DNA from: a virus
DNA: 43,609 nt
Reading direction: 5' to 3' (one strand)
IMG/VR virus record: IMGVR_UViG_3300009011_000528
Span: 1 to 43,609 of that record
The position numbers were made by a program, and so were the translations under genes. A model generated the notes under the pieces. The model saw nothing but the letters and a program-made list of their open reading frames with translations. It was not told the origin of the DNA and ran no database searches. The stretch's first letter is position 1. Every line of letters begins with the position of its first letter. Positions 1 through 43,609 of this stretch are shown piece by piece.

Positions 1-774
1 TTACAAGTAATCGAAGGCTTTAGTTTTATCATCAGATAGCGTAACTGCCTGGATGCCAGCCCCGGAGAGTATCTTCGCAATCTGCGTTTCAGAGATAACC
101 TTCAGCCGGTCTTGTACAGCATCTTTCATATCAGCCAGGCGCAATCCAGCATTGTCATCGAAAACAAAGAACCCGCCACGACCCGTAATCTCTGTGACTG
201 CCATAGAAAATGCAGCGAATCGTTTTCTCGTTTCAGCATCAGTGACAACAGCGACGCGATCTTGAATGACGTCAGGCATTCCTGCAAAGCCGACACCGGC
301 GTCATCATCGATAGTCATTAATCCGCCAAACTTATCGAGCGGTGTTAATGCAAATTGATGGTCGATAAGAGCGTTAGAATCGTTTTTTGAAATGACACTG
401 TTTATATATTTTTGGGCTTTTTCTATAGATTCAATAAAAACATTTGACGGTAAAAACTGTCCAGTTGGCGTAGGAGTTCCAGCAACGTTAATATATTCAT
501 CTGCTATTGAATTTGGATTGTCTGACCAAATAAAGAAATGTGCGCCATCTTGAATCTCACCAGAGTTAATTGCAGCACTTGCTTGTTCTAATGTGTATGC
601 CTTACCTAGAGGCGAAAGATTATTTCTTAGTCCTTGCAGTGTGAATCTTTCTATACCGAATCTATCTTCGTATTTTTCAGCATCTGAGTTAACCACCTCG
701 TCAATTTTTTCCGCGTTGAACTTTAAGTCGATAACATCATTACTTGGTACTGGTTTGGATGTTGGTGTTGTCAT
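1..774 (-). CDS. Short tail fibre / tailspike-type protein
   Basis: The 257-aa product begins with the conserved head- or tail-attachment domain of enterobacterial tailspikes and fibres (roughly residues 1-50, with DLKFNAEKIDE and YEDRFG motifs). Residues about 149-173 and 199-223 are a clear repeat (GG..xxDDxAGxxxAxMxDxxQDR) with a 50-residue period, suggesting a repetitive fibre shaft. It is last in the leftward late operon, and its ATG directly abuts the TAA of the J-like gene, so the two are probably co-translated. It is short for a receptor-binding fibre and no catalytic domain is visible, so it may be a truncated fibre or an adaptor for one encoded outside the window. The role in host recognition is inferred. 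Confidence 0.8.
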   Translation of the reverse strand: MTTPTSKPVPSNDVIDLKFNAEKIDEVVNSDAEKYEDRFGIERFTLQGLRNNLSPLGKAYTLEQASAAINSGEIQDGAHFFIWSDNPNSIADEYINVAGTPTPTGQFLPSNVFIESIEKAQKYINSVISKNDSNALIDHQFALTPLDKFGGLMTIDDDAGVGFAGMPDVIQDRVAVVTDAETRKRFAAFSMAVTEITGRGGFFVFDDNAGLRLADMKDAVQDRLKVISETQIAKILSGAGIQAVTLSDDKTKAFDYL

Positions 775-3270
775 TTATTCGGCAACCTCATAATTATACA
801 TTTCGTCGTTATATTCAGACATGGTTAACGAGGTGGTCCCGTCGCCATTAGGTTTCTTTTCGGTAATCGTCCACTTGGTCGAATCCATCTCTACTTGCGT
901 AGCAATGACGTAACGAGAGGGGGACTGGACGTTATAGCCGTCGAAGATATTGAGGGTTATTTCTGGTAATGTTGCTGTGAATCCAAATATCGTGTCGCTA
1001 CGAGGAAATGCCTGGATTCTTGCGGTTGGTGTGCCATTAGCATCGGTGACGATGACAAACATGTCTCCCTGCCATTCAATGCGTTCGCTTGTGTCAAAAT
1101 CATTTCCATTCCTGGCAACGATATACCCATCCTGCTGATTGGCATCGTAGATGTCAGGTACCTGGACCATCTGCCCTACGTTTACCCATTCCCCATCTGA
1201 CAAGGCTCTTATCGACATCGTTTGTCGGGAGTAAAGCAACCGTCTAACCTCTTTCAGCGCCCTATCACGCGCCTGATAAGAGTTTCTGACATAAAGCATG
1301 TCGAGTTTCTTCGCCTTGACTGGCTCCCCCTCTTCAATGGCTGAACCGGTGATCCGATAGCGAATGAATGCCTGTTTGTTTGTCGTGGGGTTCTTATAGG
1401 TGACCTGCACACCGTCAAATCCACCAGGGAGTGTCATGTCGTATGAGAGGCTGTAATCTTCCGCCTTGGTGTTAGCACGGTTGAACAACGTCACCGCGTT
1501 AGGCTTGCGCTCGTCACGCGTAAACGACAACACCCCGTCATCCCAGAACGCAGTGACCGTGGCCGCGTCACAAATGGTCTGCACCCTTGCCCCAAGAGAT
1601 ATATCTTCATCGTCAAACGTGTAATCGAAGTAGCCTAGCCGCGAATCAGGAAGGGACGCTGCAATCGAATACAGCTCGTAAATGTCGATGCTGGATTCAA
1701 CCTGTCCACCCATTTTTAACCAAGTGTGCAACACTGCATCTGCAAACGAGCGTGACGGCCTTTCGGTGTAATCGACAGTCTGGGTTGCAAGGTCATAACT
1801 GATAACGTGGCGGGTGATGAGTGCGTTGTATTTCCGGTCGCGTGAACTTGTTGCTCTTTCCGTCGCTGTTACAGTGACCGTAACCAGCGTGTCATTTGGG
1901 TAAGTGACGTTGCTTCGCGTTCTGACAATATGAACAGCTTCTGCTTTCAGGACTGAGTGATCGTTGCTGTTATTCGTTCTGACAAATTGCAAAGCGTAAC
2001 GCCCGTACCCTGCGGCCGGTGTTACTTTGAACGTTCCGTATTTGGTGTCTGAATTTTCATCATCATTGTTCAATCCGATGTTAAGGGATTCAGTTGTGCC
2101 GGGAATTTGGTTGTTATCATCATCAACTTTCCACCATGTCACTGTTGTTCTGGCATAGTCACCATGTCCCAACTGTGCCTGAAGGTGTATCCAGAGCTGC
2201 TCCCCGGCCACTGGAGAGAATGACGGGCCGATCACCAGAGGCTCGTTATCATTCAGCGTGAATATCGTGGTGTTGATAACTGCATCACCCGGTATCTGCC
2301 CTATGTCGTTACCGCTGAGATTCGCAAAGGTGAACTCATAAAAATACTGAGGATCTGCAGGTGCTCCGTCATCGGTTGTCGTTGCATTGGTTAGGTCAGC
2401 AAACACGGTTATATCCCGCGTTACTGGGTCAGATACCGTGTTGTAGGTGACGTTAACCACGAATGACACTGAGTGCGGTTTCGGCAGATCATAGAAGTAG
2501 TCGAAGTCACTATTTTGCTTAATCCTCACCTTGGCCTGACCGGCAACGAATTCTCCCGAAACCATATCCGTGGTTGTCGTTGCCGTTTCGGCAGGGAAGT
2601 CTTCGCTCTCGTTTGGCCCTGGCAATTCCTGACCGTCGATATCATCGAATGCGAACCCTTCGTTGATGACCGGTATGTTTTGGCCTGGCTGGAAGATCTG
2701 GTATGAGGCACCCGCCAGAGCACCAAGATTCGACTCTGAGTAGCGGACAGAGGTCACGTCATACTTGCCCAGACCAAAGTTCATCCACTCTGTCACCTTT
2801 TTGATGTTATTGGTGTACTCGAATAGAGACTCCTGAATGAGGTCAGGGAAGGCCCTCACCTGACCGTAGTTATCAGGTTTAGCCTCGCCGTTACGGGCGA
2901 TATTCGTTTGCCCTTTCAGGCTATTATTCGGTGATGTTTTTGAATTGTTTGTGGCTGCGTTGGCGCTGGGCTGCTTGATGAGTGACGAAAGGATTTTCTG
3001 GGTAAACTTTATCGGGTTGAAGTGTTCAAGCGGGTTCAAGATTGTGCCGAGTGCGCCACTCTTGGGCTGGTCAAACACGCTGATGATGTCGCCATGGTTC
3101 AGTGGGAAATTCAGCTCGTCATCAGGTTTAAGCTTTACTCCGTTCCTCAGTATCTCAACATCACAATGCAGGTTGGCCGTTTTCAGCCAGGGGTAAAACA
3201 TGCTGCCGGCTGCGAGGTTATGTCGCTCTTTCGGTATCCCCGGCACGCGCTGAACTTCGATCAACGGCAT
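775..3270 (-). CDS. Tail tip / host-specificity protein (lambda J-like)
   Basis: The 831-aa protein has an N-terminus typical of J-type central tail proteins (IEVxRVPGxPKE, then a domain ending in a ubiquitin-like loop with GDIISVFDQP). A beta-rich middle follows (about residues 220-470, many fibronectin-like strands), and the C-terminal half resembles the phage-tail_3 hub fold. It would form the tail tip, bind the receptor and carry the fibre encoded next. It is shorter than lambda J, which is about 1,130 aa. Its start overlaps the NlpC/P60 gene by 53 nt, and no separate lambda I-like gene is visible between them. Confidence 0.88.
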   Translation of the reverse strand: MPLIEVQRVPGIPKERHNLAAGSMFYPWLKTANLHCDVEILRNGVKLKPDDELNFPLNHGDIISVFDQPKSGALGTILNPLEHFNPIKFTQKILSSLIKQPSANAATNNSKTSPNNSLKGQTNIARNGEAKPDNYGQVRAFPDLIQESLFEYTNNIKKVTEWMNFGLGKYDVTSVRYSESNLGALAGASYQIFQPGQNIPVINEGFAFDDIDGQELPGPNESEDFPAETATTTTDMVSGEFVAGQAKVRIKQNSDFDYFYDLPKPHSVSFVVNVTYNTVSDPVTRDITVFADLTNATTTDDGAPADPQYFYEFTFANLSGNDIGQIPGDAVINTTIFTLNDNEPLVIGPSFSPVAGEQLWIHLQAQLGHGDYARTTVTWWKVDDDNNQIPGTTESLNIGLNNDDENSDTKYGTFKVTPAAGYGRYALQFVRTNNSNDHSVLKAEAVHIVRTRSNVTYPNDTLVTVTVTATERATSSRDRKYNALITRHVISYDLATQTVDYTERPSRSFADAVLHTWLKMGGQVESSIDIYELYSIAASLPDSRLGYFDYTFDDEDISLGARVQTICDAATVTAFWDDGVLSFTRDERKPNAVTLFNRANTKAEDYSLSYDMTLPGGFDGVQVTYKNPTTNKQAFIRYRITGSAIEEGEPVKAKKLDMLYVRNSYQARDRALKEVRRLLYSRQTMSIRALSDGEWVNVGQMVQVPDIYDANQQDGYIVARNGNDFDTSERIEWQGDMFVIVTDANGTPTARIQAFPRSDTIFGFTATLPEITLNIFDGYNVQSPSRYVIATQVEMDSTKWTITEKKPNGDGTTSLTMSEYNDEMYNYEVAE

Positions 3271-3655
3271 AGTCGTAAAACTCCACTTTGGTGAACACTT
3301 TTTCTAACGTCCGAAGCTTGTCGAAACGCACCTGTCCGGACTCGCCACGGCTATGGAATGCTTGGCCATTCACCACCAAACCAACATGTTTTGGCTCATC
3401 GCCGTAATACGCGATAAATATGCGACCATCGGCGGACTTTTCGGCCTGTTGCCAGAACACAACATCACCTATAAAGCACGTCAGGAAATCGCTACCGGCT
3501 TCGTAGTCCGGCGTTTGGTGTATCTCTATGCCGAGCACATGCCGGTAATACAGAACGACGAGACCCCAACAATCCGCCGCCTCAAACGAGCACGCTCTAT
3601 CGCGCCACGGCTTACCCTCCATGGCGGCCACAAAGTCAGATTTATGCATTGGCAA
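3218..3655 (-). CDS. NlpC/P60-family tail assembly protein (lambda K-like)
   Basis: This 145-aa protein has the NlpC/P60 cysteine-peptidase signature: the nucleophile in AADCWGLV near residues 27-34 and the catalytic His in HVGLVV near residue 91. The family includes lambda K and tail-associated cell-wall hydrolases that act at the tail tip during assembly or DNA entry. It overlaps the DUF1833 gene upstream by 14 nt and the J-like gene downstream by 53 nt, which supports a real coupled gene. The N-terminal Mov34/JAMM domain of full-length K is absent, leaving only the peptidase half. Confidence 0.88.
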   Translation of the reverse strand: MPMHKSDFVAAMEGKPWRDRACSFEAADCWGLVVLYYRHVLGIEIHQTPDYEAGSDFLTCFIGDVVFWQQAEKSADGRIFIAYYGDEPKHVGLVVNGQAFHSRGESGQVRFDKLRTLEKVFTKVEFYDYAVDRSSARAGDTERAT

Positions 3656-4112
3656 GCCCTGGGAAGTCGGTTGTGTTGTAGAGGAAGGCGATGTTGTTGT
3701 TCAGCGGGTTCTGTAGCGTCAGCGAGCATGTAACGTCGCTCTCGTCCATCGACACGTCTTTCACGTACAACGTCCACGGCTTAAGCGGCGTATTCATATC
3801 GGCCGCATCAAAGCGCTGATAGGTGGCAGATATTGGCGTTATCCGGGAATAGGTGCGCCAGAGTTTCAACTGCTGCTTAAAATCCTGCGCAAGGCGTCCA
3901 AACTTCACCGTCGCATTGATTACCGGTGTGTTGCTCTGCTGGCTCTCTGATACCTCCATCCGGCATGGGGTATAAACCTGCCCCGCAAACGTCTTTGGGT
4001 AAATCTGGCGATTCACCAGACGGATATATCCGAAGGTCGAGTGATAAAACGTCATGGTGTCGTAGAGAATGCGGTTGGGCCGCTGAGACTGAAATTCGCG
4101 TAACGTTGGCAT
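3642..4112 (-). CDS. Minor tail protein, DUF1833 family
   Basis: The 156-aa product matches the DUF1833 family of phage tail proteins. Recognisable parts are a TFYHS/FGYIRLVN segment, a central beta-rich region and the near-invariant C-terminus LQNPLNNNIAFLYNTTDFPGL. It lies between the 155-aa minor tail gene (its ATG immediately follows that TAA) and the NlpC/P60 gene, the slot of lambda L. A role in building the tail tip is inferred from position; no enzyme motif is seen. Confidence 0.85.
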   Translation of the reverse strand: MPTLREFQSQRPNRILYDTMTFYHSTFGYIRLVNRQIYPKTFAGQVYTPCRMEVSESQQSNTPVINATVKFGRLAQDFKQQLKLWRTYSRITPISATYQRFDAADMNTPLKPWTLYVKDVSMDESDVTCSLTLQNPLNNNIAFLYNTTDFPGLANA

Positions 4113-4580
4113 TTAATACTCCGGTAAATCTCGGTTAACCACCTCATCAATGATCCCCCACTGGTTCGGCGGTAGCTCAACAATGACGTCTGAGAATTCA
4201 TCATCCGGGTTGTAAACCTTCCGGGTGATAACGTTACCCGTCCAGGTCGTCGTATTGCCGTTGATGCTTGTCTGTACTGGCGGGGCCACAAAATGCAGCT
4301 CCTGCATCTGCAAACCAGAACCACCCAGATTGCACAGCATGCTGAACCACTGGTTGCCGTTATCGAGATAGCGCGGGCTGCGATACCACTGCTCAAATGC
4401 TCGGTCTTCCTGCAGCGTGAAAATCCAGTTCAGTGACCAGGTGGTTTTAAGGTCATCGGTCAGCCGCTGGAAGATGGGCGCACCAACTGCAGGTTGATCG
4501 GTGCGAAACCCCGCATCAATCGTGCGGCTCTTGTTGGCCTTCTGAGGAAGGGATAGCCAGTCGGGATAAGGTATTGGCAC
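4113..4580 (-). CDS. Conserved minor tail protein
   Basis: This 155-aa product (PYPDWLSLPQKANKS..., ending RDLPEY) is of the kind found next to DUF1833 genes in enterobacterial prophages and occupies the position of lambda M. It has several Trp-rich strands and no catalytic motif. An intrinsic terminator lies just upstream, between this gene and the Ntn-hydrolase-like gene. Function as a tail-tip component is inferred from synteny. Confidence 0.75.
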   Translation of the reverse strand: MPIPYPDWLSLPQKANKSRTIDAGFRTDQPAVGAPIFQRLTDDLKTTWSLNWIFTLQEDRAFEQWYRSPRYLDNGNQWFSMLCNLGGSGLQMQELHFVAPPVQTSINGNTTTWTGNVITRKVYNPDDEFSDVIVELPPNQWGIIDEVVNRDLPEY

Positions 4581-4601
4581 GGTTTTCTCCCGGTAATAAA
4601 A

Positions 4602-4619
4602 AACCCGCCGAAGCGGGTT
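4602..4619 (-). terminator. Intrinsic terminator inside the tail operon
   Basis: Read leftward this is a GC-rich stem AACCCGC-TTCG-GCGGGTT followed by a T-run. It overlaps the stop codon of the 207-aa gene and ends about 20 nt before the next start. It would be polar unless polymerase is antiterminated by Q. Confidence 0.75.
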
Positions 4620-5241
4620 ATTGTAAGAGTTGGTCTAGTTGGTGCCGATAATCATCGAACTCACCAATTTTCATTTGCCTGCACTCGTTGGCAGTAAGCA
4701 CCATTGCATGCATTTCACCGCCAATATAAACACGAGACTCACTTGGCAACGCCTCTTGCATTGCGCGTTGCTGCCTCATCATTTGCGGAAATGCTTCATC
4801 TAAATTACCAACAATAATGTCACATGCAGGCTTGGCGAATGTCCCATAATCCAGCTCGTCAGGAGAAAATCCATTTGATGAGCGATAAGCAAAGCCTTTG
4901 ATGCGCTGATCTTCGGAGGAATACCCAAACTGATAAATTGTTGTCGTCAAGTCATCTTGTAACTCGAACCTTAATTTAAACTCTGACCATAGCCGAGCAA
5001 GGTTCTGTTGCGTGTGTATATTCAAGTGCTCGACATCGAGCAGAACCATTTCATTACTTACAAAACGGGCCCACTCTGACGAAAACCTACCAATGCCAGT
5101 TCCGGCGATAATCGTTTTTAAAGTTGGGATGTACGAGGCTTTATTGGTAAAGATAAAAGGACTCCCTTCTTCATCTACAGCCAGGGTGTCTGTAACAACA
5201 ATTGCCATGTCTTTGTGAAGATAAAAGATTAGTGATGACAT
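4618..5241 (-). CDS. Putative proteasome/HslV-like Ntn hydrolase in the tail cluster
   Basis: I know of no named function for this 207-aa protein. After removal of the initiator Met (Ser follows, so methionine aminopeptidase should act), residue 1 is Ser, residue 17 is Asp (IVVTDT), residue 33 is Lys (FTNKAS), and an Ala-Gly pair sits at 45-46 (IIAGTG). In 20S and HslV beta subunits the catalytic set is Thr1, Asp17, Lys33 with an AG(G) turn near 46-47, so spacing and strand pattern coincide. This suggests an N-terminal-nucleophile hydrolase with Ser in place of Thr. It starts 2 nt after the tape-measure stop and ends in a terminator, which could mark an inserted cassette. Substrate and role are unknown; it could be a morphogenetic protease or an accessory gene. 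The protein is certain as a gene; the fold is inferred. Confidence 0.8.
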   Translation of the reverse strand: MSSLIFYLHKDMAIVVTDTLAVDEEGSPFIFTNKASYIPTLKTIIAGTGIGRFSSEWARFVSNEMVLLDVEHLNIHTQQNLARLWSEFKLRFELQDDLTTTIYQFGYSSEDQRIKGFAYRSSNGFSPDELDYGTFAKPACDIIVGNLDEAFPQMMRQQRAMQEALPSESRVYIGGEMHAMVLTANECRQMKIGEFDDYRHQLDQLLQ

Positions 5242-5243
5242 TA

Positions 5244-8200
5244 TTACTCCGTCGCTCGGCGTGGTGCCTGATGATATTGAGATAGCCCTTGGCTAATTTG
5301 CCCACCCTGTTGCAAATCAGCAAGTACAATTCGCGTTACCTCTCGACCATCTACCCCTGTGCTGGTTTGGGTATCTTGAACGCCAGCTCCTGAAGAATAG
5401 TTCTCTATTATAATTGTCGTCCCACCGCCCCCACCAGAATTAATCTGCTTGTTACTTAGGACATTCCCGCCACCATCACCAGGCAGAAGGTAATTCCTCC
5501 CATTACTAGACTGAAGTATCTCCGGCTTGCCACCTTCCCCAATTTGGTACATTCCACCAGCAGACACGGGCCCGCCATTCTTGCGCTTACCAGATAACGT
5601 CTTGGACAGCGCAAAGGCACCCACCAGCGCAGCACCACCAATGATTGCAGCAGCACCAAACGATCCAACAGAAGCCACCAGCGCAGCCGGTAACCATGCC
5701 GCCATTGTCGTGCCTGCTGATGTAACACTTGCTGCTGTAGTGGTACCCAAGGCTCCTACTTGCGTTGCAGTAGTGGCGGCAATAGCAGATTGCTGAACAG
5801 ATGCGCCCATGATGGCTGATTTAGCCTGCTGCAAACCCATTTCTACGAATGTCTGAATGACACTACTCAGGACGGTATCAGCAAGCCCTCTCATTGCATC
5901 TGAGGCTGATTGCGTACCGGTGATGATGCCGGATAGCGCCGAACTAGCGCCTTGCCCAAACGAGTCAACAGCAGCTCCGAGAGCCTCATAGCCAACACTC
6001 TGCTGAGTGAACAGCGCCCACTGAGCATCGGTGCGAGCCTTCTCATATTCCATATTGGCAGCATTCATTAACGCTAAACCATTGGCCGTAATTACCCCTT
6101 TCTGGGTTTCAAATTGCTGAATTAAAGCCAACTTTTTAGCATGCTCATTGGCTAGTGCCTGTACAGGATCAACACTGCCTTGCGCCTCTTGTGCTGGAGA
6201 AACTAACGCATTAGCGTTGGCATGCGCGATTGCATTTTTATGGTCTTGGGCAAGCTTCAGGGAATCTTTGTTGTATTGCTGTTGGTCAATAATTCCCTCG
6301 TCATATTGGCGCTTCAATTGCTTGGTAGCGTCTGAATATGCTTTGTCTGCGTTGCGTACCGGATCAGCAGCAATGGCATCGTTTAAATCCTGCTGCTTCT
6401 GCTTGGCATCAAATAATGACCCGGCAAGTTGACCAATTTCATTCTTTTGCGCCTCGGTGGCTTTGGCTCCTGCTGCCGCCACTGCGTTATAAACAGCGGC
6501 TTCTCGGCTGTTATCGTCATAGCTAAGGTTCAAATACTGGAGCTGACGTTGAAGGTCTGCGATTTTCTGTGCGCCTTCGTCTGCTGTTTTTGCCCCAGCC
6601 TTAGCCCCTTTGTTTCGCGCCGCCTCCGCTTGCTGCAGGTCATAGTTAGCCCCCGCAAGTTCGCCGAGTTGATTGATGACATTCTGATTACCCTCCCCAG
6701 CATTTATCGCTTCAAGTCGAGCTGCTTTTACTGCTCGCTGCCGCTTGTCGGTTATCTGGAGTAATTCATTCTCCTGAGTCAATTGGTCAAGCTGCTTTTG
6801 CCCTGCGGAAGTAACCCCGACCATCAAGCTCTGAGAGTTGAAATTATCTTTAGCTTTAGCTGCAATGTTTAGAGCATCGCCAAATTGGTTAATCAGTCCG
6901 GCTGCGACTCCTGCTGCTTGCCCGTCTCGTCTAAGTAGATCAATGCCCTGAACAAGAGTGCCGTTCATCTGCGCCCGCAATATCCCGGCCTTACTGATTG
7001 TCTGGCTCAGTTTGCTTTGCTCTGCCTCAACTTTGGCAGTTAATTGGATGTGCTCACTTTCCAACTCACTTACTTTTGACACAGCATCTGAATAAAAAAG
7101 GCTTCCCTCGGACAAGCCTACCACCCCGGCTTTAGCACTTTGCAGCCTTGATGTAAGATCAGCCAAGCGAGCTTCGTTATTTTTGAGCTCTCCAGATTGG
7201 ACATTTATCGATTTGGCCGCCTTATCTATCTCCGCTGCCAACTGCACATTGCTCATGGTGCGCATTTTGGCAATAACGCCGTCAAGCTTGTCCGCGAAAT
7301 CAATAGATTCCTGCTTCGCCTGTTGTGCCTTTTGGTAAAAATAGAACAATGCTGCACCAGCAATCATCGCTGCGCCTGCCGGCCCACCAATTAATGACAG
7401 AGCACCTCTCGCCAATCCGCCAATAGTAGTTGTTGCCGCTGCTGCCGCAGTCGTTGCTGTCTTGGTTGCCGCCGCCTGTGCTAATTGTGCCTCGGCAAAT
7501 ACTGCTGATCGTTGAATAGCAACCGACTTAGCTGTATTGAGATTTTGCAACGCGAAAGCTTCAGCGTTCGTCCCCTTGGCAACGTTGTATTCTGCTTGTG
7601 CCAGTGCAAGAGACGATAATGCAGCCTCTTTATCTAACAATGCCTTTCTTGCCGTTACCGCCGCAGCATTCGCTGCAGCCGCTGCGTCAGCAGCTACTGC
7701 AGAAGCGTGAGCCTGAGAAGCAAGCATGTCGCTAACCTTTGCCTGCGTAGCCATCGCCAAGGAGCCAACATATCGCCCGCCGAGTACGACAGCAAAAGCC
7801 GTGACCACACCAGCAGCAACATCAACATTTTCACTTAAAGAGACAACAGCATCATTGAATACCTTCAAACCTGACTGAACAGAGGTAGATTCACCGATGA
7901 ATTTAGTGATGTTGTTCCCGGCGATCTGGAATGCCTGGCCCATAGTTTGGATCGTGTTCCCGAACTCTTTGGCAATCACATCACCTTGGCTCAGCAACCC
8001 TTTCACAACAACATCGGTAGTCAGCTTTCCTTCTGCTGCCATGGCGCGGAGCTGACCTACCGTTACGCCCAGGGAGTCAGCCAGTGCTACCGCTAGGCGC
8101 GATCCGTTCTCTGAGATTGAGTTGAACTCTTCACCACGCAGCACACCGGAGGCGAGCGCTTGTGACAGTTGGATCATGGTCGAGCTAGCTTCCTCTGCCG

Positions 8201-8663
8201 TTGCACCAGAAACCACCAGCCCCTTGTTAATTGTCGTTGTCAGTTTTGCAAGGTCTTCGGTACTGGTTCCCGCGCTGCGCGTTGCGCGCTCAAGTCGACC
8301 ATAAAGCGTTGCTGTGGACTCAAGCCCGGAACGTGTCTCTTGGGAGATGTCAAAAACCCGCTGCGTTACATCCGCCAACTGCTCTGTTGGCCTTACGGCG
8401 TTTACCAGCTTGTTGTTCACATCTACCCAGGCATTGGCATACTGAGCAACCTGTTGGACTGACAGCGCGGCGGTTAGACTTGCAGCTACACGAGACAGGG
8501 ATAGGAATGATTTTTCGGCAACACCAACTGACTTCCCTGTAGCAAGGAATCGCCCCTCCATTTCATCAAGGTTAGCGTTAATTTTTCGCTGGCCCACCAG
8601 CAAAGCCTGAGACTCAAGCTCCACCTGGTAGACAATGCTGCCTTCGTTGGTTCCACTCGCCAT
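5244..8663 (-). CDS. Tail tape measure protein
   Basis: The 1,139-aa protein is the longest in the window. It has the conserved tape-measure domain near residues 60-270 (YANAWVDVNNKL, SGATAEEASSTMIQLSQALASG, GEEFNSISENG). Long Ala/Gln-rich coiled coil follows, with hydrophobic helices near residues 415-445 (GGPAGAAMIAGAALFYFY) and 1000-1035, and a C-terminal GGPVSAGGMYQIGEGGKPE-type motif seen in lambda-like tape measures. It sets tail length and is injected or forms a channel during DNA entry. An intrinsic terminator and a block of non-structural genes separate it from the tail chaperone gene. Confidence 0.95.
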   Translation of the reverse strand: MASGTNEGSIVYQVELESQALLVGQRKINANLDEMEGRFLATGKSVGVAEKSFLSLSRVAASLTAALSVQQVAQYANAWVDVNNKLVNAVRPTEQLADVTQRVFDISQETRSGLESTATLYGRLERATRSAGTSTEDLAKLTTTINKGLVVSGATAEEASSTMIQLSQALASGVLRGEEFNSISENGSRLAVALADSLGVTVGQLRAMAAEGKLTTDVVVKGLLSQGDVIAKEFGNTIQTMGQAFQIAGNNITKFIGESTSVQSGLKVFNDAVVSLSENVDVAAGVVTAFAVVLGGRYVGSLAMATQAKVSDMLASQAHASAVAADAAAAANAAAVTARKALLDKEAALSSLALAQAEYNVAKGTNAEAFALQNLNTAKSVAIQRSAVFAEAQLAQAAATKTATTAAAAATTTIGGLARGALSLIGGPAGAAMIAGAALFYFYQKAQQAKQESIDFADKLDGVIAKMRTMSNVQLAAEIDKAAKSINVQSGELKNNEARLADLTSRLQSAKAGVVGLSEGSLFYSDAVSKVSELESEHIQLTAKVEAEQSKLSQTISKAGILRAQMNGTLVQGIDLLRRDGQAAGVAAGLINQFGDALNIAAKAKDNFNSQSLMVGVTSAGQKQLDQLTQENELLQITDKRQRAVKAARLEAINAGEGNQNVINQLGELAGANYDLQQAEAARNKGAKAGAKTADEGAQKIADLQRQLQYLNLSYDDNSREAAVYNAVAAAGAKATEAQKNEIGQLAGSLFDAKQKQQDLNDAIAADPVRNADKAYSDATKQLKRQYDEGIIDQQQYNKDSLKLAQDHKNAIAHANANALVSPAQEAQGSVDPVQALANEHAKKLALIQQFETQKGVITANGLALMNAANMEYEKARTDAQWALFTQQSVGYEALGAAVDSFGQGASSALSGIITGTQSASDAMRGLADTVLSSVIQTFVEMGLQQAKSAIMGASVQQSAIAATTATQVGALGTTTAASVTSAGTTMAAWLPAALVASVGSFGAAAIIGGAALVGAFALSKTLSGKRKNGGPVSAGGMYQIGEGGKPEILQSSNGRNYLLPGDGGGNVLSNKQINSGGGGGTTIIIENYSSGAGVQDTQTSTGVDGREVTRIVLADLQQGGQISQGLSQYHQAPRRATE

Positions 8664-8686
8664 TTAACTATCTCCAGGCAATAAAA

Positions 8687-8708
8687 AACCCGGCGCGATG
8701 GCCGGGTT
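8687..8708 (-). terminator. Intrinsic terminator upstream of the tape measure gene
   Basis: Leftward: stem AACCCGGC / GCCGGGTT with a 6-nt loop, followed by TTTTTTAT. It lies between the 144-aa membrane protein gene and the tape-measure start, so it probably belongs to the inserted cassette upstream. Confidence 0.8.
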
Positions 8709-8726
8709 GTATAGTTAATTTTTCAT

Positions 8727-9161
8727 TTATCTACCTATCACAATCACCACTGCAATAAATAGGACTGCCACCGCAAATACGACTGTTAAAATAACTTTAT
8801 TGCTAACAGATGATTTGTTTTCTGCGTCTTTCACCTGTTGCAACCTGCTTTCCGCGGTGACCACATCAATGACATTAAGAGCGTGTGCAACTCTTTCCTC
8901 AGTAAAGACATCTGAAATAGCCTTGGCTAGCGAACTGTCCTTGATAACGATAGGGTTAAGTAACTCTACCGATGCATCAGCCACATCAAGTTCAGCTTGG
9001 TGCTTGTTGCCACCAGAAGATACTGTTTCACGGTAAAAACAGTTTTCTTGATCCACAAGATTTCTAATGGCCGCTCTGTTAGGTTTGAAGGTCTCTCCAC
9101 CGTCTTGTATTTCTACAAAATACAAATCATCTGAACTTCCTTCATAATGAAAAGCCATCAC
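8727..9161 (-). CDS. Hypothetical C-tail-anchored membrane protein
   Basis: I do not recognise this 144-aa protein. Its first 110 residues are soluble and charged, and residues about 120-142 form one hydrophobic segment (VILTVVFAVAVLFIAVVIVIG) ending two residues before the C-terminus, a tail-anchor arrangement. It sits 9 nt after the lipoprotein gene and is followed by a terminator. Lying between the tail chaperone and tape measure, it is more likely a lysogenic accessory (moron) protein than a virion part. Met2 is an alternative start. Confidence 0.7.
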   Translation of the reverse strand: MMAFHYEGSSDDLYFVEIQDGGETFKPNRAAIRNLVDQENCFYRETVSSGGNKHQAELDVADASVELLNPIVIKDSSLAKAISDVFTEERVAHALNVIDVVTAESRLQQVKDAENKSSVSNKVILTVVFAVAVLFIAVVIVIGR

Positions 9162-9170
9162 ACGTCCCCA

Positions 9171-9551
9171 TCAATCAGCCCAGCCAGATTTAGTCTCTAT
9201 AGCTGACTCAGACATGGTGTACTTCTCAACCACATCGCCATTAAAGAGAATAGTCAGCTCTTTCTTGGTGCCATTGGTGCCGTTATGGAACAGGCCATAG
9301 AACGGGATGAATGTTTTACCGCTTACTTTTACCTTGGCATGCACATATTTCCAGATCTCTTTCCCGCCATCGGTGAAGCTCACACTATCCGGGGATCCCA
9401 GCATTGTCTTTAGTTGGGCTTTGGTAGTCACGCCCTCTTTGATTTTGCTTTGCATGCTAACTTCTGTTTCTTTCTGCAGATTTTTATTTCCTGACGAGGC
9501 ACACCCTGCCAGCAAAAAGGCCACCATAGCGGCGACAACAATCTTTTTCAT
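9171..9551 (-). CDS. Lipoprotein with BamE/SmpA-like domain
   Basis: The 126-aa product starts with a lipoprotein signal (MKKIVVAAMVAFLLAGC), with lipobox LAGC and Cys at residue 17, so it should be lipidated. The rest has the BamE/OmlA pattern: VTTKAQLKTMLGSPDSVSFTDGGKEIWKY. Phage-encoded lipoproteins in this position often alter the lysogen surface or block superinfection, but that is inference here. A promoter-like sequence (9589-9616), a good AAGGA ribosome site and an upstream terminator suggest independent expression. Confidence 0.82.
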   Translation of the reverse strand: MKKIVVAAMVAFLLAGCASSGNKNLQKETEVSMQSKIKEGVTTKAQLKTMLGSPDSVSFTDGGKEIWKYVHAKVKVSGKTFIPFYGLFHNGTNGTKKELTILFNGDVVEKYTMSESAIETKSGWAD

Positions 9552-9588
9552 TTAGTCCTTTTCCCATAGACAAGTAACAAGTCGTTAC

Positions 9589-9616
9589 ATGGTAGCAGAG
9601 GGCGCGGCGGTGGCAA
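9589..9616 (-). promoter_or_regulatory. Candidate promoter for the lipoprotein gene
   Basis: Leftward: -35 TTGCCA (9611-9616), 16-bp spacer, extended -10 TGCTACCAT (hexamer 9589-9594). It lies just after a terminator and about 40 nt before the lipoprotein ATG, the usual layout of a moron promoter. Confidence 0.45.
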
Positions 9617-9643
9617 CGAAAACGAGGGGCCAGAAAGCAAAAG

Positions 9644-9659
9644 CCCACCTCAGGGTGGG
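9644..9659 (-). terminator. Intrinsic terminator after the 276-aa membrane protein gene
   Basis: Leftward: CCCACC-CTGA-GGTGGG followed by CTTTTGCTTT. It is located between the stop of the 276-aa gene and the lipoprotein promoter. Confidence 0.6.
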
Positions 9660-9673
9660 TTCTGCTTGCATCA

Positions 9674-10504
9674 TCAAACTCTTGAAGCTCTGGGCTTAAA
9701 CCTGCGCTGTTTTTTTTCTTCTTTCTCTTCCAGTTCTTTAAACCGGTTATAGGTCTGAAAATCAAAGAATGACAGGTTTTCGATTTCAGACACGGGGCAA
9801 ACAACCCTAAAATCATTGAGCGTTAAATTACTATCAATCTTCGGCGGGCCTTCCACGCCAGCAATATCACCGAATAATCCTATGCTTTCATAGTGAGTAT
9901 CATAATTAGTGGTCACCACAATTTTCAGTGTGTCTTTATCCCGATACCCGCTGAGTAAAGGGATGAAGGCCATATGCTCAATCTTCCCATGTTCCAGCGG
10001 CGGTCGGATTACCCAACCGACATAAAACTTTTTTGATTTTAAAGTAAAGATAACTGGAGCCAAGGTTGCAGAAGCTTCGATAGCCAAGGTTTCTAAGGGG
10101 TGATTTTTAGCTGCCTTGGCAAGGGCTTTAAACCGGTGGTCACTGCATGCATGCCAAGCCTTATTCAGAAGACCACAAACTGTAGCAAGCACTACCGTCC
10201 CAACGATCCATAGAGCAATCTTTAAGCTTTTACCTGTGGCAACTGCATCCGCAGAAAGCGGGATAAGCATTTTGACATTATTTTTATTGATCCCTGCGGC
10301 ATGAGCAAAGAAGTCGATTAGCCCCACAAACCCCATGATCGAACATATCATCCAACTCAGAATGCAGAAGCCAGTTCCCCACGTTGCCACATAAAAGTAA
10401 GCGCCCCAACCATCGGAGCGCTTAAATTTGTATCTAGAGGATACTGAAGTAATCGTGAAGATGTAGCCACTAACTAGAATGGCTGATAATAACAGTGTCC
10501 CCAT
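9674..10504 (-). CDS. Hypothetical inner-membrane protein with cytoplasmic C-terminal domain
   Basis: I do not recognise this 276-aa protein. Residues about 3-22, 40-65 and 92-113 are hydrophobic and probably membrane-spanning; the rest (about 115-276) is a soluble domain ending in a very basic Lys/Arg/Glu-rich tail. It lies 3 nt downstream of the 69-aa gene, forming a two-gene unit with its own upstream control region and a terminator. The setting, between two tail genes, suggests a lysogenic conversion or exclusion function, which is inference. Confidence 0.7.
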   Translation of the reverse strand: MGTLLLSAILVSGYIFTITSVSSRYKFKRSDGWGAYFYVATWGTGFCILSWMICSIMGFVGLIDFFAHAAGINKNNVKMLIPLSADAVATGKSLKIALWIVGTVVLATVCGLLNKAWHACSDHRFKALAKAAKNHPLETLAIEASATLAPVIFTLKSKKFYVGWVIRPPLEHGKIEHMAFIPLLSGYRDKDTLKIVVTTNYDTHYESIGLFGDIAGVEGPPKIDSNLTLNDFRVVCPVSEIENLSFFDFQTYNRFKELEEKEEKKQRRFKPRASRV

Positions 10505-10507
10505 CGA

Positions 10508-10717
10508 TCACCTGGCCTTTGCAGGTTCAACTTTTGCAAGATGCTGAAGCTGACGCTTCATTTCATTGCGGACTTTTTCGTTGTTCAGATTGAGACTGAT
10601 CACGCCATCTCGATCGATAGTCAGTCTATCTTGGTTATCGATAAGAATATTTGTTAACCGGTCGACAGAGGTGTCGACTCTGTGGGTTGGTTTGCCTTTG
10701 AACGAGAAACCAAACAT
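10508..10717 (-). CDS. Small hypothetical protein of the accessory cassette
   Basis: The 69-aa product (MFGFSFKGKP..., ending KVEPAKAR) has an amphipathic middle and a basic C-terminal helix, no membrane segment and no recognised motif. A strong ribosome site (AAGGAGGAGCT) precedes its ATG. It is the first gene after a 200-bp control region with a large inverted repeat and is tightly coupled to the 276-aa membrane protein gene. Confidence 0.7.
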   Translation of the reverse strand: MFGFSFKGKPTHRVDTSVDRLTNILIDNQDRLTIDRDGVISLNLNNEKVRNEMKRQLQHLAKVEPAKAR

Positions 10718-10824
10718 AGCTCCTCCTTATCCGCCTTGTTGGGGTGCAAAAAGAGCTTAGCGAATCAATGTTTCACCAAGCCCTAAATCGAAAAAATTTC
10801 AACAGTATTTATTGTTGTGCTTGA

Positions 10825-10894
10825 AGATTAAGTTATGTTGATCTGGTGGTCAAGTGTGACACCAACAAACTTTGTGTTGTGACACGTCACACTT
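10825..10894 (-). promoter_or_regulatory. Inverted-repeat operator and candidate promoter of the accessory cassette
   Basis: The 201-bp gap between the 69-aa gene and the tail chaperone contains AAGTGTGAC (10852-10860) and its complement GTCACACTT (10886-10894). A nested TGTGAC-AC-GTCACA lies at 10878-10891, giving three TGTGAC half-sites. A leftward promoter candidate (TTGACC 10848-10853, 17 bp, TAATCT 10825-10830) abuts them. This looks like an operator for a dimeric regulator that is not the phage CI, whose site is TTAAC-N5-GTTAA. Confidence 0.45.
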
Positions 10895-10918
10895 TCAACT
10901 CAATTGTAGACCACTTAT

Positions 10919-11596
10919 CTACTTAGATGAAGTCGCCATCATCGCCTGCCAGCGCTTGTCATCTTCGTCCATTACCTGGTCATACTCTTCACGTGTGAAG
11001 CCTTTCTGCTCAGGATATTTGGCGGCAAGTAGTTGCTGAAATTCGGTCATCGTTAACTGTTCGGCTTCGGCACGCGGCATGTTGAAGTGGTTACGCGCCG
11101 CGCTGATGTACTCAAACGCGTTGAACTCGTTCACGTAGTTATTCGACTCATGCCGCTGCAGCTTTCGCACCTTTGCCTTTCCGATAATGCCGTGAGTAAT
11201 GAGGGCTTGCCCAAGCACGATAATATCGCTTACCGGCATCTTGCCCTGGCGAAACACAAATGCCCTCTTACCTCTTTTACTCGGCTTAAGTTCCCCCACC
11301 AGCGCGCTGATATCATCATCACAGCATGCTTGCATGACTATCATTCCGGCGTAGATGGCGTCGCTACTGAAAGAAGGTGCGTTGATATGGTTGAGTAACC
11401 ACCCAGGAACCTCGCCATATGCCCCTATGGCAGCTTCAAGCAATCGAGGTGCGTCACTGGTATGAAGATCAGCAAAGCGTTCTACAATCGCCGCAGGCGA
11501 ACCTATGCGGGATATATTGGCAAACGAGGGTCTGAAGAAGTAATCGCGGTTGGCATCAGAGATAAGCATCTCGCCTATTTCGGTGAACGGTATCAT
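10919..11596 (-). CDS. Tail assembly chaperone-type protein (DUF6246-like)
   Basis: The 225-aa protein resembles the DUF6246 group found after the tail-tube gene in lambdoid phages, where the G/GT tail chaperone is expected. It contains a C-terminal EQLTMTEFQQLLAAKYPE segment typical of the group. I chose Met at 11596 because CGAGGT lies 8 nt upstream; an upstream GTG at 11629 would lie over an inverted repeat. A block of accessory genes (8.7-10.7 kb) separates it from the tape measure. No slippery heptamer was identified. Confidence 0.72.
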   Translation of the reverse strand: MIPFTEIGEMLISDANRDYFFRPSFANISRIGSPAAIVERFADLHTSDAPRLLEAAIGAYGEVPGWLLNHINAPSFSSDAIYAGMIVMQACCDDDISALVGELKPSKRGKRAFVFRQGKMPVSDIIVLGQALITHGIIGKAKVRKLQRHESNNYVNEFNAFEYISAARNHFNMPRAEAEQLTMTEFQQLLAAKYPEQKGFTREEYDQVMDEDDKRWQAMMATSSK

Positions 11597-11617
11597 TGGG
11601 TAACCTCGAATAATTAT

Positions 11618-11644
11618 CATCAAGGGCACGTGTATGCCCTTTGT
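11618..11644 (-). other. Inverted repeat between tail tube and chaperone genes
   Basis: CAAGGGCA and TGCCC(T)TTG arms flank a short loop right after the tail-tube stop. The U-run is poor, so it could be a weak terminator, an RNA-processing or stabilising hairpin, or a structure tuning chaperone translation. Confidence 0.4.
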
Positions 11645-11649
11645 GATAG

Positions 11650-12399
11650 TTACGCGGTGACAGTGATCGCACTGGTCGATGTCTTAGCGCCGTCATTGGA
11701 AGTGAAGGTGATAATCGCCGAACCAGCAGAGACACCAGTAACCAGACCTGATTGGTTGACCGTGGCCTTGCCGGTTGCAGAAGATGACCAGGTACCGGTT
11801 TTATCACTGGCATCAACTGGTGCAAAGGTAGGGGTGAGTTGCTGATTCGCTCCTACAGCAATGCTTGCTGTCGCCGGTGCTACAGTGACGCCGGTAACAG
11901 GGATATCATCACCAACTTCAAACACCACGGTATCGGCATCGGCAACTTTCCACTCACCAGAGAAAGTAGAAATATCAGTGCCGCCGAAGTCACCAGACCA
12001 GGATGTAGTATTGAAGTACCCCATGATGTAGGTGCCAGAATCTTCGCCAACGAAGTCGAAACGAAGCCATAACGTTGGCTGCCGCCCAGCCTGCACTTCA
12101 TCAAAGATGTATTTGGAGATATGAATCGCGCCAATCTCGGTGGTTTTGTCCTTCTTACGGAACTCACCTTCTCCTGAAATGGTGAAATCCATGTTCGTTA
12201 CAAGGCTCTCAACGAGTCCTTTGGTGTCGTCAGCCTCCGACGTTACCGTATTCGGGGAGAAGTCGAACCCTTTAGTTGTCAGCGCACCGAGGCGCTTCCA
12301 GTCGCTTAGAGCAGGCAGTGCATCAGCACAGCCGAATGCAGCACGAAGAACGGCAACTTTACCGATCAGCTTGCCGGTGTCATTTGGACAACCTTGCAT
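11650..12399 (-). CDS. Major tail tube protein with C-terminal Ig-like domain
   Basis: The 249-aa product has the tail-tube fold in residues about 1-160. Residues about 165-249 form a bacterial Ig-like (Big_2) domain with the characteristic VTGVTVAPATASIAVG start and GLVTGVSAGSAIITF motif. Like lambda V, the extra Ig domain should decorate the outside of the tail tube and may promote weak surface adhesion. It lies between the tail terminator and chaperone genes, as in lambda, and a terminator sits just upstream. Confidence 0.9.
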   Translation of the reverse strand: MQGCPNDTGKLIGKVAVLRAAFGCADALPALSDWKRLGALTTKGFDFSPNTVTSEADDTKGLVESLVTNMDFTISGEGEFRKKDKTTEIGAIHISKYIFDEVQAGRQPTLWLRFDFVGEDSGTYIMGYFNTTSWSGDFGGTDISTFSGEWKVADADTVVFEVGDDIPVTGVTVAPATASIAVGANQQLTPTFAPVDASDKTGTWSSSATGKATVNQSGLVTGVSAGSAIITFTSNDGAKTSTSAITVTA

Positions 12400-12422
12400 G
12401 TGTTACCTCTTCAAATAAAAAA

Positions 12423-12440
12423 GGCCGCCCGTAGGCAGCC
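12423..12440 (-). terminator. Intrinsic terminator upstream of the tail tube gene
   Basis: Leftward: GGCTGCC-TACG-GGCGGCC (one mismatch) followed by TTTTTTATT. It sits between the tail-terminator-like gene and the tail tube gene. Confidence 0.7.
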
Positions 12441-12460
12441 TGATGGATAGATATGTGCGG

Positions 12461-12844
12461 TTATTCGCCGTAGGTGCAGCAGACTAACAGTCGGTAAATG
12501 ATACGGCCTTCTGCCGACACAATAGGTGCAGGAAGCCCACCAAGTAACCTCATGACCCCAACGCAACTATCAGCGCCTTCCTGGTTACTGATGAAATCAG
12601 CAATTCTGTTCGCTGCAGCATCAGCTTCAGCGTTCTTGCCCTTCGCGCCAACTACATCGACCATCACGAAAAAATCACCACCACGGTCATGCTGAACGTC
12701 AGAGCCACCGCCTGAGCGGAACACAATGAAGGCATCGGATAATTTGCCGGTGTCATTCCACATCAGCGTTTGGATGGTGAAACCAGCAGTCAGCCCTGCA
12801 TCTTCGAAGTGGTCGCGGAGGCGGCGATACATTGGAGGGGTCAC
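12461..12844 (-). CDS. Tail terminator-like protein (lambda U-like position)
   Basis: This 127-aa protein (MTPPMYRRLRDHFEDAGL..., DVVGAKGKNAEADAAANRIADF) has the size, alpha/beta pattern and position of tail terminators that cap the tube, between the gp10-like protein and the tail tube. Its ATG overlaps the preceding stop by 4 nt (ATGA). Assignment rests on synteny and overall pattern. Confidence 0.72.
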   Translation of the reverse strand: MTPPMYRRLRDHFEDAGLTAGFTIQTLMWNDTGKLSDAFIVFRSGGGSDVQHDRGGDFFVMVDVVGAKGKNAEADAAANRIADFISNQEGADSCVGVMRLLGGLPAPIVSAEGRIIYRLLVCCTYGE

Positions 12845-13239
12845 AGCTTCATCTCCTTCCGGATTATGTCATCCACCTGGCGTCGAGTTTTCTCGGCCGC
12901 TTTTGTCAGGAACTTGGGTTCGCCAGACGGATCCCAATAATTACCTCGGTTGTTTGGTCGAGGCAGTCCCTTCATGATGCCACTGGCGTTGTGAACGTAG
13001 ACTGCGTAGTTAGCGGAATACCCAATGCGGCCAGTAATGCGCGTACCGTTAATGATGGTTTCTTGGAACTGTGAGTTCACCAGGGTGCCGGTATCCATCG
13101 GGGTAATCAGTGCTGACTCAGCACCGATAATGAACATTGCGGATTTAATTGCCCTAACCGCTTTTCGTGTCCTAACATCCTCTACGACAGCATCCAAGCG
13201 TCGCTGTGCCGCCTTGATACCCTTTATCTTTACACCCAT
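12841..13239 (-). CDS. HK97 gp10-like tail completion / minor tail protein
   Basis: The 132-aa product matches the HK97-gp10-like pattern: an N-terminal helix with basic residues, then TPMDTGTLVNSQ and IGYSANYAVYVHNASG, the family hallmark, and a C-terminal helix. These proteins act at the head-tail junction or complete the tail (lambda Z-like). It lies 2 nt downstream of the connector gene and overlaps the terminator-like gene by 4 nt. Confidence 0.85.
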   Translation of the reverse strand: MGVKIKGIKAAQRRLDAVVEDVRTRKAVRAIKSAMFIIGAESALITPMDTGTLVNSQFQETIINGTRITGRIGYSANYAVYVHNASGIMKGLPRPNNRGNYWDPSGEPKFLTKAAEKTRRQVDDIIRKEMKL

Positions 13240-13241
13240 GG

Positions 13242-13589
13242 TTACGCCCCAGTTAAGATTGCGATGTCTTCAGCGAGGCGCTCAAACGTATCGGCATACC
13301 GCAATACCTGCATGACCTCATCAGCACCTGCAGCGATTGGGTCTACAGCTGTAGACTTTCCAATTAGTAGGTAGTCCCCAGCCTTAGCTCCCGTGAACTC
13401 AGTCCAGACGGTATTTTTTACCGTTATCTCAGAACCGATATTGCTCAGCTTCTTCGATAACCCGCCTTCGTAATCACACATGATAATTACAGGCGTTGCC
13501 CATCCGAGCGGGTCGCCCGCTTCACTGATACCAAGGTTACGCCAGAAAGTGGCCTCCGCTGTATACGACCAATCAGCTACTGAAGACAT
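13242..13589 (-). CDS. Head-tail stopper / connector protein
   Basis: I placed the start at Met 13589, giving 115 aa (MSSVADWSYTAEATFWRNLG), because a strong GGAGGG lies 7 nt upstream; an in-frame upstream start at 13658 would run through the 56-aa gene. The protein is beta-rich with no enzyme motif. Its position between the adaptor-type protein and the gp10-like protein suggests the head-closure ring. Confidence 0.75.
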   Translation of the reverse strand: MSSVADWSYTAEATFWRNLGISEAGDPLGWATPVIIMCDYEGGLSKKLSNIGSEITVKNTVWTEFTGAKAGDYLLIGKSTAVDPIAAGADEVMQVLRYADTFERLAEDIAILTGA

Positions 13590-13590
13590 A

Positions 13591-13761
13591 TCATTCCCTC
13601 CAGCTAACCACTGCTGGGTGTTCTGCTGCGATTTTTGGGCAGTTAATTGCCCATTCATCGCGGCTATTCACGAAGCCCGTGGTTTGCTTATTGGTATCGG
13701 TTTTTATCCAGACTCGCTCAAACGGCTTTGGTAAGCGATCAGCTATCAGTATCCACTTCAT
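13591..13761 (-). CDS. Small conserved phage protein (56 aa)
   Basis: A complete short frame starts at ATG 13761, overlapping the previous gene's TAA as TAATG, with GGAGGTAAGT as ribosome site. It encodes MKWILIADRLPKPFERVWIK and 36 more residues, ending VVSWRE. The WxxxxxRLPxPFxRVWxKTD pattern recalls DUF551-type small phage proteins. It exactly fills the gap between two connector genes and its stop lies one base before the next ATG. Function unknown. Confidence 0.78.
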   Translation of the reverse strand: MKWILIADRLPKPFERVWIKTDTNKQTTGFVNSRDEWAINCPKIAAEHPAVVSWRE

Positions 13762-14159
13762 TACTTACCTCCACACATGCAACCACCCTTCCCGATCCAG
13801 AGGCCAGCGAAGGCTTTGTTTGTTGGGTCAGGTGGAGTTATCGATGTCGCGCAACCGTATTTGTCGAGCCCGCGCAGTAGGTTCAGCGCTCCCTTCCAGC
13901 GGTCGGAGAATGCTTGATAACGGAATGAACGTGACGCGCCACTTGGCGCTGTTTGCGAGCTAATGTATTTATCACCCTGGCCCAAGCCCATCAGCGCTAA
14001 AAGGTAGAGTTGAATGAGCAACGCTGTCGATGCCGGATAATGCTCATCCAGACACGCCTGAATGCTGTTAGCCTGTTCCACCAGCGCGGACAGGACGAAA
14101 TCAGGCAAAGTGATACCCTGTGACTCCAAGTATTCTTTGGCCTGTTCGATAGTCACCAT
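13761..14159 (-). CDS. Head-tail adaptor-type protein
   Basis: The 132-aa mostly helical product (MVTIEQAKEYLESQGITLPD..., C-terminal CMCGGK) resembles gp6/gp15-type connector proteins that bind under the portal. It follows the capsid genes and a terminator and precedes the stopper. The Cys-rich C-terminus (GKGGCMCGGK) is unusual but shows no full zinc motif. Function inferred from position. Confidence 0.7.
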   Translation of the reverse strand: MVTIEQAKEYLESQGITLPDFVLSALVEQANSIQACLDEHYPASTALLIQLYLLALMGLGQGDKYISSQTAPSGASRSFRYQAFSDRWKGALNLLRGLDKYGCATSITPPDPTNKAFAGLWIGKGGCMCGGK

Positions 14160-14207
14160 AGCTGATTCCTGAAAAGAGTTACCCCGCCGAAACGGGGCAT
14201 AAAAAAA

Positions 14208-14223
14208 CCGCCTTTAGCGGCGG
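14208..14223 (-). terminator. Intrinsic terminator between connector genes
   Basis: Leftward: CCGCC-GCTAAA-GGCGG followed by TTTTTTT; a second stem CCCCG..CGGGG lies at 14182-14198. It is located between the 97-aa gene and the adaptor gene. Confidence 0.7.
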
Positions 14224-14226
14224 CTG

Positions 14227-14520
14227 TTATTCAGCAGGGAACAATTTTTCAAGTTCACCATCAGGCAGCAACTCGGCAAGCCGATCCGCACCAAGGTTAC
14301 CCTTGAATTCGATACCCAGTTCAGTCAGCCGGGTCGCAATAGTCTCTTTCCGAGACTTGATTTCGTTACCCGCGCCAGGGGTTGCCGGTGTCAATTCACC
14401 ACCAGCCTCACCAAGCATCGGACGAACGTTGGCTTTCAATGCTGGGTGCAGTTTTTCCAGCTCCAACACATCACCGACTTTCACGCCATTCCAGGGGCGA
14501 ATTACTTCGTACTTAGCCAT
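14227..14520 (-). CDS. Small structural protein with HeH/LEM-like C-terminus
   Basis: With the ATG at 14520 (AGGGG five to six nt upstream) the product is 97 aa. The N-terminus is a small beta fold (KYEVIRPWNGVKVGDVLEL). The C-terminus (IATRLTELGIEFKGNLGADRLAELL) has the helix-extended loop-helix pattern of HeH/LEM domains common in phage head-associated proteins. It follows the major capsid gene by 9 nt. Role in head assembly or completion is inferred. Confidence 0.7.
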   Translation of the reverse strand: MAKYEVIRPWNGVKVGDVLELEKLHPALKANVRPMLGEAGGELTPATPGAGNEIKSRKETIATRLTELGIEFKGNLGADRLAELLPDGELEKLFPAE

Positions 14521-14529
14521 ACTCACCCC

Positions 14530-15606
14530 TTACGCCAGATTGGCACCGTAGACAACACCGGACAGGCCCTGATCATCTGCGGTGATTTGCAGACCTTCAG
14601 CGGACATGATCTGGAAGTTATAGTTAACGTTCGGAAGTGGGCGCGGCAAAGGAATAACCCCCTGAGCCATACCAATCAGAGGTGAGATAACATCGCGGCG
14701 GCGCTGATAGGCAATAAACTCGTTACCAGACAGTGCAAACGTGGGACGAACCTCTTTCACCGGTGCAAATGGCAGGATAGCCTGCAGCACAGTCCCAGTA
14801 ATTACCCCATTCACGACATAGGGCTGAGCATAGTTAGCCCAGATTTCAGGACTCACCCACTGGATATCATATTGGGCAACTTTGTTAGTACGTGCTGTAG
14901 TACCAAAAGCACCTTTCCCGTAAAACTCAATCAATTGAGCCTGTGTAGCGGTAGTGAGGTTGATATTCGCACCGCCCGCGCCTGCACCAAGATTAATTTT
15001 CTTGGTGTTACGGTGGTTCTTCATGCCCTGGGCTGGATAACCTTGCACCTGAATATTGGAATCACCAGACAGGTAATAGGCTACCCGGCGTTTGTTCACC
15101 TTCTTCAGCTTGGCCGACTGTGAATCCAGAACCAGATCGATACCAACGGAGTTCATACCTGCCGCATGACGCCAGTTAACACCATAGCCCGCGGTGAATA
15201 CAGGGATTGGGTCACCATCGCTATCGTATTCAGTGTGGTCAAACGAGAACGGAGCCTGGCCATCAATGCTGACTGAAACATCATCAGCGATATCCCCTAC
15301 CACGTTATAGAGCTTGGCTGTCTTACCTACTGGCAGCACTGTTTGAACGCCCATCAGGTCATTGATGATTTCCATCCCTTCTTCCTGATCGCGCATTTGG
15401 AGGATCTGGTTATCAACTTCAGCCCAGAACTCACGAGCAAAACCACCAACAGCGTTACATGCCAGCATCTCTGGCGTCATGTGCGCACGGTTTACAGCGA
15501 TCATGGAATTGTTGGTGGCGTTCCAAATGTTACGGTTCGCCCACAGCTCATTCCAGTGACCGCCAAGGCGGCTGTTTGCAGCCAATGTTTCTTTGGAGAA
15601 ATACAT
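14530..15606 (-). CDS. Major capsid protein
   Basis: The 358-aa protein follows the decoration-type protein and the protease/scaffold, the standard slot for the major capsid protein. It has an HK97-like pattern: an N-terminal helical arm (LWANRNIWNATNNSMIAVNR), a long central alpha/beta region and a beta-rich C-terminus. It has no delta-domain-like prohead extension, in line with a separate scaffold. Its ATG follows the previous stop by 11 nt. Confidence 0.88.
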   Translation of the reverse strand: MYFSKETLAANSRLGGHWNELWANRNIWNATNNSMIAVNRAHMTPEMLACNAVGGFAREFWAEVDNQILQMRDQEEGMEIINDLMGVQTVLPVGKTAKLYNVVGDIADDVSVSIDGQAPFSFDHTEYDSDGDPIPVFTAGYGVNWRHAAGMNSVGIDLVLDSQSAKLKKVNKRRVAYYLSGDSNIQVQGYPAQGMKNHRNTKKINLGAGAGGANINLTTATQAQLIEFYGKGAFGTTARTNKVAQYDIQWVSPEIWANYAQPYVVNGVITGTVLQAILPFAPVKEVRPTFALSGNEFIAYQRRRDVISPLIGMAQGVIPLPRPLPNVNYNFQIMSAEGLQITADDQGLSGVVYGANLA

Positions 15607-15617
15607 AAATTTTCCTT

Positions 15618-16070
15618 TTACGGTGCAGGCGCTGCTGCGACGGTGCCAACGCGCATACGCACGCGAATGAAATCGGTAGTGCTAGCCGCAATAGTTGCTT
15701 CATCCTGGCTATAGCCGATCACTGAGTCAGTATCAGCGGTTGCCAGCGTGAATTGACCATTTGCGCCGAGCTTGATCGGGCTGTCCTTTTTATACGCACC
15801 AGGTACGCACAGCAGAGCCATTTCACGGCCTTCTTCCACGTAATTACCTACTGCAGAGTCCCCGGCAGGGACAGCTTCCGTGATTTTCAGCCCCTGATGG
15901 TAAGCAACGTCGATGATGTAGATACGGCCTTTAAGCGCGGCTGCCTGAGCAAACTCATCGCTGGCGTTGATGACAGCAGCAGTGCCTGGCAAAAGTGCCG
16001 CGGCAGTGGTGCGGGTTTCGGTCTTGTACAGAGACTGACCGTCGATATTTACGCGACGATAACGTGGCAT
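15618..16070 (-). CDS. Capsid decoration-type structural protein
   Basis: The 150-aa product lies between the scaffold/protease and capsid genes, where lambda encodes its decoration protein D. Its beta-rich sequence (GYSQDEATIAASTTDFIRVRMR) and Ala/Pro C-terminus fit a head-surface protein. No enzyme motif is visible. The assignment is by position and composition. Confidence 0.7.
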   Translation of the reverse strand: MPRYRRVNIDGQSLYKTETRTTAAALLPGTAAVINASDEFAQAAALKGRIYIIDVAYHQGLKITEAVPAGDSAVGNYVEEGREMALLCVPGAYKKDSPIKLGANGQFTLATADTDSVIGYSQDEATIAASTTDFIRVRMRVGTVAAAPAP

Positions 16071-16081
16071 TGGTTGCCCCC

Positions 16082-16426
16082 TTATTTGAAATATGTATCG
16101 GCAACAGGCGCGCCGGTTTCTTGCTGATGCTGGCCGGAGTTACCTGCTAGAGGAGCGGCTTCGCCCAGAGACTTGAACATTACGTCCAGAGCGTCACCTT
16201 TGAGCGCGTTGGCTACGACGTCGCCATGAACCTTAGCAACAGCTTCACGCTTGGTTTGTTCTTCAGCGCGAGAGTTTGCGGTCAGTGTTTCGGCCAGTTG
16301 AGTATGGTTGGCCTGTAATGCATCAACTTTTTCAGTGATCGGTTTGAGCGCATCGGCGAAGTTGGCAGCCAGGCCTTTGCCGATTTCGGTGATCAGCTCT
16401 TGTTTCTCTTCAGTGGTTAAAGGCAT
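16082..16426 (-). CDS. Internal in-frame start: free scaffold protein
   Basis: Within the DUF2213 gene, Met308 (ATG at 16424-16426) is preceded by GGAGGGCGAC, a strong ribosome site 5 nt away. Translation from here gives 114 aa (MPLTTEEKQELITEIGKGL...), almost all predicted coiled coil. This is the lambda Nu3 / P22-like way of making excess scaffold without the protease. Confidence 0.6.
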   Translation of the reverse strand: MPLTTEEKQELITEIGKGLAANFADALKPITEKVDALQANHTQLAETLTANSRAEEQTKREAVAKVHGDVVANALKGDALDVMFKSLGEAAPLAGNSGQHQQETGAPVADTYFK

Positions 16427-17347
16427 GTCGCCCTCCGTTTGGTGGTTTGGTGCAGGTTGTCCCTGCGGAGTGAATAAGGATTTAACTTTGTTGGCGACGA
16501 CCGTCACCCAGGACTCTTGGCGCGCTACCGGTGTGCCGGCATCGTCAAAGGTGATCTTCCCGCCTTCAGAGGAATAACCGTAAACCTGTGCGGACCCGCC
16601 ATTACGCATGATTACAACCTGCGAATCGGTAAAGTCCGCAACCCACGCATATTCATTTTCACCTGGCGCAAATTTAGCTTTTGCGGCCCTATCAAGTCGC
16701 AACTCGCGATCACGATAAGACTCACCCACCAGCGCACCAGAATTGACTTTGAGCGGCGTAGCAAGGTCGGCGTTAACCATTAGGCCAACACCCTGCTCCG
16801 GTGTCGCTGCGCCTACCTCATGCAGCAGAATGGCGTCGTGATCCATGCCGTGAATCTTCGCTACCCATTTGGCCCCGGTAGACTTCTGCTGCTCGTTTGG
16901 CTCCAGTTGGTCAAGGAATACCGCTACGCTTGTATGAATCGGCGGAACATCTTCACCGCGCTCAATTGCAGCGACACGTTCGATCAGTTCCCTGCCGCCT
17001 TCGCTTTGATTGGCTGTCTGGGTATCAACCCATTTTTCCAGGTAAATTCGGTTGCCTGACTTTTTAACGTTCCGGTTCCAAGCCCCGATATGGCCCTGAT
17101 TGATTCCTTCAGGAGAAAAGGCGGAGATGAATGCACCGTTGAGTTGAGGATGCCCCAATGGTGCCAGGGTGCCTTCCAGTCCTGCGTAATGAGCATCGAT
17201 TTCGCTGGCCGTATAGAGACCATCATTCATGACGACGTTTGCCGGTAGCGTGTAGCTTGGCAAAATAAGATGTTCGCGCCCGTTGTACGTCTCACGGCGA
17301 ATAGCCTGACTATTTACCTTCGTGGTTACGTTAACTTGAACTTTCAT
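16082..17347 (-). CDS. DUF2213 prohead protease fused to scaffold
   Basis: The 421-aa protein begins with the DUF2213 prohead protease domain (about residues 10-230): GHPQ near residue 65, HTSVAVF near 138-144 (candidate Ser140 nucleophile) and HGMDHDAILLHEVG near 167-179. Residues about 308-421 are a Gln/Glu-rich coiled coil typical of a scaffold, beginning at an internal Met with its own ribosome site. This matches the lambda C/Nu3 design, in which a protease-scaffold and a free scaffold come from one frame. Confidence 0.87.
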   Translation of the reverse strand: MKVQVNVTTKVNSQAIRRETYNGREHLILPSYTLPANVVMNDGLYTASEIDAHYAGLEGTLAPLGHPQLNGAFISAFSPEGINQGHIGAWNRNVKKSGNRIYLEKWVDTQTANQSEGGRELIERVAAIERGEDVPPIHTSVAVFLDQLEPNEQQKSTGAKWVAKIHGMDHDAILLHEVGAATPEQGVGLMVNADLATPLKVNSGALVGESYRDRELRLDRAAKAKFAPGENEYAWVADFTDSQVVIMRNGGSAQVYGYSSEGGKITFDDAGTPVARQESWVTVVANKVKSLFTPQGQPAPNHQTEGDMPLTTEEKQELITEIGKGLAANFADALKPITEKVDALQANHTQLAETLTANSRAEEQTKREAVAKVHGDVVANALKGDALDVMFKSLGEAAPLAGNSGQHQQETGAPVADTYFK

Positions 17348-17350
17348 TGA

Positions 17351-18277
17351 TTAGCCCTCTGCCCATTTGTAGCCTCTCTCCTTCATGTCACTTAACGTCT
17401 GCTTGGCTTTATCGATGACCGAAGGGGTGAGAGGGTTCCCTTTTTCATCCACCAGTACGGAAAGCTGAGAGCACTTGCAGTTGATGGCGTTGCCGTTTTT
17501 GGTGTACCACTCCCTAACCTCATCTTGTGTGTACAGATGCGCATGTCTGGCGGCGTGCGTGGCGCGGGTTGTGGGGCTTAGTGCAGAGATATGCAGCAGC
17601 TTTGTTTTGATGCCGTAGCGGTCTTGTGCGTCTTGTGCTTCGTCCCAGCGAGCGCGCCGGAGAGCGGTGGTGATTTCGGTTCTGGCTATGCGATTAGCAC
17701 GCCGGGTTTCAATGCCGGTTTGCTCGTTCAAGTTTTTAGCCACGTCCCGAGGGTTGAGCCCCCTGGCAATACCGTCTGTCAGAATGCGCGCCATGTCGCT
17801 TTTTACTTGCGCGCTGAGCCCTTTCATCATTTCGAATTCACGGGCTCTAACCAAAATAATGCGAAGCTGATACGGCTCGCTTAACAGGATGCTGGGTACA
17901 TCCTGCTGAACGGCAGCATAAGCAGAGGATTGCTGGGAAAGGTTGTAATATTCCTGAGCGGTGCCGCGCTGGTATGCCACTGAGACGTAGCGCCCAAAGA
18001 ACCAGAGGTTAAACTCTCCGCCTTCCAACAGAATGTCATCCACCAGCGCCTCTCCGTTCTGCAGCAACATTGAGAGAAGGCCCTGATCAAGCCGGAAGGT
18101 ATAACGTTCGTTGACTACAGGTTCTGAGGGGATCCGGTTAAGAATATCGATGTAGCCTTTCGCTATCAGCTTCATGCGCTTTGCAAACTCACGCATGGCA
18201 CCTCGCTCAAGCTTATCGACTCCGGTGGGGTCTTTAATGTTACTCGGCAATATTGGAGGCTTAGGTTTCCTCGTCAT
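17351..18277 (-). CDS. Minor head protein, Mu F / SPP1 gp7 family
   Basis: The product starting at Met 18277 (GGAG eight nt upstream; overlap of 17 nt with the portal gene) is 308 aa. Its C-terminal half has the phage head morphogenesis signature: RANRIARTEITTALRRARWDEAQ, then RATHAARH and NAINCKCSQL with two Cys. The family associates with the portal inside the procapsid and helps packaging or ejection. A longer frame from 18367 would overlap the portal gene by over 100 nt and is less likely. Confidence 0.88.
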   Translation of the reverse strand: MTRKPKPPILPSNIKDPTGVDKLERGAMREFAKRMKLIAKGYIDILNRIPSEPVVNERYTFRLDQGLLSMLLQNGEALVDDILLEGGEFNLWFFGRYVSVAYQRGTAQEYYNLSQQSSAYAAVQQDVPSILLSEPYQLRIILVRAREFEMMKGLSAQVKSDMARILTDGIARGLNPRDVAKNLNEQTGIETRRANRIARTEITTALRRARWDEAQDAQDRYGIKTKLLHISALSPTTRATHAARHAHLYTQDEVREWYTKNGNAINCKCSQLSVLVDEKGNPLTPSVIDKAKQTLSDMKERGYKWAEG

Positions 18278-19589
18278 CCCCTGTTTCTCCAAGCGGACCA
18301 CCGCTTTCGGTCTCGAATCCTGCAGCAGTTCGAACTTCGTCACCACTGAATGGGGCCACATCTCCACTTTCCACCATGGCCTTGTTCACCTCAGCCATAG
18401 TTTTGGAGTCAGCCAAGCGTTCAGCGCGCGTCTGCTGATTGAGGTCATCCCAAATAACTGTTTTTTGGCCAACAGAATCGATAATCCTCAGATCAATCAA
18501 CTTGTCGCAAAAGTCCTCAATCTCGAAAGACAAGTCACCGCGGCGACTCTGGCAACGCCCGTTCATGTACTTCTGGTCTTCGGTGCTCGAACGTTCAGCC
18601 TGTTGGTTGCCAACCAGTATCCGCGTTGGGATATCAACACCGGCAGAAGCCGTCTGCAGGTTTACGTTATAGGTCGGGCTGGGATCTGATACTGGCGAAA
18701 CCAGCGAAGTTACATTAGCCCCCTGGAGGCTCATCAGCACGTCGTTACCGCGGTTCATCTCGCGGGCAGCCTCGTTGAACTTGTCCTGTAACTCATCAAC
18801 ACTCACGCCATACATTGACGCGAGACTGCCAAAGTCGATCTCTTTGTCGAAGCTAAGTGCAAGCTGTCGTGCTGCGTTCTTCAGGAATGACTCGCCAGAT
18901 CCACCTTCTACTTTCTCCAGGCTGACGAAAGCGTTATACGCAGGCTCCAGGAAGCCAATAGCGTCGTCGGTGTAGTCGCCGAGGATGAAAATTCGGTCGG
19001 GGTGAATATCAACACGACGGGTCGAACCATTCGACAGGCGCTCGGTGTACTGCCACATCTTCGGCTTGCCGTAGGTTTTCGAGTTGAGCCCACCATCCCA
19101 TTCGCTAACATTCAGTGAGCCCGCCCAGGCCACCGTGACTTTTTCCAGCCCACGGCCTTTCGTTGCTTCGAGGTTCCATGCCTTATCGTCGCGGATGTGC
19201 AACAAAATACCTGAGTAACGACCTACGAGACGCCTCCGGTCGGCATCAGAAAAGGCTCGCCATAACCGGTTAGTGAACACCTGCTTGAGCTTTTTCTCCC
19301 AGGCCGTTTCCTCGCGCTTCTCGTCTGACTTATCACCCTCAATAATTTCCGGGTTGGTTTGCCAGCATTTCCCTACCAGCTTTTCTACTGCGCCATGAGC
19401 TATGCCGCCACGGCGATAAAGCGAATAGAGGTTTTCATAAGTGATCTGTTCAGGAAAACCGTATTCGCACCAGGCGGAGCCGCGTTTATTATCTAGGCTC
19501 ATCGATGGCCCCAGCATCCCCATACGGGCACGCTCAATCCTGGCGTCGTTCAACGCGTGGTTGACGGCCAGTTGGAGATTTCTATTCAT
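18261..19589 (-). CDS. Portal protein, DUF1073 type
   Basis: This 442-aa protein belongs to the DUF1073/Acb1-named portal group (MLGPSMSLDNKRGSAWCEYG, YSLYRRGGIAHGAVEKLVGKCW, then IDIP-type TRILVGNQQAERSSTEDQKY). It forms the dodecameric DNA channel at the head vertex. It lies downstream of the terminase, with a small gene and a terminator in between, and overlaps the Mu F-like gene. Some database names for this group mention anti-CBASS activity, but position and size here mark it as the portal. Confidence 0.9.
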   Translation of the reverse strand: MNRNLQLAVNHALNDARIERARMGMLGPSMSLDNKRGSAWCEYGFPEQITYENLYSLYRRGGIAHGAVEKLVGKCWQTNPEIIEGDKSDEKREETAWEKKLKQVFTNRLWRAFSDADRRRLVGRYSGILLHIRDDKAWNLEATKGRGLEKVTVAWAGSLNVSEWDGGLNSKTYGKPKMWQYTERLSNGSTRRVDIHPDRIFILGDYTDDAIGFLEPAYNAFVSLEKVEGGSGESFLKNAARQLALSFDKEIDFGSLASMYGVSVDELQDKFNEAAREMNRGNDVLMSLQGANVTSLVSPVSDPSPTYNVNLQTASAGVDIPTRILVGNQQAERSSTEDQKYMNGRCQSRRGDLSFEIEDFCDKLIDLRIIDSVGQKTVIWDDLNQQTRAERLADSKTMAEVNKAMVESGDVAPFSGDEVRTAAGFETESGGPLGETGDDEET

Positions 19590-19623
19590 GTGTATTCCGT
19601 TGCGGGCTTTAGAAAATAAAAAA

Positions 19624-19639
19624 GGCCGCCGTGGCGACC
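19624..19639 (-). terminator. Intrinsic terminator upstream of the portal gene
   Basis: Leftward: GGTCGCC-AC-GGCGGCC (one mismatch) followed by TTTTTTATTTTC. It follows the 90-aa gene and precedes the portal start by about 35 nt. Confidence 0.72.
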
Positions 19640-19659
19640 TTCATGTAGATATGGAAAAA

Positions 19660-19932
19660 CTATACCTTGATCTTGTTTTCAAAGAGGAAATCGACAATAA
19701 CAGCAAACCTGGATGAGTAATCTTCTGCCAATTTCTCTATCCTGCTTATATTTACTTTATCTGAATAAAAATCAACAATATGTTGATGAACCTCTTCCTG
19801 ATCCAACACTTGATTGTCATTAAGTGCAATTGTTTCTCTTACTGCCTTGTAGAATCTCTCATCATCCTTTGGGTGTCCGGTATCCCAGGTTGAAACCCTC
19901 AACCATTTATCAAGCGGTGATAAATTAGCCAT
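19660..19932 (-). CDS. Small hypothetical protein between terminase and portal
   Basis: The 90-aa product (MANLSPLDKWLRVSTWDTGHPKDDERFY...) is acidic and helical with no known motif. It has an AAGGAG ribosome site and is followed by a terminator. Packaging and portal genes are usually adjacent, so this looks like an inserted accessory gene; its sequence is more AT-rich than its neighbours. Function unknown. Confidence 0.72.
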   Translation of the reverse strand: MANLSPLDKWLRVSTWDTGHPKDDERFYKAVRETIALNDNQVLDQEEVHQHIVDFYSDKVNISRIEKLAEDYSSRFAVIVDFLFENKIKV

Positions 19933-20004
19933 AGCTTTCTCCTTGTTAAGAGCATCGAGAATACCACATTGGGATCGCGTCTTTCGTGGCTATAAAATAT
20001 TAAA

Positions 20005-21486
20005 TTAGCCACGCAATCGCTTCGGAATCAACATTCCTAGTGGTTGAGCGCCACCCAGTTCTGTCAAGGCATACACCGTAGCATCAAGCCTGTCGGGAGA
20101 CTTTTTAGCTGTTGCCGGTACATATTCCATTAACTGATTTTCTAACACATAGAGATTACCTTTGTGGGCTACTCTCCCCTGCTCATAAAGAGCAGATATG
20201 GGCTCTGCACGCGCATATTTACCTTTGCTCGCATGGACGCGAATGATTCTGCCTTTGAAACCAGCATTCTTCAGCGTGTCCTCTGCCATATCTCCACCTT
20301 GGTTGGTTTCGATAACAATCGCATCAGCATCATGCTCGTCATACGCAAACATCGCCTTTTTAGCCCACCCTGCAGGTGAATATTTTCCGCTGTAATCCGC
20401 ATCAACTGAGAATTGCTTTTTATCACCGGAACCATAAGCACTAGCAACAGCAATTCCAGATTCGTCGCTCTCATCGCTATTCGTCGCTTGCGGATCTATA
20501 GCAACCACTGTGCGAACTTTGTCAAAACGGATCTGCAGGTCATGAGCAGCAGAGATCATCGCCTCATTCCACAGAGCACCTTCAGCATTAAACCGGCGTG
20601 GTTTCTGCATGTATTGGGCTTCAGCTGTTCTACGATGTGAGAATAATGCAGTGCGATGTGTTTCGTTGTGCTTGAAGGGCCAAAGCCACCCATCAGCAAG
20701 CCCATGAGAAATCGGTATAGCGTGAGTATTTTCCGGGTATTGAGCAGTGTATGCCTGGCTGTTATCGATTATTACCGGAAGATTTAGGTGATGCCACATC
20801 TCGCCAGAACCACCACGCAGTAGGTAGCCGCTTAGGTCGTTGTAATGGATCCGCTGCATGATGACTATCATCGGCGTAGTTTCAATCGCCAAACGTGATT
20901 TTATTGTTTCGTTGAAGCGATTGTTCACGCCATCGCGCACTGTCTCCGAGAAAGCGTCATCTGGCTTTACGGGGTCATCAATAATCAATGCCCCCTGCCA
21001 ACCAGGCTCCATATGGCCAGCACGAAAACCGGTTACTTGCCCTGCAGCTGAAGAGGCATAAACTCCACCGCCAAACTCGTTCCACCACATCGCTTTGCTA
21101 TCTGCGTCATCGCGCAGTTCCATAGGCCACATAGACTGATACGATCGAGACTTTATGATTCCTCGAGCAGTGGACGAGTTCAATAAAGCCAAGTTGTGCG
21201 AGTAAGAAAGGTGCATGAAACGAGCGCGCTTATTCAAAGCTAAACCGCGCCCCATCATATTGATGGTTGCTAGCTCTGTTTTGGTATATCCAGGAGGTAC
21301 ATTGATTATTAGGCGTTGAATTTCACCGTCAACCACGCGATCCAGTGTTGCCTGGATCACCTTATGGTGCGGCGCAACAATCATTTTCCCGCCAGTGCGT
21401 TGCTTGAAAAAATAACGAGAGAAATACATCCCCTCTTCTTCACACTCTATTTTGCGGGCATGGTTCCGCTGCTCAACAGTCGTCAT
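20005..21486 (-). CDS. terL: Terminase large subunit
   Basis: The 493-aa protein has the two terminase domains. The ATPase has a Walker A-like NVPPGYTKTEL (residues 62-72) and Walker B ALIIDDP (166-172). The C-terminal RNase H-like nuclease has Asp331 (VVAIDPQ), Glu393 (VIETNQGGD) and Asp465/468 (SPDRLDA). It cuts and pumps phage DNA into the procapsid. It overlaps the small-subunit gene by 14 nt. Confidence 0.95.
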   Translation of the reverse strand: MTTVEQRNHARKIECEEEGMYFSRYFFKQRTGGKMIVAPHHKVIQATLDRVVDGEIQRLIINVPPGYTKTELATINMMGRGLALNKRARFMHLSYSHNLALLNSSTARGIIKSRSYQSMWPMELRDDADSKAMWWNEFGGGVYASSAAGQVTGFRAGHMEPGWQGALIIDDPVKPDDAFSETVRDGVNNRFNETIKSRLAIETTPMIVIMQRIHYNDLSGYLLRGGSGEMWHHLNLPVIIDNSQAYTAQYPENTHAIPISHGLADGWLWPFKHNETHRTALFSHRRTAEAQYMQKPRRFNAEGALWNEAMISAAHDLQIRFDKVRTVVAIDPQATNSDESDESGIAVASAYGSGDKKQFSVDADYSGKYSPAGWAKKAMFAYDEHDADAIVIETNQGGDMAEDTLKNAGFKGRIIRVHASKGKYARAEPISALYEQGRVAHKGNLYVLENQLMEYVPATAKKSPDRLDATVYALTELGGAQPLGMLIPKRLRG

Positions 21487-21952
21487 CCTCCAACATCTCC
21501 TGCCGAGCCTGCTTGTACTCTTCCCGTGTCAACGTGGCCGACTCGATGGGGCCGCCGTCTTTACCGGTATGCTCAACCTTTTGTTTATTGGTATAAGCGT
21601 CACCAACCTCTTTAGCCGCTTGCTCAATGAGTTGAGCGGTCATCCCGTAGTTCTTTACCCTCTCAGTGTTCGCCGCCATGCGGTCAAGCACTCGCAACCG
21701 GTATGCTTTGTTCGCTATCGGTATATCAGCCGTTTCATTTTGAAAGCGCTCACGGGTAGCCTGGAACATATCCACCCATCTCTTGGCAAGGGCCTTACCG
21801 GCCGCCTTGTTAGGGTCATGAGATTCAGCCTGCTGGCGCGTAATCTTAATGCCGAATTCTTTTAAGACGGCATCGACTACCTGAGAGGGGGGATCAAAGC
21901 ATGCAAGTGATTGAACGATGAAGGCTTTCACTTCAGGTTTCAGTGATGCCAT
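21473..21952 (-). CDS. terS: Terminase small subunit-type protein (DUF2280)
   Basis: The 159-aa product matches DUF2280: an N-terminal helix-turn-helix-like part (VKAFIVQSLACFDPPSQVVDAVLKEFGIKITRQQAESHDP), a central helical oligomerisation region and an acidic C-terminus (EDDDC). It should recognise the packaging initiation site and hand DNA to the large subunit, whose start lies inside its end. The pac or cos site was not identified. Confidence 0.85.
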   Translation of the reverse strand: MASLKPEVKAFIVQSLACFDPPSQVVDAVLKEFGIKITRQQAESHDPNKAAGKALAKRWVDMFQATRERFQNETADIPIANKAYRLRVLDRMAANTERVKNYGMTAQLIEQAAKEVGDAYTNKQKVEHTGKDGGPIESATLTREEYKQARQEMLEDDDC

Positions 21953-21983
21953 GTTTCACCATCCGTCTTATACAGTCTAATTT

Positions 21984-22634
21984 TTAAGCCAATTTCAGCA
22001 TGCAAGTCCCGCATGCCCTGGCAATGTTTAGTTGTGCTACCTCCGCAGGCTTGTTAGCCGCATCAACCATTTCCTGAACTTCCACGCTGGCACCGTATCG
22101 CCGCACCACTCCAACGAACTCTTCAACATCGTGGCCGCGCAGCTTCAGTACCGGCTGGCCTTCTTTGTTGAATTTCGGTGCGCCGAATTCATCAGTAGCC
22201 TGGGCGATGTGGTAGAGCTCATGCTCAACCAATGCGCAGAACTCCAGATCGGAACATTGTGAGCAGTAATCCGCAGCCAGTGTGATGATGAATTTTGGCA
22301 CCTCGCCGAACCATTCGTGCATCTGCTGTTCAATTCTGGCCTTCTGCCAGCCGCCTGCGCGCATGGCTACCTCTTCTGCCTGCCCGAGCACGTAACGCCC
22401 TTTCTTCTCAAATGCAGATGACGCCCACATAAACTGGATATCAGCATCCAACAGGTGAGAGTGGTCAGGATTGTGCAGGCTGCCGGTGTCGCTCAGGATT
22501 TGGCTTAGTAGCCACTCTTTAACTTCGTTTGCTGGAACAATACCGATGTATGGCATCAGTTGTTGTGACTCTATGAATTGCAGTGGCGGGTATGGACGCC
22601 GCTCATGGCTTTCATCCGGTACTTGCCTCGCCAT
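21984..22634 (-). CDS. Putative phage metallopeptidase
   Basis: The 216-aa protein carries a zinc-peptidase motif HELYH at residues 138-142, with further candidate ligands at His168 and Glu171/172, and CSQC/EFC cysteines just before. It resembles the putative phage metallopeptidase family (PF18894). It lies 31 nt upstream of the small terminase gene, behind the lysis cassette. Whether it cleaves a phage or a host protein is unknown; it could also be a DNA-binding SprT-like protein. Confidence 0.78.
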   Translation of the reverse strand: MARQVPDESHERRPYPPLQFIESQQLMPYIGIVPANEVKEWLLSQILSDTGSLHNPDHSHLLDADIQFMWASSAFEKKGRYVLGQAEEVAMRAGGWQKARIEQQMHEWFGEVPKFIITLAADYCSQCSDLEFCALVEHELYHIAQATDEFGAPKFNKEGQPVLKLRGHDVEEFVGVVRRYGASVEVQEMVDAANKPAEVAQLNIARACGTCMLKLA

Positions 22635-22698
22635 GGCTTTCTCCTGCTGGTTGTCAGTAGCATTGAATCAGCCACTCACTGAATGGCTGCTGCGATGC

Positions 22699-22947
22699 TT
22701 ACACTTCTGGGATGCTTAAAATCAGCAAGGCCTCTGTGCTTTCCTGAATTGCCTTTCTCACCCTGGAAATTACCTCAAGGTGCATCAGTTCAGGTCTCTC
22801 ATACTGCTTCTTAAACAAATCAGCTCTGAATGGATCGTCCGCCACAAACTTAATGGCGTCAGCAGCCGCTGCTGTGTCGTAGGCAACCAGACTCAAGATA
22901 TTGAGGCGGATACTCTGGGCTTGGGTAATTTCCTTCGTTTCTGACAT
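22699..22947 (-). CDS. Small hypothetical protein downstream of lysis genes
   Basis: The 82-aa product (MSETKEITQAQSIRLNILSLVAYDTAAAADA...) is helical, with no membrane segment or catalytic motif; it vaguely recalls small DUF2560-type phage proteins. A GGAGGCGAT ribosome site precedes it and a terminator lies immediately upstream. Position between lysis and packaging genes gives no clear role. Confidence 0.68.
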   Translation of the reverse strand: MSETKEITQAQSIRLNILSLVAYDTAAAADAIKFVADDPFRADLFKKQYERPELMHLEVISRVRKAIQESTEALLILSIPEV

Positions 22948-22977
22948 TAAATCGCCTCCAGTTTGCGGGCATAAAAA

Positions 22978-22995
22978 AACCCGCCGTAGCGGGTT
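22978..22995 (-). terminator. Intrinsic terminator after the 57-aa gene
   Basis: Leftward: AACCCGC-TACG-GCGGGTT followed by TTTTTTTATGC. It starts 4 nt after the stop of the 57-aa gene. Confidence 0.78.
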
Positions 22996-22998
22996 ATG

Positions 22999-23172
22999 CT
23001 AATTTTTTAAGTAGGCATCTAGCCTGTCGCCGTTTTCAATAACTGCCAGTATTTCCACTGGCAATGGCTCATGAGGTTTATCGTTCCTCCACTTGGGTAG
23101 AATTATCCCAGTTGAAGAAACAGAGCTAATGGCAACGGCAAGAGCTGAAATAGCTATCGCAAGTTCAATCAT
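22999..23172 (-). CDS. Small membrane protein (57 aa)
   Basis: A short frame with ribosome site GAGGTG four to five nt before ATG 23172 encodes MIELAIAISALAVAISSVSS plus 37 residues. The first 27 residues are one hydrophobic segment and the remainder is soluble and charged, ending LDAYLKN. A terminator follows directly. Location just after Rz1 suggests an accessory lysis or exclusion peptide, but no homology is recognised. Confidence 0.68.
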   Translation of the reverse strand: MIELAIAISALAVAISSVSSTGIILPKWRNDKPHEPLPVEILAVIENGDRLDAYLKN

Positions 23173-23287
23173 TTACACCTCATCACTTCTTGCCGTTGGC
23201 CTCGGCCATTTGCTGATAAACCGGCGCAGATCCGGTAGGTAGCCTTTTGCTCACCTCTCGGTAGTGCGCCACGCGCTCACGGGGATT

Positions 23288-23551
23288 TCACTTTTTTTGT
23301 AAACCGACGCGCCACGCATTCAACGTGAAAACCCTTCCGGCGCAAATTTGGAGTGATGTTTGTAGCGCCAGGGTGTAACTCAGTGCATCACCCCATGTTT
23401 CACCCTGCAGTGCTGGTTGTTCGCACGGCGTAAACACTGACTCAGGGGGGAGCAGCACTTCCTGTTGGGGCGGTACCGGCGTTTTGCTGCAGGACGTCAA
23501 TAACAGCGGCAGGCATAGGACTATTGCCACATTTATCGCTTTTAAGTGCAT
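23288..23551 (-). CDS. Rz1: Rz1-like outer-membrane spanin
   Basis: The frame nested in the 3' end of Rz and extending past it, started at ATG 23551, gives 87 aa with a lipoprotein signal (MHLKAINVAIVLCLPLLLTSC, lipobox LTSC) followed by Pro-rich TPVPPQQE. These are hallmarks of o-spanins, which pair with Rz to fuse inner and outer membranes in the last lysis step. An upstream TTG would lengthen it but bury the signal peptide. Confidence 0.85.
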   Translation of the reverse strand: MHLKAINVAIVLCLPLLLTSCSKTPVPPQQEVLLPPESVFTPCEQPALQGETWGDALSYTLALQTSLQICAGRVFTLNAWRVGLQKK

Positions 23552-23825
23552 CGCGTAATTTCCTCTGGTACGTTTCCCCCTGCTGGCGTAGTTGCTGCTC
23601 TCTACGTTGCTGTTCAGCAATCATTGCGCGATTACGGGCGTCATCCGTGCGCAAGGTAGTGATCAGTCCTGACTGCTGCGCCAGCGTCTTTTCCTGCTCC
23701 GCACTCAGTTGCCGTGATAGTTCTAACCGGTGAGACAACAACGAGCTGTAACCACCCAGGCAGATTGATATCACCAGCAGGAGAAACATGCCTGCGCCTG
23801 ATAATTTAACCAACCAGCCACTCAT
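23442..23825 (-). CDS. Rz: Rz-like inner-membrane spanin
   Basis: The 127-aa product has one N-terminal membrane segment (about residues 8-28, GAGMFLLLVISICLGGYSSLL) and a long Gln/Arg/Glu-rich periplasmic coiled coil, the i-spanin layout. Its ATG overlaps the endolysin stop by 4 nt, and Rz1 is encoded in another frame within its 3' half. Confidence 0.88.
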   Translation of the reverse strand: MSGWLVKLSGAGMFLLLVISICLGGYSSLLSHRLELSRQLSAEQEKTLAQQSGLITTLRTDDARNRAMIAEQQRREQQLRQQGETYQRKLRDALKSDKCGNSPMPAAVIDVLQQNAGTAPTGSAAPP

Positions 23826-24262
23826 GACAGGAAAAGCTCACGCTCTGCCGCTCGGCGTTTTACAAGACCAGCCAACTTTACACCACCAGCATTTACCCAT
23901 TTACCGAACTCATTAGCAGCACCCTGCTTGTCACCTGCATTCAGTTTTCTAAGCAGCGTCGAGGTGCTCAATGAACGCAATCCGAGGTTATAAGCAAAGC
24001 TCACCAGAGCATCGAACTGGCCCTGCGTGATGTTCACCTTCACCAACTGGTTAACGCCCTGCTCATACTGAATAACGCCGCATTTGAGCAACCGATCGGC
24101 GGTAGCCTGGTCAATCACCATGCCGGGGCCAATCTTCTTACCGTCGACGGGCTGTGTCCAACCATAGCCAATCGTCCAGACACCTACCGAGTCCTGATAA
24201 GCTTTCAGCTCTAACCCTTCGAAGCGCTTAATCAGCTCAATACCGTTTTTACTTATCCGCAT
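23822..24262 (-). CDS. Endolysin, GH24 (T4/P22-type) lysozyme
   Basis: The 146-aa protein is a phage lysozyme with catalytic Glu15 (RFEGLELKAY), Asp24 (YQDSVGVWTIGYG) and Thr30, the same E-8-D-5-T spacing as T4 lysozyme. It hydrolyses peptidoglycan after holin release; no signal-anchor is visible, so export depends on the holin. It overlaps the holin by 14 nt and Rz by 4 nt. Confidence 0.95.
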   Translation of the reverse strand: MRISKNGIELIKRFEGLELKAYQDSVGVWTIGYGWTQPVDGKKIGPGMVIDQATADRLLKCGVIQYEQGVNQLVKVNITQGQFDALVSFAYNLGLRSLSTSTLLRKLNAGDKQGAANEFGKWVNAGGVKLAGLVKRRAAERELFLS

Positions 24263-24596
24263 TCTGATTGCCCCCGCCGAAGCGATTACCGACGTAGCCA
24301 GACAAGAACGAGCTGAGTTTTTTCACACCGACGAATCCAATAAAACCGCCGATGCCTACAGTGAGCGCCTTCGGTACATCGAAATAGTCCAGGGCTGAAT
24401 ACGTCGTCAGCGCAAGCGCACCACACATCAACCCTTCGAAAATGGTTTCTTTCCAACTGCTACCTGAGTAGGCCATTCGCAGCACTGCCATCACGATGGC
24501 CATCACGACACCACCGATCGGAACGTCACCGCGCCACCAGGCCGCCAGGATTTCAGTAAGATCTGCCCAGCTATGGGGACTATTTGGCATTTTCAT
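24249..24596 (-). CDS. S: Holin, lambda S family, with dual-start motif
   Basis: The protein matches the lambda-type holin family: three hydrophobic segments (about residues 25-40, 55-72 and 76-95) and a basic, Gly-rich C-terminus. It starts MKMP, exactly as lambda S does, so Met1 (24596) and Met3 (24590) can both initiate. GGAGG lies 8 nt before Met3 but only 2 nt before Met1. By analogy the shorter form is the holin and the longer, with one more Lys, an antiholin. Confidence 0.88.
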   Translation of the reverse strand: MKMPNSPHSWADLTEILAAWWRGDVPIGGVVMAIVMAVLRMAYSGSSWKETIFEGLMCGALALTTYSALDYFDVPKALTVGIGGFIGFVGVKKLSSFLSGYVGNRFGGGNQNADK

Positions 24597-24648
24597 AACC
24601 TCCCCCTCGCCGGGGCATGCCCCGATCATCGGGTATAAAGACAGAAAA

Positions 24649-24668
24649 GCCTCAGCAATTGCCGAGGC
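24649..24668 (-). terminator. Terminator before the lysis genes (late leader)
   Basis: Leftward: GCCTCGGCAATTGCTGAGGC followed by TTTTCTGTCTTT, about 50 nt before the holin ribosome site. It would stop late transcripts unless Q-modified polymerase passes. The same stem could also end rightward transcripts weakly. Confidence 0.65.
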
Positions 24669-24824
24669 CTTGGGATTTTTATTACTGGAAAAATTGATTC
24701 TGAATACTATATTTACCCTCGCTATCTAATCAGTAATGCTTGTCTATTTGCTTCCTTAAGCTACCCCCTAGGTCAGGTGGGATGTGTTTCATCAACCGAG
24801 GCTAACCTTTTGAGGTAAAACCAA

Positions 24825-25055
24825 ATGAACAAACAGTTGAATACTGATATCGAAATTAGCGACTACTTCAGCGAATCAAATTTGTGTCTGCGAAATGAGT
24901 TTGAGTTATTGGGTGTGGTTGTGGTTGAGATGTTCAAAAATGGCACACCACTAACTGAAAAATCATTATTATCAATGCTTTCACACAAGCTTGAGACCGA
25001 AAACAAAGAGGAGGTATTGCATAAATACAGAAGCCTCCTCGCCTTACTCTTATAA
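24825..25055 (+). CDS. YmgB/AriR-like small regulator
   Basis: The 76-aa product resembles the YmgB/AriR/YcgZ connector family of enterobacteria: an N-terminal disordered stretch, YFSES..L, then two helices with LG..V..M...G..LTEKSLLSMLSHKLET and a C-terminal YRSLLALLL helix. In E. coli these small proteins affect biofilm and Rcs signalling. TGAGGT precedes the ATG. The gene points rightward, opposite to the late operon, inside the late-promoter region, so it is probably expressed from its own promoter in the lysogen. No promoter was firmly identified. Confidence 0.75.
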   Translation: MNKQLNTDIEISDYFSESNLCLRNEFELLGVVVVEMFKNGTPLTEKSLLSMLSHKLETENKEEVLHKYRSLLALLL

Positions 25056-25227
25056 TCCCTTATTGTGCTTAGTGAGTTACATACTCAACTTAAGCCCAAC
25101 AACACTCAAAAAAGGGATTCCTAAACACACCGGGATGTGAAGGTGAATAGGGTTTGGCATTAACAAAAACCCACTTAGGAATATTCTTATTTCTTACAGG
25201 AACTATCAATTTTGGCTTATGCTTTTA

Positions 25228-25375
25228 TTGTCGTACCGCGACAAGCTAGTGTCTCTCGTTACCCATGACACGGCCCAAGGATGTGGGCCACCCTCCCCTA
25301 ACGCAGAGGCTCTAGCAGCGACATTCCTCGATTTCCCTCTTGCATTGCAAGCCCGACATAACTGTCGGGTTTTTT
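25228..25375 (+). ncRNA. Candidate structured small RNA with intrinsic terminator
   Basis: Rightward this stretch has successive stems: TTGTCG/CGACAA (25228-25244), GGCCCA/TGGGCC (25272-25289), CTTGC/GCAAG (25339-25351) and CCCGACA/TGTCGGG (25352-25369), the last followed by six T. No protein frame needs a terminator here, so a rightward RNA is likely. It would be antisense to the late leader RNA. Its promoter is not clear and its 5' end is a guess. Confidence 0.4.
25352..25375 (+). terminator. Strong rightward intrinsic terminator
   Basis: Stem CCCGACA-TAAC-TGTCGGG followed by TTTTTT. It lies about 300 bp downstream of the YmgB-like gene with no frame ending at it. Confidence 0.78.
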
Positions 25376-25486
25376 GTATCGGACTATCCGATCGGTATTA
25401 ATGGGTCAGCCACCAGCCGTAAACGAGTCGGCGATACGGGGTGTGCCAGGTGTGTGTCGGATATTGGCTGGGGCTGAAAACGAGAA

Positions 25487-25506
25487 AACCCGCTCGGAGG
25501 CGGGTT
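25487..25506 (-). terminator. Hairpin terminator, candidate tR'
   Basis: AACCCGC-TCGGAG-GCGGGTT with TTTT on the leftward side and CTTTT on the rightward side, so it could work in both directions. It lies about 55 nt downstream of the predicted late start site, the place of the Q-dependent terminator tR'. Confidence 0.55.
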
Positions 25507-25568
25507 CTTTTGATATGGCGGTGGTGATTTGTCAGCCCGTAGGCATTGAAATCCCATCATTAAGACCA

Positions 25569-25597
25569 AATCTAGCCAATTTTATTCAAAAATGCAA
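25569..25597 (-). promoter_or_regulatory. Candidate late promoter (PR')
   Basis: Leftward: TTGCAT (25592-25597), 17-bp spacer, TAGATT (25569-25574), about 40 nt past the Q stop, as in lambda. The -35 is weak (3 of 6). A Q-binding or pause element cannot be verified by eye. Confidence 0.4.
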
Positions 25598-25637
25598 GAG
25601 TTGGTTGATAAAATTTTAAATTATGCCGCCATCTTAT

Positions 25638-26342
25638 TTAATTATGCGCATTTGAAGTTACTCTACCCAGCACACCCTCAGCAGCCTCGGCGTCCTGGTA
25701 GCACTTACTGATCAGCATCTGATAGAAGCGCTGCCAGTTCCTGCTCCATGTCGGCTGACTCAGGTCAGGTATTAATCCCTTCACCACTTTGTAAGCCGGG
25801 GCTGTCGTGGTTGGCTTCAATCCTGTTCCGTGGCATCTACTGCAGGTTTTTTCTACGGCCTTGCCGCCTGCCTTTGTGGCCGCTATGTCGTATACCTTTC
25901 CACTACCGCCACATCTACACCTGGCCCGCTCAATGTCTGCCGTTCTACAGAAGTCATCCACTGCCAGTTTCGAAAGCAACACCATGCAGCGTGCCATTTG
26001 CCTGCCAGCTGCTTTACCCACCAGCTTTGGTGACTGCTTAATCGCGTACTGAGCCAACCTCTCTATGGCTTTCTCTCTCTCTGATTTATCTTTATTAAAT
26101 TTTGCATAGAGAAGACTGAGCCCCTGCGCCTCTCTGGACTGAGTGATCCCCAATGCAACCATGACATCGGTATAACCACCCTGCCCGCCGCCTTGGCATT
26201 GAGAAGCGCGAACTATTCGTCGTTCCTGTTGTACGCCATCCTGACCAATCAGCATTTTGGATTGAGGCTTAATATCAGGCGCGGTACTCATGATTGAAGG
26301 AGATTTTGGGCTGCTGGCTAAAAGTGCGTGCTCTATTCTCAT
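25638..26342 (-). CDS. Q: Late antitermination protein Q (phage 82 type)
   Basis: Started at Met 26342, which gives an ATGA overlap with rusA, the product is 234 aa. It matches the Q family: YTDVMVALGITQSREAQGLSLLYAK, then a zinc motif CRCGGSG...CSRCHGTG, and the C-terminal VVKGLIPDLSQPTWSRNWQRFY with KCYQDAEAAE. Q binds near the late promoter and converts RNA polymerase to a terminator-resistant form, which this late operon needs given its many terminators. It is the last gene of the early leftward operon. Confidence 0.9.
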   Translation of the reverse strand: MRIEHALLASSPKSPSIMSTAPDIKPQSKMLIGQDGVQQERRIVRASQCQGGGQGGYTDVMVALGITQSREAQGLSLLYAKFNKDKSEREKAIERLAQYAIKQSPKLVGKAAGRQMARCMVLLSKLAVDDFCRTADIERARCRCGGSGKVYDIAATKAGGKAVEKTCSRCHGTGLKPTTTAPAYKVVKGLIPDLSQPTWSRNWQRFYQMLISKCYQDAEAAEGVLGRVTSNAHN

Positions 26343-26695
26343 GCTATTTCTCCGATAATTATTTGGCCTACTTCGCCCCAAATCTTTGTTACTCGACCGT
26401 CCCAGATCCGGCAGTCGTCCTCAAAAATGGCATCCAATAACGCCTTTTCCAGATTGTCTTTATCTGGCTTCTGCTGATGTGGCTTACCGGCCATCTCAGC
26501 GCGTTTCTTCTTGCTCCAGCTGTCTGGCATGGGTAATACAAAAGTCACGTGATAGCCGCTCTCAGGCAGTGAGATGCGATGTAATCTCACCTCGTCGCAG
26601 AATGCCCGGTAGCGGAGAACTGGCGGGCGCTTGGCCCACCGATCTTTTTGCGTTTGACGTGGCTTGGGGATCGGAACGATGTTGTAACTCTTCAT
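26339..26695 (-). CDS. rusA: RusA-family Holliday junction resolvase
   Basis: The 118-aa protein has the RusA signature KPDKDNLEKALLDAIFEDD (residues 76-94), with the metal-binding Asp residues (78, 80, 93/94) and a later Lys104. It cuts four-way junctions during recombination-dependent replication or packaging. ATGA overlaps join it to both the DUF968 gene and Q. Confidence 0.93.
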   Translation of the reverse strand: MKSYNIVPIPKPRQTQKDRWAKRPPVLRYRAFCDEVRLHRISLPESGYHVTFVLPMPDSWSKKKRAEMAGKPHQQKPDKDNLEKALLDAIFEDDCRIWDGRVTKIWGEVGQIIIGEIA

Positions 26696-27669
26696 CCCAA
26701 CGCCCCCACGCCGTAGGAATATTCCATGAACTGGGCCAGCAAAACGGTCTGACAGCCGTGCTCTGCTTCCCAGGCATCCGGGTTGTCGTGTAGCTTGCGG
26801 TGACAGTCTCGGGCCAAAGGGATAGTCAGATAATCGCTTGGCTTCGTTCCCATACCGCCCAGGCCATGCCCGATAATGTGGTGTGGGTCATCAGCGCGGC
26901 GGCCGCAGCCGCAACAACACATTTGTGCTTTAACCCAGCGAGTCCATTTGCTGTCTTCGACGCGGGTTAGTTTTGGACGCAACATGAAAGCCTTCGGCGG
27001 TTCTGGGTCAACTGTGAAAACTTTTATCGCCGTTTTCTTCAGGATTTCGGTAGGTGCAGGCCCTACAACCATGTCTGATTCTTTTTTTGGCCCTGATACG
27101 AAAATAGGTTTCGGCAAGCTAAGTAATTCTGCTGACACGTCATTAGGGATCAGGTCCACAACGCCGGAAATGGCAGCCCACAGTACAAGTTCAGGGATGG
27201 TTAACTGACCTTCAGACTTGAGACGCCATTTAGCGGTTTCAACAACCCAGCGCGACATGTTCACGTTCGCTATTGCATCAAGCTTTGGCGATGTATGCCC
27301 GTCAGTCCTGTTGTCACAGCTCCAGCAGATACGCATGGCAGCATGACCATAACGACGCGTGGTCAGGTTGGACGAGTGGCTATCGCTGGCGTATTGGCAT
27401 TTGGTGAAACGTGTTGCCCAGGCTTCCATCGAGTTGATACCACCAGCAGCGTTGATAACCCGTTCATGTTGAAAGAATGGCTGCAGGCGCGGATCGTTCG
27501 CTATCTCATGCTCCACCTTCGGCAAAATTCCGTCTGGGATGTCTTTCATTTCGTCCGGCAGAGTCGATATCAGCACGCGGCCTGTCAGGTGTGAGAGCAG
27601 CTCGCCACCAGCCTTGATCATCGCGATGCCCAGATCGCGCTGTACATTAGATTTCACTATTGCTCTCAT
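26692..27669 (-). CDS. DUF968 family protein with HNH-like C-terminus
   Basis: The 325-aa product matches DUF968. The first 200 residues include MRICWSCDNRTDG and an EAWATRF segment. The C-terminus has CCCGCGRRADDPHHIIGHGLGGMG and TIPLARDCHRKLHDN, an HNH-type zinc/metal fold. It occupies the nin-region slot between NinB and RusA, so a role in recombination or DNA end processing is likely but unproven. Confidence 0.85.
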   Translation of the reverse strand: MRAIVKSNVQRDLGIAMIKAGGELLSHLTGRVLISTLPDEMKDIPDGILPKVEHEIANDPRLQPFFQHERVINAAGGINSMEAWATRFTKCQYASDSHSSNLTTRRYGHAAMRICWSCDNRTDGHTSPKLDAIANVNMSRWVVETAKWRLKSEGQLTIPELVLWAAISGVVDLIPNDVSAELLSLPKPIFVSGPKKESDMVVGPAPTEILKKTAIKVFTVDPEPPKAFMLRPKLTRVEDSKWTRWVKAQMCCCGCGRRADDPHHIIGHGLGGMGTKPSDYLTIPLARDCHRKLHDNPDAWEAEHGCQTVLLAQFMEYSYGVGALG

Positions 27670-28088
27670 GCGTTCTGCGCCTCCTGCAATTGCCGATACT
27701 CACACTGTTCCGGGGTGGTTAGCCGTAACCCGCGCTTGTGCGCCCACATATCTATTTGCTCCAAGTAGCGAGTCATTTCCCCGGTATCCAGCAGTTTTGT
27801 AGATTTTACGTAACGCGTTTCACCCATGACGGTGATAGGCTTTGGTGGGCAATACAGGTCTTTCAGGTATTCGTGGACATAGTCCTGATCAAACCTGCCT
27901 TTCCCTGTGCGCGTTAATTGCGTTGCCACTTCACCGTTCCATTTCCACATCAGTGCGTTCTGACTCAGTGTGCGCTTTTCCCGCCATTCAACGATGCTGA
28001 CGCGGTAGCGCTTGCCAGAAGCCACCAGCTCTTTCAATACCGGCCATAACTGAGTCTTGGTCGTTTCGTGCAGGCAGAAGTCATCCAT
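27666..28088 (-). CDS. ninB: NinB recombination protein
   Basis: The Met at 28088 overlaps the helicase stop as TGATG, giving 140 aa. The sequence matches NinB (Orf): LVASGKRYRVSIVEWREKRTLSQNALMWKWNGEVA and the C-terminal EMTRYLEQIDMWAHKRGL. NinB binds single-stranded DNA and helps the phage bypass host RecFOR. It is followed by the DUF968 gene with a 4-nt overlap. Confidence 0.92.
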   Translation of the reverse strand: MDDFCLHETTKTQLWPVLKELVASGKRYRVSIVEWREKRTLSQNALMWKWNGEVATQLTRTGKGRFDQDYVHEYLKDLYCPPKPITVMGETRYVKSTKLLDTGEMTRYLEQIDMWAHKRGLRLTTPEQCEYRQLQEAQNA

Positions 28089-29485
28089 CAGACGTCCCTC
28101 TTCGAATAGCGTTTCTCTGTCTTTTGCTGGGGCTTGGCGCGGCAAATCTGTGCGGCAGCCGCCTGATCGGTAGGCATGAAATGGCCATGACGAAATTCTT
28201 GGTAAACGGTACCAAGGGATCCAAAGCGGTTTTTGGTCACGATAATTTCAGCAAAAGGTGCGGCGGGACTGTCTTCCTGATAAACCGCCTCGCGATAAAG
28301 CATGATGATGCTGTCTGCGTCTTGCTCAATGCTTCCGCTGTCACGAAGATCGGAGTTCGTTGGCCGACGCTGACCTTGTGGGCGTTTTTCTACATCGCGG
28401 GATAATTGGCTGAGCGACATCACTGGCGTTTTAAGGTCTTTCGCCATGCGCTTCATCCCGCCGGAGATATGCGCTATTGCAAGGTCGTTGCGCTCTGCAC
28501 GTGGCTTTTCGATTAATCCGAGGTAATCAGCAAGGATCAGTGAAAGGTTCGGGTGTTCGCGCTTAAGGCGTTCGGCAATAGCTCTGATTTGCTCAATGGT
28601 CAGCTTTGAGGCATCAACAATCCAAACTTGTAGGCCTTGCAGTCTGTTAATCCCTGATGAGACTCTGGCCCACTCCTCGTCTCCCATTTTCGACGCGGGG
28701 TTTCGCAATACTGATACCGGCATGTTTGACGCGTTTGCCAACTGGCGTTCGATCACCTGGTGCGCACTCATTTCCATGCTGAATATCAGCACGCCGCGCG
28801 GCATTTCCACGTTTCCAATGCGAACGCTGGTCGTTGCTACACCCTCAGCAACTTTCAGAGCAAATTCTGTTTTCCCCATGCCTGGACGTGCAGCTACAAC
28901 AACCAAATCGACAGGGTTTAAACCACCAGTAATAGCGTCGAGTTCGGGGATCCCCGTCTTCAGCGTGTCTGACTCTTCACCATTCGAATTTCGTTGTTCA
29001 AGCAGTTCTGCATAGGACTCAAGCAGCTCATCAATATGAACCGGACGGTGCTCATCGTGAGGTTTAGCAATCGAGAAAATCTTGCTCGAAAATTCCTGAA
29101 TACCAGCCAGCGCTTTTTCGTGGTTGTGTGCACCAGCGATCAGGTCATAACTCGACTCCATCAGCTTTGTGAACTGCCGGATCTGATAGTATTCACCTAC
29201 AACGCGTGCGTACCCCTTCAGGTTAGCTACGGATGGGCCACGGTTCCGCGACTGCGTCTCCATGATGTCGGCAAAGTGTTTTTCGCCCATTGCTTCAGCA
29301 ATCATCAGGCTATCAATCATCCCGCGATTACTTGCCTGTCGGGATATCTCTTTGAACGTTTCGCTGTACAGGGGTACCGAGAACGCTTCAGGTTCAAGTG
29401 TTGCGAGTACATCAGCCGCATCAGCTGTCAGCCCGCTAAGCAGAAGGCCACCGATCACGCTCGCTTCGATATCGATATTGATCAC
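28088..29485 (-). CDS. dnaB: Replicative DNA helicase, DnaB type
   Basis: The 465-aa protein has the DnaB N-terminal domain (about 1-110), a linker, and a RecA-like core with Walker A ARPGMGKT (199-206), Walker B-type LILADYLGL, and the C-terminal [21 protein letters not shown] and KNRFGSLGT motifs. It unwinds DNA at the phage fork. It overlaps the O-like gene by 4 nt. As in P22, the phage brings its own helicase, so no P-type loader gene is seen. Confidence 0.95.
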
Positions 29486-30531
29486 AGAGTCCTCTCCCGC
29501 ACTTTTCGCAATGTTTGTGGTTTCATCAGGTATTCAAAATCCGCATGCCAGCCTTCCCCAGTCGGCCCGCCGAAATAAAACTCTCTGGCGTCCTCAAGAA
29601 ATGCCGAGAAATACGCGCCAAAGCCCGCTGGTGACTTCGTGGCTAGGTGGGTGGTGAGTTCACGGATAGAAATTTCGCGCTCTCTGTCGAGCTCTACAGA
29701 CGCCATGCGGCCCGCTGTAATTTCGTTGTAAATATCCACCACCGCTTGGCAGTCGATTTCTACGCAGGTTTTCTGCCAGGCTTCTGCGTCGGACAGGTAA
29801 CCGTCAAAGCGATTTACCCGGCAGATGTTTGCTGGCTTAGCGACAGTGTTGTTCCGAGGCTTCCAGGTGCGGATAACCCAACGACAAACCAACTGCAGGT
29901 CTTGCAGGGTGTATGCGCTGCGAGACTTGGTTTCTGTCAGCAGCACTGCGAATGGTTCTGCAGAACGGCAAGATCCTTCGGTGAGTTCGTTGTAATACTC
30001 CAGGGCCTGCTTTGCTTGTGTTAGAACTTCCTCCGAAAATTCCCCCTTGGGGGCTTTAGGGGGATCTGTTTTTACTGTCTTTGGAATAATGTCTATGGTG
30101 TCCCCCTGTTTTGAGGGATTGCCATCCCCTAATTTGAGGGATTTTTTATCCCCTAAATTGAGGGATTCTCCCTCGTTTTGAGGGATGGCCCATTCAGACA
30201 CATTTTTGTTGGGCCCAATCGCCTGACCAACCGATACCAACACCTGCATATTCAGCAGCTGAACACGCGTTTCACTGACGCGTTTAATCGGCAGCTTTGC
30301 AATCTCACTCAACTGAGAATTTGAGATACGGTCATGGGGTTTATTCCAGCCATAAGTCAGTCGGATAACTGCCAGCAGAACCTTGAACTGACGCTTAGTT
30401 AAATCAGCGCCAGCTATCGCCTCTAGCAGCATGGTAGCCAGTCGGGTATACCCATCATCAAGATCGGCCACGCGACGCTCCTCGCGCTCTACAGGCGCAC
30501 GGAATTGAATGATTTCAGCGGTATTACTCAT
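29482..30531 (-). CDS. O: Replication initiator, lambda O type, containing the origin
   Basis: The 349-aa protein starts with a Phage_rep_O winged-helix domain (about residues 25-115: [37 protein letters not shown]). A variable middle is encoded by the iteron DNA, with repeated [12 protein letters not shown]-type motifs, and the C-terminal domain should contact the helicase. It should bind the four iterons within its own gene and recruit the DnaB-type helicase encoded next (ATGA overlap). Confidence 0.92.
30103..30187. repeat. Replication origin iterons inside O (lambda type)
   Basis: Four 18-bp copies of CCCCTNNTTTGAGGGATT-like DNA start at 30103, 30126, 30150 and 30170. Each is an imperfect palindrome (ATCCC...GGGAT). 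On the coding strand the last is ATCCCTCAAAACGAGGG, which to my memory equals a lambda iteron, and the first reads CCCTCAAAACAGGGGGACA, like lambda's fourth. The DNA on the coding-strand downstream side is A-rich, like the unwinding region of oriLambda. Confidence 0.82.
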
Positions 30532-30682
30532 GACGACCTTCCTGGCGAGCCTTCACTTTGCGGTATTCCTCTACAAACCGTTTGTGAAATGAGGCAGGTA
30601 AAGTCCCGATCGGGTCGGCTGGCTTCAGGTAGTCATCACGAGTAATTTCTCGCTCTTGCGTTGTGCGTTTGTTTTTGCGCAT
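30524..30682 (-). CDS. Small basic early protein (52 aa)
   Basis: A short frame from ATG 30682 (GGAGG 11 nt upstream) to a TAA that overlaps the O start by 8 nt encodes MRKNKRTTQEREITRDDYLK and 32 more residues, very rich in Arg/Lys/Glu. Tight overlap with O and a good frame fit suggest a real gene, possibly translationally coupled to O. No homology recognised. Confidence 0.65.
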   Translation of the reverse strand: MRKNKRTTQEREITRDDYLKPADPIGTLPASFHKRFVEEYRKVKARQEGRHE

Positions 30683-30704
30683 AATGTTTCAAACCTCCGA
30701 CGGT

Positions 30705-30969
30705 TTAAAAAAGACCCGGCCGAGCTGTTGGCGCAGTTCGGCTTTGTTTTTTCTTGACTGGCTTGTCCGTAGCCATGCTGTTCTTTTCGGCCCACACCTT
30801 TGCGTGCCGGAGACAGTCCTCAAACATTGCGCCCTTCTTGCTGGCTTGTGAGCAACGCCGGTAATGATCAACACCAACATTTGCCCCCCCCCTGCGCAAT
30901 TGCAGCGCTATAACCAGCTTCGGCCAGTTTCTGTTTGATGTGCTTTTCAATGAATTGCATGTGGTTCAT
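30705..30969 (-). pseudogene. Small early gene split by a 9-G tract
   Basis: From ATG 30969 the frame reads MNHMQFIEKHIKQKLAEAGY and then hits a run of nine G (C on the plus strand, 30884-30892), after which it ends quickly in KCWC. Another frame continues past the tract with VGVDHYRRCSQASKKGAMFE...KHAKVW-type sequence to 30705. With eight G the two parts join into one 87-aa protein that looks like a conserved phage small protein. So this is a frameshifted gene, a slippery-tract switch, or a sequencing error. Confidence 0.65.
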
Positions 30970-30977
30970 GCCACCCC

Positions 30978-31292
30978 CTATTCGGTCTTTGGCTCCCGGA
31001 TGTGCTCCAGCATCGAGATAAGCTTTTTTGCCACCTCGCCGGTCAGCACCACGCTCTGCTCGCACTCAGCTGAGGCAACGCAGCCTTCCGGCAGACCAAG
31101 CTGGGAAATCATCCGGCAGGCCAAACCCACCAGCCTTACCTTCTCCCTACTCAACCCTGATGGGTGAATACCCATATCCAGTGCCAGCGGCTTGTTACCG
31201 CGAATAAGTGCCTCTTTGTGAAAGAAACTCTCCAGCAATTCAGGCTTGCAGTTGATGCGTACTGAATTGCGACTTGTTGCGACTGATTCCAT
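30978..31292 (-). CDS. cII: CII-like transcription activator
   Basis: The 104-aa protein sits between cro and the replication genes, lambda cII's place. Residues about 17-50 have the CII helix-turn-helix pattern (LLESFFHKEAL, GNKPLALDMGIHPSGLSREK). The strongest support is DNA: a TTGC-N6-TTGC box over its 5' end, arranged as in lambda PRE. It would promote lysogeny by activating cI transcription. Its C-terminal half differs from lambda CII. Confidence 0.72.
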   Translation of the reverse strand: MESVATSRNSVRINCKPELLESFFHKEALIRGNKPLALDMGIHPSGLSREKVRLVGLACRMISQLGLPEGCVASAECEQSVVLTGEVAKKLISMLEHIREPKTE

Positions 31293-31299
31293 TTACAAT
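31267..31299 (+). promoter_or_regulatory. CII-dependent promoter PRE for cI
   Basis: Rightward: TTGC (31267-31270), GACTTG, TTGC (31277-31280), then 13 bp and -10 TACAAT (31294-31299). Lambda PRE has TTGC-N6-TTGC, 13 bp, then its -10, as I recall it. Position over the cII start and direction toward cI also match. Confidence 0.72.
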
Positions 31300-31327
31300 T
31301 TCCGTTGTCTTACAGTGAAATATTGAA

Positions 31328-31341
31328 TTGCCTTCCGGCAA
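31328..31341 (-). other. Hairpin between cro and cII
   Basis: TTGCC-GGAA-GGCAA read leftward, in the place of lambda nutR/tR1. It is flanked by a 9-bp direct repeat GTTGTCTTA on the plus strand (31304-31312, 31343-31351). It could be a boxB-like hairpin or weak terminator; no boxA is seen beside it. Confidence 0.35.
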
Positions 31342-31348
31342 AGTTGTC

Positions 31349-31570
31349 TTAGCGGTCAGGGTTAGCTTCGTGAAGCAACCATTCAGCGCTGAACTTCCCA
31401 CCGGCAGCAGCTGCTAACCGTTGGGCATAATTTGTTTTCTTGGTGTATTCGGTTCGAGGCAATCGGCCCTTGGCGTACCATTTGTGAACGGCCACGACCG
31501 TTAAACCACAGATCTTTGCCGCCGCCGTTTGCCCACCAACCGCATCAACTGCAATTTGTACTGGGTTCAT
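31349..31570 (-). CDS. cro: Cro-type repressor (YdaS-like HTH)
   Basis: The 73-aa protein is a small helix-turn-helix of the YdaS/Cro type: QTAAAKICGLTVVAVHKWYAKGRLP is the recognition motif. It is the first gene of the leftward early operon, 31 nt after the predicted PR start and with AAGGA as ribosome site. It should compete with CI at the TTAAC-N5-GTTAA operators and favour lytic growth. Confidence 0.9.
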   Translation of the reverse strand: MNPVQIAVDAVGGQTAAAKICGLTVVAVHKWYAKGRLPRTEYTKKTNYAQRLAAAAGGKFSAEWLLHEANPDR

Positions 31571-31607
31571 AGAATTCCTTTATTAACCAAATTAACTACG
31601 AGTTAAG

Positions 31608-31635
31608 AATATATCTTAACTGACAGTTATGTCAA
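31608..31635 (-). promoter_or_regulatory. Early leftward promoter (PR equivalent)
   Basis: TTGACA (31630-31635), 16-bp spacer, TATATT (31608-31613): near-consensus. The middle operator lies within the spacer, so repressor binding blocks polymerase. It drives cro, cII, O and on to Q. Confidence 0.85.
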
Positions 31636-31648
31636 TTCTTTGGATACT
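31620..31648 (+). promoter_or_regulatory. Maintenance promoter for cI (PRM), leaderless mRNA predicted
   Basis: CTGACA (31620-31625), 17-bp spacer, GATACT (31643-31648). A start 6-7 nt later falls on the A of the cI ATG (31655), and no ribosome site precedes it, as for lambda PRM. Confidence 0.6.
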
Positions 31649-31654
31649 TAACGC

Positions 31655-32428
31655 ATGGTTAAAAAAGACGAACTGAAAGAGAAATTCACAGAACGCTTGC
31701 GCGCTGCTTGTTTAGAAGCTGGCGTAGGTGGTCGTGGGCTTCCGAAACGTATGAAGGACGCCCTATCTAAACAGGGTATTTCCATCACTGAGCCCGGCAT
31801 CTGGAAATGGATGAATGCAGCAGCCATACCTGACTCGGTTAACATCCTTGCGTTAAGTCGTTGGCTACGAGTTCGCCCTGAATGGTTAGAGTACGGGCGC
31901 GGTGAAATGAAAGAGAATGTCTCCGGTGTTCAAAAACAAGAGTCAAATGTCCCACCTCAAGAAGAGTGGGATAGCGTTGACGCCTGGGATAGCACTACCC
32001 CTCTACCACAGGATGAGGTTGAGGTTCCTTTTTTGCGAGACATTGAACTCGCCGCTGGGGATGGAAGTTTTAACGAAGAAGACTACAACGGGTTTAAATT
32101 GAGATTCTCCAAAGCCACGCTGCGCCGTATTGGCGCAAGTACAGATGGTTCAGGAGTGCTCTGTTTCCCTGCTCGCGGTAATAGCATGGAGCCTAACATT
32201 CCCGATGGATCAACTGTCGCAGTAAACACGGACGACAAAAAGATCGTGGACGGGAAAGTTTATGCAATTAACCAAGATGGATGGAAGCGGCTAAAAATCC
32301 TTTACAGAGTGGGACCAAATCGACTCAGCATCAGGAGCTTCAATACTGCTGAACACCCTGATGAAGAAGCTGATCTGGATAAAATAGAAATTATCGGTCG
32401 CCTATTCTGGACATCGACTATCTGGTAA
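31655..32428 (+). CDS. cI: CI-type prophage repressor, S24 self-cleaving
   Basis: The 257-aa repressor has an N-terminal DNA-binding domain (about 1-85) with an atypical helix-turn-helix (GLPKRMKDALSKQGISITEPGIWKW), a linker, and a C-terminal LexA/S24 peptidase domain. The cleavage bond is Ala134-Gly135 (ELAAGDG), the nucleophile Ser177 (RGNSMEP) and the general base Lys211 (WKRLK). RecA-stimulated self-cleavage should induce the prophage. It keeps PR and PL shut by binding the operators on both sides of its gene; a terminator follows. Confidence 0.95.
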   Translation: MVKKDELKEKFTERLRAACLEAGVGGRGLPKRMKDALSKQGISITEPGIWKWMNAAAIPDSVNILALSRWLRVRPEWLEYGRGEMKENVSGVQKQESNVPPQEEWDSVDAWDSTTPLPQDEVEVPFLRDIELAAGDGSFNEEDYNGFKLRFSKATLRRIGASTDGSGVLCFPARGNSMEPNIPDGSTVAVNTDDKKIVDGKVYAINQDGWKRLKILYRVGPNRLSIRSFNTAEHPDEEADLDKIEIIGRLFWTSTIW

Positions 32429-32453
32429 AAATCACGCACCTCCAATAAACAAA

Positions 32454-32477
32454 CCCCGGCCATGCGCCGGGTTTTTT
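32454..32477 (+). terminator. cI terminator
   Basis: CCCGGC-CATGC-GCCGGG followed by TTTTTT, 26 nt after the cI stop. Confidence 0.85.
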
Positions 32478-32591
32478 ATGCCTAAAAATCACCAGCAAGA
32501 CACAAATCCCACCTCGCGCCCCCTTGCCAAGAAAAAAAACACAACTAAATTCCCTTTTAGTTCATTTGGTTAATTAATTATCACAACTAAA

Positions 32592-32630
32592 TTAACCATT
32601 GGTTATTGACCAAAATTAACCGATAGCTAA
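32592..32630. promoter_or_regulatory. Left operators (two 15-bp sites)
   Basis: TTAAC-CATTG-GTTAT (32592-32606) and TTAAC-CGATA-GCTAA (32616-32630). The 24-bp spacing equals that of the first two right operators. A larger inverted repeat GGTTAATT/AATTAACC lies across 32569-32597. Confidence 0.75.
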
Positions 32631-32634
32631 TAAT
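32606..32634 (+). promoter_or_regulatory. Early rightward promoter (PL equivalent)
   Basis: TTGACC (32606-32611), 17-bp spacer, AATAAT (32629-32634). An operator fills the spacer. It drives the accessory/recombination operon toward int. Confidence 0.78.
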
Positions 32635-32675
32635 CACTCCATCGACAGCAACAACGTCACCCCAAACCACCGGGA

Positions 32676-32687
32676 CGCTCTTTAACA
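32676..32687 (+). promoter_or_regulatory. boxA antitermination element (nutL-like)
   Basis: CGCTCTTTAACA lies about 35 nt after the predicted PL start and equals the rRNA-type boxA except its first base. It should bind NusB/S10 for antitermination. No clear boxB hairpin is seen next to it and no N protein gene was recognised. Confidence 0.7.
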
Positions 32688-32807
32688 ATCAGGTTTAGTC
32701 ACCCAGCGTTGAGCAGAGAGATCTGCATAACTCAGCACCCGGCAGTACCCAGCCCTTACGGGGGTATGGCACTAACGGCATGCAGCGGACAGAACTGGGC
32801 GACATTA

Positions 32808-33077
32808 TTATTTTTTTAGGCAGTTGTGCTTTGAAATATCGGGGCACAACTCGCCGCACAAAATGCATTTTATTTCAGCGGATAATAACGGGGGTTTCTT
32901 GGTTTTGTGTGTCTGTTTGCGCTTGGTTGAGTTGTTTTTTCTCCTGGTGCGACCCGGAGCTATCTCACCTTGACCAACGGAAGATCTGGACTCACTGACC
33001 TCATCAATATATCCCCAACCACCGCAAACGATGCAGTTCGGGTTCCGACCACCGCACACGCATGGTTTGTTGAGCAT
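32808..33077 (-). CDS. Small double zinc-finger protein, antisense to the PL transcript
   Basis: The 89-aa product has CVCGGRNPNCIVCGGWGY at its start (DnaJ-like Cys pairs), a basic middle (RTRRKNNSTKRKQTHKTKK) and a second CILCGELCPDISKHNC finger at the end. AAGGAGTT seven nt before the ATG is a strong ribosome site. It lies just downstream of PL but reads toward it, so it is probably expressed when PL is off, in the lysogen. Nucleic-acid binding is inferred. Promoter not identified. Confidence 0.75.
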   Translation of the reverse strand: MLNKPCVCGGRNPNCIVCGGWGYIDEVSESRSSVGQGEIAPGRTRRKNNSTKRKQTHKTKKPPLLSAEIKCILCGELCPDISKHNCLKK

Positions 33078-33454
33078 TTGAACTCCTTGTAAAGGATGTT
33101 TTTTTGCAGGGTAGCACGACTTTTTACCCCTCGCATTTATCAGCTTCGGCTATGACGAGTGCGTGGGAAATAAGCACGGGAGCCTGACCCATCAACGACA
33201 ACAGGCAAACAACTGGAGGGCAGGATCATGTAGTGAATAAACGGGACGACCGCAAATACCGGCCAGCCGTAGCAACGGTAAACGGCCAGTTCCCCCGGCG
33301 ACGGAGTGAGGGAAAGGTGGCGATAAGCATCACGCAGTTTCGATTGGCGACCGATTAACGCATCAATCAGCCTAAAAATGACGAGTGGATTTACCCTGCC
33401 GCAGCCTATACGGGGCGGTAGGCATAAGAGCACTAAACAGCAGAGGGTTACACG
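33078..33454 (+). other. Leader stretch of the rightward operon, no firm gene
   Basis: These 377 bp hold no well-supported gene. The best candidate is a 41-codon frame at 33233-33358 starting GTG (AGGA seven nt upstream) that encodes VNKRDDRKYRPAVATVNG..., basic and Arg-rich, possibly a remnant or an N-like peptide. A longer leftward frame (33140-33478) has no ribosome site or recognisable domain. Confidence 0.35.
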
Positions 33455-33664
33455 ATGAGCAAGGTAAAAGCAGCCCACATCGAAACACTGAAATCAGCAG
33501 GCATAAAGATTATTGAATCCCACATTCACGCCAGCGGCGGACACATAGTGATAGCTGATGTTGTCCATTGCTCTAATGGTGGCGGCAAGAAATGGCGCGA
33601 GGATCGCCCACTGACCCTGCGTAGCGCTGAATCAGTATGTCGTTATCTTGACGATATCAGCTAA
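33455..33664 (+). CDS. Small hypothetical early protein (69 aa)
   Basis: The product (MSKVKAAHIETLKSAGIKII...) has an alpha/beta pattern and no known motif. AGAGGG lies 7 nt before the ATG. It is the first confident gene of the rightward operon, where host-takeover or recombination-helper genes such as kil are common; function here is unknown. Confidence 0.68.
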   Translation: MSKVKAAHIETLKSAGIKIIESHIHASGGHIVIADVVHCSNGGGKKWREDRPLTLRSAESVCRYLDDIS

Positions 33665-33700
33665 CACCCACCGCGCCCTACGGGGCGCACTGAGGCAATC

Positions 33701-33787
33701 ATGACCTTTAATCAAATCGTCTGGCTAGGCGTGGTTGTCATCTGCGTCGCGTTCTGGTCAGTGGTTGGCTTTTACGTAACCAGATAA
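33701..33787 (+). CDS. Single-pass membrane micropeptide (28 aa)
   Basis: A 28-codon frame, MTFNQIVWLGVVVICVAFWS plus 8 residues, is almost wholly one membrane helix (IVWLGVVVICVAFWSVVGFYV). TGAGG precedes the ATG by 6 nt. It follows the 69-aa gene closely. Small size limits confidence; such micropeptides are common in phage early operons. Confidence 0.5.
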   Translation: MTFNQIVWLGVVVICVAFWSVVGFYVTR

Positions 33788-33895
33788 AGCTTTCAGTCCG
33801 GAGGGATGCGGTTTTTTGTTGGACTTAAAAGTAAAGGCATCTGAAGCCAGGCATCATCCTGGCACCCACCATAACACCCTCTTATCTTCCAGTTT

Positions 33896-33919
33896 GCCCC
33901 GTTGTTCGGGGCTTTTTTT
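33896..33919 (+). terminator. Rightward intrinsic terminator (tL-like)
   Basis: GCCCC-GTTGTTC-GGGGC followed by TTTTTTT. Its place early in the rightward operon, after boxA, matches a terminator that must be read through. Confidence 0.82.
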
Positions 33920-33984
33920 CACATCACTAAGCGTTCCGTTCGTGGTGCGCTTACCCATGTGAATTTCTACCGAGAGGACATGTC

Positions 33985-34212
33985 ATGATACCAATCCCCA
34001 TGACCACCACCTGCGAGTACTGCAAGAAAGTGCTGCCAAAGTCTGACTGCAAATATGTGAAGGTTCAGCGTTACGTCTTAGGGCGATTTCAAAATGTGGA
34101 CATACTGGTTTGCGCTGATCGTTGCGCTAACTACTACGCAGTCCGCCAAAACATCAAAACGCTTCAGTATCGCCTGCGCTGCATGCAATCACAGCGGAGG
34201 TCAGCATGGTGA
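33985..34212 (+). CDS. Small Cys-rich zinc-binding-like protein (75 aa)
   Basis: The product has CEYC (residues 10-13) and CADRC (43-47) pairs about 30 residues apart, likely one zinc site, and a basic C-terminal helix. GAGG lies 7 nt upstream of the ATG. Met6 is an alternative start. Its end overlaps the next small gene by 7 nt. Function unknown. Confidence 0.7.
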   Translation: MIPIPMTTTCEYCKKVLPKSDCKYVKVQRYVLGRFQNVDILVCADRCANYYAVRQNIKTLQYRLRCMQSQRRSAW

Positions 34213-34346
34213 GCCTAAATGCACGGATCCAGCATAAGCACGATTTGAATGGAAGCCACTTTGCGACAAAGCGTCGAGGCAAACACGTTTTTTATCTGAC
34301 CGTTCTTTCTCTGTGCTTACTGGCAGTAGGCGCTGTATGGAACTGA
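34206..34346 (+). CDS. Small membrane protein (46 aa)
   Basis: The frame with a strong GGAGG six nt before ATG 34206 encodes MVSLNARIQHKHDLNGSHFA..., then a membrane segment (VFYLTVLSLCLLAVGAVW). A basic stretch before the helix (TKRRGKH) predicts the N-terminus in the cytoplasm. It overlaps genes on both sides, as expected in this compact operon. Function unknown. Confidence 0.65.
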   Translation: MVSLNARIQHKHDLNGSHFATKRRGKHVFYLTVLSLCLLAVGAVWN

Positions 34347-34531
34347 CGATTATTGAAACGCCGACGCGTCAGCAGCTCGCTGCAGAACATCTCATCCTTT
34401 CCATTTGCATCGCCAACAAACTGGACGCTTCCGACCTCGATCGGTTAGCGAGCCGATTGGCTGAAATTGACGCCGTCGCCGATGCCCGAACTGTTGGAAC
34501 AAATCATGAGCATTACCTTTCGTGTAATTGA
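34337..34531 (+). CDS. Small helical hypothetical protein (64 aa)
   Basis: Started at ATG 34337, within the end of the 46-aa gene, the product (MELTIIETPTRQQLAAEHLI...) is acidic and helical with SDLDRLASRLAEIDAVADA. Its end overlaps the exonuclease start by 26 nt. A GTG at 34313 is an alternative. No known function. Confidence 0.6.
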   Translation: MELTIIETPTRQQLAAEHLILSICIANKLDASDLDRLASRLAEIDAVADARTVGTNHEHYLSCN

Positions 34532-35177
34532 TACCGAAACCACCAGCTTTGAGGGCGGCGTGGTCGAGATTGCCAGCGTCGACATCGTTGACGGTGTTAT
34601 TTGCAACCCCATGAGCGACCTTGTGCGCCCTCCTGAGCCTATAGGGTTCGAGGCTATGGCTATCCATCACATCACTGAGGAAATGGTCGCTAACGCCCCA
34701 CTGATTGACGAGGTGATAGGCCGCTACCTTGGTGCCGATCTCTATGTTGCACACAATGCCGTTTTTGACCGTGAGAAGCTTCCGCAAATCGCGGGCCCAT
34801 GGATTTGCACGCTGAAGCTGGCACGCAAGCTGTGGCCTGAAGAGCGGCATGGTAACCAATATCTGCGCTATCGCTTCGGGCTTAAGCCCGACGTGCCTGA
34901 GGGTCTCTATGCCCACCGTGCGCTCTATGACTGCTACGTCACGGCAACCAATCTGCTTTATATGAACAGCATTGCACGCTGGAGCATTGCGCAGATGCGC
35001 GACATAACGACCAACCCGTCTCTGTTGCACGCAATGCCATTCGGCAAACACAAGGGCAAGACCTTCGTTGATATCGCCGCCGAGGATCCTGGTTACTTCC
35101 GTTGGGCCCTGGCAAATATGGATTTGAACGAAGACCAGGAATACACGATTAAACAGGTTATGGGAGCAATGTTCTGA
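34506..35177 (+). CDS. ExoX-like 3'-5' DNA exonuclease (DEDDh)
   Basis: From Met 34506 the product is 223 aa. The DEDDh residues are Asp9 and Glu11 (VIDTETT), Asp88 (HNAVFD) and His137/Asp142 (AHRALYD). The C-terminal MPFGKHKGKTFVDIAAEDPGYFRWAL is the ExoX-type add-on domain. It would trim single-stranded ends. Its TGA overlaps the Sak4-like ATG (TGATG), tying it to the recombination block. Confidence 0.9.
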   Translation: MSITFRVIDTETTSFEGGVVEIASVDIVDGVICNPMSDLVRPPEPIGFEAMAIHHITEEMVANAPLIDEVIGRYLGADLYVAHNAVFDREKLPQIAGPWICTLKLARKLWPEERHGNQYLRYRFGLKPDVPEGLYAHRALYDCYVTATNLLYMNSIARWSIAQMRDITTNPSLLHAMPFGKHKGKTFVDIAAEDPGYFRWALANMDLNEDQEYTIKQVMGAMF

Positions 35178-35842
35178 TGGGCATACCCGTGCTAATTCTT
35201 GGCGATTCCGGCTCTGGCAAGTCAGCCAGCATGATGAAATTAAACCCCGATGAGGGGTTTCTCATCAACCCGGAAAATAAACGCCTCCCCTTTAAATCGT
35301 CCGGCTGGATACCCCGCAACTTCGATAAAAAAACCGGCAATGTTTTTTTTACTGATTTAGCCAGCGACATCGTGCTGATTATTCAACACGCAAGGCGTGC
35401 TGGTAAACGGTTTGTCGTAGTAGATGATTTTCAGTACGTCATGGCGAATCAGTTTATGCGCCGGCGCAGTGAAAAATCATTCGAGAAGTTTACTGAAATT
35501 GGTGGCGGAGCCTGGGACGCCATACGGGCCGCGCAATCAGCGGACGATAGCCTAATTGTCTACTTCTTGGCGCACACCGAAGAAACACCCGGCGGCCGCG
35601 TAAAAATGAAAACCATCGGCAAAATGCTTGATGAGAAAATCACCGTAGAAGGCATGTTCACCATCGCGCTCAGAACCGGTGTTGCCGACGGCCGTTACTA
35701 CTTCACCACGCAATCCGATGGAACTGACCCGGTTAAATCACCGATCGGACTTTTCGACTCATTTCAAATCGACAATGACCTGAACGCCGTAGACGCGGCG
35801 ATCCGTGACTATTACGAACTTAACGACGGAGTAACCGAATAA
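35177..35842 (+). CDS. Sak4-like RecA-fold ATPase (single-strand annealing)
   Basis: The 221-aa protein has Walker A GDSGSGKS (residues 9-16) and Walker B FVVVDDF (79-85) in a minimal RecA/RAD51-like core (AAA_24 type). Sak4 proteins act with an adjacent phage SSB in annealing-type recombination, and here the SSB gene starts at its stop (TAATG). The family assignment is by motif and context. Confidence 0.85.
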   Translation: MGIPVLILGDSGSGKSASMMKLNPDEGFLINPENKRLPFKSSGWIPRNFDKKTGNVFFTDLASDIVLIIQHARRAGKRFVVVDDFQYVMANQFMRRRSEKSFEKFTEIGGGAWDAIRAAQSADDSLIVYFLAHTEETPGGRVKMKTIGKMLDEKITVEGMFTIALRTGVADGRYYFTTQSDGTDPVKSPIGLFDSFQIDNDLNAVDAAIRDYYELNDGVTE

Positions 35843-36528
35843 TGCAACCAATGTTCACTTTTGATGACGAATCAGCGCGTACCGCTGGCGCAGGCGGAGC
35901 ATCAGAAACTGGTGCTTATGCAGGCAACATTAGCGCAGCAATCTTCACCACCGGCAGAGACTCCCAATCTGAAGCCATGGAGTTCTCTATCGATTCCGAT
36001 GTGGGAAAAATTAACTACCTACGCATCAACTACAAAGGCCGCGAGGGCCAACCATTGAAGCATGGTGCAGCGCTGATCAATGCGATCATGGGGCTCACCA
36101 AAGTGAAGCAGTTAAATGCCGTCGAGATGACCAACGGTGAAGGCGAAATTGAGTTGCACTGCAAAGAACTGGAAGGTAAGCCGATCGGTTTCGTATTGCA
36201 AAAAGTCCTCTATACCAAAAATGATGGCGGTGACGCTTATAAGTTCGATGTTAAGCAGGTTTTTGGGGCTAACACTCGGAAAACCTACAAAGAAGCAATC
36301 GACAACACCCCCGCAGAAGCCGTTACCAAGCTGCTAGCCGTTCTTAAGGACAAAGATGAGCGCATTGCTAATGATGACCCGCAACATTCGGGCAGCCAGC
36401 AACAGCGCTCTATGCTGGGAAATAACGCCAACCAGCAACCTCAATCCAGACTTCAGCAAGCATCCGCCAACAGGCAGAATCAGAGCACCCAAAGCGCTCC
36501 TGACTTCGACGACGACATCCCCTTCTGA
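35842..36528 (+). CDS. Phage single-stranded DNA-binding protein
   Basis: The 228-aa product begins MFTFDDESARTAGAGG like DUF669-type phage proteins, has a beta-rich OB-like core (about 25-150), a Gln/Asn/Ser-rich linker and the tail DFDDDIPF, the same C-terminal octapeptide as E. coli SSB. That tail recruits host repair and replication proteins. Coupled to the Sak4-like gene, it should coat DNA for annealing and replication. Confidence 0.88.
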   Translation: MQPMFTFDDESARTAGAGGASETGAYAGNISAAIFTTGRDSQSEAMEFSIDSDVGKINYLRINYKGREGQPLKHGAALINAIMGLTKVKQLNAVEMTNGEGEIELHCKELEGKPIGFVLQKVLYTKNDGGDAYKFDVKQVFGANTRKTYKEAIDNTPAEAVTKLLAVLKDKDERIANDDPQHSGSQQQRSMLGNNANQQPQSRLQQASANRQNQSTQSAPDFDDDIPF

Positions 36529-36546
36529 GCTGGCCTCTATAAAACA

Positions 36547-36567
36547 TAGCCCTGCCATTCAGGGCTA
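36547..36567 (+). terminator. Hairpin after the SSB gene
   Basis: TAGCCCTG-CCATT-CAGGGCTA followed by AAGGCTTCTTT; the T-run is interrupted, so it is a weak terminator or an mRNA 3'-end stabiliser. Confidence 0.45.
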
Positions 36568-36620
36568 AGGCTTCTTTACGCCTAAATTTCACAACCTTGA
36601 ATAAATCGGCAGGAAAACCA

Positions 36621-37463
36621 ATGGCTAACTCATTTAAGCAAATGTTCAACAACGGCACTATCAAGCGTCCTGATGGCCGTATGACTATCCAACTGGACGA
36701 CATTCATGTTCAGGAAGGCTTCAATAAACGCGTGGAGAGCGAACACTCCCTGGCAGAAGATGAAAAACTCTTTCAGCACCTAATGCGTGGTAAGCCAGTT
36801 CCGCCGTTAGAAGTCAGGCCGCGCGATGATGGCGGTGTTTGGGTTGTCGAGGGGCATCGCCGCCGACACGCTTATAGCCGCTGTCGTGACGCGGGAAAAC
36901 CAGTAAAGCCTATACATATAATTCAATTCACTGGGAATGATGTGGAGCGCGTCGCACGCATCATGAACAGTAACACCCAACTTCCCCTATCCCCTTACGA
37001 GCAGTCACTCGTTGTAAAAGAGCTGGCCGGGTTCAATCTTTCCCCCGATGAAATCGCCGCGTTGGTCGGTAAGAGCCGCGCTACGGTCGATAAATTGCTG
37101 GCATTCAGCCAGGCCAATCACGACGTTCAGACGCTTGTTAGAGAGGGTTCTGTTGCCGTTGACGCCGCTGTAGATCGTGTAAAAGAGCACGGCGAAGCTG
37201 CGGGAAAAGTGCTTGCCGGTGACGTCGAAAAGGCCAAGAAGGCAGGCAAGAAGAAGGTAACCAAGTCCTTTATCACTCCCTTATTCAGCGCCACCCGCGC
37301 ACGCAGATTATGCGAACTGCTTTATGACGCTGCCCCTATGCTCCGTGAAGAGGGTGATGTTCTGCTGCTGACGCCGGGAACTAGAGAGGAAATAAACAAA
37401 ATCCTCAACGAGTATCGGCAACAGAACCCTGCCCAGGAGGCTAGCGATGATCAAGCGATTTAA
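36621..37463 (+). CDS. ParB/Srx-domain DNA-binding protein
   Basis: From Met 36621 (AGGA upstream) the protein is 280 aa. It has a ParB N-terminal nuclease/CTPase-type domain with VVEGHRRRHAY (residues 75-85), RIMNSNTQLPLSPYEQ, then a helix-turn-helix (LSPDEIAALVGKSRATVDKLL). No ParA is present, so partition is unlikely; in integrative phages such proteins may regulate transcription or act on DNA ends. Its end overlaps the next gene by 17 nt. Confidence 0.85.
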   Translation: MANSFKQMFNNGTIKRPDGRMTIQLDDIHVQEGFNKRVESEHSLAEDEKLFQHLMRGKPVPPLEVRPRDDGGVWVVEGHRRRHAYSRCRDAGKPVKPIHIIQFTGNDVERVARIMNSNTQLPLSPYEQSLVVKELAGFNLSPDEIAALVGKSRATVDKLLAFSQANHDVQTLVREGSVAVDAAVDRVKEHGEAAGKVLAGDVEKAKKAGKKKVTKSFITPLFSATRARRLCELLYDAAPMLREEGDVLLLTPGTREEINKILNEYRQQNPAQEASDDQAI

Positions 37464-38109
37464 CCCTGACTTTTCACTGAGCATTTCTCATGAACTCGCT
37501 TACATGCGTGAAACCCCGGAGGGCGGCTACGTGGCGCACTGTGACTATGCAACGTTGTTTTCTGAGCTGGAAGTTGTGAAGGCTGAGCGCGATGCGCAGC
37601 AGAAACGAGCCGATGCGCTGGCTGTGGAGAATGCGGCGCTGAAGGAAATTATTCACCCAATCGCAAACCAAAATACTGATGTCGAGTGCACTGATCGCCC
37701 TGTTTGGTACGTATGCGATCCGCGGCAAATGATGTCCCCAACAGCTTCCGCCCTCTGCCATATGTTTCATGGGCCTTTCTGGAGTCGTGAGCGTGCCGAG
37801 GAGTTTCTGGAAAACACCAGCTATCGGTACGGAAATAAGGCACAAGTCTTCTGCAAATCTCTATATCACTACCCTGAGATGCGGAAATTGTTTGATGCGT
37901 CTAAGAATCTGGCAACCCCAGCCACTGACGCCGCCCTTGCAGCTAACCGGACTAATTATATGGCTGAAGGTGCTGAAATTGTCGCAAGCAAAGCTCAGGT
38001 TATTTACCAAGAGCGCCATAAATCTGGAGATTTTGAATCTGCGGGAAAATATCTTACGACAATTAAGTTTGCAAATAATATTGCCTCCGACATTCGGGAG
38101 GCCAAATGA
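37447..38109 (+). CDS. Mosaic Ead/Ea22-like accessory protein
   Basis: The 220-aa protein has a coiled-coil segment SELEVVKAERDAQQKRADALAVENAALKE (about residues 40-67) and an ATPATDAAL linker. Both are modular pieces shared by Ead/Ea22-type genes of lambdoid phages, around a variable globular middle. Such genes are shuffled between phages and their role is unknown. Confidence 0.72.
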   Translation: MIKRFNPDFSLSISHELAYMRETPEGGYVAHCDYATLFSELEVVKAERDAQQKRADALAVENAALKEIIHPIANQNTDVECTDRPVWYVCDPRQMMSPTASALCHMFHGPFWSRERAEEFLENTSYRYGNKAQVFCKSLYHYPEMRKLFDASKNLATPATDAALAANRTNYMAEGAEIVASKAQVIYQERHKSGDFESAGKYLTTIKFANNIASDIREAK

Positions 38110-38351
38110 AAGAGCGCCCAGCGATGCCAGCAAATGAACTGAAGCCATGCCCGTTTTGTGCGGCAGGTGAAACATACATCGCGCCTAACCAGAACTGGAC
38201 TGGCATGCGCTACGCAATTCACTCGTATACGTTGCGCCACATCTGCACTGATCGAGCGGTAATAACCATGACCCGCAACACTGAGGCGCTGCTTATCACT
38301 GCATGGAACCAGCGGGACGGTGACTGCGCTAGGGAGGTTGAGCGTGGGTAA
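38106..38351 (+). CDS. Lar-like restriction-alleviation family protein
   Basis: The 81-aa product has the Lar-family ELKPCPFC motif (residues 11-18) and the closing AWNQRDG. Lar of the Rac prophage eases type I restriction by altering methylation. The second Cys pair usual in some members is reduced to HIC, so zinc binding may be incomplete. ATGA links it to the previous gene; Met7 is an alternative start. Confidence 0.75.
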   Translation: MKERPAMPANELKPCPFCAAGETYIAPNQNWTGMRYAIHSYTLRHICTDRAVITMTRNTEALLITAWNQRDGDCAREVERG

Positions 38352-38469
38352 GCGTAAGAGCAACAGAGATCTAAAACGGAAGGCTGCCATTAAGCGAGCT
38401 ATCCAGTCAATTTTAGAGCCAGGAAATAAAAAACCCATGACTGACGAAGCCCAGGAGAAAGCATTATGA
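38344..38469 (+). CDS. Small basic protein (41 aa)
   Basis: A GTG-start frame with GGAGG six nt upstream encodes VGKRKSNRDLKRKAAIKRAI and 21 more residues, strongly basic then acidic. It overlaps the Lar-like gene by 8 nt and the next by 4 nt (ATGA), which supports translation. Function unknown; nucleic-acid binding is possible. Confidence 0.6.
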   Translation: MGKRKSNRDLKRKAAIKRAIQSILEPGNKKPMTDEAQEKAL

Positions 38470-38699
38470 GCAAGATAAAAACGATGGGTGCCAGCCCGCT
38501 GACCGGGAATATTTATTACGGCACGCTGGATACCGATAAAGGCCGATGGGTTGGGCAGAAAACTGACGTCACAGAGATGGCGTGTTCAGCGGTTGCAGAG
38601 CATCTGTATACCACGAAAAAGAGCAAGGTTTATCAGTTAAGAGATGGTCGTGAGTTGGTGATAAGCGTACAGGTTCGGGAGGTCAAAGATGGGCAATAA
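38466..38699 (+). CDS. Small phage protein (DUF7446-like)
   Basis: The 77-aa beta-rich product (MGASPLTGNIYYGTLDTDKGRWVGQKTDVT...) resembles the small DUF7446 family in lambdoid early operons. AGGAG lies 8 nt before the ATG. It overlaps its neighbour by 11 nt. Function unknown. Confidence 0.68.
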   Translation: MSKIKTMGASPLTGNIYYGTLDTDKGRWVGQKTDVTEMACSAVAEHLYTTKKSKVYQLRDGRELVISVQVREVKDGQ

Positions 38700-39114
38700 G
38701 CTGAGCGAACTGAGCAAGCCTGCGTGGATTGTTGGCGAGAAGGAAATAGCTGACTTCATGAGCGGAGATGAGGCGCTGCTTGTGCGTGGGAACGACCCAG
38801 AAAGCACCGAGCCAGCACTTAGAATGTACTCGCAAGAGTACGTATCCGCCCTGCTGGCTGAGCTGGAAGCGAAGGATAAGGCGCTGAATAACGTTACTGA
38901 GCTGTGGAAAGATGCCAATGCCACTGCATTCGAACGCATTCGCGAACTGAAAGCCAAGCTGGCTACGCCAATTAAAATCGTGGACTACGACGAGTTTTTC
39001 ATATGCCACGTGTCCGGCGCCAGCGATGACTACTGCAAAGGCTGGGTTGATGGGCGTAATGCTGCTGCTCGCGACGTTGGGAAGGCTGGCTTTACCGTAG
39101 AGGGGGATGAGTAG
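38689..39114 (+). CDS. Ead/Ea22-like accessory protein
   Basis: The 141-aa product contains SQEYVSALLAELEAKDKALNN and a C-terminal CKGWVDGRNAAARDVG module, both recurrent building blocks of Ead-type proteins. The N-terminal part is variable. The role is unknown; such genes are dispensable for growth in several phages. Confidence 0.68.
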   Translation: MGNKLSELSKPAWIVGEKEIADFMSGDEALLVRGNDPESTEPALRMYSQEYVSALLAELEAKDKALNNVTELWKDANATAFERIRELKAKLATPIKIVDYDEFFICHVSGASDDYCKGWVDGRNAAARDVGKAGFTVEGDE

Positions 39115-39116
39115 CC

Positions 39117-39449
39117 ATGGCCATGAATATGATGGATGGATTGAAATTTGTTAAATACCCAGAACATACGGTTCTGGCTGACGGTGCGCCATGCGTGCTC
39201 TGCAACACTCGCAGGCCCGACAACCAAACAATTGGCGGCCCGGGTGGAGTGCGTATCTGTCGCGAGTGCGTATCTCTATGCAATGACATTTTTGTAGATA
39301 GAGATAAAGAGGCCCAGCAAAAGTCGATTGCAGCCCTTGTTGCAATTGAGCAAAGCATGCCGGATGGATATCAGCCGCACGAACTAATCGCGGCGATTTA
39401 CCAAGCTATCGAGGGTGGAAAAGTTAGCGGATTGGAGGTTGTATCATGA
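39117..39449 (+). CDS. Phage protein with ClpX-type zinc-binding domain
   Basis: The 110-aa protein carries CVLC-N18-CREC (Cys26, 29, 48, 51) followed by VSLCNDIF. Both spacing and flanks match the zinc domain of ClpX (C-x2-C-x18-C-x2-C then VDLCNDI). No AAA+ domain follows; the rest is a short helical tail. ClpX uses this domain to dimerise and to bind adaptors such as SspB and phage lambda O, so this protein might compete with or redirect ClpXP. That is inference. Confidence 0.78.
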   Translation: MAMNMMDGLKFVKYPEHTVLADGAPCVLCNTRRPDNQTIGGPGGVRICRECVSLCNDIFVDRDKEAQQKSIAALVAIEQSMPDGYQPHELIAAIYQAIEGGKVSGLEVVS

Positions 39450-39634
39450 CACAGACACTAACGCCTGAAGCGATGCAGGAAATTTATGAGGCCGCAGTGC
39501 ATGAAGAAGCAACGGGCGGTGACCAAGATGCAGGCTTCGAATTGCTCTGCAAACTGGAGGATGTTGGCGGAACCGGCGCAACAATCCGCAAGTTGATCGA
39601 CATGGTGCGGGCGGCTAACCGGGAGGAAGCATGA
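39446..39634 (+). CDS. Small acidic accessory protein (62 aa)
   Basis: The product (MTQTLTPEAMQEIYEAAVHE...) is helical, acidic and ends in RAANREEA, a common Ead-type module end. It is joined to both neighbours by ATGA overlaps. Function unknown. Confidence 0.65.
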   Translation: MTQTLTPEAMQEIYEAAVHEEATGGDQDAGFELLCKLEDVGGTGATIRKLIDMVRAANREEA

Positions 39635-40080
39635 CACTAACGACTGAGCAGTTGAGCCAGATTAAGGCCGACATTGCAGCACGTAAGGCAATGCCTGAGT
39701 TCGGTGAAAGCATCGAAGGAAATATCGAGCGGCTGCGCGTGATTGGCGCAACACGTAGCCACTTCTCAACTGAAGCCGTTGAGATGCTGGTAAATGCTCT
39801 GGATGAATTGTCGGCTAACCGGGAGGCGCAGCCAGTGGCACTTATCGACCGGCGTCCAGTTTCAAGGCGAGTTGTTTGGCGTAACAATGGTGACAAACTT
39901 CCGCATGGAACCGAACTGTTCACCGCCCCGCAAGCGCCAGCAGTGCCGAATGAAATGCCTGATGCCGCGTACGCTGTGTTAAGTAAAGCGTGCGGTGACA
40001 ATGCATGCCTTTTTGCTGATGAATTGTGGAACGCCTGCCGCGCCGCAATGCTGGCAGTAGCCCCAGAGGGTGGCAATTGA
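39631..40080 (+). CDS. Ead-like accessory protein (149 aa)
   Basis: Helical N-terminus (MTLTTEQLSQIKADIAARKA), a DRRPVSRRVVWRNNGDKLPHGTELFTAP segment shared by many lambdoid accessory proteins, and a C-terminal WNACRAAMLAVAPEGGN module. It is the last gene before the LexA-controlled promoter. Function unknown. Confidence 0.66.
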   Translation: MTLTTEQLSQIKADIAARKAMPEFGESIEGNIERLRVIGATRSHFSTEAVEMLVNALDELSANREAQPVALIDRRPVSRRVVWRNNGDKLPHGTELFTAPQAPAVPNEMPDAAYAVLSKACGDNACLFADELWNACRAAMLAVAPEGGN

Positions 40081-40104
40081 CTCCCGCTCAACCATAATTA
40101 TACT
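40077..40104 (+). promoter_or_regulatory. Promoter overlapped by the SOS box
   Basis: TTGACT (40077-40082), 16-bp spacer, TATACT (40099-40104). The LexA box covers the -10 and start site, so LexA should fully repress it. Confidence 0.65.
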
Positions 40105-40120
40105 GTATGTATAAACAGTA
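40101..40120 (+). promoter_or_regulatory. LexA (SOS) box
   Basis: TACTGTATGTATAAACAGTA differs from the E. coli consensus at two inner positions and keeps CTGT-N8-ACAG intact. It lies directly before the 40.1-kb gene. Confidence 0.85.
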
Positions 40121-40137
40121 TTTTCATGGTGTGCATT

Positions 40138-40395
40138 ATGGGCTCAAAAGAACTCGGCTATCAAATCGTCTATCGAGGTGAAACCCTACCTCATTTCGTA
40201 GAAGGTGGATGGGTGTTCTTCCAGCGCCTCAAGGAGTATGGCGGCGGCTACTGGCTAGGGCGAACCTACAACGATGCGTTCATATTCGGACTTGAGCGAC
40301 CAACATCGCTGTTTGAAGGTATCCAATTCATCCTGGCTTCAAGGTCAGTCGAGCGAAACGCAGACCATTTTGACGACGATTTCACCCTCTTCTAA
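40138..40395 (+). CDS. SOS-controlled small protein of unknown function
   Basis: The frame is open from ATG 40126, but Met 40138 leaves room for a leader after the predicted start site and gives 85 aa (MGSKELGYQIVYRGETLPHF...). It is Gly/aromatic-rich, with a C-terminus DHFDDDFTLF that resembles the acidic, Phe-ending tail of SSB. LexA control of a lone phage gene often marks an antirepressor (Tum, Gifsy-type) or a DinI-like modulator; neither family is recognised here. No strong ribosome site is visible. Confidence 0.72.
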   Translation: MGSKELGYQIVYRGETLPHFVEGGWVFFQRLKEYGGGYWLGRTYNDAFIFGLERPTSLFEGIQFILASRSVERNADHFDDDFTLF

Positions 40396-40410
40396 GAAGG
40401 AAACCACACA

Positions 40411-40629
40411 TTGCTGCTAATGCCAGACGATAACGAAATTCTCGAACGGCTCAGCGCTACCGGCTCCACCCCTGATTCAGTTGCAAACCTTCTCCGCTGT
40501 GCTGGTTACAAAGGTATGACCGGCATAGCCATACGCAGACGGCTAATCAGGCTGGAAAAAGAAAAGGCTGTTGAGCGCGTTCGCCGCCCAGATATCAAAA
40601 AAATCTGCTGGGCACCAACCACCAAATAA
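40411..40629 (+). CDS. Small winged-helix-like DNA-binding protein
   Basis: The frame starts at TTG 40411 (AAGGA nine nt upstream) or ATG 40420. The product has the pattern of a winged helix: STPDSVANLLRCAGYKGMTGIAIRRRLIRLEKEKAVERVRRP. It follows the SOS-controlled gene by 15 nt and may share its transcript, so it could also be SOS-induced. Target unknown. Confidence 0.65.
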   Translation: MLLMPDDNEILERLSATGSTPDSVANLLRCAGYKGMTGIAIRRRLIRLEKEKAVERVRRPDIKKICWAPTTK

Positions 40630-40648
40630 CACTTCCCCACCGGACAAA

Positions 40649-40864
40649 ATGAAACCTCGAATTCCACAACGAATCAGCATCAAAGCTGAGGGGGTTCTAT
40701 GCGCCTATAAGGCTGGCAAAAAGACACCCGCACGAACATACCAGCATAACCACTTAACACTGCCAGTGGCCCGCTGCTGGCGTTTGCTTTCAAAAGACAA
40801 CGGCCATTCATGGGTAGTTATGAGTCATGAGCGGTACAACACACAGATAAGGATCAGAGCATGA
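40649..40864 (+). CDS. Small conserved phage protein (71 aa)
   Basis: The product (MKPRIPQRISIKAEGVLCAY..., TYQHNHLTLPVARCWRLLS) looks like a small protein common near integrase modules of enterobacterial prophages. It is basic with a C-terminal SHERYNTQIRIRA helix. ATGA links it to the next gene. No function known. Confidence 0.68.
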   Translation: MKPRIPQRISIKAEGVLCAYKAGKKTPARTYQHNHLTLPVARCWRLLSKDNGHSWVVMSHERYNTQIRIRA

Positions 40865-41241
40865 CCAATTATGAAATCCTGCAGTACCTGATTGCTGACG
40901 GTGGTTTTTACATCCGGGATGAGCACATAACCTTGCTCAGAAAAGCCTTCCCTAACGAAAACATCACGCCATCCAGAATATCGGCGTTGCGCTGCTCAAT
41001 AACCCAGTCCAAGTACGTCACCGCTGAAATCGTCTATATCAGATCTAATATCCGCGCCTTGAAGGTTTTAGCCGTAGATCCTCAGCACCAAAACTATGCC
41101 AGAGCCAGACCAAAAGAAAGCTTCCAGAAAATCACTGATAGCTATCTACGAAGCGAACCGCCAGAGGTGGTCCGTCACATTCTTCTCGTCCAGCAATTCA
41201 ACAAGTTACTCGCACCAGTAACCCACCAGCGCGCCTACTGA
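40861..41241 (+). CDS. Hypothetical protein (126 aa)
   Basis: The product (MTNYEILQYLIADGGFYIRD...) begins with a helix-turn-helix-like stretch (TPSRISALRCSITQSKYV) and has a helical C-terminus. AGGA lies 7 nt before the ATG. It is coupled to the 71-aa gene upstream and 15 nt before the ANR-like gene. I do not recognise a family. Confidence 0.66.
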   Translation: MTNYEILQYLIADGGFYIRDEHITLLRKAFPNENITPSRISALRCSITQSKYVTAEIVYIRSNIRALKVLAVDPQHQNYARARPKESFQKITDSYLRSEPPEVVRHILLVQQFNKLLAPVTHQRAY

Positions 41242-41256
41242 TACCGGAGCATCATC

Positions 41257-41439
41257 ATGACATTTGGATATAAAAACTTAGCGCACCAGGCTGCTGAGGC
41301 GGAACGCCGTGCCCAATATTCCGACGCGGCCAGTATTTGGCTTAAAGCTTACGAGGTTGCTCGCGCCGTCGATGTGGTGTGGGTACAAATCCGCATCGAT
41401 TTTTGCGTTAACGCGGCATCGCGCAACTGGGGCAGATAA
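41257..41439 (+). CDS. ANR-family regulator-like protein
   Basis: The 60-aa protein has the short ANR pattern: YKNLAHQAAEAERRAQYSDAASIWLKAYEVAR, then W....IDFCVNAA. ANR proteins bind AraC-type activators and damp virulence genes, so this could affect host regulation. GGAG lies 7 nt upstream. The methylase gene starts 2 nt after its stop. Confidence 0.75.
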   Translation: MTFGYKNLAHQAAEAERRAQYSDAASIWLKAYEVARAVDVVWVQIRIDFCVNAASRNWGR

Positions 41440-41441
41440 CG

Positions 41442-42104
41442 ATGGCCTATCAACTTATCTATGCAGATCCGCCCTGGAGCTACGGCAACACAATCAGCAA
41501 TGGCGCAGCAGGTAATCACTACAACACGATGACCATGGCCGATTTAAAACGCCTGCCGGTATGGGCAATTTCGGCACCTGATAGCGTTCTTGCAATGTGG
41601 TACACCGGCAATCACAGCCAGGAAGCGATAGCGCTGGCAGAAGCGTGGGGATTTAGCGTCAGGACGATGAAGGCCTTCACGTGGGTAAAACTGAATCAGC
41701 AGGCCGAGCTACGGATCAATAAAGCGCTGGAGCAACAAACCATCTTCGACTTTACCGACCTACTCGACATGCTCAACACTGAAACCAGAATGAATGGCGG
41801 CAACTATACGCGGGCAAATTCAGAGGACGTGCTGATCGCTGTACGGGGACAAGGACTGGAACGAGCCAGTGCATCAATAAAACAGGTCGTCTTCAGTTGT
41901 CTTGGTGAGCACAGCCAGAAACCGTGGGAGGTGCGTCGCCGCCTTGAACTGCTCTATGGGGACGTAACCAGAATAGAACTATTCAGCCGGGGCGATGCAC
42001 CTGGTTGGGATCATTGGGGGAATGAATGCCCAGTAAACAACCTGACGCTGATTCCTGCAGCATTCAGAAAAACCTTCTCCGTAGCACAGCAAGAGAACTA
42101 CTGA
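41442..42104 (+). CDS. MT-A70-type adenine methyltransferase
   Basis: The 220-aa protein has the catalytic DPPW at residues 9-12 (IYADPPWSYG), an LPVWAISAPDSVLAMWYTG motif and HSQKPWEVRRRLELLYG, all typical of phage MT-A70 N6-adenine methylases. It may protect phage DNA or alter lysogen methylation. The next small gene overlaps its 3' end by 79 nt in another frame. Confidence 0.9.
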   Translation: MAYQLIYADPPWSYGNTISNGAAGNHYNTMTMADLKRLPVWAISAPDSVLAMWYTGNHSQEAIALAEAWGFSVRTMKAFTWVKLNQQAELRINKALEQQTIFDFTDLLDMLNTETRMNGGNYTRANSEDVLIAVRGQGLERASASIKQVVFSCLGEHSQKPWEVRRRLELLYGDVTRIELFSRGDAPGWDHWGNECPVNNLTLIPAAFRKTFSVAQQENY

Positions 42105-42250
42105 ACGAATTCGAATCCCCTACCAACAAATTCACCTTCCGACAGCTACTCGACAAACACGCAGTGAAAATCGCTCCCTATTGGCCTAAGCATCCACCGG
42201 CATGGCTGCGGCTTAACTGTGAGGTTCATCGAGTGCGGGAAGGGAAATAA
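42026..42250 (+). CDS. Small protein overlapping the methylase 3' end (74 aa)
   Basis: A frame starting at ATG 42026 (GGGGGAA upstream) encodes MPSKQPDADSCSIQKNLLRS..., with NKFTFRQLLDKHAVKIAPYWPKHPPAWLR, a sequence that looks conserved and protein-like. The overlap of 79 nt is large but the non-overlapping part is well formed. Function unknown. Confidence 0.6.
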   Translation: MPSKQPDADSCSIQKNLLRSTARELLNEFESPTNKFTFRQLLDKHAVKIAPYWPKHPPAWLRLNCEVHRVREGK

Positions 42251-42260
42251 AGAGGCATAG

Positions 42261-42632
42261 ATGGATAAATACAGCCTTACAAGGGATGAGGCATGCGCTT
42301 TCCTGGGAGTTTCTGCGCCAACTCTAACTGCGTGGATTCGCTCAGGAAGGCTTTCAGCCACCCGCAAAGATCCAACCAAATCAAAATCCCCTTACCTAAT
42401 AACCCGACAAGCCTGTATTGCCGCGCTTAGCATTCCGATCCACACTGTGCCGGTGAGCGCGGATGATGCACATGAGGAGAAAGCACCATGTCATTATTCC
42501 GCCGTGGAGAAATCTGGTACGGCAGTTACACGTCGCCAAGCGGCAAGCGAATTAAGGAATCGCTTGGGACTTCGGACAGACGCCAAGCGCAGGAGCTGCA
42601 CGACCGTAGAAAAGCTGAACTTTGGAGAATAG
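42261..42632 (+). CDS. AlpA/excisionase-like DNA-binding protein
   Basis: The 123-aa frame starts with a MerR/AlpA-type winged helix ([26 protein letters not shown]) followed by [21 protein letters not shown]. Position directly upstream of int suggests the recombination directionality factor. The frame runs 145 nt into int; the last 48 codons may be real or the natural stop after read-in, since the integrase frame is clearly coding there. Small excisionases are usually under 80 aa. Confidence 0.75.
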
Positions 42633-43609
42633 AGCGTTTGGGGGACTTCCCGAATGTGACATTTGAAGAGGCTTGCCTGCGCTGGTTAGAAGAAAAAGCG
42701 CACAAGAAATCACTCGATGCAGACAAGGGCCGGATTGGATTCTGGCTTATGCATTTTGAGGGGGCTTTATTGAAGGATATAACCGAGGCAAAAATCTACA
42801 CCGCAGTTAGCCGCATGACCAATAGGAAGGCAGAGGAGCGCTGGCAAATGCGTGTTGATGCAATGGCTAAGAAAGGCATTGTGATACCGCCGCGAAAATC
42901 TGAGGCCGTTTCAACTTCAACAAAGGCTAAGCACCTTGCTTTGATGAAGGCTCTTATGCGGGCTGCGGAAAGGGATTGGAAGTGGATAGAAAAGTCACCA
43001 GTGATCAAAGTGCCGCAGGAAAGAAACAAGCGAGTTCGGTGGCTCGAACCCGCTCAGGCACAACGATTAGTAGATGAGTGCCCAGAACCTCTTAAATCTA
43101 CCGTTGAATTTGCACTAACCACTGGCCTCCGTCGCTCTAACATTATCGAACTTGCCTGGTCGCAGATCGATATGCAGCGCAAGGTGGCATGGATTTATCC
43201 AGAGGATAGCAAATCGGGCCGCGCGATAGGAGTCGCTCTCAACGACACCGCCTGCGCAGTTTTACGGCGACAGATTGGCAATCATCACAGATGGGTGTTT
43301 GTGCATAAAGATCCGGTGAGAAAAATGCGAGTCGATTCTAACACTGCTTGGCGGGCAGCATTAAAACGTGCTGGCATTGACGACTTCCGTTTCCATGACC
43401 TTCGCCATACTTGGGCAAGTTGGTTAATTCAGGCCGGTGTTCCTTTATCCGCGCTGCAGGAAATGGGCGGATGGGAAAGCATTGAAATGGTTCAGCGTTA
43501 TGCGCACTTGGCACCCAATCATTTAACTGAGCATGCGAGGCAGATTGATGCGATTTTTGGAGGCTTAGTCCCAAATCTGTCCCATGTTGAAATTGAGAAG
43601 ATTGGTTGA
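42488..43609 (+). CDS. int: Tyrosine-family integrase
   Basis: The 373-aa recombinase has an N-terminal arm-binding part ([20 protein letters not shown]), a core-binding domain (about 60-170) and the catalytic domain with Arg215 (TTGLRRSN), Lys242, His303-x-x-Arg306 (FHDLRHTWA), Trp329 (GGW in place of GH) and Tyr338 ([10 protein letters not shown]). It integrates and excises the prophage. Its stop is the last codon of the window, so attP/attR should lie just outside. Confidence 0.96.

Follow-up and report, generated by a model that had tools for sequence, protein, structure and literature searches.

The window analysed here, the complete 43,609-base virus record of a temperate phage, carries among its tail genes a gene whose product is strongly predicted, from its modelled structure, to adopt the proteasome-type Ntn hydrolase fold with the catalytic triad in register. 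This gene, referred to below as the hydrolase gene, is probably a mobile accessory (moron-like) cassette for a stand-alone proteasome-fold enzyme that acts in the host cell and is not a structural part of the tail. The product is most likely a Ser/Thr-nucleophile peptidase or amidase working in the host cell.

The gene, its predicted fold and catalytic residues

The head, tail, terminase, portal and lysis genes of the window phage are read leftwards, and its head and early regions are in part similar to those of Serratia, Klebsiella and Enterobacter phages. The hydrolase gene (Table 1) starts with ATG and its sequence specifies no propeptide. It would be transcribed within the late operon, with its ribosome site lying within the last bases of the tape measure gene, and the cassette would be closed by its own terminator. 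The candidate terminator is a GC-rich hairpin that overlaps the hydrolase stop codon and stands between the hydrolase gene and the next tail gene; it is also found in the L001 phage. Its RNA fold has an energy of -14.3 kcal/mol (z -2.0), and raw pattern counts of terminator-like sites in the wider region revealed no excess over shuffles. An accessory cassette ending in its own terminator had been put forward as an alternative in an earlier note made from the sequence, and this hairpin, read from 4619 to 4602, bears it out. Such a hairpin would break the tail operon, and the Q-like antiterminator encoded by the same phage, which probably reads through it, would provide a way through.

Table 1. 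Coordinates of the hydrolase gene, its signals and other relevant genes in the window
Feature	Position	Strand	Basis
Proteasome-fold Ntn hydrolase gene, 207 aa (207 codons), phrog_13702 family	4618-5241	-	ORF, PHROG match E 2e-49, AF2 model
Ser2 codon, predicted N-terminal nucleophile after Met removal	5236-5238	-	Homologue conservation, structural alignment
Asp18 codon (Asp17 of the catalytic triad, predicted)	5188-5190	-	15/15 homologues
Lys34 codon (Lys33 of the catalytic triad, predicted)	5140-5142	-	14/15 homologues
GGAG Shine-Dalgarno inside the end of the tape measure gene, few bases 5' of ATG	5247-5250	-	Sequence ...GCGACGGAGTAATAATG
Intrinsic-terminator-like hairpin AACCCGCTTCGGCGGGTT, then T tract	4602-4619	-	Terminator scan, RNA fold
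Tail length tape measure protein, upstream neighbour	5244-8663	-	phrog_1107
Virion structural / minor tail protein, downstream neighbour	4113-4580	-	phrog_384
Q-like late antiterminator of the same phage	25638-26381	-	phrog_127, E 1.6e-41
Integrase	42488-43609		
CI-type repressor	31655-32428		
Terminase large subunit of the window phage, 493 aa	20005-21486		

An AlphaFold2 model of the window hydrolase, based on an 11-sequence alignment, was obtained with a pLDDT of 93.7 and a pTM of 0.89, and the order of its strands and helices is that of a proteasome subunit. A Foldseek search of the PDB placed 20S proteasome subunits on top (E 3.6e-9). Non-proteasome Ntn hydrolases (amidotransferases, acylases) were absent among the 50 fold matches listed. 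Using VIA-align 2, the window model aligned to 20S beta subunits with Z of 16-17.6 over ~170 residues and to Anbu with Z of 16.6, and residue 2 of the model was paired with residue 1 of the mature beta subunit in many alignment rows. A second model, that of a Lactobacillus phage member 28% identical to the window protein (pLDDT 89.7), gave Z up to 19.1 to 20S beta and 18.9 to Anbu, the models of both members aligning to 20S beta and Anbu at Z 16-19 over 160-186 residues. The alpha-beta-beta-alpha sandwich with proteasome topology, named beforehand as the structural check on the proposal, is indeed predicted. The predicted fold leaves the functional class of the enzyme (peptidase, amidase or ligase) undecided.

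The link to the proteasome is invisible to sequence alone. Searches of Pfam, NCBIfam, PADLOC and the PDB (phmmer and profile) gave no match to the hydrolase beyond chance, and PF00227 matched none of 11 members. Comparison by hhalign with five HslV proteins was not significant (E 0.35), no significant match was obtained with an Anbu-like protein identified by eye, and with VpV262 ORF47 the triad region was aligned in register without significance (E 0.044, probability 1.2%). The proposal of a proteasome/HslV-like Ntn hydrolase with a Ser nucleophile thus stands as to fold and residue register, but membership of the HslV or proteasome families by sequence does not, given the hhalign result and the absence of PF00227.

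When numbered after Met removal, the hydrolase contains Ser1, Asp17, Lys33 and Ala45-Gly46, the very register that the earlier note had described. Relatives were drawn from viral, genome, plasmid and phage collections, and residue conservation was scored over 15 members of the family whose pairwise identities fall as low as 16-17%. Counting Met, position 2 is Ser in 12 and Thr in 3 members, a chemically equivalent exchange, with no other residue; Asp18 and Gly49 are each present in 15/15, and Lys34 in 14/15, the remaining one, a MAG sequence (L021), having Gly. At residue 47, in the oxyanion-hole turn (AG), Gly is found in 11 members and Ser in 4, and Ser is compatible with the oxyanion role, as the main-chain NH is used and Gly is not required. 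At the level of aligned sequences, this register in the family exceeds chance. Met removal by itself also permits Ala, Gly, Val, Pro and Cys at position 2, and a position right after Met that is confined to Ser or Thr meets the demand of an Ntn nucleophile. Comparison of the hydrolase gene with the copy in the L001 phage gave dN 0.055 and dS 0.47 (omega ~0.12), and this purifying selection indicates that the gene is kept for function. In one IncHI2 copy (L007:5001-5636), a local frameshifted stretch was observed, with FVSKAGYIPQ changed to FCFQSRLHPQ and the catalytic Lys lost.

In the proposed mechanism, Met1 would be taken off by the host methionine aminopeptidase, and the freed alpha-amino group of Ser1 would act as the general base for its own hydroxyl with the support of Lys33 and Asp17. 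An amide or peptide bond of a cytoplasmic substrate would then be hydrolysed, as the fold and the conserved triad suggest. With a nucleophile that is only ever Ser or Thr, catalysis is easy to probe with one point mutant.

Carriage on mobile elements and possible role in the host cell

Relatives of the hydrolase, at 23-50% identity, are found on plasmids, in other phages and on a probable recombinase-encoding transposon. Family members are present in 143 plasmid records, mostly of Enterobacter IncHI2 plasmids, with further carriers being IncX7 of Yersinia ruckeri, IncC and a Paenibacillus plasmid; a Salinibacter plasmid shows a weak match. In the Lactobacillus phages Lj928 and KC5a the family member adjoins terminase genes, and on marine phage contigs it is convergent to a J-like tail gene. 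On Enterobacteriaceae chromosomes and plasmids it adjoins a tyrosine recombinase and two further genes, and this recombinase-bearing segment of at least 5.2 kb is 99.7-99.9% identical between plasmids and chromosomes and ends ~145 bp past the hydrolase stop codon. Judged by its gene content, the segment looks like a three-gene recombinase transposon with the proteasome-fold gene as cargo. Its copies (L018:1519-6783, L015:1519-6780, L003:3519-8783 and L009:1-3798) lie on plasmids of the IncHI2 and IncC groups and, in the chromosome, next to a ygiQ-like gene, and the two further ORFs have no Pfam match. Among sampled genomes, a family member was present in 1/369, 1/386 (the cyanobacterial sample), 4/295 and 1/297, the seed genome being one in each. 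As at least some of the ~140 plasmid records, mostly from Enterobacter, contain resistance genes (pK29 with CTX-M-3), a function of the family would be of practical interest.

No recurring partner genes were found across the carriers, with the exception of a PAPS-reductase-domain gene near the hydrolase both on IncHI2 and on the Paenibacillus plasmid. The two arrangements differ in gene order and spacing, and on IncHI2 this gene lies outside the shared segment. On two delta-type MAG contigs (L021 and L023), the hydrolase gene is divergent from an amidophosphoribosyltransferase-like gene, whose product is itself an Ntn enzyme, and in one of the two the catalytic Lys is lost.

That the gene is widely spread on mobile elements and has no fixed partner suggests a target in the host cytoplasm, and the carrier would benefit within the host cell, for example via action on a protein of the host or of a competing element. 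The leading specific guess for this role is defence or counter-defence, with the hydrolase cleaving a host or competing-element protein or a signalling molecule, a specific form of the host-cell explanation that we put forward tentatively, as possible and short of probable. Its carriage by phages, plasmids and a transposon-like segment together with its rarity in chromosomes argues for such a role, as do the AbiEii-like and HEPN/Toprim genes among its neighbours on the IncX7 plasmid. However, PADLOC gave no match, no partner gene is conserved across carriers, and in some carriers, namely the delta-type MAGs, the hydrolase stands beside housekeeping genes.

Relation to known proteasome-like proteins

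A total of 22 new proteasome-like clusters have been reported, some of which (PPH, AAH, CPH and a few more) are found in phages (Fuchs, Alva, Lupas 2021, PMC8665760); furthermore, RefSeq names VpV262 ORF47 'peptidase HslV family'. A phage-borne relative of the proteasome is therefore already known as a kind, and the earlier assumption that phages have no known proteins of this sort no longer holds. The family described here adds a corrected annotation, a clear mobile-element habit and a plasmid- and phage-borne branch of proteasome-like proteins.

The hydrolase shares with 20S beta the whole-chain fold (Z up to 17.6), the Ser/Thr1-Asp17-Lys33 register and the Ala-Gly oxyanion turn, but identity is ~8-16% with no profile-level sequence match, and unlike 20S beta it has no propeptide and is devoid of one helix of the H3/H4 pair. 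Anbu has the same fold (Z 16.6 for the window protein and up to 18.9 for the Lactobacillus member) and likewise no propeptide, but is 7-9% identical; its chain is longer and has a long helix at the C-terminus (PMC8665760), whereas the C-terminal helix of the hydrolase is short and its gene has no recurring partners. HslV (ClpQ) has the same fold class and triad register, without sequence similarity by hhalign. A PF00227 gene of their own is kept in 6/8 genomes that carry the hydrolase gene. VpV262 ORF47 is a phage gene with a proteasome-like fold (BFVD match), but shares 14% identity with the hydrolase and belongs to another phage group and gene neighbourhood.

Concerning the recently described clusters, PPH is likewise a phage-borne proteasome-like protein flanked by phage genes, of ~140 residues and without H2 (Fuchs et al. 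2021, PMC8665760). Membership in PPH was ruled out, as the hydrolase has 207 residues with H2 at 70-92, the window model having helices at 51-64 and 70-92. AAH and CPH, compact proteasome-like proteins in phages and several phyla, are likened to the hydrolase by description only. The name CPH implies Cyanobacteria, and this cluster was considered for its phylum spread; among the 386 cyanobacterial genomes only the seed genome contained the hydrolase family, which is not decisive. Similarly, PHD was considered for the delta-type MAG hits, and only the seed was found among 297 genomes of that phylum, again not decisive.

A further-reaching proposal, which we regard as doubtful, is that the family represents a new mobile-cargo subfamily outside the 22 clusters of 2021, PPH being the one from which its length and helix H2 set it apart. 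Such a subfamily would have been passed among phages, conjugative plasmids and a recombinase-bearing transposon across several bacterial phyla, and would need no unfoldase to act on a single specific target in element-host conflict. If one specific target is cleaved, the hydrolase would be a small unfoldase-free proteasome relative in mobile-element biology.

The helix pair H3/H4 makes the ring-to-ring contact in the 20S proteasome (Fuchs et al. 2021, PMC8665760). In the model of the Lactobacillus member two helices (139-147 and 153-170) lie between the last core strands, and in that of the window protein there is one (147-163). With one helix of the pair absent, the window protein may assemble differently, and without the H3 helix the standard double ring is less certain for it. 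In addition, among the accessory residues of 20S beta subunits (Ser129, Asp166 and Ser169), the latter two lie in a motif, D166-x-x-S169-G-G, whose spacing matches that of R170-x-x-I173-G-G in the hydrolase, which suggests, on motif spacing, that the equivalents of Asp166 and Ser169 are replaced by Arg170 and Ile173, and the active site may differ from that of the proteasome in detail. The apparent replacement of these two residues, the missing H3 helix and the loss of Lys in one member would suit a proteasome-fold protein that is inactive or repurposed for a structural or binding role, like proteasome alpha subunits. Such a role is nonetheless improbable, since no member lacks Ser/Thr2 or Asp18 and a single one lacks Lys34 despite the low pairwise identity, and the N-terminal extension of the kind seen in inactive alpha subunits is absent. 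The same counts answer the conservation check that had been set for the catalytic residues in favour of the Ntn assignment.

The tape measure junction and the terminase label

It is almost certain that the hydrolase gene is optional cargo that forms no part of the tail. Bacteriophage 15G and Salmonella phage STGO-35-1 share the flanking tail genes with the window, and in both of them the stop codon of the tape measure gene overlaps the start codon that follows (TAATG), leaving no gap. In Providencia phage PSTNGR2lys the hydrolase is absent and the tape measure and the next tail gene are 8 bases apart, and in Vi II-E1 and ASO78B the slot is occupied by another, inverted gene (KilA/amidase-like). 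These empty and otherwise filled junctions led to rejection of the tail-component reading, and with it of a conserved tail module component, the gene being missing from the same locus in the first three phages and replaced in the latter two. The GC content of the hydrolase gene is 42.9% as compared to 51-53% in the tail genes on either side.

The tail role raised in the earlier note, in which the hydrolase would be an enzyme of tail assembly or of the virion, processing a tail protein such as the tape measure or being carried in the virion, is accordingly very unlikely. The gene does directly follow the tape measure gene, within whose 3' end its ribosome site lies, and on two phage-like contigs a homologue is convergent to a J-like gene (L012) or lies beside a tape-measure-like ORF (L022). 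However, related phages with the same tail genes have a seamless junction without the hydrolase gene or an unrelated inverted gene in the same slot, its GC content is unlike that of the adjoining tail genes, and the family is mostly found outside tail operons, most relatives residing on plasmids, among the packaging genes of Lactobacillus phages or on a transposon-like segment. The junction between the tape measure and the next tail gene (window 4580-5244; L046, L047, L048, L057 and L058) can be described, for this group of enterobacterial phages, as a cargo slot that is empty or holds either an inverted KilA/amidase-like gene or the hydrolase.

In PHROGs, phrog_13702 is labelled "terminase large subunit", a label that was probably copied from Lactobacillus phage records, the GenBank products of Lj928 (L005:6001-6657) and KC5a (L008:3001-3657) being named terminase large subunit. 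That the family is what this label and these product names state can be dismissed, since its members are of 207-218 aa with a predicted proteasome-subunit fold and no ATPase or nuclease domain, by which terminase identity is ruled out, and the window encodes a separate terminase large subunit. The family has thus been missed by Pfam and NCBIfam and misnamed in PHROGs and several Lactobacillus phage records, which the structure-based call mends.

AT-rich genes also occur upstream of the tape measure gene, where an accessory ORF cluster with GC of 41-46% (window 8727-10504) includes a lipoprotein-like ORF (9171-9551) and may represent further cargo. The tape measure gene itself exhibits mosaicism, as its 3' part is ~91% alike to that of the L001 phage and its 5' part is different.
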